This document shows positions 1 to 41,507 of a stretch of DNA of 41,507 nucleotides, piece after piece. The notes below the pieces were generated by a model. That model did no database searches. It was not told the origin of the DNA and was given only the letters and a program-made list of their open reading frames with translations. The position numbers were made by a program, and so were the translations under genes. Where the stretch lies: NCBI RefSeq assembly GCF_028275055.1, contig NZ_JAQCNJ010000055.1, forward strand, positions 1 through 41,507. Direction: 5' to 3'. The first letter of the stretch is position 1. Each line of letters opens with the position of its first letter. This DNA comes from Haloplanus sp. GTDB taxonomy: Archaea; Halobacteriota; Halobacteria; Halobacteriales; Haloferacaceae.

Positions 1-206
1 ACCCGAACGGTGCCGTCGAGATGCCACCGGGCGAACTCGGCGTTGGCCTCCATCCGCAACGGGACGTCGACGGTCACGTCTTCGAACGCACACTCCAACT
101 CCTCCTCCCGATCGATGGCCGTGTCGAGAACATCGTCGACAACGTCGAGCCACGTCTGTCCGTTTGTCTCGTCTGCCGGGGCGCGTCCCGGCTGGTCATC
201 CAACAT
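1..206 (-). CDS. Conserved hypothetical protein, N-terminal part only
   Basis: This reading frame starts at an ATG at 206 on the minus strand and runs off the left edge of the window, so only the first 68 residues are visible. The peptide is acidic and soluble, beginning MLDDQPGRAP, with a helical stretch (WLDVVDDVLDTAIDREEEL) followed by a beta-like segment (FEDVTVDVPLRM). There is no signal peptide or membrane segment. I do not recognise a family with certainty. The codon and residue use are typical of haloarchaeal coding DNA, which argues that the frame is real. It is divergent from the membrane gene that starts at 310. Confidence 0.6.
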   Translation of the reverse strand, partial: MLDDQPGRAPADETNGQTWLDVVDDVLDTAIDREEELECAFEDVTVDVPLRMEANAEFARWHLDGTVR

Positions 207-309
207 GTGGCGACCTACGGTTCGGGGGTGATTTGTATCTTCGGCTTCCGAGGGGGCGCGGGAGTCGACGGGTCGGGGCCGAAGCGTTTTCACCGCCACC
301 GGATGAACG

Positions 310-974
310 ATGCGTATGCCGACAGTCGACCCCGGCGGTGGGATTTACGATCTGTTCGGGCGGCGGCGATTCAACGCCGCGCTCGGCTGGGGGTTCGTCG
401 GGGTGCTTTGTTTCGCCGCCGGTGGGGCGGTGGTCGGCGGACGCCCCCTCTGGGCGGGGTTTACGCTGGCGCTCGTCGCACTCGCCGCCGTTCCGGCGGT
501 CGCCCGCCGCCGTCTCGACGCGATGGTTCGTGGGAAGCGTTGGCGCTTGCCTCCGTCCCGGCGGTGGGGCGGCTCCTCGTCGTCGGACAGACCGTCGGCG
601 GCGTGACGCTCACCGGGCGCGTGACCACGTACGTCGCCGTCGCAGCCGCCGCACTCATTCTCGCGGTGGAACTCGACGTGTTCACGCCAGTCCGGATGAC
701 CCACACCTTCGCCGTGCTGTTCGTGGTCGTTACGACGGTGGCAACGGCGGGGTTGTGGGCCGAGGCACGCTGGCTTTCCGACACGCTCCTCGGGACGCAG
801 GTTCTGTTGGACGGCCGCCCCGAGCACGTCATCGAGGAGGCGCTCATGTGGGACTTCGTCGCCGCGACGGTGGCCGGCGTTGTCGCCGGTGTCTGCTTCG
901 AACACTACTTCCGGCGGTTCGCAAACGAGACGCCGCGGTATCCGATCGACACCACCGGGAACGGAGACGACTGA
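310..974 (+). pseudogene. Haloarchaeal membrane protein, apparent -1 frameshift
   Basis: Two reading frames together make one plausible membrane protein of about 221 residues. The first starts at ATG 310 (MRMPTVDPGGG) and gives one to two membrane helices up to about base 525. The second continues from about base 528 (SWEALALASVPAV) through several more helices to the TGA at 972-974. The span of 665 nt is one base short of a multiple of three, which fits a single-base loss near 517-534. There is no obvious slippery sequence, so it is either a real disruption or a sequencing error. A TATA-like element around 281-288 supports a leaderless start at 310. The C-terminal half resembles the next gene (LGTQ, then a conserved Asp 18 residues later), suggesting a paralogous pair. 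Confidence 0.6.
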
Positions 975-975
975 G

Positions 976-1650
976 GTGCGACTCCGTGACCGACTCAACG
1001 TGAGCGAGCGCCGACAACGACAGCTCTCTCGACTACTGCAGGTTCTACTCGTCGGACTCGTGTTTGTCGGGTTCGAACGTGGCAACGCAGGGGTCGTCGT
1101 TAACGCGACGGTCGGACTGGGAGTGACGTACCTGCCTGCGGTGCTCGAACGCGACTACCACATCCCGATGGACTCGGCGTTGACGCTGTGGATCACCACC
1201 GCCGTCTTTCTCCACGCGTTCGGAACCGCCGGGCTCCCCGGGGCGACGACCAATCTCTACCGGAGCGTCTGGTGGTGGGATCACCTGACACACACCCTCT
1301 CCTCGACCATCGTCGCGGCAGCGGGGTACGCCACCGCTCGCGCGTTCGAACTCCACTCCGACGGCGTCTCACTCCCCGACCGGTTCATGTTCGTGTTCAT
1401 CCTACTGTTTGTTCTCGCGTTCGGCGTTCTCTGGGAAGTTCTTGAGTTCGGTGTGACGGTTGTCGCGTCGGTTTTGGGAACGCAAGCCGTTCTCGTTCAG
1501 TACGGCCTCGGCGACACGATGCTCGACCTGTTGTTCGACACCCTCGGCGGTATCATCGTCGCTGTCTGGGGGACGGCACATCTGACTGATCTCGTCGGTG
1601 TTCTCGCCGACCGGTTCGGTCTCGGGACCGCGAGCGAGGATAGCCCCTGA
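976..1650 (+). CDS. Multi-pass membrane protein, DUF2238-like
   Basis: The protein has about 224 residues and roughly six hydrophobic segments. Motifs resemble the DUF2238 (YjdF-like) membrane family: WWWDHLTHTLSS in the middle, WEVLEFG, and GDTMLDLLFDTLGG near the C-terminus. The charged Asp, His and Glu within helices suggest a buried functional site, but the family function is unknown. I chose the GTG at 976 because it lies one base after the stop of the preceding gene and gives a short charged N-terminus before the first helix. An upstream in-frame ATG at 880 would overlap that gene extensively. Translation is probably coupled to the frameshifted gene in front. Confidence 0.7.
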   Translation: MRLRDRLNVSERRQRQLSRLLQVLLVGLVFVGFERGNAGVVVNATVGLGVTYLPAVLERDYHIPMDSALTLWITTAVFLHAFGTAGLPGATTNLYRSVWWWDHLTHTLSSTIVAAAGYATARAFELHSDGVSLPDRFMFVFILLFVLAFGVLWEVLEFGVTVVASVLGTQAVLVQYGLGDTMLDLLFDTLGGIIVAVWGTAHLTDLVGVLADRFGLGTASEDSP

Positions 1651-1676
1651 CGCCCGACCCGGGACGATCGGTCGGG

Positions 1677-2201
1677 TCAGTCGAGTTCAACCGCGACGTG
1701 AACGAGCGACACAACGGCACACGACAGAACGGCGACGGTTGCGTAGGCCACCCCGGAAACCTGCGCGAACGGGTCGACGTTGGCCGCCGCGAGCGCTATC
1801 GACACGATGATGACCGTGGTGGCGAGCAGATACCACCGCCACCACCGCCGTCGGCGGTCGCCGATTGCGTCGAGATACGGCAGACAGCGTCTGGCGCCGT
1901 TGGCCAGCGTGATCTCCCCCGCCCGCTGGTCGTAGGACACGATGTCGCGGTCGGCGAGTTTCGGCAGGTGCATCTGGTAGAGGACGGTCTGGACGCGTTT
2001 TCGTTGTTCGTACGTCACGTCCGCGGGGTCACAGTCGTTTTCCATCGCGGCGATGTGTTCGCTCAGGTCGCGCAGGTCGACCGGTTCCGACCGGTCACGG
2101 AGGTAGCCGATGACCTCGCGTCGGCGCTCGTTGCGGAGCGTTGAAAAGAGCGCGTCTCGTGGGGAATCGTCCGATTCGGTCGGAGGGGGGTTCGGTGGCA
2201 T
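1677..2201 (-). CDS. HTH regulator of DUF7344 type with two C-terminal membrane helices
   Basis: The protein has 174 residues. Residues about 15-105 form a winged-helix domain typical of the large haloarchaeal DUF7344 group: DALFSTLRNERRREVIGYL, then RDLSEHIAAMEND, then VQTVLYQMHLPKLADRDIV. Two hydrophobic helices follow (about 122-145 and 149-170), so the DNA-binding domain would be tethered to the inner face of the membrane. Such proteins are presumed transcription regulators, but their ligands and targets are not known to me. The gene converges with the DUF2238-like gene, with 26 bases between them, and is divergent from the E2 gene. I saw no strong box A upstream. Confidence 0.75.
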   Translation of the reverse strand: MPPNPPPTESDDSPRDALFSTLRNERRREVIGYLRDRSEPVDLRDLSEHIAAMENDCDPADVTYEQRKRVQTVLYQMHLPKLADRDIVSYDQRAGEITLANGARRCLPYLDAIGDRRRRWWRWYLLATTVIIVSIALAAANVDPFAQVSGVAYATVAVLSCAVVSLVHVAVELD

Positions 2202-2343
2202 CGGCTCAGCGGGTCCGCCGCTTACCGGGAACGTTCGGCCGGGCGACCGTCTGAGACACGCACGTCACTGATCGTCGGAACGACATAATTGTACTGTCGA
2301 CCGACCGATCAACCGACAACGATGGGGCACCGAACGGGCTAGA

Positions 2344-2354
2344 GTATTTTTTTC
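2344..2354 (+). promoter_or_regulatory. Box A promoter element of the E2 gene
   Basis: The AT-rich run GTATTTTTTT is centred about 25 bases before the ATG at 2374 and stands out in GC-rich surroundings. The spacing fits a leaderless or nearly leaderless archaeal transcript. Confidence 0.5.
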
Positions 2355-2373
2355 TGGCGGTGGAGTGTCACGT

Positions 2374-3525
2374 ATGGGGTACGTTGTCCGGATGCCAAAG
2401 CTCGGCTTGGAGATGGAGCAGGGAACGTTGCTCGAATGGGCGGTGGACATGGGTGAGTCGGTCGGCGAGGACGATTTGATCGCCGAAATCGAATCTGAAA
2501 AAAGCATCGGCGAGGTCGACGCCCGCGAGGACGGTGTTTTGCGGGAGGCGTACCTGTCGGTCGGCGACGCAGTCCCGCCGGGGACGCCGATCGGAATCGT
2601 CGCGCCGGCGGAGGCGGACATTTCGTCGCTCGAAGCCGACGCCGAGGCCGACCTCGCGGGCGACGCGGCGGCCGAGACGACCGAGAGTCCGGGGGCTACC
2701 GGGGGGGCCGACGACCCCGGCGACACCGACCCGGCACACACCGATGCGGACGACGGAACCACGACGGGAGTAAAGGCCTCACCACGGGCACGCCGCCGCG
2801 CCGAGGAACTCGGCGTCGACATCGCGACCGTTGAGGGCACAGGTCCACAGAACTCGGTTACCGAAGCCGACGTCGAGGCCGCCACGGAGGGCGACGAGAA
2901 CCGGGGTCTCAAGGATGGCGAGACGGCGACCCGACCCGGTCGCGCCGATCCGGAGACCGAGACGGTCGCAGGCGTGACGCGTGCGCCGCCGTCGACCGTC
3001 GACCGGTACGCGCGGGAGACGATGGTTCTCGACGCCGACGCGGCCGAATCGGTGTTCGACGCGGCGGCCGCGGCGCGCGAGACCGTCGACGAGGACGCGT
3101 CGGTGACAGACGTGATGGTGCTGGTGACGACGGACGCACTGGCGTCGTCCCCGCGGTGTAACGCCACGTTCGCCGACGCGACCCACCAACTCCGGTCGGA
3201 GGCCCACATCGACATCGTCGTCGGTAACGAGGGGGAGATGTCGGGGACGGTCCGCGTCGACGACGCGTCGGCGTTTGCGGCGGGATCGGCCGTCGGGCGA
3301 GTGATCAATCCGCCAGCGGTCGTCGCTCTGGAGTTCGATCCGGTCGGACAACGGGCGACGCCAGAACACGACGGCGTCGGGTTCGAACCGCTGGTGACTC
3401 TCGGGGTGACCTACGACACCCGGGCACTCGACGCCGACGACGCTCGGGCGTTTCTCGATGCCGTCGCCGCGGCCGCCGGCCGTGCTCCCGCGCTCGTCAC
3501 GGAGTCGTTCCTGTCGGGGGCGTAA
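2374..3525 (+). CDS. 2-oxoacid dehydrogenase E2-like protein with degenerate acyltransferase motif
   Basis: The order is E2-like: an N-terminal lipoyl domain (residues 1-78, lipoyl lysine K43 in ESEKS), an acidic Ala/Thr/Asp linker, a peripheral-subunit-binding domain (about 133-170, SPRARRRAEELGVDI) and a shortened catalytic domain (about 205-383). In active E2 proteins the C-terminal DHRxxDG motif supplies the catalytic histidine. Here the equivalent is DTRALDA, with Thr at 349 and Ala at 354, so transacylase activity is doubtful. It could act as a lipoyl carrier, an assembly scaffold or a regulator. The start ATG 2374 is favoured over GTG 2365 because of the box A spacing. The gene converges with the AcoX-E1 operon, stopping two bases from it, which supports a shared complex. 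No E3 gene is present in the window. Confidence 0.8.
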   Translation: MGYVVRMPKLGLEMEQGTLLEWAVDMGESVGEDDLIAEIESEKSIGEVDAREDGVLREAYLSVGDAVPPGTPIGIVAPAEADISSLEADAEADLAGDAAAETTESPGATGGADDPGDTDPAHTDADDGTTTGVKASPRARRRAEELGVDIATVEGTGPQNSVTEADVEAATEGDENRGLKDGETATRPGRADPETETVAGVTRAPPSTVDRYARETMVLDADAAESVFDAAAAARETVDEDASVTDVMVLVTTDALASSPRCNATFADATHQLRSEAHIDIVVGNEGEMSGTVRVDDASAFAAGSAVGRVINPPAVVALEFDPVGQRATPEHDGVGFEPLVTLGVTYDTRALDADDARAFLDAVAAAAGRAPALVTESFLSGA

Positions 3526-3527
3526 CG

Positions 3528-4526
3528 TCAGTCGCGGACGAGGACCCCGGCACGGGCGGCACGATCAAGTGCGTCTCGGACGTCGATCAGTTGCGGCCCG
3601 TTCTCGCGTGGCGTGATGTCGACGGTGGCGTCGACCAGTTCCTGTTCTCGCTCCCCGTCGGCGCCGACCACGCCGTCAGCCACATCGAATCGGGCTGTCT
3701 CGCCGGCGGCCAAGCGGTCGTGTGACTCGATGCCGACGGTTGCGGTCACACCTGGCGCGACGGCCGTCCGCACCGTCCGGGACGCCGTCGCCGGATCACG
3801 GAGACGAAGCGCGGCCCCGCCGGCAGCCTCGGGACCGAAGGGGTCGAGACAGCCGGTAGCACCGCTGAGACCGATCTCTGTGGGGTGAGCGCGGCTCACT
3901 ACACCACCCACCAGATCGGCGGGGTCGATGAGTGCGCGCGTGCCGACGAACGACCGGGCGGACACCTCGACCGACGCGAGGCCGGTCACCGTCGCCTCGC
4001 CGGTCGGCGTCTCGGCGCGGGCCTCGACGGTCCCGTGGCGCGTCGTCACCGCGTCGGTGTCGACGCGGCCGGCGGCGACGACGGCGGCGGCCGCCCCGGC
4101 GACCGTGCCGTCGACCGGCGTCGGGACGACGTTGTTGGTGCCGGTCGAAACGGCAAGCACCGGCATCGGCCCGCTCTCGACGGCGGCGTCGCGGGTGGTG
4201 CCGTCGCCGCCGAGAACGACGACGACGTCCGCGGACTCCCGGAAGTGAGCGACCGCCCGACGGGTGTCCTCAGCCGACCCCTCGACCGGCAGATCGAGAA
4301 TCTCGACGGTGACGGTGTCGGGCGCGTTCTCGGCGGCGGCCGCCGCGATGCCGGCGCGGTCGGGCATGATCGACACCATCGGCGGCTCGCTGAGAACCGT
4401 CACCCCGTCGAGAACGCAGGCAGCGACCCGTTCTTTCGCGCGGTTATCGACAACGCTCGCGCCGCCGGTCAGCCGCCGGATATCTCGGCCGGCCCCGGGG
4501 TTGACGACGAGTCCGACGCGGGCCAC
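3528..4526 (-). CDS. AcoX-like ATP-NAD kinase family protein
   Basis: The protein has 332 residues and the NAD-kinase/diacylglycerol-kinase fold. The diagnostic nucleotide-binding GGDGTTRD motif (about 104-111) is followed by STGTNNVVP, matching the GGDGT and NN motifs of ATP-NAD kinases. In acetoin dehydrogenase operons a protein of this type is called AcoX; its substrate is not firmly established. The start is the GTG at 4524-4526, which overlaps the TAG stop of the E1beta gene by one base, showing translational coupling. The context implies a role in supplying or controlling cofactor for the dehydrogenase, but this is inference. Confidence 0.8.
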   Translation of the reverse strand: MARVGLVVNPGAGRDIRRLTGGASVVDNRAKERVAACVLDGVTVLSEPPMVSIMPDRAGIAAAAAENAPDTVTVEILDLPVEGSAEDTRRAVAHFRESADVVVVLGGDGTTRDAAVESGPMPVLAVSTGTNNVVPTPVDGTVAGAAAAVVAAGRVDTDAVTTRHGTVEARAETPTGEATVTGLASVEVSARSFVGTRALIDPADLVGGVVSRAHPTEIGLSGATGCLDPFGPEAAGGAALRLRDPATASRTVRTAVAPGVTATVGIESHDRLAAGETARFDVADGVVGADGEREQELVDATVDITPRENGPQLIDVRDALDRAARAGVLVRD

Positions 4527-5521
4527 TATGTGATCCGACCGATCGCCTCCCGGACGTCGTCGCCGTCAGGGAGCACCTCGTCTTCGAGTGTCGGGCTGAA
4601 CGGGATGTGCGTGTCGGGCGTCCCGACCCGCTGGATCGGGGCATCGAGGCTGAAGAAGGCGTTCTCCATCGCGCGGGTGGCCACCTCCGCGTGGATACCG
4701 TAGGAGAGGGGACTCTCGTCGGCGACGACGAGGCGGCCCGTCTTCTCGACGCTCTCGACGATGGTGTCGGTGTCAAGTGGGTAGAGCGACCGCGCGTCGA
4801 TCACCTCGACGCTCGTCCCGCCGGCGAGGTCCTCGGCGACATCGAGCGAGTCGCCGACGAGTCGCTGGGTGGCGAGAACGGTCACGTCCGACCCCTCCCG
4901 TTCGACCGCCGCCTCGCCGATTGGGACGGTGAACTCGGGATCGGTCGGCACCTCGCCCTGCCGTTCGTAGATCATCTTGTTCTCAAAGACAAAGACGGGA
5001 TCGTCCGAGCGGATGGCGGCCTTTGTCAGCCCCTTCGCGCTCTCTGCGGTGCCGGGCGAGACGGCTTTCAGTCCGGGGAAGTGTGCGATCCAAGCGTGGA
5101 CGGTGCCGGAGTGTTGGCTGGCCGCACCCATGCCGCCGCCCTCGGTGGTCCGGATGGTGACGGGCATCTCCGTTTTCCCGCCGAACATGTAGCGCATCTT
5201 CGCCATCTGGTTCATCGTCTGTTCCATCGAGACGCCCATGAAATCGGAGAACATGATCTCCACGACCGGGCGGGTGCCGGTGGCGGCCGCGCCGGTCGCC
5301 GCGCCGACGAAGCCGGCCTCGCTGATCGGTGTGTCACGGACGCGTTCCTCACCGAACTCGTCGATCAGGTCGCCCGTTACCGCGAGAACACCGCCCATAT
5401 CACCGATGTCCTCGCCCATCATGTACACGTCGTCGTCGCGGTCCAGTTCCTCGCGGAGCGCCTGTCGGATCGCCTCGCGGACGGTCATCGTCTCCGTCTG
5501 TTCGATACCCGCTTGCGCCAT
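4526..5521 (-). CDS. 2-oxoacid dehydrogenase E1 component, beta subunit
   Basis: The protein has 331 residues, the normal length for the beta chain of a heterotetrameric thiamine-diphosphate E1. Recognisable segments include MTVREAIRQALREEL, the GEDIGDMGGV motif, RVRDTPISEAGFVGAATGAA, and GGGMGAASQHSGTVHAW. The C-terminal transketolase domain (about 200-325) ends with the family-typical IPFSPTLEDEVLP. With E1alpha it decarboxylates a 2-oxoacid (or cleaves acetoin in Aco-type complexes) and passes the acyl group to the E2 lipoyl arm. Its ATG overlaps the stop of E1alpha by one base (TGATG). The substrate cannot be set from sequence; the AcoX neighbour favours acetoin or a branched-chain acid. 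Confidence 0.9.
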   Translation of the reverse strand: MAQAGIEQTETMTVREAIRQALREELDRDDDVYMMGEDIGDMGGVLAVTGDLIDEFGEERVRDTPISEAGFVGAATGAAATGTRPVVEIMFSDFMGVSMEQTMNQMAKMRYMFGGKTEMPVTIRTTEGGGMGAASQHSGTVHAWIAHFPGLKAVSPGTAESAKGLTKAAIRSDDPVFVFENKMIYERQGEVPTDPEFTVPIGEAAVEREGSDVTVLATQRLVGDSLDVAEDLAGGTSVEVIDARSLYPLDTDTIVESVEKTGRLVVADESPLSYGIHAEVATRAMENAFFSLDAPIQRVGTPDTHIPFSPTLEDEVLPDGDDVREAIGRIT

Positions 5522-6558
5522 CAGTGATCACCCCCGTCGGTCCGGGCCGTGGCCTGTTGTGCGAATCGTTCGATTTCCGGCACCGAGTCCCCGAACATGT
5601 CCTCGTAGGCCTCGCTGGGATGTGGGTCGTCGGCCTCCTTGGCGTAGGCCAACGCGTTCTCGATGGTCGCTTGGGCCTCGGCCTGCATCTCCTCGAACAC
5701 CGCCTCCGTGAGCTCACCCCGGTCGATCAGGCGTTCTTTGAACGACGCGATGGGGTCTTGCTCCCGCCAGCGCTCGACCTCGTCCTCGTCGCGATACACC
5801 TGTTCGTCACCCTCGTAGTGCCCGCGGTAACGGTAGGTTTCGGCCTCGATCATCGTCGGGCCGTCGCCGGCGCGGGCGCGCTTTCGCGCTTCCTCGACCG
5901 CCTCCGCGACGGCCGTCACGTCCATACCGTCCACCGTAACGCCCGGGATGCCGTGAGCCGCAGCGGTGTCGCTGAGGTTGTCGACGTTGTGTTGTTGCTC
6001 GACCGGCGTCCCCTCGCCGTATCGGTTGTTTTCGATGACGAAGATGGCCGGCAGATTCCACGTCGATGCGAGGTTGACCGCCTCGTGTACCTGCCCCTGT
6101 GCAACCGCGCCGTCGCCGAGAAAGCCGACAGCCACCTGGTCGCGGCCCTGATAGTCGATGCTGAGAGCCGCTCCCGTCGCCATCGGCGGTCCTGCGCCGA
6201 CGATACCGTTGGCGCCGAGCATCCCGGCGTCGACGTCGGCGATATGCATCGACCCGCCCTTGCCGTTGCAGTAGCCGTCCGCCTTGCCGTACAGTTCGGC
6301 CATCATATACTTTGGGTTCAGTCCCTTGGCGATGCAGTGGCCGTGGCCGCGGTGGGTGCTGGCGATGTAGTCGTCGTCGTTCAACGCGGCACAGGTGCCG
6401 ACGCCTACCGCTTCCTCGCCGACGTAGAGGTGGACGAACCCCGGTATCTCGCCGTCGGCGAACCGCTCGCCAGCCGTCTCGTCGAACGAGCGGATCGTTA
6501 GCATTCGACGCAAGGCCTCGACTCGTCCCTCCGCCGAATCGAGTGTATAGTCTGACAT
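5521..6558 (-). CDS. 2-oxoacid dehydrogenase E1 component, alpha subunit
   Basis: The protein has 345 residues. The thiamine-diphosphate motif is present as GDGAVAQGQVHEA followed by IENN about 25 residues later. Also typical are STHRGHGHCIAKG, GKGGSMH and the loop YRYRGHYEGD. It is the first gene of the E1alpha-E1beta-AcoX operon. I chose ATG 6558 (MSDYTLDSAEG) over GTG 6585 because a box A at 6591-6599 would place transcription start between them. Upstream residues would also add an unnatural second MSD. The protein acts in the cytoplasm as part of the multienzyme complex. Confidence 0.9.
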   Translation of the reverse strand: MSDYTLDSAEGRVEALRRMLTIRSFDETAGERFADGEIPGFVHLYVGEEAVGVGTCAALNDDDYIASTHRGHGHCIAKGLNPKYMMAELYGKADGYCNGKGGSMHIADVDAGMLGANGIVGAGPPMATGAALSIDYQGRDQVAVGFLGDGAVAQGQVHEAVNLASTWNLPAIFVIENNRYGEGTPVEQQHNVDNLSDTAAAHGIPGVTVDGMDVTAVAEAVEEARKRARAGDGPTMIEAETYRYRGHYEGDEQVYRDEDEVERWREQDPIASFKERLIDRGELTEAVFEEMQAEAQATIENALAYAKEADDPHPSEAYEDMFGDSVPEIERFAQQATARTDGGDH

Positions 6559-6590
6559 GCTGTACCCCGTGTGCTGGTCTGACACGCTGT

Positions 6591-6599
6591 TAAAAATAA
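6591..6599 (-). promoter_or_regulatory. Box A promoter element of the E1 operon
   Basis: On the minus strand the motif reads TTATTTTTA, centred about 37 bases before the chosen ATG at 6558. It is the only AT-rich element upstream and decides against the longer GTG start at 6585, which would lie too close to it. Confidence 0.5.
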
Positions 6600-6626
6600 C
6601 GATCGTCCAGGAAGGATTCGGGGGTG

Positions 6627-7559
6627 TCAGTCGCCGCGGATCGCATCGGCGAGACGGAACATCGCGGCCCGGGCGCGGTCAAGATCGGGGTTCTCGAGCA
6701 TCGTCAGAAAGCCGTGGATCTGGTTATCGTAGTGGACGTGATCCGTCGGGACGCCCGCGGCGTCCAACCGCTCAACGTAAGCCCGGCCCTCATCGCGTAG
6801 CGGGTCGAATCCGCAGGTAAGCACCGTTGTCGGTGGAAAAACGGCGGGTGACTCGGCGCGCAGTGGCGAGGCGTAGGGATGTCTCCCATCCGCGTCGTCG
6901 CGGAGGTAGCCGTCCCAGAACCGTTCCATGTCCGCCCGCGTCAGAAGGTAGCCCTGCGCGTTCTCGGTGTAGGAGTCGGTGTCGAAGGCGTGATTCGTGG
7001 CGGGGTACGCGAGCACCTGCCGGTCGATCGACGGCCCATCGCGGTGGGCGGCAAGCAGTGACACGCCGGCCGCGAGGGTGCCGCCGGCGCTGTCACCGGC
7101 GAGGACCAGACGGTCGTCCCCGTCCTCGGTGTCGACCGGCCCCTCGTCGGCGAGCCACCGCACCGCCGCATAACAGTCCGCAAGCGGAGCCGGAAACCGG
7201 TGTTCCGGAGCGAGCCGGTAGTCGACGGCGACGACCGTCGCCCCCGTCGTCCGGGCGAGAGCACGACAAAGCGCATCGTGGGTATCTAGCCCGCCGAGCA
7301 TCCAGCCGCCGCCGTGGAAGAAGGCGACGTCCGGGCCGTCGGCCTCGCCGGAGTCGTACGTTCGGATCGGAACAGGGCCGGCCGGGCCCGGGACCGTCCG
7401 GTCGGTCACCTCGGCAACCGAATCCGGGTCGTCGACGGCACACAACCGCCGGTACGTCGCCCGGGCCTCGGACACCGACAGCGTGTGGAGTGGTGGAACG
7501 CCCGCCTCCGAGAGGTCGTGGAGGTATGACTCCACCTGTGGATCGAGTTCCGTTGCCAT
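6627..7559 (-). CDS. Alpha/beta hydrolase, hormone-sensitive-lipase-type carboxylesterase
   Basis: The protein has 310 residues and the hallmarks of the HSL (family IV) esterases. The oxyanion motif FHGGGWMLGG lies near residue 80, the nucleophile motif GDSAGG places the catalytic serine at about 157, the acid is in CGFDPLRDEG, and the histidine is in NQIHGF near residue 280. DYRLAPEHRFPAPL is also characteristic. It probably hydrolyses short-chain acyl esters in the cytoplasm; there is no signal peptide. It has its own promoter (GGTTTTAAT at 7586-7594, about 30 bases upstream), so it need not be co-transcribed with the SDR gene behind it. Confidence 0.87.
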   Translation of the reverse strand: MATELDPQVESYLHDLSEAGVPPLHTLSVSEARATYRRLCAVDDPDSVAEVTDRTVPGPAGPVPIRTYDSGEADGPDVAFFHGGGWMLGGLDTHDALCRALARTTGATVVAVDYRLAPEHRFPAPLADCYAAVRWLADEGPVDTEDGDDRLVLAGDSAGGTLAAGVSLLAAHRDGPSIDRQVLAYPATNHAFDTDSYTENAQGYLLTRADMERFWDGYLRDDADGRHPYASPLRAESPAVFPPTTVLTCGFDPLRDEGRAYVERLDAAGVPTDHVHYDNQIHGFLTMLENPDLDRARAAMFRLADAIRGD

Positions 7560-7585
7560 GACGCGTTTTTTGTTCGGAGACGATC

Positions 7586-7594
7586 ATTAAAACC
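7586..7594 (-). promoter_or_regulatory. Box A promoter of the esterase gene
   Basis: GGTTTTAAT on the minus strand, about 30 bases from the ATG at 7559, fits a leaderless haloarchaeal promoter. Confidence 0.45.
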
Positions 7595-7673
7595 GTTCGG
7601 CAGGGCAACGGCGGCACTGTCGGGCGGCGTGTCCATGAGGGGGCCGTGACCGTCGCCACGGACACCGTCGCGG

Positions 7674-8381
7674 TCAGATGAACTCCGCGTTCCCCGGCCC
7701 GTTGGTGATGTGGATCTCGAACGGTTGGGTGCTGGTATCGTCCCGTTCGACCAGTTGCCAGTAGGTCTCGGCCAACTCCACCGGATCGAGAAGCGTCTCG
7801 TCGTCGCGGTCGGGCGCGTCCGGCGTATCGATCTGTCCGTCGAGAACGACGTGTGCCACGTGGACCCCTTCGGGACCGTACTCCTGTGCCATGTCCATGG
7901 CCATCCCGCGGGCGGCGAACTTCGCGGCCGTGAACCCGATCGCACCGCCGAGGCTCCGCACCGCGGAGGTCGCGCCGGTGAAAATGACCGTTCCGCCGCC
8001 CGTGTCGAGCATGTCGCCGACCGCTTCCTGCGAGCAGACGAACGCGCCGCGGCCGCCGACCGCCCACGCCTCCTCGAACGCTTCGACGCTCGTGTCCATG
8101 AGCCCGGTCCACGAGGCGGCGCTCGCGTGGTTGACGAGTACGTCGACCGAGCCGAACGCCTCGCGGACCGCGTCGAAGCCGTCGCGAACCGCCTCGACGT
8201 CGGCGATGTCGGTCGGGACGGCGAGTCCCTTACCGGGGTCGGGAAGGTCGGCGGCGAGGGGTTCGATGTACGTGTCCGACCGGGCGAACAACGCGACCCG
8301 ACAACCCTCGGCCGCGAACCGCCGTGCCAACGATTCACCGAGTCCGGGGCCGACGCCTGCGATGACCGCCGTGCGAGCCAT
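7674..8381 (-). CDS. SDR-family protein lacking the canonical Ser-Tyr active site
   Basis: The protein has 235 residues and a Rossmann fold. The cofactor loop is GVGPGLGES near residue 8, and [11 protein letters not shown] corresponds to the NNAG region. The usual YxxxK motif reads FTAAK (F150, K154), and the catalytic serine position about 13 residues earlier is Ala (in FTGATSA). Both proton-relay residues of classical SDR enzymes are therefore missing, although the lysine remains. It may bind NAD(P) without classical alcohol dehydrogenase chemistry, or use another mechanism. The start ATG 8381 follows a TTTACA-like element by about 27 bases. The gene is divergent from dodecin. Confidence 0.8.
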
Positions 8382-8515
8382 GCCCGGTCTACGCCTCGTT
8401 CGGTGTAAACGATGGCGGCGGAGGCGGGGGGCTGTTCGGAGGTTGGAGGGGCCATGGGAGCTGGGGTCACCTCGAACGTCCGCTGCACGGAACGGTGTCC
8501 CGTTGGGTCGGCGGA

Positions 8516-8523
8516 GTTTTAAG
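8516..8523 (+). promoter_or_regulatory. Box A promoter of the dodecin gene
   Basis: GTTTTAAG lies about 40 bases before the dodecin ATG. A GGTGGAAG sequence at 8544-8551 could serve as a ribosome binding site on the short leader. Confidence 0.4.
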
Positions 8524-8559
8524 TCATCTGTCGAACAAGAATGGGTGGAAGACCGACTC

Positions 8560-8760
8560 ATGGTATTCAAGAAAATAACGCTCATCGGCCGGAGTTCGGA
8601 GAGTTTCGACGCCGCCGCGGACGACGCCATCGACCGCGCCACCGAGACGCTCGACCGGGTGAAGTGGATCGAGGTGGAGGAACTGGGCGTGGAGGTCGCC
8701 GGCGTCGAGGACCGCGAGTACCAAGCCGAGGTCGTGGTGGCGTTCGAACTCGAGGGGTAG
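8560..8760 (+). CDS. Dodecin, flavin-storage protein
   Basis: The protein has 66 residues and closely follows the haloarchaeal dodecin pattern: [23 protein letters not shown], a Trp in VKWIEVEE, and the Gln in [11 protein letters not shown]. In the Halobacterium salinarum protein the equivalent Trp and Gln sandwich riboflavin or lumichrome pairs inside a hollow dodecamer. It stores or quenches flavins in the cytoplasm. It appears monocistronic, with its own promoter and a 99-base gap before the stress protein gene. The length is normal for the family. Confidence 0.95.
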
Positions 8761-8824
8761 TTGACCGCCGCGACGTCGCGGAGGGTGAGGGACCGAGGCG
8801 GTGGCGGGCCGACCGCCGCGAATC

Positions 8825-8833
8825 GAATAAATG
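8825..8833 (+). promoter_or_regulatory. Box A promoter of the universal stress protein gene
   Basis: GAATAAATG lies about 30 bases upstream of the ATG at 8860, the normal spacing for a leaderless transcript. Confidence 0.45.
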
Positions 8834-8859
8834 AAACCGACACCCATCGTTGAGGACGT

Positions 8860-9261
8860 ATGACACTGGTCGTCGTGCCGGTTCGCTACCCGCTCAGCAA
8901 GCACTCCCGGGCGACGCTTGCCGAGGCGACCCGGGTCGCCGAGGAGCGCGACGCCGACCTGACGGTGCTGCACGTCGATCTGTATCAGGAGACCGGTGAG
9001 GTGACACGAACGGGGTTGAAACGCGCCGTCGAACAGGAGTTCGGCCCGCTGGACCGCGCCCGGTACGTCGTGCGCCGGGGCTTTCTGGTCGAGGAGACGA
9101 TCGTTGACGAGGTGGTCGCCGAGGACGCCGACGCGGTCGTCGTCGGCTCGAAACAGGTCGGGCGGTTTCGGCAGGCGCTTGGCCGGTTTCTCGACGACCC
9201 CGACGTGGAGCGGTTCCTGCGGGAGAAGGTTGACTGTGACGTGATCACGGCGGCAGGGTAG
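8860..9261 (+). CDS. Universal stress protein, UspA family
   Basis: The protein has 133 residues with a single Usp domain. It begins LVVVPVRYPLSKHSRATL, continues with DLTVLHVDLYQETGEV, and has the segment ADAVVVGSKQVGRFRQALGRF. That segment resembles the G-x2-G-x9-G(S/T) nucleotide-binding motif of ATP-binding Usp proteins, although the spacing is loose. It is a cytoplasmic protein whose ligand and partners cannot be told from sequence. Its stop codon lies one base from the end of the convergent mscS gene, so the two transcripts must overlap. Confidence 0.82.
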   Translation: MTLVVVPVRYPLSKHSRATLAEATRVAEERDADLTVLHVDLYQETGEVTRTGLKRAVEQEFGPLDRARYVVRRGFLVEETIVDEVVAEDADAVVVGSKQVGRFRQALGRFLDDPDVERFLREKVDCDVITAAG

Positions 9262-9262
9262 C

Positions 9263-10288
9263 TCACCCCCCACGGTTGTCGGGGTCGGGTCGGCCCGCAT
9301 CGAGGCCGTCGCTCTCGGGTGGTGTGTCGTCGCGTGGGGCGGCCTCGGACTCGGCCGATGGTTGAGTGCCGTTCTCGACGGCGACGCGGGCGCGACCGCT
9401 GTGCTCATCGAACAACAGGTGTTGGTGTGGGTAGGCGATCTCGACGTCGGAGTCGTCGAGGCGCTCCCAGATCCGTTCACGGACCGTCGATTCGATCCGC
9501 GGGATTCTGTAGGGTGTCTGCACCCAGAACCGCAGGACAAGTCTGACCCCGCTGTCGGCGTACGAACCGATCAGACACGTCGGTCGAGCCGGGTAGCGGG
9601 CGCTCCCGATGCGGATGTCAGGGCCACCCCCGATCACCTCGTCACAGTCTCGCGCCGCCTGCTCCATGATCCGTCGGGCCTCGTCAAGGTCGCCCTCGTA
9701 GGTCACGAGCAGTGGGACCGAGAGCCGGGTCCGTTCGTCCTCGGCGGAGAGGTTGGTCACGTCGCGTTCGCGCATCTGGGCGTTCGGGACGACCTGAGAC
9801 GTGTTGTCGAGTGTGAGAATCTTCGTGTATCGGATCGTGATGTCCTCGACGAACCCCTGACGACCGTCCTCGAGTTCGATCATATCGCCGATTTCGTACG
9901 GATTGTCAGCGAGAACGAACAGGCCGTTGATCACGCTCCCGACGATCGGTGCGAGAACGATACCGAGAACGGCCGAAAAGACCGTTACCGAGAGGACGAT
10001 ATCGCCGATTTCGAGGCCGAGAAAGCTCGCGGCGATCAAACCCCCGATGACGACCGTCGTGACGCGGAGTATTCCCAGAACCGTCTGGGCGACGCTCTGG
10101 CGTTTGAACCGGCGGGCGACGGGACGGCCGAGCAGGCGAACGAGCAGTTTCGAGACGACGACCGCCAGTCCCACGACGACCACGGCGGCAAGAATCCGAA
10201 CGGCGGTACTCCCCCACAGCCACGCCAGTAACTCCGCGGTTCCCGTCGGCGGCGCCGGATCGGTCTGTGCGACCGCCGCGGTGTCCAT
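9263..10288 (-). CDS. MscS-family mechanosensitive channel
   Basis: The protein has 341 residues. The N-terminal region has three hydrophobic helices (about 27-45, 70-92 and 95-125). The MscS beta domain follows, with NPYEIGDMIELEDGRQGFVEDI and the typical VVPNAQMRERDVTN. The C-terminal alpha/beta domain reaches about residue 300 and is followed by an acidic disordered tail of some 40 residues. It should release solutes under hypo-osmotic shock. The ATG 10288 is preceded by a T-rich element about 28 bases upstream; the longer frame to 10360 would extend over that promoter. It is divergent from priS. Confidence 0.88.
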   Translation of the reverse strand: MDTAAVAQTDPAPPTGTAELLAWLWGSTAVRILAAVVVVGLAVVVSKLLVRLLGRPVARRFKRQSVAQTVLGILRVTTVVIGGLIAASFLGLEIGDIVLSVTVFSAVLGIVLAPIVGSVINGLFVLADNPYEIGDMIELEDGRQGFVEDITIRYTKILTLDNTSQVVPNAQMRERDVTNLSAEDERTRLSVPLLVTYEGDLDEARRIMEQAARDCDEVIGGGPDIRIGSARYPARPTCLIGSYADSGVRLVLRFWVQTPYRIPRIESTVRERIWERLDDSDVEIAYPHQHLLFDEHSGRARVAVENGTQPSAESEAAPRDDTPPESDGLDAGRPDPDNRGG

Positions 10289-10397
10289 GCCAGCGTCTCG
10301 CCGCGTCCGGGAGAAAAGGGTTTCCACGGTCTCGGGCCGGCGCGGCGGGCCGCCGATCACAAGCTACTATGCCGTCGGCGTTGGACGACGTAGACGA

Positions 10398-11558
10398 ATG
10401 GACCGACGGACACGCGAGTATCTCGCCGGCCGGTTTGGCGACTACTACCGGAGCGCGGAGCCGACGCGACCGCCGGCCGCGGCGTCTCGGGAGTGGGGTC
10501 ACATCCCGTGGACGAGCGGTGCGGAGACGACGATGGTCCGTCACCGGTCGATCTACGATCTGGGGGATCTGGGTGATTTTCTCCGGCGAGCCACACCACG
10601 GCACGTCTACTTCTCGGCGGCGCGGTACGACGACCCGGGTGCGGGGTCGATGGACGAGAAAGGGTGGCAGGGAGCCGACCTCGTCTTCGACCTCGACGCG
10701 GACCACCTCCCCGGGACCGACCCGGGGAACGCCAGCTACGCCGAGATGCTCGCGGATTGTAAGAACGCCCTCGAACGCCTGCTCGACCTGTTAGAACGCG
10801 ACTTCGGCTTCGAGGACGCGACCGTGGTGTTCTCCGGGGGTCGGGGGTATCACGTCCACGTCCGCGACGACGGGGTCGCCGGACTGGACTCGGCGGCCAG
10901 ACGGGAAATCGTCGACTACGTGCGTGCCGTCGACCTCGATGTGGCGGGACTGATTCGGACGCGCGCGGTCGGTGGGGCGACCCGGCGCGAACTCCGGCTC
11001 GGTGGTGGCTGGGGGCGACGAACCCACCGTCGCCTCCGCGCGTTCGTCGAGGAGTTGCGGTCGGTCGACGAGGAGACGGCGAAAAAACGGCTGATGGCCT
11101 TCGACGGCATCGGCGAGGGGCGGGCGACGACCCTGCTCGGTGCGTTTGTCGGCAACGAGTCGGCCATCGAGAACGGCAACGTCGAGGTCGGCGGTCCTGG
11201 CGCACGCACCTTGGTCGAGGCGCTCGCCCGCGAGACGGTCGAGAACGACAGCGCACCCATCGACGAGCCGGTGACGACCGACACTCGGCGACTGATCCGA
11301 CTGCCGGGGAGCCTCCACGGCGGGACCGGACTGGTCGTTCGCCGGATCGACCGCGATGCCCTCGACGCGTTCGATCCGCTGGTCGACGCGGTTCCCGAGC
11401 GGTTCACGCGACGCTCGGTCCGGGTCGAGGTGACCGATCCCGGAGGGGTCGAACTGAACGGCGACAGGTTTACACTCGATGCAGGCGAGCACTCCGTACC
11501 GGAGTGTGTCGGGGTGTTCCTGATGGCGCGCGACCGAGCCCGGAAGGTCAAAGAATGA
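10398..11558 (+). CDS. priS: DNA primase small (catalytic) subunit
   Basis: The protein has 386 residues and belongs to the archaeo-eukaryotic primase family. The metal-binding acidic motif is in LVFDLDADHL, the nucleotide-binding motif is FSGGRGYHVHV, and the later catalytic-domain motif is DTRRLIRLPGSLHGG. With PriL (not in the window) it makes RNA or mixed primers for replication. The start ATG 10398 lies about 30 bases after a CTACTATG element. The stop overlaps the GINS start in an ATGA junction, so the two replication proteins are translationally coupled, a gene pair conserved in haloarchaea. Confidence 0.95.
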   Translation: MDRRTREYLAGRFGDYYRSAEPTRPPAAASREWGHIPWTSGAETTMVRHRSIYDLGDLGDFLRRATPRHVYFSAARYDDPGAGSMDEKGWQGADLVFDLDADHLPGTDPGNASYAEMLADCKNALERLLDLLERDFGFEDATVVFSGGRGYHVHVRDDGVAGLDSAARREIVDYVRAVDLDVAGLIRTRAVGGATRRELRLGGGWGRRTHRRLRAFVEELRSVDEETAKKRLMAFDGIGEGRATTLLGAFVGNESAIENGNVEVGGPGARTLVEALARETVENDSAPIDEPVTTDTRRLIRLPGSLHGGTGLVVRRIDRDALDAFDPLVDAVPERFTRRSVRVEVTDPGGVELNGDRFTLDAGEHSVPECVGVFLMARDRARKVKE

Positions 11559-12499
11559 ACGTCGAGGAACTGCGCACGGTCCAACGGACCGAACGGCAGA
11601 AAGACAGTCTCCAGCACCTCCGGGACTCCTTTTACCGCGACGTGGCGGAGTATATCGCCGAGCGGAAGGCGGAACGCGAACGCATCGCAAGCGAGGTCGA
11701 CGACCCCTTCTCGTCGCCCGAGGTGAGCCGCCTCAGCGACGAAATCGAGACGGCCGAGGAAGTCGTCGAGAGCATCTACGAGCGTCGTATCGGCAAGATC
11801 GTCAAGCGGGCAACCTTCGCGGCCGCCGGGATGGCCGCGGAGGACGAGGGACTCACCGGCGAGGAGCGTGAGCTGTTCGATGATCTCGTCGCCCGGATCG
11901 AGAACAACCGCCGGACGGTGCTTGAGGATCTCGTCGGCGATGTCGACGCCGCCGACGAGACGGCCGAAAGCGACACGCCGGCCACGGAGACGGCGTCGGC
12001 ACCGGCGACCCCCTCTGAGCCGGCGGACGCCGGGACGGCCGGCGATCCGGCACCGACGACCCCGGATCCCGACGACCTCCTCGCGGAGGCGATGGGTGGG
12101 GACGAGGGCGGGAGCAAGGCGACCGGCGGCGACGCGGGTGGAACGGCCGACCCGGCGAACGACGACGGTGCACCGGCGGCCACGGCTGCTGGGACGGATC
12201 CCACGCCCACGCCCACGCCGACGGCGCCGGACCCCGAACCGGAGTCGGAACCGGCGACGACGCCGGGGCCGGGTCCCGACCCCGATCGGACCGCGACCGA
12301 TGGCCAGGCGACGGACGGGGGTGACGCCGCGGCGTCGCCCGGCACCGACCGGACGATGCTGCGGATCACGCGGGACGTAGGCGAGATATTCGGCGTCGAC
12401 GAACGCGAGTACGACCTCACGAGCGAGGACGTGGTGATGCTCCCGACGGCGAACGCCGAGCCGTTGCTCGACCGGGGCGCGGCCGAGCGACTGGAGTAG
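11555..12499 (+). CDS. ginS: GINS replication factor, Gins51-type domain order
   Basis: The protein has 314 residues. The alpha-helical A domain comes first (residues 1-115: NVEELRTVQRTERQ, YRDVAEYIAERKAERERI). A long low-complexity linker rich in Pro, Thr, Ala and Asp (about 130-265) follows, and then a small C-terminal B domain (MLRITRDVGEIFGVDEREYDL). The A-then-B order is that of Gins51. GINS links MCM helicase to the primase and GAN/Cdc45-like nuclease in the archaeal replisome. Overlap with priS (ATGA) fits this role. The very long disordered linker is a halophilic feature that may loosen the spacing between the domains. Confidence 0.88.
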   Translation: MNVEELRTVQRTERQKDSLQHLRDSFYRDVAEYIAERKAERERIASEVDDPFSSPEVSRLSDEIETAEEVVESIYERRIGKIVKRATFAAAGMAAEDEGLTGEERELFDDLVARIENNRRTVLEDLVGDVDAADETAESDTPATETASAPATPSEPADAGTAGDPAPTTPDPDDLLAEAMGGDEGGSKATGGDAGGTADPANDDGAPAATAAGTDPTPTPTPTAPDPEPESEPATTPGPGPDPDRTATDGQATDGGDAAASPGTDRTMLRITRDVGEIFGVDEREYDLTSEDVVMLPTANAEPLLDRGAAERLE

Positions 12500-12538
12500 G
12501 GGCCACAGATACTTTATGAAGCCATCCCAACGGCAGCT

Positions 12539-14170
12539 ATGGTAGACGGTCGCTCCCGTCGCGGGATGCTCGTGGCGGTCGTGTCGATGCTGCTTGTCGC
12601 CGGGCTGGCTTCAGGGGTCACCACGGCCGGTGCCGGGGACGCCGCCGTCGAAACCGACACCCGAACCGATACCGATGTCGGATGGACGACGGCCGTCGAT
12701 GCCGATGTCGACGGGACCGCGACCACACCGCAGACGACCGACCGGCCGACGGTCGGCCAACAAGCAATCGCCGCCCGGAACGACGAACCGGGAGCCGTGA
12801 CACTCACCTTCGAGTACGACATTCCCTCGTCGGTGGAGGCGCTCCGGGTGAACGTCCCCGTGACGTCTCTTTCGGGGATTTCGGTTGAGGAGATGGACGG
12901 GTTCGAGCGGACCGAACAGGGCTGGTTCCGCTGGGACGGCGAAACAGAGACGCCCTCCTTTTCGTTGCGGTTGGCGGTGAGTGACTCGCTCGCCGACGGC
13001 GTCCGTGGCGTCGAGCGTGACGGCTGGGCGCTCGTCTCGGAGCCGAACAGTCGGGTGCAGGTGCGGGCCCCCGGCCAACCGATCCGGACGAGATCCTTCG
13101 AGGTTGCGGCAGACGAACCGGGATACGCCGATAGCCACCTCGCGTACCTCGGCGACTACGACAGGCGAGATGTGACGGTCGCCGACGAAAACGCGACGTT
13201 TATCCTCGGGGCCGAAGGGGTCGACCCGGCGCGGGCGACCGACTTTCTCCGGACCGCGAACGAGCGTTTCGACCTCGGAATCCAGCGGGAGCGCGTGACG
13301 GTGTTTGTCATCCCGCTACGCGAGGAGGAGACGGCGGATATCGAGGCGGCGACCGTCGACACCGCGTTCTGGATCGGATCGAGCGAACTCGCCCTCGACG
13401 AGACGGGGTCGGTGTTCGCCCACGAGTACGTCCACACCCGACTCGGGCCGACGGGACGGGACGACGCGACGTGGCTGACCGAGGCAACCGCGGAGTACTA
13501 CGGCCGCGTCTTCGCGCTCAACGACGGTGTCGGGAGCTACGACGCCTGTCTCGACGGACTCCGGGCGACGGAGTACGCGCCGGATGAGCAGGCGGTCGTT
13601 CTCTCGGAGCGACGGACGTGGCGCGGGACCACCGCCCACTATGGCAAGGGCGCACACGTCCTCGCCGCGTTGGACGCACAGATTCAGCGACGAACCGGCG
13701 GCGAGCGGTCGCTCCGGGACGTGTTCGACGGACGGTCCGACCCGTTTCAAAACTACGAGGCGTTCCGCGCGGCGGTGATCGAGGTGAGCGGCGACGAGGA
13801 CCTCGGCCCGTGGCTGGATCGTTACGTCACCACGGACGACCTGCCACCACTGCCCGAGAACCCGCGGTACTACGTCGCGGCGTCCACGGTCGATACGGAC
13901 GGTGACGGAATGGAAAACGGGGCGGAACTCGACCAGAACAGGCATCCCTTTGTCGAGGGCGAGGGGCCGACCGTCGCGACGGTGACGAGTGTTGACGACA
14001 CGACGACGGCACCCACCGCGACCGACGACGCGGACGACAGAACGGAACCGACGACGGCCGAACAAGGCACGACCGGGACGACCGGCAACGCGCCCGGCTT
14101 CGGGGTCGGCATCGTCGTCGCGGCGGTTGCGACCCTCCTCGTTGGCGTTCGGGTGTGGACGAAACCCTGA
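12539..14170 (+). CDS. Secreted gluzincin-like metallopeptidase with PGF-CTERM anchor
   Basis: The protein has 543 residues. A Sec-type signal peptide covers about residues 8-33. The zinc motif HEYVH sits at 295-299 with the distal Glu in WLTEATAEYYG (E315), a pattern shared with M61 glycyl aminopeptidase-like proteins. Near residue 455 the motif DTDGDGMENGAEL resembles a calcium-binding thrombospondin type 3 unit. The C-terminus has a Thr-rich, probably glycosylated stretch followed by PGFGVGIVVAAVATLL and a short basic tail. This is a PGF-CTERM signal, processed by archaeosortase A for lipid attachment. ATG 12539 is about 25 bases after ACTTTATG. Substrates are unknown. Confidence 0.82.
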   Translation: MVDGRSRRGMLVAVVSMLLVAGLASGVTTAGAGDAAVETDTRTDTDVGWTTAVDADVDGTATTPQTTDRPTVGQQAIAARNDEPGAVTLTFEYDIPSSVEALRVNVPVTSLSGISVEEMDGFERTEQGWFRWDGETETPSFSLRLAVSDSLADGVRGVERDGWALVSEPNSRVQVRAPGQPIRTRSFEVAADEPGYADSHLAYLGDYDRRDVTVADENATFILGAEGVDPARATDFLRTANERFDLGIQRERVTVFVIPLREEETADIEAATVDTAFWIGSSELALDETGSVFAHEYVHTRLGPTGRDDATWLTEATAEYYGRVFALNDGVGSYDACLDGLRATEYAPDEQAVVLSERRTWRGTTAHYGKGAHVLAALDAQIQRRTGGERSLRDVFDGRSDPFQNYEAFRAAVIEVSGDEDLGPWLDRYVTTDDLPPLPENPRYYVAASTVDTDGDGMENGAELDQNRHPFVEGEGPTVATVTSVDDTTTAPTATDDADDRTEPTTAEQGTTGTTGNAPGFGVGIVVAAVATLLVGVRVWTKP

Positions 14171-14178
14171 TCGGACGG

Positions 14179-14337
14179 TCAGACGCGGCGCAGGCCGTCA
14201 CCGAGACCGGCCGCGTTCCCACACTCCGGGCATTCGTAGGTCCAACCGTCCTTCGTGGCGCGGCCTTCCGGGAATTCGGCATCACAGCGTCGACAGGCAA
14301 GGAGATCGCGGCGATCGGTGACGTGTAGTTGCGGCAT
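14179..14337 (-). CDS. Small zinc-ribbon protein (HVO_2901-like)
   Basis: The frame encodes 52 residues with two CxxC pairs (C15/C18 and C36/C39), as in a treble-clef or ribbon zinc site. Around them are the segments DAEFPEGRATKDGWTYECPEC and GLGDGLRRV, which recall a family of tiny haloarchaeal zinc-finger proteins I associate with HVO_2901; this naming is from memory. Such proteins are cytoplasmic and their partners are mostly unknown. The gene is 80 bases downstream of fumC on the same strand and faces the metallopeptidase gene, whose stop is 8 bases away. Confidence 0.72.
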   Translation of the reverse strand: MPQLHVTDRRDLLACRRCDAEFPEGRATKDGWTYECPECGNAAGLGDGLRRV

Positions 14338-14417
14338 ACTCGGATGATTTACCGCATCTGTGATGAACGTGTCGTTTCGGTTCCATGCGGTCGCACGCCC
14401 GGCCGGGATCGGCGGGG

Positions 14418-15917
14418 TTACTCCCTCTCGTCGTCGTCGCCGTCGCCGTCGTCGTCGCTTCGCAGGATGCCGCGGCCGGTCATCCGCTCGGGGTCGAGAA
14501 CATCGTCAGCCTCGGCCGCGGTGAGATACCCCTTCTCGACGGCAACCTCACGGACCGTCTCGCCCGTTTTGAGCGCCGTCTTCGCCACCTCGGAGGCCTT
14601 ATCGTAGCCGATGGCGGGATTGAGCGCCGTCGCGAGCGCCATCGACCGTTCGACGGCTGCCTCGCAGTGAGCCTCGTTCGCCTTGAGTTTCGCGACGAAC
14701 CGCTCGGCAAAGGTCTCGGCGGCGTTCGCGAGGAGGTTCGCCGACTGGAGAAAGTTGTGTGCGACGACCGGTTTGTACAGGTTGAGATCGAGTTGGCCAC
14801 CCGCCGCGCCGGCGGAGACGGCGGCATCGTTTCCCACGACCTGTGTGTGGACCTGGTTGACCGCCTCGGCAACGACGGGGTTGATCTTGCCGGGCATGAT
14901 CGACGATCCCGGCTGGTTTTCGGGTTGCTCGAGCTCCCCGAGCCCGTTCCGGGGGCCGGAGGCAAGCAGGCGGAGGTCGTTTGCGATCTTGTTCAGCGAC
15001 CCCGCGACCGTTCGGAGAACACCGTGGGCCTCGCTCATGGCGTCGTGGGCGGCTTGGGCCTCGAAGTGGTCGTCGGCCTCGCGGAACGGGAGTCCGGTCT
15101 CGGCGGCGATGTACTCGGCCGCGAGTTCGGGGAAGTCGGGGTGTGTGTTCAGGCCCGTTCCCGTGGCCGTCCCGCCGAGGGCGAGTTCGGCCAGTCGCGG
15201 CGTGACCGACTCACACCGGTCGATCCCCTTCTCGACCTGTGTGCGGTAGCCGCCGAACTCCTGGCCCAGACGGACCGGCGTCGCGTCCTGGAGGTGTGTG
15301 CGGCCGGTCTTGACGACGCCGTCGAACGCCGCGGTCTTGGCGTCGAGTTCGGCCGCGAGCGTCTCCAGTGCGGGGATCAGATCCGTTTCGACGGCGGTCA
15401 AGGCGGCGACGTGCATCGCGGTCGGGATCACGTCGTTGGAGGATTGTCCGAAGTTGACGTGATCGTTCGGGTGGACGACCCGGTCGCCGACCTCGGCACC
15501 CAGCAGTTCGGCGGCGCGGTTGGCGATCACCTCGTTTGCGTTCATGTTCGTGGAGGTGCCCGATCCGGTCTGGAACACGTCGACGGGAAACTGGTCGTCG
15601 TGGTCGCCGGCGATCACCTCGTCGGCGGCGGCGACGACCGCGTCTGCCACCTCGTCGTCGAGGAGGTCCAACTCGCGGTTGGCCCGCGCCGCGGATTTTT
15701 TGACCACGCCGAGGGCGCGGACGAACCGACGGCCGAACCGCTGGTCGCTGATCGGGAAGTTCTCGACCGCCCGCTGGGTCTGTGCCCCCCAGTAGGCGTC
15801 GGCGGGCACGCGAACCTCGCCGAGACTGTCCCGTTCGACGCGACGGTCGGGGTCGGAGTCGGAGTCGGAGCCGGAATCGGAATCGGAATCGGAATCCGAG
15901 GTGGGGTCGTCGCTCAT
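14418..15917 (-). CDS. fumC: Class II fumarate hydratase
   Basis: The protein has 499 residues. It converts fumarate to malate in the TCA cycle and acts as a cytoplasmic tetramer. Fumarase/aspartase superfamily signatures are clear: VFQTGSGTSTNMNANEV, TGRTHLQDATPV and the signature GSSIMPGKINP. Binding-site residues HPNDHVN favour fumarase over aspartase. The first about 28 residues are a disordered, very acidic Ser-Asp repeat not needed for the fold, encoded by a hexanucleotide repeat. The C-terminus is also acidic (DDDGDGDDDERE). A box A at 15941-15950 gives a leaderless start at 15917. Confidence 0.94.
   Translation of the reverse strand: MSDDPTSDSDSDSDSGSDSDSDPDRRVERDSLGEVRVPADAYWGAQTQRAVENFPISDQRFGRRFVRALGVVKKSAARANRELDLLDDEVADAVVAAADEVIAGDHDDQFPVDVFQTGSGTSTNMNANEVIANRAAELLGAEVGDRVVHPNDHVNFGQSSNDVIPTAMHVAALTAVETDLIPALETLAAELDAKTAAFDGVVKTGRTHLQDATPVRLGQEFGGYRTQVEKGIDRCESVTPRLAELALGGTATGTGLNTHPDFPELAAEYIAAETGLPFREADDHFEAQAAHDAMSEAHGVLRTVAGSLNKIANDLRLLASGPRNGLGELEQPENQPGSSIMPGKINPVVAEAVNQVHTQVVGNDAAVSAGAAGGQLDLNLYKPVVAHNFLQSANLLANAAETFAERFVAKLKANEAHCEAAVERSMALATALNPAIGYDKASEVAKTALKTGETVREVAVEKGYLTAAEADDVLDPERMTGRGILRSDDDGDGDDDERE
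15849..15896. repeat. Hexanucleotide tandem repeat encoding a Ser-Asp tract
   Basis: Eight six-base units run head to tail (GGGGTC, two GGAGTC, GGAGCC, four GGAATC on the plus strand). On the minus strand they encode alternating Ser and Asp (or Gly/Pro variants) at the N-terminus of fumarase. The four identical distal copies suggest recent slippage, so copy number may vary among strains without changing frame. Confidence 0.85.
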
Positions 15918-15940
15918 GCGCGAGCGAACGGGAGCCGCGT

Positions 15941-15950
15941 CGTAAAACCT
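15941..15950 (-). promoter_or_regulatory. Box A promoter of fumC
   Basis: AGGTTTTACG on the minus strand, about 29 bases before the ATG at 15917. Confidence 0.45.
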
Positions 15951-15954
15951 ACCG

Positions 15955-16224
15955 CTACGCGTCCGGGCCGTGTTTTTCGTACGCCTCGGGGGTGTACGTC
16001 TTCATCTCCATCGCGTGGATATCGGTCGTCATGTGTTCTTCGAGGGCATCGTAAACGAGCTGATGTTGTTGGACCAGCGACAAGCCCTCGAAGGCCGGCG
16101 AGACGACCACGGCGGCGAAATGTTCGTCCTCGTGGTCCTCGTCGGGCACCCGAGGCATCGTGACCGTCGCCTCGGCGTTCTCGATACCCTTCTCAATGAG
16201 TCGCTCGACCTCGGCGGTGTCCAT
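15955..16224 (-). CDS. BolA family protein
   Basis: The protein has 89 residues. The BolA domain is evident from VERLIEKGIENAEATVTMP at the start, HFAAVVVSPAFEGLSLVQQHQLVYDAL in the middle with its helix-turn-helix-like segment, and a C-terminal DIHAMEMKTYTPEAY. In other organisms BolA proteins pair with monothiol glutaredoxins and take part in iron-sulfur cluster trafficking. A conserved His lies in the QQHQLVY segment and another in IHAM. The gene is 36 bases downstream of pdaD on the same strand, so it is probably co-transcribed, and it lies just upstream of fumC with a separate promoter between. Confidence 0.88.
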   Translation of the reverse strand: MDTAEVERLIEKGIENAEATVTMPRVPDEDHEDEHFAAVVVSPAFEGLSLVQQHQLVYDALEEHMTTDIHAMEMKTYTPEAYEKHGPDA

Positions 16225-16260
16225 ACGTTATCCCGGCGGCCGCGGCACAAAAACCACCCG

Positions 16261-16719
16261 CTACACCGGGCGATACACGGCGGAGACAACGACGGCGCCG
16301 GCCCGGTCGACGGTGTGTTCGACGATCTTCGTCTCGATACTACCGTGCCACGTCCAGGCGTCGCGGGTGTCTCTTGCCGTCTCGATACCGCGGGTGATCC
16401 GCCCCTCGACGTTTTTGACGTTCTCGCCGCTCCCCTCGAAAAAGACGCCGCCCTCCTCGGCGGTCGCCCACCCCAGCCCCGCCGCGATGGTTTCGTTTTC
16501 CACCGGCGATTCGTTCTCCGCGAGAACGACCGCGACGAGTTCCCCCACGTCCCACCGCCGCTCGTGTGTGCCCCGCTCAACGACGGTCGCGCCCGCTGGG
16601 ACCACCGACGAGAGCGTGACCAGATTGTAGTTGTGGATCCCCCCGACGCTCAACGCCTCGTCGAACGCACTCAAGGTGGTCCGTCCCTCGCCGGTGCCCC
16701 AGACGATCTCGATCTCCAT
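16261..16719 (-). CDS. pdaD: Pyruvoyl-dependent arginine decarboxylase
   Basis: The protein has 152 residues, close to the usual size of archaeal PvlArgDC. The self-cleavage site is in NLVTLSSVVPAG. Cleavage between S37 and S38 would create the small beta chain and an alpha chain capped by a pyruvoyl group. Other family segments are VWGTGEGRTTLSAFDEAL, ENETIAAGLGW and a conserved Glu in FFEGSGENV. The enzyme makes agmatine, used in archaea for the agmatidine modification of tRNA-Ile and for polyamines. It acts in the cytoplasm as a trimer of cleaved chains. The BolA gene lies 36 bases downstream. Confidence 0.92.
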   Translation of the reverse strand: MEIEIVWGTGEGRTTLSAFDEALSVGGIHNYNLVTLSSVVPAGATVVERGTHERRWDVGELVAVVLAENESPVENETIAAGLGWATAEEGGVFFEGSGENVKNVEGRITRGIETARDTRDAWTWHGSIETKIVEHTVDRAGAVVVSAVYRPV

Positions 16720-16844
16720 CGTGGTTCGACCTTTCGAGCACCGTCACAAACCACTTGTGTCTCCACGGCAGTCACTGCCCGACTCGGAGGCTCCGAACGG
16801 GGCCGGCCGACCGCAGCCGTCCGTCGGGAACGACCGGGATCGCG

Positions 16845-17165
16845 TTACTGCTGATACCGACGGTCGTCGTCGCGGTCGACCTGCGACCCACCGCTCCCCA
16901 TCTCGTCGTAGGTCATCCCGGAGAGATACTCGTCGTACGTAACATCGTACCCCTGCCGGAGGTAGAAATCGAGGTCGCCGGTGTCGACCGTCGACCGATA
17001 CAGGGAGTGAATCGCCCGTCGAACGAGTTCGTCCGGGTCACCGCCGCCGGCCGCGAGCAACATCGCCAGTTCGTTTCGCGTCTCCCGGTCGAGGTCGATG
17101 GCGAGCGACTCGCCGAGATCACCGTAGATGGTTCGTACGTCCGCGTTCAGGTCGTCGAGGCTCAT
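16845..17165 (-). CDS. Conserved haloarchaeal hypothetical protein
   Basis: The protein has 106 residues. It is acidic and helical, starting MSLDDLNADVRTIYGDLGES, with the ordered pattern RETRNELAMLLAAGGGDPDELVRRAIHSLY followed by YLRQGYDVTYDEYLSGMTYDEM. There is no membrane segment, cysteine or recognised motif. The ATG at 17165 lies about 27 bases from a GGTATTCC element, and the longer upstream frame has no support. The Tyr-rich YDVTYDEYLSGMTYDEM repeat may form an interaction surface. I do not know its function. It is divergent from mutY. Confidence 0.65.
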   Translation of the reverse strand: MSLDDLNADVRTIYGDLGESLAIDLDRETRNELAMLLAAGGGDPDELVRRAIHSLYRSTVDTGDLDFYLRQGYDVTYDEYLSGMTYDEMGSGGSQVDRDDDRRYQQ

Positions 17166-17270
17166 GTCCGCACAAGACGCGGGCGTGGAATACCGCTTTC
17201 GGCTCGGTCGGCCGGTTCGGTCGTGGTCCCGACCACCACCCCTAAGCGACCACGTCGCTAGCCACCGATA

Positions 17271-18221
17271 ATGAGCAACGGCGAGAGCGACGAGAACGCG
17301 AACGCCGCCCGTCTCGACGCCGCGGTCGACGTCGATACCGTCCGCACGGCGCTCGTCGAGTGGTACGAGGCCGGCCACCGCGAGTTCCCGTGGCGACAGA
17401 CCAGCGACCCCTACGAGGTTCTCGTGTCCGAGGTGATGAGCCAGCAGACCCAGCTCGACCGTGTCGTCGAGGCGTGGCAGGCGTTTCTCGACCGTTGGCC
17501 GACCGTCGACGCCCTGGCGGCGGCCGACCGGAGCGAGGTGGTGTCGTTCTGGACCGACCACCGACTCGGCTACAACAACCGTGCGCGCTACCTCCACGAG
17601 GCCGCCGAGCAGGTGGTCGGGGAGTTCGACGGCGAGTTCCCGAAAACGCCAGAGGGGCTACAGAAGCTGATGGGCGTCGGTCCATACACCGGCAACGCCG
17701 TGGCGAGTTTCGCGTTCAACGCCGGCGGCGCCGTCGTCGACACCAACGTCAAGCGGGTGTTACACCGCGCTTTCGGCGTTCCCGACGACGAGAACGCGTT
17801 CGAACGCGCCGCGACCCACCTCATGCCGGAGGGCGAATCGCGTGTCTGGAACAACGCGATCATGGAGCTTGGAGGAGTGGCCTGTCGGGGGACGCCTCGT
17901 TGCGACGAGAACGGGTGTCCGTGGCGGGGGTGGTGTGAGGCCTATCGAACGGGCGATTTCACCGCTCCCGACGTGCCGACCCAACCGGAGTTCGAGGGGA
18001 GCCACAGACAGTTTCGCGGCCGGATCGTCCGGGTTCTGGGGAACCACGACACGCTGGCGCTCGACGACCTGGGCCCGCGGGTCAGGGTCGACTACGCGCC
18101 CGATGGCGACCACGGACGGACGTGGCTCCGGAGCCTGTTGGAGGATCTACGGGACGATGGGCTGGTTGAACTGGTCGACGATGGGACCGGAGACGCGGTC
18201 GTCGCGCGGCTCCAACGGTGA
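17271..18221 (+). CDS. mutY: A/G-specific adenine DNA glycosylase
   Basis: The protein has 316 residues. It removes adenine mispaired with 8-oxoguanine. The catalytic Glu is in SEVMSQQTQLDRV, the helix-hairpin-helix is LMGVGPYTGNAVASFAF, and the conserved Asp lies 14 residues on in VVDTNVKRV. Four Cys for a [4Fe-4S] cluster follow, with spacing C-x5-C-x4-C-x5-C (ACRGTPRC, then NGCPWRGWC). This differs from the common C-x6-C-x2-C-x5-C. The C-terminal about 100 residues do not look like the bacterial NUDIX-type domain and may be a winged helix. CCCCTAAG at 17240-17247 is a weak promoter for a leaderless ATG at 17271. Confidence 0.92.
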   Translation: MSNGESDENANAARLDAAVDVDTVRTALVEWYEAGHREFPWRQTSDPYEVLVSEVMSQQTQLDRVVEAWQAFLDRWPTVDALAAADRSEVVSFWTDHRLGYNNRARYLHEAAEQVVGEFDGEFPKTPEGLQKLMGVGPYTGNAVASFAFNAGGAVVDTNVKRVLHRAFGVPDDENAFERAATHLMPEGESRVWNNAIMELGGVACRGTPRCDENGCPWRGWCEAYRTGDFTAPDVPTQPEFEGSHRQFRGRIVRVLGNHDTLALDDLGPRVRVDYAPDGDHGRTWLRSLLEDLRDDGLVELVDDGTGDAVVARLQR

Positions 18222-18263
18222 GATCCGCCGAGGATTTATTCTCCTCCCACGCGGCGTGAGAGT

Positions 18264-18665
18264 ATGCGCATGGAACTTCGCGTGTGTAAGCTCTGCCACG
18301 ATGGCGAACACGGTAACGAACACAAGACCGCCGTGACACAGGATATGGTCCGGTGTGCGCGCCGCATCCGGGAGTATAAGGATCTCATCGGTCTCGGCGA
18401 ACTCCACATCACGATGGTTACGGAGGGCGAACCCGGCGGCGCCGAGGCTCTTCCGGTGATCGTCGCGGGCATCGAACAGGACCAAATCTCGTTGTCGGAC
18501 ACGCAACTGGTGATGGAAGACGAGGACGGCAACTTTCTGGTCTACCCCGAACCGAAGGATATTCTCGAGGTGCTCACGCGCAACATCGACCAGATGAGCG
18601 AACAGACCAGACAGGACGTGACGGTCGAACTCTCCTCACAAGGCGCGGAACTGCTGTCCGGATAA
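18264..18665 (+). CDS. Small CxxC protein of unknown function
   Basis: The protein has 133 residues and I do not recognise a family. It begins MRMELRVCKLCHDGEHGNEH, an N-terminal CxxCH plus further His residues that could bind a metal. A mixed alpha/beta region follows (LGELHITMVTEGEP, LPVIVAGIEQDQISL) and a helical acidic C-terminus (DILEVLTRNIDQMSEQTRQD). It has no signal peptide, so the CxxCH is unlikely to carry heme c. TTTATT at 18234-18239 is about 27 bases upstream, fitting a leaderless start at 18264. It converges with the formate dehydrogenase operon, ending 21 bases from the cytochrome b stop. Confidence 0.68.
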   Translation: MRMELRVCKLCHDGEHGNEHKTAVTQDMVRCARRIREYKDLIGLGELHITMVTEGEPGGAEALPVIVAGIEQDQISLSDTQLVMEDEDGNFLVYPEPKDILEVLTRNIDQMSEQTRQDVTVELSSQGAELLSG

Positions 18666-18686
18666 AAACGCCGTTCGCGACGGCGG

Positions 18687-19676
18687 TTAGTCGTCGTCGG
18701 GTTGTCCGCCGTCGGCCGCGGTCGGCTGCTGGCGCTCCTTCTCCAGTCGGCGCTCCCACCGCACCCGCAGGAGGTTGCCGTACATCGAAAGAACGAGGCC
18801 AACGAAAAGCACGAAGATGCCCGCGTTGATCCCAATGGTGAGCAGGAGGTTCTCCGGCCCACCACCGATCGAAATCTCCCGAGGAACGGGGTAGCCTTCG
18901 TCGAAGATGGAACCGATCATGACGCTCGTGATCCCGACGACGGTCAGAATCCCCATGACCGAGCTCACCGCCCGCCACGAGGGCGAGAGCGTGAGGTCCT
19001 CGATTCCCCCATCGGCGTGGGTTTCGGGAATCAACTCACGCGGGATGTACGCCTTCGGCTCGACCGGGTAGAACGCGGGGTGGAGCCCGTGTTCGAAGAT
19101 GTGGAGCATAACTCCCATCAGCATGACGACACCGAGCAGGCCGTGAAAGACCACGAACCCCATCGCCGCGGTCTTGGTGCCGAAGTACTGCATCAGGCCG
19201 GTCTTGCTCCAGATGAGCAGACCGCTGACCGTCAGCAGGAACAGTTCGGCGGCGAAGATGAACACGACACCCTTGCCGATGTAGGACAGCAGGGGGATCT
19301 CGTCGGGGTCACCGCCGGCGAACTGCTTTGCGTTGGGGTGACGTTCGTCCGCGCGACCAAGCGCGAACTGCACGTCCTGAATGAACGCCACGAAGTCCTT
19401 GGGGCTGGGGATGATCTCACGGAAGTTGCTCCGTCCCGTGTCGGTCGTGATCATGAGCGTCATCCAGAAGCCGATGAGCGCGATCAGACCGAACCCGGCG
19501 GCCCGGTGGAGCGCCGTGACGCTCTGTGGGCCACCCAACAGCGACAGCATCCACCAGAGTTCGTCGTTGAACGTGAGGCTGTATCCCGTGAAAAACAGGA
19601 TGAACACGTCGAGTCCCAGCAACGAGTGGAACGTCGTTGTGACGCGGGTGAACTTGCCGTGATCCAGACTAGTCAT
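18687..19676 (-). CDS. Formate dehydrogenase cytochrome b (gamma) subunit
   Basis: The protein has 329 residues and belongs to the FdnI/FdoI-like di-heme cytochrome b proteins. Four to five membrane helices are visible. Candidate heme ligands match the E. coli FdnI pattern: H17 (FHSLLG), H57 (ALHRAAG) and a pair 14 residues apart, H178 and H192 (VFHGLLG, MLHIFEHG). It anchors the exported complex and passes electrons to the quinone pool. The ATG 19676 sits inside the last codons of the preceding gene (an 8-base overlap, ATGACTAG), indicating coupled translation. Both soluble ends and the C-terminal tail are acidic. It is the last gene of the operon. Confidence 0.88.
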   Translation of the reverse strand: MTSLDHGKFTRVTTTFHSLLGLDVFILFFTGYSLTFNDELWWMLSLLGGPQSVTALHRAAGFGLIALIGFWMTLMITTDTGRSNFREIIPSPKDFVAFIQDVQFALGRADERHPNAKQFAGGDPDEIPLLSYIGKGVVFIFAAELFLLTVSGLLIWSKTGLMQYFGTKTAAMGFVVFHGLLGVVMLMGVMLHIFEHGLHPAFYPVEPKAYIPRELIPETHADGGIEDLTLSPSWRAVSSVMGILTVVGITSVMIGSIFDEGYPVPREISIGGGPENLLLTIGINAGIFVLFVGLVLSMYGNLLRVRWERRLEKERQQPTAADGGQPDDD

Positions 19677-20052
19677 CGGTCTCACCCCCGTCGGTCGCGA
19701 CGGCCTCAGCGGTCCGCTCGCCGGGCTGTTTCATCCGCGTGGCGAGGCGGCGGAACGCCGCCCAGTGAATAAACACCATCAGGAGGATGAACACGCCCAT
19801 CAACACGTCCACGGCGTGGATGAGTGCAACGAGGAAGTCGAGCCACGGAACCGTGTTCCCGACGACCCAGTCGGTGCCGATCCCGCCGCCGGCGACCGTC
19901 GGGTTGACCCGGAACAGGCCCTCGTAGAAGACCGCCGTTCCGGCGGCCCACCAGACGGACCCCACCGCGAGTGCGAGACCGGCGATGGCGCTGAAGATCA
20001 CCGACACTTTGCTGTAACCGCTGGTTTCGGGAAGGTCGTCCTGATAACTCAT
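19669..20052 (-). CDS. Extra small membrane subunit of the formate dehydrogenase operon
   Basis: The protein has 127 residues and two predicted membrane helices (about 18-44 and 74-100) joined by a Gly-rich extracellular or cytoplasmic loop. The second helix carries His at both ends, 17 residues apart (ALIHAVDV and VFIHWAAF). It has no counterpart in the three-subunit bacterial FDH-N complex that I can name. Its ATG follows the ferredoxin-subunit stop by one base, and its own stop overlaps the cytochrome b start by 8 bases, so it is tightly coupled to both. Likely roles are quinone-site support, extra heme binding or assembly; all are inference. Confidence 0.78.
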   Translation of the reverse strand: MSYQDDLPETSGYSKVSVIFSAIAGLALAVGSVWWAAGTAVFYEGLFRVNPTVAGGGIGTDWVVGNTVPWLDFLVALIHAVDVLMGVFILLMVFIHWAAFRRLATRMKQPGERTAEAVATDGGETDD

Positions 20053-20053
20053 C

Positions 20054-20716
20054 TCAGAACACCTGCGCCTCCTCCTCGCCGAAGATGATTTCCATGGCGA
20101 CATCGTTGAAGAACGTGCCGCTGTCCCGCCGTTCCAGTTCCGCGGAAATCTCCGCGGCGTCGCCGACGAGAATGGCGTCGGTCGCGCACTCCTCGGCACA
20201 CGCCGGTCCCTTGCCGACGTCCTGGCGCTCCTCGCACATGGTACACTTGTCCATGTTGCCGCCGCCGCCGAACAACTGGGCGGCGCCGTCGTCGGATTCG
20301 GGGAACTGGGGCGCGCCGAACGGACACGCCGACAGGCAGTACTGACAGCCGACACAGAGGTCGTCGCGCACCTGCACGAAGCCGTCTTCCTTCTGGATCA
20401 GCGAGTCCGTCGGACAGACCGACACACACGGGGCGTTCTCGCAGTGATAGCACTGCATCGGGACGGCCGTCTCACCCGGAGACTCCCCCTGTTCGAGGGC
20501 GCGGGCGCTGTGGGCGTTGAGTCCGTCGGCCCCCTCCTGGCCCTCCATCATCGTCGAGATGCTGATCCGTTGCTCGTCGGGCGCCGAGTCCCACGTCCGC
20601 TTGCAGGCGACGACACAGCCGCCACAATCGATACAGGCCTCGACGTCCGGGAAGATGCGGGCGTCCTCGCCGGTGCTCATGACGCCCTGCTGCATTATTT
20701 CTTTGTTGCTTGACAT
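20054..20716 (-). CDS. fdhB: Formate dehydrogenase iron-sulfur (beta) subunit
   Basis: The protein has 220 residues and four ferredoxin-type cysteine groups: CIDCGGCVVACKRTW, CYHCENAPCVSVCP, CVGCQYCLSACP and CTMCEERQD...CAEECATDAI. This is the four [4Fe-4S] cluster layout of FdnH/DmsB-like electron-transfer subunits. It wires the molybdopterin subunit to the cytochrome b. It has no signal peptide, so it should be exported bound to the Tat-signalled catalytic subunit. Unlike bacterial FdnH it lacks a C-terminal membrane helix, which may explain the additional small membrane subunit next to it. The gap to the catalytic gene is 10 bases. Confidence 0.92.
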   Translation of the reverse strand: MSSNKEIMQQGVMSTGEDARIFPDVEACIDCGGCVVACKRTWDSAPDEQRISISTMMEGQEGADGLNAHSARALEQGESPGETAVPMQCYHCENAPCVSVCPTDSLIQKEDGFVQVRDDLCVGCQYCLSACPFGAPQFPESDDGAAQLFGGGGNMDKCTMCEERQDVGKGPACAEECATDAILVGDAAEISAELERRDSGTFFNDVAMEIIFGEEEAQVF

Positions 20717-20726
20717 TTTTGATCAC

Positions 20727-23700
20727 CTACTGGACGGTGCTCCCGTCCCGGACGTCGAAGTCTTTCTGAAGTCCGATGTCGTTGCGGTCCTGTGGGAACT
20801 CGAGGTCGACGTCCATGTTGAGTTCCTCGAGTAGACTCTGGGTGGCAGGACGGACCGAAACCATCGATACCTTTGTCTCCTGCATCTGCGTTTCGACGTC
20901 GTAGCCACGCGACGTGATGGCGTTGACCGAGTCTCCGATGGCGTACGGCACCATTCCGTCGGGGTATTTGTCCTCCAGACTCTGGCCTTTGAACACGCCA
21001 CCCCAGTGGTACGGCAGGAACGTTTCCTCGTCGTACGGCCGATCGGTCACCCGTGCTTTCACGAGAATGGATCCGCGGTCGGTCGAGGAAATCACGACCA
21101 GATCACCGCCGTCGACGCCGAGTTCCTCCGCCTTGTTCGGCGTGATTTCGGCGTACATGTGCGGTTGGAGGTCGGCGTTGTGGATGTTGCTCCGGGTCTC
21201 CGAGCCACCGCCCTGGTGTTCGACCTGTCGGCCGCTCGTCATTATCGTGTCGAGCGTCGGGCCGTCGTTGTCGGCGTGGATGGTCTGCATCGCCCGCTCC
21301 TGTTCCACGGCGTTGTTCTGGTCGAGGCGGTAGAAGTTGCGCTGTTGGCCGTTGGCCGGCCACTCCTCGACGAGGTCCGGGCGCGGACTCTCGAGCGGTT
21401 CACGGTGAACCGGCACCGTATCGAGGAAGTTCCAGACCACCCCACGCGCCCGACCGCGCCCCGTCGGCGCGTCGGGTTGGTTGTAGTCGTACTGCTCGTA
21501 GAACGACGGATCGATGTTCTGTGTCTCCGAGAGATACTGATCGAACTCGGGAACCCCGGTGTCCGGCTCGTTGATCGCCTGTGCGGCGGTGTACACCGAC
21601 CGCTGGTTGTCGAGTGCGTGCTGTTGTGGGATGGTGAGCTCGTCGGACTGGGTCTCCTGTGTCGGGTCGATCAGACTTTTTGGCGGGGTCGTCTTCCAGC
21701 CGGGATACTCCGGAATGCCGTGGATCATCCCGTCGCTCGCGGTGTCGGCCGTGGACGCCCAATCGGGGTTGTACGGTGCCCGCGTCATATCGAGGGCGTC
21801 ATCGACGCTGTCGTACCGGTCACCGACAGCGTCGACCGTGTTCTGGAGCGGATACTCCTCGTCCGTGTTCATCTCCGCCCACTCCTCGGGGCTCGGGGCT
21901 CTGGTACCCCAGCGGGTCCGGAAGTCCTGTCCCCCGTTGTTGGGGTTTTTGTCGTCGTTCCAGATGATCGGCGTTCCGGGGTGGCCCTCCCCCCAACACG
22001 GCCACGGGAGCCCCCAGTACTCGCCTTCGACCGGCGTCCCCTCGGCGGCCTGAAGATTCTCGTGGGAGAACGCGTAGTCGTACTCGATGTGTTGCTGGAG
22101 GCGTTCCGGTGTCTGCCGGTAGCCGATGGTGTTCGTCCCGAGGTTGAACTCCCGGATGACGTTCTCGTAGGTTGATTTCCCGTTGTAGATTTCGGGGCCG
22201 GTCCCCCAGTCGAAGTGCTCGCCAAAGCCGAGCGAGTCGGCCAACTCCTGCATGATCTGCAGGTCGGGACGGGAGTTGTGCGACGGCGGCTTGACCGGTT
22301 CGGACCACTGGATGGAACGGTGGGAGTTCGTCAGCGAGCGGTAGTGCTCGTACTGGCTGGAAGCCGGCAGGAGCAGTACCGGCGGTCCCTCCTCGAAGTC
22401 GGGGAGAACGCTCGCCACCGACGGGAACACGTCGACGACCACCAACAGGTCGATGTTCTCCATCCCTTCTTTCATCTGTTCCATCTCGCTGATAGAGTTG
22501 GAGGAGTGGCCCCAGAAGACCGCGATCTTCACCTGGTCGGGCTGGTAGACCGGCGTCTCCTGCATCCGGTCTTCCTGGTCGAGGGCACCCTCGAACCAGC
22601 GTGCGACCGTCAGCCCGTTCTGGAACATCATCGAGTTCGGCGCAGGGTTCTCCGGTCCGAACGTTCCCTCGTAGCTACTCGTCGGAAGCGAGTCAGGGCT
22701 CTCCACGTCGTTCGCACGGACGTACTTCTCCGGTGGCATCACCTCGAACCGGTCGTACATGTCCTCGAACGATGTCGAGCCGCTGGTGTAGGGGTTCTTG
22801 TCCCAGATGTCCGCCCACCACGACCAGCCACCGGGTGACAGCCCGTAGTACCCCGGCAGGATGTGGCTCGCAACGGCGAGGTCGGTCGCTCCTTGCACGT
22901 TGGCGTGGCCACGCATGACCTGCAGGCCACCGCCGCTCCGGGCCGCGCTCCCCGACGCGAGGCTCGCGGCGGCGTAGGAACGGATGTTCTGGGTGCCGTT
23001 GTTGTGCTGGGTGCCGCCCATCGCCCACTCGATCTGGATGTTGGGGCGGTGCTCGTCGAACAGTTCGGCGAGGCGCTCGATCTCCTCAACCGAAAGCCAC
23101 GTGATGTCCGCGACGGTCTCCTTGTCGTACTTGTCGAGTTCGGCGTCGATGTCCTCCCAACCCTGAACGCGGTCCGAAAGCATGTTCTGCCCGGTGTCGT
23201 CCGCGTCGGGGTCGAGTGCGAGGCCGTACTCGTCGCGGAGTTCCTTGATAATGCCCATCATAATGGCCACGTCGGTTCCCGGCCGGAACCGCATGAACTC
23301 GTCGGCGTGGGCCGCGGTCTTTGTGAACCGCGGGTCCATGACGAGCATGTGGCCACCGCGTTTCTGCCCTTCGAGAATATGCTGCATCGCGATGGGGTGG
23401 GCTTCGGCGGGGTTCTGCCCGATGACGACCAGCAGGTCGTACTGGCGGTAGTCCTGCAGCGTGTTCGTCATGGCGCCGTAGCCCCACGTGTTCGCGAGGC
23501 CGGCAACGGTTGTCGAGTGACAGATCCGAGCCTGGTGGTCGACGTTGTTCGTGCCCATAAACGCCGCGAGCTTCCGGATGGCGTAGGACTCCTCGTTCGA
23601 GTGGTGGGCGCTCCCGAGAAGCATGACGCTCTCGCGGCTGGCTTCCTCGTCAACGTCGACGGACTCCGACGGCGAGACGTCGGAGTCCGGCCACAGCGCC

Positions 23701-24110
23701 TGGATATCGGTCGACAGCCGGTCGTAGGCGGTGTCCCACGACAGCTTCCGCCACGCGCCGTTCTCCCGGATCATCGGGTGTCGGAGCCGCTTCTCCGAGT
23801 GTTCGGTCTCGTAGATGCCGGCGCCCTTCGAACAGAGCGACCCCTGATTGATCGGGTTCTCCTCCCATGGCTCCATTCCGGCGAACGAGTCACCGACACG
23901 CTCGCCGTGGAAGCCACAACCGACCGAACAGTAGTTGCAGATGGTCTTCGTCAACTCGCCTTCCGTATCGGCAGCCGACACCTCCTCATCACCGGACTGT
24001 GCAAGTGCCTGCCCCGCACCGCCGCCACCGAGGGCGACGGCACCGGCAAGCGCGCTCGCCTTCATGAACGAGCGCCTGTCTAAGTCTATCGAAACTGGTT
24101 CAGTGCTCAT
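20727..24110 (-). CDS. fdhA: Exported formate dehydrogenase catalytic (alpha) subunit, cysteine type
   Basis: The protein has 1127 residues. A twin-arginine signal (DRRSFMKASALAGAVAL, residues 11-27) directs folded export. The N-terminal [4Fe-4S] site has C58, C61, C65 and C93, with K95 after it. The molybdenum/tungsten ligand is Cys at 197 followed by H198 (ARICHSTTVAG), where E. coli FdnG has Sec196-His197, so it is a selenium-free formate dehydrogenase. GYGAMTN and GQNPAEAHPIAMQH are pterin-site motifs, and the C-terminal domain (about 950-1100) is the molydopterin dinucleotide-binding type. It oxidises formate outside the membrane and feeds electrons to FdhB and cytochrome b. It leads the four-gene operon. 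Confidence 0.92.
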   Translation of the reverse strand: MSTEPVSIDLDRRSFMKASALAGAVALGGGGAGQALAQSGDEEVSAADTEGELTKTICNYCSVGCGFHGERVGDSFAGMEPWEENPINQGSLCSKGAGIYETEHSEKRLRHPMIRENGAWRKLSWDTAYDRLSTDIQALWPDSDVSPSESVDVDEEASRESVMLLGSAHHSNEESYAIRKLAAFMGTNNVDHQARICHSTTVAGLANTWGYGAMTNTLQDYRQYDLLVVIGQNPAEAHPIAMQHILEGQKRGGHMLVMDPRFTKTAAHADEFMRFRPGTDVAIMMGIIKELRDEYGLALDPDADDTGQNMLSDRVQGWEDIDAELDKYDKETVADITWLSVEEIERLAELFDEHRPNIQIEWAMGGTQHNNGTQNIRSYAAASLASGSAARSGGGLQVMRGHANVQGATDLAVASHILPGYYGLSPGGWSWWADIWDKNPYTSGSTSFEDMYDRFEVMPPEKYVRANDVESPDSLPTSSYEGTFGPENPAPNSMMFQNGLTVARWFEGALDQEDRMQETPVYQPDQVKIAVFWGHSSNSISEMEQMKEGMENIDLLVVVDVFPSVASVLPDFEEGPPVLLLPASSQYEHYRSLTNSHRSIQWSEPVKPPSHNSRPDLQIMQELADSLGFGEHFDWGTGPEIYNGKSTYENVIREFNLGTNTIGYRQTPERLQQHIEYDYAFSHENLQAAEGTPVEGEYWGLPWPCWGEGHPGTPIIWNDDKNPNNGGQDFRTRWGTRAPSPEEWAEMNTDEEYPLQNTVDAVGDRYDSVDDALDMTRAPYNPDWASTADTASDGMIHGIPEYPGWKTTPPKSLIDPTQETQSDELTIPQQHALDNQRSVYTAAQAINEPDTGVPEFDQYLSETQNIDPSFYEQYDYNQPDAPTGRGRARGVVWNFLDTVPVHREPLESPRPDLVEEWPANGQQRNFYRLDQNNAVEQERAMQTIHADNDGPTLDTIMTSGRQVEHQGGGSETRSNIHNADLQPHMYAEITPNKAEELGVDGGDLVVISSTDRGSILVKARVTDRPYDEETFLPYHWGGVFKGQSLEDKYPDGMVPYAIGDSVNAITSRGYDVETQMQETKVSMVSVRPATQSLLEELNMDVDLEFPQDRNDIGLQKDFDVRDGSTVQ

Positions 24111-24174
24111 GGTGTGTGGTCCCGTTGTGTGCGCGTGCCAGCATCGTCACGCACATGCTCCCATGCATTATGTT

Positions 24175-24195
24175 CACATTATATAAATTAATGTG
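24175..24195. promoter_or_regulatory. Inverted repeat enclosing the TATA box of the formate dehydrogenase operon
   Basis: CACATTA, seven bases (TATAAAT), then TAATGTG form perfect 7-base inverted arms around the AT-rich core promoter read on the minus strand (TTTATATAA, about 24179-24187). A protein bound here would cover the TATA box. The predicted transcript would start near 24155, about 45 bases before the ATG at 24110. Confidence 0.5.
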
Positions 24196-24212
24196 TTTAG
24201 GTTGACCTAAAC
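24195..24212. promoter_or_regulatory. DtxR-like palindromic operator candidate
   Basis: GTTTAGGTTGACCTAAAC has perfect 8-base arms around a TG centre. The core TTAGGTTGACCTAA matches 12 of 14 bases of the TTAGGTTAGCCTAA half of the DtxR-family operator consensus known from bacteria; haloarchaea also have DtxR-family metal regulators. It abuts the TATA-enclosing inverted repeat and lies between divergent redox genes. Confidence 0.5.
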
Positions 24213-24269
24213 CAACCACTATCAGGTAGGTTCTCGGAATATCGAAATCGAAAGCGACTAGCACGCAGC

Positions 24270-24280
24270 AAATGTTATAC
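24270..24280 (+). promoter_or_regulatory. Box A promoter of the HdrA/MvhD-like gene
   Basis: AATGTTATAC lies about 28 bases before the ATG at 24304. This spacing supports that start over the ATG at 24283, which would be too close to the element. Confidence 0.45.
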
Positions 24281-24303
24281 CGATGGTGCTGTTTAGCCGG
24301 GGT

Positions 24304-26433
24304 ATGAACGTCGGTGCATTCGTCTGCTCCTGTGCGGACACGTGCGACATCGATCTAGAGGGCGTCCGGGACGGGGTCCAGGACGTGGAGGTCGTCGCCA
24401 GTTCGTCACACCTCTGTGACGACGGCCTTCCGGCCATGGCCCATCTGATCGAGGAGTACGGCCTCGACCAGCTCCTCGTCACGACCCCCGAACCGGGGTG
24501 TCAGGAGGCGATCACGGAGGTGGCCGTGGATGAGGGACTTCACCCGGAGGCCACGGCCTTTGTCGACCACCGGGAGGGGGCCGCGTGGGTCCACGAGTCC
24601 GACGAGGCGACCGACAAGACCGCCCGCCTGCTGAACGCCAAGCAGACGGGACTCGATCACGAGGCCCCCGGACGAACCGTTTCCCGAGACGCGGGCGACA
24701 CCGTCGCCGTTGTCGGCGATCCGGAAACCGCGGCCGACCTCGCCGACACCGCGGACGTGACCCTGATCGCCAACGGCGCGGAGTTCGACGGCGTCGACGC
24801 CGACCTCGACGGTGTCGATCTGGCCCGCGGTCGCGTCGTCGACGTCGTGGGGGAGTACGGCGAGTTCGAGATCGAACTCCGTGCCCGCGTCACCGAGGAC
24901 TGCATCTCGTGTATGGACTGCGTTCACGAGGGACCCGACGGCATGGTGACGCGCAGTCCGGTCGACATCGCTCCCGAGGCACCGGACGGCGAGTGGGCCG
25001 ACTGTTGTCCGGTCGACGCCATCGACCTCGACGGCGTCGAACGAACGATCGAGGCCGATCAGGTGATCTTCCCGGACGCGACCGGAAAGGCGAGAGGGGG
25101 ACGGATCGGGCTCTACACCGGTCCGGTCGACGGGGCGACCATCGCGGCCGTCGAGGACCTTCTCGGGGGCGTCGAGAAGCCGAAATACCTCGATCTGGAC
25201 ATGGACGTGTGCGCGGCTGGCGAGTCGAGTCAGGTGGGCTGTACCGCCTGTGTCGATGCCTGTCCCCACGACGCGGTCGACCGACCCCACGTCGACGAGG
25301 TGGAGTTCGACCTCGTGGCCTGTCAGGACTGTGGGGCGTGTACGAGCGCCTGTCCGACGGGCGCGACAACGCTTCGTGAGCCGTCGAACGAGCGCATCGC
25401 CCGGGAGGTCGAAACGCTTCTCGATCCCGGGACCGACGACGGCGGCCTCCTCAACGGTGTCCTGTCCGGCGGCGGCGGCATCGAAACGCCCGTGATCGCG
25501 TTCGTTTGTTCGGAGCGTGCCGACGACGCACTCCGGCGGTACGGCCGCCTCGCCCGGGAGAACGGCGACCTGCGCTACCCCCCCATCCTTCCCGTCTCGG
25601 TGAACTGCACCGACACCGTCGGTGAGGCCCACATCATGCACGCCCTCGCCGCCGGGGCCGACGGCGTCGCCATCGTGGGTTGTGGAGGCGACTGTCTCCA
25701 CTCCGGCCCGGACCCGAAGGCAGAACTGGTCGATCGCCTCAACCGCGCGACGGCCGACCTCGGGCTTGGCGAACGCGTCACCTTTCTCGCGCCCGACCCG
25801 TCGGAGCCGATGGCGTTCGTCGAGACCTTCTCGCGGTTCGTGACCGAACTCGGTTCGACGCCGGTCCCCGAGGGCGGCCACGAGGCGACGGGGACCGTCA
25901 GGGGCGACAAGCCGAACCCGCCGTTCAACAGCCACGACTGGACACTCGAGAGCGTCCGGGCCGTTCTCGACCACGTCGAACCCGAGCAGGAGATGATTCG
26001 CGGCCTGAAGGACTTCGGCTGGATGGACGTCTCCGAGGCGTGCAACCTCACGCCCACCTGTTCGACGCTGTGTCCCACCGACGCGATCCGTCGGACCGAG
26101 AACGCCGACCTGCAGTTCAACCACGAGGACTGTGTCAACTGCGGTCTCTGCGAGGACGGCTGTCCGGAAACCGCGATCACCATGCACGACGGGCTCGACC
26201 TCTCGCGGCTGCCGGAGAACCGCGACGGGGAGCACTGGGAGACGGTCTATGAGGGTGAGATGCGACAGTGTGTCCGTTGTGACAAGCCCTTCGCCAGCGA
26301 AGGAACCGCAGAACACATCGCGAGCCAAGTTGGGGAGACGGTGGAGGGAATCGCCCCCGGGGCCGAACACAGCGTCTTCGAGTACTGTGGGGACTGTCGT
26401 GCCGCGCTTCTCTTCGAAGAGGGGGGTCGCTGA
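24304..26433 (+). CDS. HdrA/MvhD-like multi-cluster iron-sulfur protein without flavin domain
   Basis: The protein has 709 residues. Residues 1-115 match the N-terminal domain of heterodisulfide reductase HdrA (VGAFVCSCADTC, and the HREGAAWVHE region). Where HdrA has its FAD Rossmann domain there is only a short collapsed segment (TVAVVGDPETAADLADTAD) without GxGxxG. Ferredoxin-like clusters follow (C200/C203/C206 with C234/C235; GCTACVDACP near 313-321; CQDCGACTSACP at 340-351). Then comes an MvhD-like domain (about 390-510: FVCSERADDALRR, VSVNCTDTVGEAH, VGCGGDCLHSG), another two-cluster ferredoxin (580-621) and a C-terminal CxxC...CxxC ribbon. It is cytoplasmic. The context suggests electron transfer linked to formate metabolism, but no partner is proven. 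Confidence 0.8.
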   Translation: MNVGAFVCSCADTCDIDLEGVRDGVQDVEVVASSSHLCDDGLPAMAHLIEEYGLDQLLVTTPEPGCQEAITEVAVDEGLHPEATAFVDHREGAAWVHESDEATDKTARLLNAKQTGLDHEAPGRTVSRDAGDTVAVVGDPETAADLADTADVTLIANGAEFDGVDADLDGVDLARGRVVDVVGEYGEFEIELRARVTEDCISCMDCVHEGPDGMVTRSPVDIAPEAPDGEWADCCPVDAIDLDGVERTIEADQVIFPDATGKARGGRIGLYTGPVDGATIAAVEDLLGGVEKPKYLDLDMDVCAAGESSQVGCTACVDACPHDAVDRPHVDEVEFDLVACQDCGACTSACPTGATTLREPSNERIAREVETLLDPGTDDGGLLNGVLSGGGGIETPVIAFVCSERADDALRRYGRLARENGDLRYPPILPVSVNCTDTVGEAHIMHALAAGADGVAIVGCGGDCLHSGPDPKAELVDRLNRATADLGLGERVTFLAPDPSEPMAFVETFSRFVTELGSTPVPEGGHEATGTVRGDKPNPPFNSHDWTLESVRAVLDHVEPEQEMIRGLKDFGWMDVSEACNLTPTCSTLCPTDAIRRTENADLQFNHEDCVNCGLCEDGCPETAITMHDGLDLSRLPENRDGEHWETVYEGEMRQCVRCDKPFASEGTAEHIASQVGETVEGIAPGAEHSVFEYCGDCRAALLFEEGGR

Positions 26434-27059
26434 TGGACGAACAAGCCCTCTACGAGTCGCGGCTCGAACTTGTCGACTTTCTGACCGAGGTGCTTCACGA
26501 CGTTCCCGACGAAGCGTTCGTCGAGACGCTTCTTGCCGGCGACTTCGAGACGCCCGACGGCGAGGTGAACGAACCGCTCGACCGCGGCTTCGACGAACTA
26601 CACACCTTCGCCGAGGAACACCGAGAGTACGACATCGAGGCCGTGGTCGATGTGCTCGAACAGGAGTACACGCGGCTCTTTATCGGACCCCGACCGCCCG
26701 TCATCGCCCACGAGACGTACTACCGCGAGGACGCGGACTACCTGGGCGAAGGGCTCGCCGAGGTGGAGGCGAGTTACAGCGCAGCCGGTTGGGCGCCGCC
26801 GGAGGAGTATCCCGAGGAAGACGACTTCATCGTTGTCGAACTCGCCTTTCTCCGCAACCTGATCGATCGGCAACGCCGCGGGGACGAGGAAGCCGTCGGC
26901 TTTGAGCGGGTGTTTCTCGACGAACACGCGCTGACGTGGGTCGACGCCTTCACCGACGACCTACGTCAGGAAACCGACAGTCGGCTGTTCGTCGCCATCG
27001 CCGACATCTACGAGGGCGTGTTGCGGTTCGAGGACGAACTCGTCGCGCAACTGGTTTAG
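26433..27059 (+). CDS. TorD-like molybdoenzyme assembly chaperone
   Basis: The protein has 208 residues and is all helical. It fits the TorD/DmsD/NarJ family: a Glu-rich helix ending VLEQEYTRLFIGPRPPVIAHETYYRE, with the family-typical Y-x-R-LF-x-GP core, and a later EDDFIVVELAFLRNLI. These chaperones bind the Tat signal or folded precursor of molybdoenzymes and help insert the cofactor before export. The obvious client is the Tat-signalled formate dehydrogenase catalytic subunit next door. Its ATG overlaps the stop of the HdrA/MvhD-like gene (TGATG), so both proteins are made together. Its end overlaps the convergent small membrane gene by four bases. Confidence 0.87.
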   Translation: MDEQALYESRLELVDFLTEVLHDVPDEAFVETLLAGDFETPDGEVNEPLDRGFDELHTFAEEHREYDIEAVVDVLEQEYTRLFIGPRPPVIAHETYYREDADYLGEGLAEVEASYSAAGWAPPEEYPEEDDFIVVELAFLRNLIDRQRRGDEEAVGFERVFLDEHALTWVDAFTDDLRQETDSRLFVAIADIYEGVLRFEDELVAQLV

Positions 27060-27298
27060 TCGCGGTCGGCCAACGCGACCGTTCCGGCCAGTCCGACAAC
27101 GGAGAGAACAAGCAGCACTACCGTCGCCGGCGTCGCCAGCGCCATCGCCTGTTCCATCCGGAAATACCACCGCCACGTTTTGACGAACTCCGCAAACATG
27201 GCGACGGTCGCGGCACCGAGAACGACGAGGAGGAGTCCGCCGATCGAGAGAACCGCCAGCCCGCGAAAGAGCCGCGGTACACTGGGGGGGCTACGCAT
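27056..27298 (-). CDS. Small membrane protein, paralog of its upstream neighbour
   Basis: The protein has 80 residues and two hydrophobic helices (about 12-35 and 50-74). Between them is FAEFVKTWRWYFRMEQ. Aligning it without gaps to the gene just upstream over 38 residues gives 13 identities (R-G, three Leu, T-V, A-E, T-W-x-W and E), which marks a tandem duplication. It lacks the His residues that the neighbour has in that loop. Its ATG overlaps the stop of the upstream gene by 8 bases (ATGCGTAG). It is the last gene of a three-gene set. The function is unknown. Confidence 0.72.
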   Translation of the reverse strand: MRSPPSVPRLFRGLAVLSIGGLLLVVLGAATVAMFAEFVKTWRWYFRMEQAMALATPATVVLLVLSVVGLAGTVALADRD

Positions 27299-27605
27299 CG
27301 ACGACCCTCCGGCCGAGTACCAACAACACCGCCGCAGGGAGCAACAGTGCCAGGACGCCGGCGACGAACACGCCCATGTAACTGATCGTCGATTCGAGGT
27401 GGATGGCCCAGTGCCACGTGCCCTTGATCTCGGCGATGATCCCGACGGTTCCCACCGTCAACAACGAGAACACGAGCACCGAGCCGAGCAGATACGTCGT
27501 TCCCCGCAAATAACCGAGAACACGACCCGGCCACGCGGACGGCGCGTCCGACTCACCGCTTGGCGGTCTGACCGTCTCCGTCTCGGTCGGTTCGGTCTCA
27601 GCCAT
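27291..27605 (-). CDS. Small membrane protein, paralog of its downstream neighbour
   Basis: The protein has 104 residues: an acidic Thr/Glu N-terminal tail (about 1-25), then two membrane helices (about 35-58 and 73-97) separated by the loop AEIKGTWHWAIHLES. The loop contains two His near the membrane face, possible metal or heme ligands. The hydrophobic core is paralogous to the downstream 80-residue protein. The ATG at 27605 overlaps the stop of the 49-residue gene upstream by 8 bases (ATGGCTGA). It is not recognised as a named family. Together the three proteins may form a membrane complex connected to the neighbouring redox genes. Confidence 0.74.
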   Translation of the reverse strand: MAETEPTETETVRPPSGESDAPSAWPGRVLGYLRGTTYLLGSVLVFSLLTVGTVGIIAEIKGTWHWAIHLESTISYMGVFVAGVLALLLPAAVLLVLGRRVVDA

Positions 27606-27747
27606 CGTTACCACCACCGGTCGACACCGCGTACGTCCGGTACATGTCGTAAACGACGAGCACCCCGACAACGGCACCGACGAGTAACAACGGAAGAGCG
27701 AGACGCATCGGGAGTGGGCCGTATGCGGCACCGAGATCTTGATGCAT
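27598..27747 (-). CDS. Tiny single-helix membrane protein
   Basis: This frame encodes 49 residues: a short N-terminus with His2 (MHQDLGAAYGP), one membrane helix (about 14-33, LALPLLLVGAVVGVLVV), then YDMYRTYAVS and a Gly-rich end. A ribosome binding site GAGGAG lies about 5 bases before the ATG. A TATA-like element near 27783-27790 lies about 40 bases upstream, so this transcript has a leader, unlike most here. Its stop overlaps the next start by 8 bases. It heads the three-gene set of small membrane proteins. The function is unknown; it may be an assembly or anchoring subunit. Confidence 0.68.
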   Translation of the reverse strand: MHQDLGAAYGPLPMRLALPLLLVGAVVGVLVVYDMYRTYAVSTGGGNDG

Positions 27748-27875
27748 GCAACTCCTCGCTGAGCAATAATGTGTGATTCAGAAGTATATACCCTCGGGTC
27801 TGATCGGGCCGCCGGCACCCTCCCCGTTCGAGCGGGCGGGTGATGCGAGACGCTTATGATCGTTGCAACCATCAG

Positions 27876-29114
27876 ATGGACAAGACGATGACATCTCGAC
27901 GGTCCGCACTCGCCCGCCTCGGCGCACTCGCCGGAACTCTCGGCCTCTCAGGGTGTGCGCAGGTTCTCGGGTCGGCCAGCGACAGCGGGACAGACCTGCC
28001 GCCGAACCCCCACGCCGATTCGCTCCCGGACCAGCAGTTCGCACAGAACGCGCATCTTCCCACCGACGAGGCGGGCAACGATCTTCAGGCGCACTACCGC
28101 CGCCTCATTTTTCTGACCCTCGACGGTGCCCCCTCCGACGACGCCGAGCGGACGGTCGAGCGCGGGATGCGGACGATCGAGGCAGCGTACGATTGGCGCC
28201 CCGACGGGCTCTTCCACGTTCTCGCGTGGGGGACCGACTACTTCAAGCGGCTGGGAAAACTGTCGGCGGCGCCGATCTCGGAGCCGCGGGTGATCTCGCG
28301 GACCGACGATCCGGACCTTCTCGAGTTCGACGCCCTGTTGATCCTCGAAAGCGACATGCCCTCGCGGTTGACCGCTGTCGAGAACGCCATGTTCGGGTCA
28401 GCCGATACGCTCGGCGGCGAACCGGTCGAAGACCCTCTCGGCGACGTGTTCTCCATCGCGGAGGTCCGGACCGGCTTTCTCGGCAAAGGGCTGCCGGCCG
28501 AACACGCCAACGTCGAGGGAATCCCTGTCGGCGCGCTCTCCGAGGACGACCCCACGTTTATGGGCTTCTTCTCGGACCGGCAGGGAACGCAGGCGAGCGA
28601 AGACCGGGTGACCATCGACTCGGGACGGTTCGCGGGCGGCACGACGCTCCACGTCTCACACCTCACACAGAGCCTCGGCGGCTGGTGGGAGGCACTCGAC
28701 GACACCGAACGCGTCGCGCGAATGTTCTCACCCGAGTTCGACCCGTCCGACATCCCCGACTTCGGGGCCGACGTCCCATTTACCGATGCCGTCCGGGACC
28801 ACGCCGAGGAGTTCGACGTCGTGGGCCACCACGAGAAGGTCGCGCAGGTCCGGCGTGACGGCGAACCGATCGTCCTCCGGCGGGATTTCAATACGACCGA
28901 CGGCGATCAGGCCGGCGTCCACTTCCTGTCGTTCCAACGAACGCTCGATCACTTCCGTGCCACCAGGCGGGCGATGAACGGGTGGTACGTCCGGGACGAC
29001 AGCCGGTCGATCACGGACCGCGAAAACAACGGGATCCTCAACTTCATCGACGTCCAGTCGCGCGCGAACTTCTACGTCCCGCGCCGCGACCGGCGGTCGT
29101 TCCCGTTGTACTGA
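27876..29114 (+). CDS. Tat-exported DUF7405-like protein, distantly related to DyP peroxidases
   Basis: The protein has about 412 residues from ATG 27876 (ATG 27888 is also possible). The N-terminus TSRRSALARLGALAGTLGLSGC combines a twin-arginine motif with a lipobox ending in Cys, so it should be an exported lipoprotein. The body resembles haloarchaeal DUF7405 proteins and, more distantly, the two-ferredoxin-fold DyP peroxidases. The relevant segments are VERRTGFLGKG-like VRTGFLGKGLPAEH, a His in HVSHLTQSLGGWW, VVGHHEKVAQVRRDG and the late segment FLSFQRTLDHF. I do not see a clean GxxDG heme-pocket motif, so peroxidase activity is uncertain. It is divergent from the three-gene membrane set and shares its 128-base promoter region. 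Confidence 0.68.
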   Translation: MDKTMTSRRSALARLGALAGTLGLSGCAQVLGSASDSGTDLPPNPHADSLPDQQFAQNAHLPTDEAGNDLQAHYRRLIFLTLDGAPSDDAERTVERGMRTIEAAYDWRPDGLFHVLAWGTDYFKRLGKLSAAPISEPRVISRTDDPDLLEFDALLILESDMPSRLTAVENAMFGSADTLGGEPVEDPLGDVFSIAEVRTGFLGKGLPAEHANVEGIPVGALSEDDPTFMGFFSDRQGTQASEDRVTIDSGRFAGGTTLHVSHLTQSLGGWWEALDDTERVARMFSPEFDPSDIPDFGADVPFTDAVRDHAEEFDVVGHHEKVAQVRRDGEPIVLRRDFNTTDGDQAGVHFLSFQRTLDHFRATRRAMNGWYVRDDSRSITDRENNGILNFIDVQSRANFYVPRRDRRSFPLY

Positions 29115-29131
29115 TCGACAAAAAACGTCGG

Positions 29132-29320
29132 CTACTCGATGTCTTCGACGAGCGAGTCGGGGTCCGGGGTGGCGGAGCCGGTGATATCTTCGGCCCGAAT
29201 ATCACCGTCGATCTCCCCCTCGTTGAGTTCGTGCGGGGCGATGTTGTACTCCCAGATTTCTCTGCCTCTGTACCCTTCGTTTGCCCCCTGCGGGCGCCAG
29301 TCGAGGTCTTTCTTTGTCAT
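29132..29320 (-). CDS. Small acidic hypothetical protein
   Basis: The frame encodes 62 residues, starting MTKKDLDWRPQGANEGYRGRE and ending with an acidic DPDSLVEDIE tail. There are no cysteines or hydrophobic segments. The Trp- and Tyr-containing stretch WEYNIAPHELNEGEIDGDI looks like a small folded or binding element. I do not recognise a family. The frame converges with the DUF7405-like gene, 17 bases away. Codon use matches neighbouring genes and an AT-rich TAGTAGCC stretch upstream (about 29346-29353 region) could be a promoter. Confidence 0.55.
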   Translation of the reverse strand: MTKKDLDWRPQGANEGYRGREIWEYNIAPHELNEGEIDGDIRAEDITGSATPDPDSLVEDIE

Positions 29321-29367
29321 ACGCTATCACGCGTTTCGAGGCGGGGCTACTAAATCCTTCGCAGGAA

Positions 29368-29712
29368 TCAGGTCGGCGGCGCGTTCGGTGGCCGGTCGTC
29401 GTCATCGTCGGAGAAGGCATCGGAAAACAGATCCACGTGGAGGCGGAGAACCGTCGCCTCGTCGAGGCCGGTGTCGGCGGCCTGTTCGGACAGGAGCGTC
29501 GCCACCGCGTCGCTCGGGGTGTAGTTGAGTTCGTCCGTCTCGGCGTCCACCTCGAAATCGGCCTCGGTCCGTCCGGAGACCAGATACTCGATCTCTAGTA
29601 AGGCCTGTTCGGCCTTTGTCTCGAGAGCCGTCTCCCGGTCCTCGAGACGCGCTTCGGCCCAGTCGTCGGCCGCGTCGACGAACCGTTCGGTCAGGTCGAT
29701 GGTGAGGGTCAG
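29368..29712 (-). CDS. Acidic helical hypothetical protein with apparent CTG start
   Basis: The protein has about 114 residues. The visible product runs LTLTIDLTERFVDAADDWAE, followed by a helical Glu/Ala-rich region and an acidic tail (DDDDDRPPNAPPT). There is no ATG, GTG or TTG in frame near the expected N-terminus. The only sensible start is CTG at 29710-29712, which overlaps the stop of the zinc-ribbon gene as CTGA, in the place where ATGA overlaps are normal. It may therefore use a non-standard start, or a base change may have altered it. The function is unknown, but coupling suggests it works with the zinc-ribbon protein. Confidence 0.6.
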   Translation of the reverse strand: MTLTIDLTERFVDAADDWAEARLEDRETALETKAEQALLEIEYLVSGRTEADFEVDAETDELNYTPSDAVATLLSEQAADTGLDEATVLRLHVDLFSDAFSDDDDDRPPNAPPT

Positions 29713-29849
29713 AACGAGACCCCCTCCCCTTCGAACGCCGGTTCGAAGCGCGCGGACTCCTCGCAGGCCGGGCAGGTCTTGACGACCGTCTCGCGTTCGA
29801 CGAGTCCGAGTCGCATGAAATGCCCGCACTCGCTACACTCGTACTGCAT
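29709..29849 (-). CDS. Small zinc-ribbon protein
   Basis: The frame encodes 46 residues with two CxxC pairs (C5/C8 and C26/C29): MQYECSECGHFMRLGL, then KTCPACEESARFEP. This is a rubredoxin- or zinc-ribbon-like fold of minimal size. It starts three bases after the stop of the two-helix membrane gene, and its stop overlaps the next gene, so the three genes form an operon. Proteins of this kind are common in haloarchaea; some affect RNA or protein binding, but no function can be assigned here. Confidence 0.72.
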   Translation of the reverse strand: MQYECSECGHFMRLGLVERETVVKTCPACEESARFEPAFEGEGVSF

Positions 29850-29852
29850 CGG

Positions 29853-30101
29853 TCACTCCCACGGATCGGGTGCCGGTTCTTCCTCGCTCAACTCCCCGTA
29901 GAGAACGAACAGCAACGCAAGCGTCGCCCCCATAACGACGAGGCCGATCAGCCCGGAGATCGGTGTTTGCCCGACGCCGCCGCTCGACAACGGACCGAGC
30001 CGTTGGTATACGGTCAGTATCGTCAAGACGATCCAGATGCCCGCCGCGATGGCGCCGAACGTGACGATTCGTGATTGCGAGAGTGCGGTTCGAAGGCCCA
30101 T
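29853..30101 (-). CDS. Two-helix membrane protein
   Basis: The protein has 82 residues. It starts MGLRTALSQSRIVTFGAIAAG and has helices at about 12-33 and 53-75, ending in an acidic tail (ELSEEEPAPDPWE). I chose the ATG 30101 because it gives a short cytoplasmic N-terminus; an in-frame upstream start at 30131 would add nine residues. It is first in the operon with the zinc-ribbon and CTG-start genes. No family is recognised. Confidence 0.65.
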   Translation of the reverse strand: MGLRTALSQSRIVTFGAIAAGIWIVLTILTVYQRLGPLSSGGVGQTPISGLIGLVVMGATLALLFVLYGELSEEEPAPDPWE

Positions 30102-30142
30102 GATACCACTACTCACGTATAGAACAGCCACCGAATAAAAAG

Positions 30143-30904
30143 CTACTCCTCGTCCAACGTCCAGTCGGCCTTCTCGGCCGCCTCCGCGAGCGGGACGAAC
30201 TCCCAGTCGGCCTCGGCGGCGACGCGTTCGTCCTCGCCTTTGATGCCGACGACGACCATTCGCTCCGCGTAGAACATCGAACGTGGACCGACCTCCGCGA
30301 GTCGTTCCCCCGGTCCAGTGCCGGTCCCGCTGAAGAAATCGGCGTCAACGCCGTGTTCGCGCTGGAAGCGGTTGATGACCGGCGTGTCCACACGGCCGAC
30401 GATGCCGACCCAGTCCGCCCACGCGTCGGCGTCGGTGAACGCCGAGGCCGGGTACGCCAGTCGTTGGGCGGCCCGGTAGGTGAGTGCCATCGTCATGTCG
30501 TCGGGATCCTCGCCGTGGGGTGCCCCACCGGTCGCCCGGCGGGTCGTCGAGGTGGCGTCCTCGTTCTCGGGCACACCACCCTCGGGCGTCTCCCGATCCC
30601 CGGCGGGTGAACTTCCCGCGCCGCCGCCCTCGATGGGAATGCCGACCGGCTTGTCGTCGCCCTGCCTGGGGACGTGCGGAGTGGGGGTGTGGCCGTTGTC
30701 GCCACCGTCGTCGGTGCCGTCGGTACCGCCGTTACCCCACGATCCGTCGAGGTCGGTGTGACCAGCGTCGCTCGTCACGAACGGGTCGTCCGGTTCCTCT
30801 GTCGGGTCACCCTCGCCCCGCCAGAACCAGTCCCCGCGGGTCGGTTCGTCGTCCGGTTCGTCGTCGTCAACTTCGACGTCGTCTAGGTCGATTCTGTCGG
30901 TCAT
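30143..30904 (-). CDS. Acidic DUF7124-like hypothetical protein
   Basis: The protein has 253 residues. The N-terminal 130 residues are low-complexity and acidic, with Asp/Glu/Gly/Pro repeats and three short DWFW or DPF motifs. The C-terminal 115 residues form a compact domain (MTMALTYRAAQRLAYPASAF, ADWVGIVG, DFFSGTGTGPGERL, MVVVGIKGEDERVA) that resembles a haloarchaeal domain I recall as DUF7124. There is no membrane segment. The start at ATG 30904 is preferred over a long basic upstream extension. The role is unknown; the long tail suggests a scaffold or interaction partner. Confidence 0.6.
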   Translation of the reverse strand: MTDRIDLDDVEVDDDEPDDEPTRGDWFWRGEGDPTEEPDDPFVTSDAGHTDLDGSWGNGGTDGTDDGGDNGHTPTPHVPRQGDDKPVGIPIEGGGAGSSPAGDRETPEGGVPENEDATSTTRRATGGAPHGEDPDDMTMALTYRAAQRLAYPASAFTDADAWADWVGIVGRVDTPVINRFQREHGVDADFFSGTGTGPGERLAEVGPRSMFYAERMVVVGIKGEDERVAAEADWEFVPLAEAAEKADWTLDEE

Positions 30905-31084
30905 GAGTTCGGCGTCCCGGTCGTGTTGTTTCGCGTCGGGCGAATGGTGACCCGTTACCAGTTCCCACAATAAAACCTGTCGCCGGGTCACTCCGGCCAA
31001 ATTATCAGTATAGATACCCTTCCGGCGACGACGCCGCGATCGCAGGTAGAGGTCGCGGTTTTCGAGCCGGTCAGGCAACGGCCT

Positions 31085-31109
31085 CGGAGGCGGCGAGTCG
31101 CCGCCTCCG
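31085..31109. repeat. Strong inverted repeat downstream of the four-helix membrane gene
   Basis: The arms CGGAGGCGGCGA and TCGCCGCCTCCG are perfect 12-base complements separated by one base. The element lies 9 bases beyond the stop of the minus-strand gene ending at 31118, where a stable RNA hairpin could protect or end the message. No T-tract follows on that strand, so it is not a classic intrinsic terminator. Confidence 0.6.
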
Positions 31110-31117
31110 GGCCGGTA

Positions 31118-32128
31118 TCACGAGTCGCGAAGAACCAGCGGCCCGATTGCGAGGGTCCGCTTGGCAACGGTGAGAATCCGGAGGATGTAGGAGATAAAGA
31201 GTATGAACGGCACGAGCGTCACGGCGAGTGCCCCGCCGACGACGACGACGAGGTGGTCGACACCGAGCGTACTCCCGGGTGCCGTGCCGGCATCGACGCC
31301 GACGAGGGTGACGCTTGCGACGACCAGTGCCGGCACCGCCGCATACAGGATCCGTCTCGAGAGTTCGATCAGGGCCCACTGGAAGTACAACGTCTTGATG
31401 TGCTCGCGGGCGGGCCCGAACAACGACAGGGCCGTCGTCAGATCGTCCAACAGGCCGCGCTGGTGGGCAGTGAGGTCGTCGTGGGTGTCGACGATGCGCT
31501 CGATCCGAACGAGTTTCGGCCCGTAGTCGAAATCGAGCGCGGCAAACAACACGTCGAAGCTCCCGAACTCCGCGTCTGTGAGCCGTCCACGCACGTCGGC
31601 CGCGTTCTCGACGGTGCCCTCGGTGAACGCGTTTATTTCCCCTCGAAGGTCGGGATCGGTTCCGGCGGTGTCGGCCGACTCCTGGAGAGTCCGGGAGCGG
31701 TCCGCAACGGCACCGAGCAGAACGCTCAAAAAGGCCGCCGGCTCCGCGGGCACCGGCGAACCGAGAAGCGTCTCGAGGTCCCGTCGGAACGCCATCGTGC
31801 CGTCCATGCGCCCGCGCTGATCGCCGAGAGGACCGTTCTCCTGTGTGAGAACGAGTTGTCCGATCGTGACGACGAGTGTCGTGCCGGTGACAACGACGCC
31901 GATCATCGTCGAGAAGATCGTTTCGATCGGATCGCTCGACTCGACGCGGGCGGCAAACGAAGGGACGACGGCGTCGACAACGACCACGAACCCGATGAAA
32001 ACGAGGAGTGTGAGGCCGGCGACAAGGAGAAGCCGGTCCGTACGCATCAGAAGCCAGAGCACCGGTCCGCTGTTGTCGGCGCGTGCCCGCATCGTGTCTG
32101 CCGTGCCGGCGCTCGACTCGTTCGTCAT
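31118..32128 (-). CDS. Four-helix membrane protein of unknown function
   Basis: The protein has 336 residues. Two helices (about 29-50 and 68-92) are followed by a soluble helical region of some 150 residues, then two more helices (about 247-270 and 285-312). A conserved-looking stretch TIGQLVLTQENGPLGDQRGRM leads from the second helix into the cytoplasmic part. It is known to me only as a recurrent haloarchaeal membrane protein. The ATG 32128 is about 27 bases from CTATACGTGG on the minus strand. It is divergent from the PhaB-like gene. Possible roles such as channel or sensor are speculation. Confidence 0.65.
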   Translation of the reverse strand: MTNESSAGTADTMRARADNSGPVLWLLMRTDRLLLVAGLTLLVFIGFVVVVDAVVPSFAARVESSDPIETIFSTMIGVVVTGTTLVVTIGQLVLTQENGPLGDQRGRMDGTMAFRRDLETLLGSPVPAEPAAFLSVLLGAVADRSRTLQESADTAGTDPDLRGEINAFTEGTVENAADVRGRLTDAEFGSFDVLFAALDFDYGPKLVRIERIVDTHDDLTAHQRGLLDDLTTALSLFGPAREHIKTLYFQWALIELSRRILYAAVPALVVASVTLVGVDAGTAPGSTLGVDHLVVVVGGALAVTLVPFILFISYILRILTVAKRTLAIGPLVLRDS

Positions 32129-32232
32129 AACACCTGATTGAACCCACAGCCACGTATAGGCCGGTGTCACCGCCGTCGGAACCGGCACGTCCAGGCGTGT
32201 CGTGTCGCGGTCGGGTCGGAGGCCCGTCGCCA

Positions 32233-32241
32233 ATAGTTAAC
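32233..32241 (+). promoter_or_regulatory. Box A promoter of the PhaB-like gene
   Basis: ATAGTTAAC is centred about 30 bases before the ATG at 32268, giving a leaderless transcript. Confidence 0.4.
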
Positions 32242-32267
32242 ACCCATTACCACACAATGGCACATGT

Positions 32268-33050
32268 ATGTCAGAAACCACCTCGCAACTGGACCCGCTA
32301 AACCCTCGTCCATTGGCCGGCCACACCTGTGTCGTCACGGGGTCATCACGTGGGATCGGGCGGTCCATCGCGTTCGAACTCGCCCGGTGCGGTGCGGACG
32401 TGGCTGTAAACTACCGAAGCTCCGAGGAGGCGGCCGAACGCGTCAAGAAGACCATCGAGGAGAGCGGCGAGAACGCAATCTGTGTACAGGCCGACGTCTC
32501 GGACGCCGCCGCGGTCGAGGGGATGGCCGCCGAGGTCCGCGAGGAATTGGGTGCTGTCGACGTTCTCGTCAACAACGCCGGCATCACCGTCGACCGGAAG
32601 TTCGAGGATATGAGCCACGAGGACTGGGAGCAGGTGATCGACGTGAACCTCGGGGGGACGTTCAACTGCACGAAAGCCTTTTTTGAGGATATTCGGTCGG
32701 GCGACCACGGTCGCCTCATCAACATCTCGAGTGTCGTCGGGCAACAGGGAAACTACGGACAGGCCAACTACGCCGCATCGAAGGGTGGCCTGTTCGCGTT
32801 CACGCGGACGCTCGCGCTCGAACTCGCCTCGGACGGGGCGACCGCCAACTGCGTCGCACCCGGGTTCGTCAGAACCGATATGCTGGAGAAGGTTCCCGAA
32901 CGCGTCCAAGACAACATCCGAAAGAAGATTCCGCTGGACCGGTTCGCCGACCCGGAGGACATCGTCGGCATCGTCAGGTTTCTCGCGAGCGACCACGCCA
33001 ACTACATGACCGGGCAGGTACTCGGCGTCAACGGCGGACTGGAGTGGTGA
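32268..33050 (+). CDS. Beta-ketoacyl reductase of FabG/PhaB type
   Basis: The protein has 260 residues and is a classical SDR. It has TGSSRGIGRSIA for cofactor binding, NNAGITVD, the catalytic Ser in INISSVVG, YAASK for the active-site Tyr and Lys, and the C-terminal MTGQVLGVNGGLEW. Residues N-Y-R-S-S after strand two (VNYRSS) favour NADPH. In haloarchaea such enzymes reduce acetoacetyl-CoA for polyhydroxyalkanoate synthesis or act in fatty-acid-like pathways; no phaC or other PHA gene is in this window, so the pathway is unproven. A box A lies about 30 bases upstream. Confidence 0.87.
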   Translation: MSETTSQLDPLNPRPLAGHTCVVTGSSRGIGRSIAFELARCGADVAVNYRSSEEAAERVKKTIEESGENAICVQADVSDAAAVEGMAAEVREELGAVDVLVNNAGITVDRKFEDMSHEDWEQVIDVNLGGTFNCTKAFFEDIRSGDHGRLINISSVVGQQGNYGQANYAASKGGLFAFTRTLALELASDGATANCVAPGFVRTDMLEKVPERVQDNIRKKIPLDRFADPEDIVGIVRFLASDHANYMTGQVLGVNGGLEW

Positions 33051-33098
33051 GGCGGGGGTCACCCCGGCAATTTTGTTTGTCGGCGTCGACGATCCGAT

Positions 33099-33665
33099 AT
33101 GGCCACCATCGTCGCGATAGCCGGGAGCCTCCGGGCAGAGAGTTACACGCGGACGGCGCTTGACCGCGCTCTCGACGCCGCCGAATCGACCGGCGGGGAC
33201 GCCGAACTGCTCGACCTCCGGGCGTTCGAGTTGCCACCACTAAACCCCGACGTCGACGGGCAGGGTGACAGCGTCGCGTTCACCCGACGCGTCCGGGAGG
33301 CGGACGCGGTACTGCTCGGAACGCCGATGTACCACGGATCGTACTCGGGGGTGTTGAAAAACGCCCTCGATCACTGCGGGTTCGACGAGTTCGGGGGGAA
33401 GACCGTGGGATTGCTCGGCGTCGCCGGCGGGGCCTTTCCCATCACTGCGCTCGATCACCTCCGTTCTGTGTGTCGCGCACTCGACGCGTGGGTGCTTCCC
33501 CACCAAGCCGCGGTCCCTCGCGCGTCGTCGTCGTTCGACGGCGGCGAGTTCGTCGACAACGACATTGAGGACAGGGTCGTGACGCTTGGCCGCCGGGTCG
33601 TCGAGTACGCGACGATCGAGCCCGATACGGAAACGTTCGAGAGCGGCCAGAACGTCGGTGGCTGA
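33099..33665 (+). CDS. NADPH-dependent FMN reductase family flavoprotein
   Basis: The protein has 188 residues and a flavodoxin-like fold. The FMN phosphate loop is GSLRAESYTRTAL near residue 8, and the isoalloxazine loop is the typical GTPMYHGSYSGVLKNALDH near 74-92. LGVAGGAFPITALDHLRSV completes the binding site. Such enzymes reduce FMN, quinones or azo compounds with NAD(P)H in the cytoplasm; the specific substrate is not evident. AATTTTGTTT at 33069-33078 is about 26 bases before the start, so it may be transcribed apart from the reductase upstream. Confidence 0.86.
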   Translation: MATIVAIAGSLRAESYTRTALDRALDAAESTGGDAELLDLRAFELPPLNPDVDGQGDSVAFTRRVREADAVLLGTPMYHGSYSGVLKNALDHCGFDEFGGKTVGLLGVAGGAFPITALDHLRSVCRALDAWVLPHQAAVPRASSSFDGGEFVDNDIEDRVVTLGRRVVEYATIEPDTETFESGQNVGG

Positions 33666-33875
33666 CGACGGGACGACACGCCACAGTCGGTCGCGGTGCC
33701 CCGTTCGTGTTCGCCAATTATGCTTGTTCCCCGGTGATACGAAACCTTCGACCGTTCGTCGTGGGTGTGACCACCGGATGGCCTTCCGAGCAAAGGGCGA
33801 CGGCGACGGTCTGGCGAACGCCGTGTCGGCCGCCGGACCAGAACCCATTTGACCGGCGGCCGCCCACATCGCACC

Positions 33876-34469
33876 GTGACGACGTGGGTCGAAAACCCTA
33901 GCGGGGGACGGGATCGCGGACCGCGCGGCATCGCCCGCGCGTGGCTCGAGGTGGTGACGCGACCGCGACGCTTCTTCGATAACGGGGTCGCGGCCGGCGA
34001 TCAGGCGCCGGGACTCGTCTTCGCCGTCGTGATGGCGGTCGGTTACGCCGTCCTCCTCGCGGTGGTCGATCCGGGTCGGTTTCCGGTGAGCGGTCCGATC
34101 CGCGCCGGCGTCACCATCCTTCTGGTCGGCGTGCTGATCGCACCGGCGATCCTCCACCTGCTGGCGGCGCTCCAGACCATCGCGTTGATGATCGTCGTCC
34201 GTGACCGGGCGGGGGTGAGCGAGACGGTGCAGGTACTCGGCTACGCGACCGCACCCTGTCCGCTCGCCGCCGTTCCGGTCCCCGGACTCCGGGCGGCGTG
34301 TTGTCTGTACGGGGCCGCCTTGCTCGTGATCGGACTCGCGACCATCCACGACACGACCCGATGGCGGGCGAGTCTCACCGGCACACTCCCGGCAACCCTG
34401 CTCTTTGGCTACGGCTTCGGTGGTGTCGGCGCTCTAACCACCCTGTTGCGGGCGTGGTACATCATCTGA
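33876..34469 (+). CDS. Yip1-domain membrane protein
   Basis: The protein has 197 residues from GTG 33876 (VTTWVENPSGGRDRG). A short amphipathic N-terminus with ARAWLEVVTRPRRFFDNGV, typical for prokaryotic Yip1-domain proteins, precedes five membrane helices (from about 45 to 195). The Pro-rich loop GYATAPCPLAAVPVPGL is also characteristic. The function in archaea is unknown. The preceding 210 bases (33666-33875) hold no gene I can support. They contain one TATA-like AATTATGC near 33716-33723, far from this start. A longer in-frame start would use a rare codon, so the GTG is preferred. Confidence 0.68.
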   Translation: MTTWVENPSGGRDRGPRGIARAWLEVVTRPRRFFDNGVAAGDQAPGLVFAVVMAVGYAVLLAVVDPGRFPVSGPIRAGVTILLVGVLIAPAILHLLAALQTIALMIVVRDRAGVSETVQVLGYATAPCPLAAVPVPGLRAACCLYGAALLVIGLATIHDTTRWRASLTGTLPATLLFGYGFGGVGALTTLLRAWYII

Positions 34470-34501
34470 CAGGGTATCGGCGGTCGAACAGTTTCGACAA
34501 T

Positions 34502-34510
34502 CGTTTTAGG
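34502..34510 (+). promoter_or_regulatory. Box A promoter of the S1/OB/DHH gene
   Basis: CGTTTTAGG lies about 27 bases before the ATG at 34533. Confidence 0.45.
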
Positions 34511-34532
34511 GTGTGGCCACTCCATTGTATCA

Positions 34533-36638
34533 ATGGATTGGATCACCCACGAAGAAGACGTCTGGTTTGATTTCCGCGGTTCCAGCCCGGACCAGCTGGT
34601 ATCGGGGCGGTATTACAAAGGGACGGTCGACGGATTCGCCGACTTCGGCGTGTTCGTCGACCTCTCGCCCGGTGTGACCGGGCTGCTCCACCGGAGCGAA
34701 CTCGACCGTCGGTTGGAGAGTCTCGACTGGGACGCCGGCGATACGGTGTTCGTCCAGGTGAAAAACGTTCGCGACAACGGCAACGTCGACCTCGCGTGGT
34801 CGAAACGACAGTCGGACGGCGAGTTCCGTGGCGCGCAGGTCCACGACCCCGACGGTGATGCGGACGGTGAGCCGATCGAGTCCGACGACGACGACGACGA
34901 CGGTCCCGTCCGAAAGACGCCAACGGCCCGGAACGACGGGGACGACGAGGCCGAGGAGGCCGACCGCGGGAGCGCGCGCACAGGGACAACGGCGACACCG
35001 GAGGCCGACGATGTCGACGTCGCCGACGGCGACCGTGGCAACGGCTCGACCGCGGCGGTGGCGACGGAGGACCACGACGCCGACCGGGCGCACGGAGACG
35101 GGAACGAGAACGGAGGCGAAAACGACGTGACCGGCGCACACGAACACGTCGACGCCGCCACGCTCGACGATCACATCGGCGAGACGGTGGGCCTCGAAGG
35201 CGAAATCGTCAGTATCCGGCAGACCAGCGGTCCGACGGTGTTCGAACTCCGGGACGACACGGGTGTCATCGACTGCGCGGCGTTTGTCGAGGCCGGCGTT
35301 CGCGCCTATCCCGAGGTCGAGGTCGGAAACGTGGTCCGCCTCGACGGCGAGGTTGAGCGGCGTTACGACGAACTGCAGGTCGAGACCGAGGCGCTCTCGG
35401 TGCTCGACGGCGAGGACGCGGCGGCCGTCGAGCAGCGACTCGCCGACGCGCTGACGGCCGAGGCCCGCCCCGAGTCGGTGACCGAACTGGGCGATCACGA
35501 CGCCATCGACGCCGTCGACGACGCCCTTCTCGACGCGGCGGAGACGATCCGGCGTGCGATACTCGAGTCCCGGCCCGTGGTGGTCCGTCACGCCGCGACG
35601 GCCGACGGCTACGTCGCCGGCGCGGCCGTCGAGCGAGCCGTTTTGCCGCTGATTCGGGACGAACACGCCGCCGCCGAGGCGGAGTATCACTACTTCACGC
35701 GACGACCCCTTGAAGACGCCGTCTACGACATGGACGACGCGACCAACGACGTGACGCGGATGTTGCAGGACCGCGACCGACACGACGAGAAGCTCCCGCT
35801 GGTGTTGCTCGTCGGGACGGGCAGTACGGTCGAATCCAGCGATGGGCTGGGACTGCTCGGCATCTACGGCGCTCAGCGGGTCGTCGTCGACGCCGAGGTT
35901 GCCGACGCGGCCGTGGCCGAGGACTGCGACGCCATCGTCAACCCCGGGCTCGCGGGCGCAGACGCGGCCGACCTCTCGACGGGGTCGCTCGCGGCGACGC
36001 TGGCGGCGACGGTTACCCCCGACGTCAGCGACGACCTCGCACACCTGCCGGCCATCTCCTACTGGGGCGAGACGCCAGAGACGTTCACTGACCTCGCCGC
36101 CGACGCCGGCTACAACGCTGACCGGACACGCGAACTCCGCGAGGCGATCGCGCTGGAGGCGTACTACCAGTCCTACGAGGACAAGCGCGAACTCATCACG
36201 GATCTGTTGTTCGACGACGCCGGCGGACTGGCCGGCCACATCAGCGAGCAGTTCCGGCAGAAACTCGATGAGGAAATCGACACCGCGACCGCCAACCTCG
36301 ACCGGCGGGCGGGCGACGTGACCGTCGACGTTCTCGACACCGACGCCTACACACACAGCTTCGACTTCCCGCCGACGGCGCTGCTGATCGACGCGCTTCA
36401 CCGCCGCCGAAGCGCCAATGATGACCACCTGACGGTGGGTGTCGGCACGGACGAACTCTACCTCCGCGACGACCGTGGCCTCGACGTACGAGGTGTCGCC
36501 GCCGACGCCGCGGAGCGCGTCGCCGACGCCGGTATCACCGCCGCGAGCGTCCGCGACGGTCGCATCGAGTTCCTTTCCGGCCGCCGCGACGACGCCGTCG
36601 ACGCGGTTATCGACGCCGCGACCGACCGGCTGGCCTGA
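34533..36638 (+). CDS. S1/OB-fold/DHH-domain protein with degenerate DHH motifs (RecJ-like)
   Basis: The protein has 701 residues. An S1 RNA-binding domain (about 25-95: YYKGTVDGFADFGVFVDLSPGVTG split across the fold) is followed by an acidic linker (100-205). A second OB-fold comes next (210-285: GLEGEIVSIRQTSGPTVFEL), then a DHH-type phosphoesterase-like domain (340-560) and a C-terminal domain (to 701). In active RecJ/GAN proteins motif I reads HxDxDG and a later strand ends in DHH. Here they are RHAATADG (H353, T356, D358) and VVVDAE (D453-A454-E455), so metal-binding residues are missing. It may be an inactive, Cdc45-like nucleic-acid-binding relative. Confidence 0.78.
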   Translation: MDWITHEEDVWFDFRGSSPDQLVSGRYYKGTVDGFADFGVFVDLSPGVTGLLHRSELDRRLESLDWDAGDTVFVQVKNVRDNGNVDLAWSKRQSDGEFRGAQVHDPDGDADGEPIESDDDDDDGPVRKTPTARNDGDDEAEEADRGSARTGTTATPEADDVDVADGDRGNGSTAAVATEDHDADRAHGDGNENGGENDVTGAHEHVDAATLDDHIGETVGLEGEIVSIRQTSGPTVFELRDDTGVIDCAAFVEAGVRAYPEVEVGNVVRLDGEVERRYDELQVETEALSVLDGEDAAAVEQRLADALTAEARPESVTELGDHDAIDAVDDALLDAAETIRRAILESRPVVVRHAATADGYVAGAAVERAVLPLIRDEHAAAEAEYHYFTRRPLEDAVYDMDDATNDVTRMLQDRDRHDEKLPLVLLVGTGSTVESSDGLGLLGIYGAQRVVVDAEVADAAVAEDCDAIVNPGLAGADAADLSTGSLAATLAATVTPDVSDDLAHLPAISYWGETPETFTDLAADAGYNADRTRELREAIALEAYYQSYEDKRELITDLLFDDAGGLAGHISEQFRQKLDEEIDTATANLDRRAGDVTVDVLDTDAYTHSFDFPPTALLIDALHRRRSANDDHLTVGVGTDELYLRDDRGLDVRGVAADAAERVADAGITAASVRDGRIEFLSGRRDDAVDAVIDAATDRLA

Positions 36639-36687
36639 TCGGGCGGAGCGACACCCTTAACTCCGCGACCCGACGATTCGTGACCGA

Positions 36688-36717
36688 ATGACGGGCACCG
36701 GGAGGACCGACCAGTGA
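36688..36717 (+). CDS. Tiny upstream ORF overlapping the elp3 start
   Basis: A nine-codon frame (MTGTGRTDQ) starts at ATG 36688, about 30 bases after CCCTTAACT, the spacing expected for a leaderless start. Its TGA overlaps the GTG of elp3 (GTGA). The sequence GGGAGG inside it is placed to act as the ribosome binding site of elp3. It may couple or regulate elp3 translation; it could also be chance. Confidence 0.3.
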   Translation: MTGTGRTDQ

Positions 36718-38420
36718 GCACGGACTCCGATCCCGAACCGGAACACAGCGAGGCGTTCGAGCGCGTCTGTGAGACCCTCGTTGAACGCATCCTCGACGGC
36801 GAGGTGGGGCGCGACGATCTCGAAGCCGCGAAACTCGACGCCTGCTCAACGCACTCGGCGGCGAAGGTGCCGAAAAACACACACATTCTCCGGCATGCAC
36901 CCGACGACCGGCGGGACGAGGTGCGATCGGTCGTCCAGCGCAAACCCGTCCGTACCGCCTCGGGCGTCTCGCCCGTGGCGATCATGACCGCACCACACAT
37001 GTGCCCACACGGGAAATGCCTCTACTGTCCCGGCGGGCCGGCCTCGGAGTTCGACAGCGCCCAGAGCTACACGGGCCACGAACCCGCCGCGGCGCGGGGC
37101 GAGCAGAACGACTACGACCCGTACGGACAGGTGACCCTGCGGCTCGAACAGCTCAGACACATCGGCCACCCCGTCGACAAGGTCGAACTCATCCTCATGG
37201 GTGGGACGATGACCGCCCGAAGCCACGACTACCAGGAGTGGTTCGTCAAGCGAGCGTTGCAGGCGCTCAACGAGTACGACACCGACTCGACGCCGAACCC
37301 GGCGGAGGGGCGGAGCTTCGCCGAAGCGGACCCCGAGTTCCGGTATCTGGAGGACGTGATCGCCGACAACGAGACGGCCGCCGTCCGGAATATCGGTACG
37401 ACCTTCGAGACCAAACCGGACTGGTGTGGGCCGGAGCAGATCGACCGGATGCTCCGACTCGGGGGGACGAAAGTGGAGGTGGGTGTCCAGACCACATACG
37501 AGCGGATCAACCGCGAGATGCACCGTGGCCACGGCGTGCAGGCGTCGATCGACGCCAACCGCCGCCTGCGCGACGCCGGGTTCAAGATCGGCTTCCACAT
37601 GATGCCCGGCCAACCGGGGATGACCGAGGAGATGTGTCTGGAGGACTTCCGACAACTGTTCGAGGACCCGCGGTGGCGGCCGGACTATCTGAAGATCTAC
37701 CCCACCCTCGTTGTCCGGGGGACCCGCATCTACGACCGGTGGCGACGCGACGAGTTCGACCCGCTTTCCAACGACCAGGCCGCCGACCTTGTGGCCGAGG
37801 TGATGGGTCTCATCCCGAAATACACCCGCCTGCAACGGGTCCAGCGGGATATCCCTGCCGACCACATCGACGCCGGTGTCTGGAAGTCGAACCTGCGGCA
37901 ACTGGCCGAAGGGCGGGCCGAAAAGAAGGGGATCACCCCCCGGGATATTCGTGCCCGCGAGGTCGGTCACAACGACGCCGACCCGGATCCCGACCGGCTC
38001 GAACTCGGCGTGACCACCTACGAGGCCGGCGGCGGCACCGAACACTTTCTCAGTGTCGAGGACCCCGAGGCGGATCTACTGATCGGGTTCTGTCGTTTGC
38101 GGTTCCCGAACGGCCCCATCCGGCGCGAACTCGACGACGCCGCACTCGTGCGGGAACTCCACGTGTACGGGAGCGAGGCCGGCATCCGCGAGACCGGCAA
38201 CGGCGAAAACGGCGACGGGGGCGACTGGCAACACCGCGGCTACGGTCGTCGCCTGTTGGAGCGTGCCGAGGAGTTGGCGGCCGAGGCCGGGTACGGCAAG
38301 GTGAGTGTCATCAGCGGGATCGGCGTCCGGCGGTACTACCGCGAGAAGTTGGGCTACCACCAGGACGGCCCGTACGTCTCGAAGCACCTCGGGCGGGGGC
38401 CACCGACGCGGCCGGGGTGA
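36714..38420 (+). CDS. elp3: Elp3 tRNA-uridine modification enzyme
   Basis: The protein has 568 residues. The radical SAM cluster is C97-x4-C102-x2-C105 (CPHGKCLYC), with GGPASEF after it. Further Elp3 segments are LMGGTMTARSHDYQEWFVK, IGTTFETKPDWC, GVQTTYERINREMHRGHG and GFHMMPGQPGMT. A C-terminal acetyl-CoA-binding GNAT domain (about 440-568) contains RELHVYGSE and HRGYGRRLLERAEELA. Elp3 starts 5-carboxymethyl-type modification of wobble uridine in tRNA; archaea use it alone, without the other Elongator subunits. GTG 36714 is preceded at 8 bases by GGGAGG, a ribosome binding site placed for this start. Confidence 0.94.
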   Translation: MSTDSDPEPEHSEAFERVCETLVERILDGEVGRDDLEAAKLDACSTHSAAKVPKNTHILRHAPDDRRDEVRSVVQRKPVRTASGVSPVAIMTAPHMCPHGKCLYCPGGPASEFDSAQSYTGHEPAAARGEQNDYDPYGQVTLRLEQLRHIGHPVDKVELILMGGTMTARSHDYQEWFVKRALQALNEYDTDSTPNPAEGRSFAEADPEFRYLEDVIADNETAAVRNIGTTFETKPDWCGPEQIDRMLRLGGTKVEVGVQTTYERINREMHRGHGVQASIDANRRLRDAGFKIGFHMMPGQPGMTEEMCLEDFRQLFEDPRWRPDYLKIYPTLVVRGTRIYDRWRRDEFDPLSNDQAADLVAEVMGLIPKYTRLQRVQRDIPADHIDAGVWKSNLRQLAEGRAEKKGITPRDIRAREVGHNDADPDPDRLELGVTTYEAGGGTEHFLSVEDPEADLLIGFCRLRFPNGPIRRELDDAALVRELHVYGSEAGIRETGNGENGDGGDWQHRGYGRRLLERAEELAAEAGYGKVSVISGIGVRRYYREKLGYHQDGPYVSKHLGRGPPTRPG

Positions 38421-38451
38421 GGTTGAAGACGGCGGGCCGCGAATCGAACGC

Positions 38452-38997
38452 GTGACCCGTCCGGACGACTCGGCTGCCGACCGGCGACACAACCGCCTCG
38501 ACCGCACCCCGACCAATGGGCCGCGAAACTCGTTGTGGGGGTGGACAGAGATACGCCACCCGATCCGGGTGACGGTGAACTATCTCGTCGTCTGGCTGAT
38601 CCGCGTCTCGCCGAGCCTGCGGGCGAAAAACTGGTTGCTCCGACGGCTCGGTGCGACCGTCGGCTCCGGTGTGGCGATCGGACTGGAGGCGACGCCCGAC
38701 GTGTTCTGGCCGGAACTCGTGACGCTCGAAGCCGACGCCATCGTCGGGTACGACGCGACACTGCTTTGTCACGAGTTTCTGCAGGACGAGTACCGGACGG
38801 GCGAGGTGGTGATCGGCGAACGGGCGATGATCGGCGCCGGTGCGGTGGTTCTGCCGGGCGTGGAGGTGGGCGCGGACGCGACGGTCGCGGCCAACTCGCT
38901 GGTCGTCGAGGACGTGCCCCCGGACACCACCGTCGCCGGCGTGCCGGCGCGGCCAGCGGAGAACGGCGTTGGCGGGCGTGGTCGAGGTCAGGAGTGA
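38452..38997 (+). CDS. Hexapeptide-repeat acyltransferase
   Basis: The protein has 181 residues. An N-terminal amphipathic or hydrophobic region (IRVTVNYLVVWLIRVSPSL) precedes a left-handed beta-helix with imperfect hexapeptide turns (VGSGVAIG, VIGERAMIGAGAVVLPGVEV, ADATVAANSLV). The loop HEFLQDEYRTGEV carries the likely catalytic His. The C-terminal VAGVPARP is typical of trimeric sugar O-acetyltransferases of the maltose/galactoside type. The acceptor is unknown; the hydrophobic segment hints at a membrane-lipid-linked sugar or peripheral membrane binding. GTG 38452 is the only start that keeps the protein at family size. It overlaps the convergent mscS gene by 10 bases. Confidence 0.8.
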   Translation: MTRPDDSAADRRHNRLDRTPTNGPRNSLWGWTEIRHPIRVTVNYLVVWLIRVSPSLRAKNWLLRRLGATVGSGVAIGLEATPDVFWPELVTLEADAIVGYDATLLCHEFLQDEYRTGEVVIGERAMIGAGAVVLPGVEVGADATVAANSLVVEDVPPDTTVAGVPARPAENGVGGRGRGQE

Positions 38998-39770
38998 ATG
39001 CGGACGAACCCGTCGGTGAACACCTTGCTGTTCGGGAACACGTGTTCCTCGCCGTCGGTTTCGACGTGTGTGACAAACAGGTCCATCTCCTGGACGATGC
39101 CCCGAACGTCGCCGATCCGGATCTCGTCGCCGATGGTGTACGGTTGGCGGAGGAGGAGGTAGGTGCCGACCGCGCCGGCCGAGAGCAGGTGTCGGAAGGC
39201 GAGGCCGCCGAGAAAGACCAAGGCGAAGACGTAGGCTCCGAGCAGGATGATGAGCGCGGCGGTGGCGACACCGACCTGTCCGAGGGCGATCAGCGCGGCC
39301 AAATAAAAGACACTGTACTTGGCTACCACGGGAAGAACGCCGGTCTGTGGGAGTTTCACTCCCCGGAACCGCTCGGAAACGAGTAGCTCTGCCTTATCAC
39401 CGACCACCACCCCAACGATGAGAACGATCACGGCGACAAAGAGTCGCGGGAGAAAGCCGGCGACGGCGTTCCAGAACTGTGCGACGTAATCGACGTCGGC
39501 GACGCCGATGGCGGCAAACAGCCCGATGCCGAAAACGAAGTAGCCGGCGATGGCCGCGAGGATAGCGACGGTCGAGGTCCCGAACTCGCGGGCCGTCCGC
39601 TCGAAGGTCGTCCCCTCGATGACGACCGGGACCCCCGCCCGCCTGAGCAACCGGCCGGTGAGAAGACGGGCCAGCCAACCCAGAACGAGACCGGTGACGG
39701 CAGTCGCGAACGCGAACCAGAGACGGAGCGGCACGGCCGTGACGACGCGACCGATCGGACCGCCCTGCAT
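38988..39770 (-). CDS. Small MscS-like mechanosensitive channel, co-transcribed with dacZ
   Basis: The protein has 260 residues with four hydrophobic segments (about 9-30, 53-77, 92-112 and 135-185). The last leads into the MscS pore and beta domain: RQPYTIGDEIRIGDVRGIVQEM and VFPNSKVF. The C-terminal alpha/beta domain of full MscS is missing, so it is a short form. Its ATG lies one base after the dacZ stop, so it should be made in step with the diadenylate cyclase. c-di-AMP controls osmotic balance in many prokaryotes, so the pairing suggests a c-di-AMP-linked osmotic valve; this is inference from gene order. Confidence 0.82.
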   Translation of the reverse strand: MQGGPIGRVVTAVPLRLWFAFATAVTGLVLGWLARLLTGRLLRRAGVPVVIEGTTFERTAREFGTSTVAILAAIAGYFVFGIGLFAAIGVADVDYVAQFWNAVAGFLPRLFVAVIVLIVGVVVGDKAELLVSERFRGVKLPQTGVLPVVAKYSVFYLAALIALGQVGVATAALIILLGAYVFALVFLGGLAFRHLLSAGAVGTYLLLRQPYTIGDEIRIGDVRGIVQEMDLFVTHVETDGEEHVFPNSKVFTDGFVRIHS

Positions 39771-39771
39771 C

Positions 39772-40581
39772 TCAGTACTCCTCCGGGTCGATCTCCAGAA
39801 TGAGATTTCCGGCCTTGAACGCCCGGACCATCCCGTCTGACTCCGACAGAACGATGGCGATGGCGTTGGTGTCACGGGTGATCGCCCCGCCGGCCATGTG
39901 GCGCGCACCCAGCCCTTTCGGGATGTCGACACCCTCGGCGGAGGGTTCGAGATACCGGTACGCCGAGACGATTTTCCCCGAGTCGGAGACGACGAACGCG
40001 CCGTCAAGCCGGGAGAACTCCTTGAGCATCACATTCACGATGGGGTCGCCGACGTGGACGTGAGATTTCTCGAAGGGGTTGTATGAAAGCGGCCGGGACT
40101 TGTTCATCACCTTGCCTGCGTCGCCAACGACGAAGAGTGCGCCGACGGGCTTACCCTTCTGCCCTTTCTTCCCGAGACCGATGGCCACGTCGAACACGTC
40201 GCGAACGACCCCCGAATCGGCTCTGGAGTCGGTGAACAGATCGTAGACGCCGGAGCGAACGGAGTCGTCGACTCGGACCCGAAGCAGGCTGTCCGGGTCG
40301 TCGTCGAACACCGACACCGAGCAGGCAACCGTGTCGCCCTCCGTGACGAACCCCCGATCCATCGCCCCCTCGATGCCGAACTTGACTCGGTCACGGACGT
40401 TGTCGAAGGTCAGGGGCAGTTCGACAAAGGCGTCCGCGTTGACGGTGTTTTCGGCGGCGACAACCGTCAGTTCGACGTCGCCGTCTGCGAACCGCTCGTA
40501 GTACGACGCCGACGGGGAGAACAGAAACAACCGGTCGACACCGTCGACGAAATCATCGAGCGATTCCCGTAGCGTTGCCAT
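39772..40581 (-). CDS. dacZ: Diadenylate cyclase
   Basis: The protein has 269 residues. It makes cyclic di-AMP from two ATP. The C-terminal DAC domain (about 120-265) has the DGA motif in RLDGAFVVSDSG and GLGARHMAGGAITRD, where bacterial enzymes usually have RHR. NKSRPLSYNPFEKSHVHV and PIVNVMLKEFSRL are typical of archaeal DacZ. The N-terminal about 110 residues form the archaeal-specific domain. In Haloferax DacZ is required for normal growth and osmotic control. A box A (about 40604-40613) gives a leaderless start at 40581. The downstream mscS gene is coupled. Confidence 0.92.
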   Translation of the reverse strand: MATLRESLDDFVDGVDRLFLFSPSASYYERFADGDVELTVVAAENTVNADAFVELPLTFDNVRDRVKFGIEGAMDRGFVTEGDTVACSVSVFDDDPDSLLRVRVDDSVRSGVYDLFTDSRADSGVVRDVFDVAIGLGKKGQKGKPVGALFVVGDAGKVMNKSRPLSYNPFEKSHVHVGDPIVNVMLKEFSRLDGAFVVSDSGKIVSAYRYLEPSAEGVDIPKGLGARHMAGGAITRDTNAIAIVLSESDGMVRAFKAGNLILEIDPEEY

Positions 40582-40603
40582 TGACAGGACGACGAGACAC
40601 GTC

Positions 40604-40613
40604 GAAATAAAGG
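40604..40613 (-). promoter_or_regulatory. Box A promoter of the dacZ-mscS operon
   Basis: On the minus strand CCTTTATTTC lies about 28 bases before the dacZ ATG. Confidence 0.45.
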
Positions 40614-40658
40614 TTTATGACGCGTCGCGTATCCCGCCACCGGCGGCCGACACTCGCC

Positions 40659-41507
40659 TCAGTCGCGCAGGTCCGCAACGTGGTCGATGCGCCGTTGGAC
40701 GAGCGACCGCGTCCCGACATCGTGTCTGACCCGCAGTCCGTCACCGGCGGCCGACAGCGCGTCCGCGGCGATGCGCTCGGCGGTGGCGATGGTTCCCGCG
40801 ACGCCGACGACGGCGAAGGCCCGCGAGGTGGTGGTGTAGAGGCCGTCGTCGCGGGCATCGACGCTCGCGTAAAAGAGGAGGGCGTCACCATCCGTTCCCT
40901 CGGCGGCCCGGGCGACACTCGCCTCGTCGACCTCGATCCGAGAGCCGGCCTCGGGATCGGTGGGGTAGCCCGCGGGCACGGCGTACTTACAGACGGTCGC
41001 ACGCGGCGCAAAGGAGAGCTCCGGAAGCGAGCCATCCCGGGCCGCGGTCAGTACGTCGAGAACGGGCGTCTCCATGATCGGAAGGGTGTTCATCGCCTCG
41101 GGGTCGCCGAACCGGGCGTTGAACTCGACAACACGCACGCCGTCGGCGGTCAGCATGAACTGGCCGTAAAGAACCCCCGTGTACTCGGGGAGGGCGTCGA
41201 CCGTCGCCTCCAAAATCTCGACGGCCGCGTCGTAGTCGGCCGCGTTCATAAACGGGAGCGCGGAGTCGGCGTCGCTGTAGCTCCCCATCCCGCCGGTGTT
41301 TGGCCCCTCGTCGCCCTCGTAGGCACGCTTGTGATCCTGTACCGCAGGCGTCACCCGAACCTCGTCGTTCGCGACGAACGCCTGGACTGTGAACTCCTCG
41401 CCGACGAGCCGTTCTTCCAGAACGACACGGTCGTAGTCGGAGTCCCGGAGGTACGCCTTGGCCTCCGCCGCGGTCACCTGATCGCCGATGACGCGGACGC
41501 CCTTGCC
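40659..41507 (-). CDS. purD: Phosphoribosylamine-glycine ligase, C-terminal part (cut by window edge)
   Basis: The visible 282 residues are the C-terminal two thirds of an ATP-grasp GAR synthetase, the second step of de novo purine synthesis. The frame runs off the right edge. Diagnostic segments are EERLVGEEFTVQAF, QDHKRAYEGDEGPNTGGMGSY and the ATP/Mg site VEFNARFGDPEAMNTLP. The C-terminal domain (about the last 100 residues) contains GYPTDPEAGSRIEV and RAFAVVGVAGTIATAERIA. It is cytoplasmic. The stop at 40659 lies 77 bases before dacZ, on the same strand but separated from it by the dacZ promoter. Confidence 0.93.
   Translation of the reverse strand, partial: GKGVRVIGDQVTAAEAKAYLRDSDYDRVVLEERLVGEEFTVQAFVANDEVRVTPAVQDHKRAYEGDEGPNTGGMGSYSDADSALPFMNAADYDAAVEILEATVDALPEYTGVLYGQFMLTADGVRVVEFNARFGDPEAMNTLPIMETPVLDVLTAARDGSLPELSFAPRATVCKYAVPAGYPTDPEAGSRIEVDEASVARAAEGTDGDALLFYASVDARDDGLYTTTSRAFAVVGVAGTIATAERIAADALSAAGDGLRVRHDVGTRSLVQRRIDHVADLRD

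Follow-up and report, generated by a model that had tools for sequence, protein, structure and literature searches.

In methanogens, formate dehydrogenase (FDH) and NiFe hydrogenase are donors that dock on MvhD/HdrA complexes. Described maturation factors of molybdoenzymes form the second point of comparison. In the passages of a 2023 review that concern these factors, NapF is a cytosolic maturation factor of the periplasmic nitrate reductase that carries four [4Fe-4S] clusters and is required for reconstitution of the NapA cluster in one species, and FdhE is a maturation factor with a CX2C rubredoxin that is tied to exported FDHs (PMC10609526). Halobacteria are described there as often having FDH genes without fdhD, and their cofactor insertion, its sulfuration and the proteins involved are left open (PMC10609526). 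The window analysed here, a stretch of 41,507 nucleotides of Haloplanus sp. (contig NZ_JAQCNJ010000055.1) from a genome bin of 2.31 Mb and 79% completeness with haloarchaeal relatives, encodes next to an exported FDH an HdrA-MvhD-derived polyferredoxin with a HycF-like tail, which we call HDRX.

Domain composition and descent of HDRX

The full open reading frame around HDRX extends from 24283 to 26433 on the plus strand (716 residues). Because Met8 of this frame (nt 24304) is the start in most relatives, HDRX was counted as a protein of 709 residues (24304-26433, +). Internal stops suggested in relatives by rows labelled "1 TGA" were rejected, since in 7/7 such rows checked the TGA was codon 3 of the match, directly before the conserved start Met and hence outside the HDRX gene. 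The protein consists of an HdrA N-terminal domain (residues 1-120; 24304-24663), a vestigial FAD domain of the thioredoxin-reductase type (residues 131-291; 24694-25176) with an inserted ferredoxin (residues 199-236; 24898-25011), core ferredoxin module A (Cys 303, 313, 316, 320, 340, 343, 346 and 350; 25210-25374), an MvhD/FlpD domain (residues 397-515; 25492-25848), core ferredoxin module B (Cys 580, 586, 590, 610, 613, 616 and 620, with Thr 583; 26017-26193) and a HycF-like C-terminal CxxC...CxxC ribbon (Cys 656, 659, 695 and 698; 26239-26421), all on the plus strand, and it contains five or more cluster motifs. The Pfam search placed FlpD/MvhD at 404-523 of the 716-residue frame (E 2.3e-18) along with ferredoxin families, and no FAD domain was present among the 13 families matched. 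The MvhD/FlpD fold was also found with Foldseek against 5odc_D (TMt 0.73), while HdrA, its N-terminal domain and the HycF-like tail were recognised by NCBIfam and PDB searches. The fusion of an HdrA N-terminal domain, ferredoxin clusters, an MvhD domain and a C-terminal ribbon in one protein, as put forward in the preliminary description, was borne out by the Pfam, NCBIfam and PDB matches.

Alignment of HDRX with type Ia HdrA (HdrA-MvhD, for example HdrA2, NF040770) by hhalign gave a probability of 99.9 and an E value of 9.4e-34 over 503 columns, with a common domain order over residues 2-525. The ancestor of HDRX was an HdrA-MvhD fusion, from which the flavin motif was lost and to which the HycF-like tail was added. 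Unlike type Ia HdrA, HDRX has this tail, lacks GxGxxG and has an FAD domain cut to a thioredoxin-reductase-like remnant of 157 residues, compared with 419 in HdrA. The GxGxxG motif was missing in 85/87 distinct HDRX sequences and present in 14/14 fetched HdrA; one of the two HDRX matches, at locus L113, reads GGGAVG and the other, from Variovorax, lies outside the Rossmann loop. FAD itself is probably absent from HDRX, judging from the sequences. The proposal of an HdrA/MvhD chimera without a flavin site thus held for the fusion and for the loss of the motif, but a remnant of an FAD-type fold is still detected. With the short FAD domain, the missing GxGxxG and the extra tail, bifurcation by HDRX is not expected, and HdrA-type bifurcation in haloarchaea was rejected as an explanation, the motif and the greater part of the FAD domain having been lost. 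A bifurcating flavoprotein has here lost its flavin motif and has apparently been moved to a different job.

Cysteine conservation in HDRX was counted over 87 distinct bacterial, haloarchaeal and other archaeal sequences, with haloarchaea strongly represented. The 19 cysteines given above for the two ferredoxin modules and the ribbon were found in 87/87. The window protein has all four MvhD cysteines, which were kept in 72 (Cys402), 74 (Cys435), 75 (Cys460) and 65 (Cys464) of the 87 sequences of this haloarchaea-rich set, and the HdrA N-terminal Cys8, Cys10 and Cys38 were kept in 77, 83 and 80. Among 16 diverse representatives, Cys402 was present in nine and missing in seven, and the cysteines of the inserted ferredoxin were missing in five. 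Conservation throughout the set is confined to both ferredoxin modules plus the ribbon and does not extend to the electron path of HdrA and MvhD. At residue 583 (nt 26050-26052), where one 4Fe-4S motif would have its second Cys, 29/87 sequences have Cys and the main haloarchaeal clade has Thr, so that in this clade the site may carry a [3Fe-4S] cluster or another ligand.

Gene neighbourhoods and co-occurrence with exported enzymes

The stop codon of HDRX is overlapped by 1 nt by the gene of a TorD-family chaperone (26433-27059, +; Pfam Nitrate_red_del, E 8e-24). Divergent from HDRX and all on the minus strand are FdhA, recognised by Pfam and NCBIfam as a putative Tat-exported formate dehydrogenase catalytic subunit (20727-24110; best NCBIfam model Fdh-alpha, with a score below the model cut-off), FdhB, a ferredoxin-type Fe-S subunit (20054-20716), and FdhC, a cytochrome b561-type membrane subunit (18687-19685; Ni_hydr_CYTB, E 1.4e-18). 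On sequence grounds the window FDH is a normal, complete three-subunit FdhABC, predicted to be Tat-exported and membrane-anchored, and the same kind of enzyme is described, in the passages concerned, as the respiratory FDH of Halodesulfurarchaeum and natronoarchaea (PMC5437934, PMC6176080). Since FdhABC is complete without HDRX, HDRX is not needed for electron transfer to the membrane, and an FDH without a membrane path was ruled out by the presence of both FdhB and FdhC in the window. Next to FdhC lies u18264 (18264-18665, +), a protein of 133 residues and unassigned family that has no Pfam or NCBIfam match and bears the motif CkxC..GxHGN..KTa.t.DMV. Its orthologues (>=59% identity) occurred in 99/391 genomes, 98 of which are HDRX genomes, and a paralogue of about 55% identity is common in other genomes. 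In several loci without a window-type FdhABC, u18264 directly precedes HDRX. Other neighbours were also recorded. A DUF7405 protein with a Tat-lipoprotein-like start (27840-29114, +) is a frequent TorD neighbour in these clusters, and the Haladaptatus gene at its position is annotated as a Dyp-type peroxidase. DUF7124 proteins lie near HDRX in the window (30143-31078, -) and in locus L060 (10739-11485), a locus that also has an aldehyde ferredoxin oxidoreductase close by.

The usual gene order was u18264 (+), FdhC, FdhB and FdhA (-), HDRX and TorD (+), and in several other haloarchaea FdhA-FdhB-FdhC-TorD-HDRX lay on a single strand. In 83 distinct loci, TorD was found within 1.5 kb of HDRX in 69, and the same number had a molybdoenzyme gene no more than 4.5 kb away; at least one of them was within these limits in 75 loci and both in 63. 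The eight loci with neither were L056, L057, L059, L064, L067, L069, L071 and L121, and in L059 and L067 an FDH gene starts about 6 kb from HDRX. In L056 and L057, HDRX adjoins a heavy-metal (copper-type) P-type ATPase gene and the FDH operon is elsewhere in the genome. The Tat status of the enzymes was assessed in the fetched loci, which represent some of the 108 FDH genomes: RRx[FLIVM] was found near the start of 68/72 complete molybdoenzyme ORFs of HDRX loci, and the other four are an ORF of L139 with SRRDALKISG, one at a contig end, one with a broken frame and one with a probably wrong start. HDRX itself had Tat-like N-termini in 0/87 sequences, two having RR with no hydrophobic stretch after it, which agrees with the cytoplasmic location that had been proposed and is predicted here.

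Enzymes other than FDH also accompanied HDRX. Loci L050, L062, L066 and L070 contain a PhsA-like Tat enzyme, an Fe-S subunit, NrfD, a TorD-like protein, HDRX, Mrp/ApbC and MobA, the families having been assigned on L050, where MobB is found too, and carried to the other three by similarity. A Natronorubrum plasmid carries MobA, a molybdoenzyme, an Fe-S protein, NrfD, TorD and HDRX with arsR, arsD and arsA around them, and Mrp is not among the genes of its incomplete table. In the 20 loci fetched outside Halobacteria, TorD adjoined HDRX in 19 and an FdhA-like ORF was matched in 13; TatC lay within 7 kb of HDRX in L117 and L122. In L121 (5542-10917), from genome G413, HDRX is beside TatA and an exported (Tat) NiFe hydrogenase, and neither TorD nor FDH is present in the locus. 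HDRX goes with whichever exported enzyme is present, be it FDH, a PhsA-like enzyme or NiFe hydrogenase.

A search of 391 Halobacteria genomes found HDRX in 107 (E<=1e-30) and window-type FdhA in 88 (E<=1e-200), and 88/88 genomes with window-type FdhA had HDRX; the genomes are related, so that these co-occurrence counts are not independent. A second, more distant FdhA used as query matched 108/391 genomes, 103 of them within the HDRX set. With divergent copies included, HDRX was present in 107/108 Halobacteria genomes with this FDH family, and the suggested link with an exported FDH and TorD is therefore strongly supported, as is the co-occurrence with fdhA. G052, G182, G283 and G367 were considered as FDH genomes without HDRX and rejected because a divergent HDRX is present in each, which leaves G129, with FDH and TorD and without HDRX, as the sole exception. 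Conversely, HDRX occurred without this FDH family in G213, G286 and G383, where its operon is that of a different Tat molybdoenzyme (for G286 and G383, no other PF00384 match was found in the genome), and in G160, which has a decayed copy. In this last locus (L061, 9441-11619), HDRX has lost its N-terminus and lies between a TorD gene fragment, which it adjoins directly, and Mrp, and the locus holds no molybdoenzyme gene. Divergent HDRX was not found in the two FDH-negative genomes that were re-tested for it (G080 and G281), and the other FDH-negative genomes were judged by the E<=1e-30 cut-off, except those in a phylum-wide sample, in which 44/246 genomes, Halobacteria included, matched the HDRX alignment A1. 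All HDRX genomes tested for PF00384 had at least one match (19/19 and, in a second set, 12/12). HDRX thus came with a PF00384 protein in every genome tested, but the one match of G413, whose HDRX is next to the NiFe hydrogenase, is 450 residues long and FwdB-sized.

Bacterial relatives in formate dehydrogenase clusters

A tblastn search of plasmid records matched 83 records, two of them haloarchaeal and the others bacterial, mainly from Sulfitobacter and its kin; among the 40 matches listed, most of the annotated ones were named "4Fe-4S binding protein". The proteobacterial protein of this name is homologous to HDRX over its full length (for the Sagittula relative, 25% identity over 1-699, E 6e-22), has the same 19 core cysteines and lies in a cluster with TorD and a Tat-exported FDH. 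In Sagittula, Bradyrhizobium and Variovorax, the cluster contains TorD, FdhA, FdhB, DUF3305, DUF3306 and a small Tat or FDH-labelled protein, with an Mrp-type ATPase in Sagittula. The relative is directly before TorD in Variovorax and 1.6 and 3.7 kb from TorD in the other two. Unlike the window HDRX, the three relatives compared have lost all four MvhD cysteines, and two have lost the N-terminal CxC and two the inserted ferredoxin. DUF3305 and DUF3306 were neighbours in the bacterial clusters and were not noticed in a general inspection of the archaeal loci.

Genes of such clusters appear in passages of earlier papers. Bay et al. 2015 describe fer4, DUF3305 and DUF3306 genes as accompanying such chaperones (PMC4464133), the iron-sulfur protein SO_4506 is beside the FDH chaperone SO_4507 in Shewanella (PMC5826389), and VC1516 is beside VC1515 in Vibrio (PMC5816637). 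Going solely by operon place, SO_4506 and VC1516 are perhaps proteins of the same kind. No paper testing HDRX or its bacterial relatives was seen among the open-licence papers listed or consulted. The present comparison joins this unnamed protein of bacterial FDH clusters to the HdrA family.

Proposed function of HDRX and comparison with known maturation factors

We consider HDRX to be, somewhat more likely than not (about 0.55), a cytoplasmic maturation accessory for Tat-exported Fe-S redox enzymes, chiefly formate dehydrogenase, and a partner of TorD. A predicted cytoplasmic protein that accompanies TorD and whichever exported Fe-S enzyme is present, and that keeps an invariant four-cluster ferredoxin and a CxxC ribbon, is best understood as a partner in maturation that works like NapF and FdhE, and the neighbours TorD and, in some loci, Mrp/ApbC, MobA and TatA/TatC also indicate maturation. 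HDRX and TorD would bind the apo form of the catalytic subunit together with FdhB ahead of export, and the ferredoxin-type clusters and the ribbon of HDRX could provide either Fe-S clusters or electrons of low potential for the insertion of cofactors or for activation. Once filled, the enzyme would exit through Tat and dock on the membrane cytochrome. Several findings speak against this reading. Gene linkage fits a maturase and an electron partner alike, the retention of the MvhD cysteines by most copies in haloarchaea goes beyond the need of a plain maturase, FdhD and FdhE are also missing in eight haloarchaea without HDRX, and both G129 and the eight loci without a near TorD or molybdoenzyme are exceptions to the association.

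The preliminary description had suggested an electron hub or a redox sensor. As a hub, HDRX would be a cytoplasmic conduit that accepts or donates ferredoxin-level electrons linked to formate or hydrogen oxidation, like methanogen HdrA-MvhD with FdhAB or MvhAG and without bifurcation. Its descent from HdrA-MvhD over residues 2-525, its many cluster motifs, the MvhD cysteines of most haloarchaeal copies and a range of partners that includes FDH and, once, NiFe hydrogenase all fit such a role, and the FDH-HDR structure 7bkd is among the fold matches listed. However, these are exported enzymes, and FdhA comes with Fe-S and membrane subunits of its own, which places the mature enzyme across the membrane from HDRX; in addition, Cys402 is lost in 7/16 diverse representatives and the HdrA N-terminal cysteines in some, a PhsA-like enzyme is among the partners, and the neighbours suggest maturation. 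The hub proposal was thereby weakened, and we regard it as unlikely. Export of HDRX as an additional subunit of the outer enzyme, by hitchhiking on the Tat signal of FdhA, would agree with its near-perfect co-occurrence with FDH and with the window FdhB, which has no signal of its own and so presumably hitchhikes within the FDH complex. This is quite improbable, since in haloarchaea with FdhABC the HDRX gene forms a separate divergent pair with that of a cytoplasmic chaperone, HDRX accompanies several unlike enzymes, and a protein so rich in clusters seems out of place outside an aerobic halophile. The cluster motifs and the divergent arrangement might also suit a sensor of redox state or cofactor that controls the divergent fdhABC promoter or acts as a gate for export, but no DNA-binding family was present in the Pfam matches or among the NCBIfam and fold matches listed, and HDRX is inside the fdh operon in other archaea and inside a long operon in Variovorax, so that a sensor is the reading to which we give the least credence.

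FdhD (PF02634) was found in 0/34 haloarchaea (26 with HDRX, 8 without) and in 4/4 non-halophilic archaea with HDRX tested. Because these other archaea have both proteins, HDRX is no simple substitute for FdhD, and its role as a general FdhD replacement was rejected as unsupported. FdhE (PF04216) was found in 0/38 genomes tested, with a positive E. coli control, which conflicts with the statement in the review passages that fdhE goes with exported FDHs, archaea included (PMC10609526). HDRX is a candidate for part of the halobacterial maturation gap described in the review. A wider proposal is that haloarchaeal FDH is matured without FdhD and FdhE by a route of its own, with HDRX, TorD and perhaps u18264 responsible for loading clusters and sulfurating the cofactor, so that a bifurcating HdrA would have become a metallocofactor maturase; we put it forward tentatively and think it rather doubtful as a whole. 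With HDRX present in nearly all Halobacteria genomes of this FDH family, the question of halobacterial FDH maturation becomes testable.

Neither the FdhE nor the FdhD domain was among the 13 Pfam families matched by HDRX. HDRX therefore differs from FdhE in its domains, but the two are alike, as far as the review passages describe FdhE, in a CX2C iron-binding element and a tie to exported FDHs. NapF is small, and HDRX differs from it in having HdrA, MvhD and ribbon parts. The likeness to NapF is one of description, as given in those passages: both have four ferredoxin-type clusters, NapF is cytosolic and HDRX has no export signal, and each is linked to a Tat-exported molybdoenzyme.
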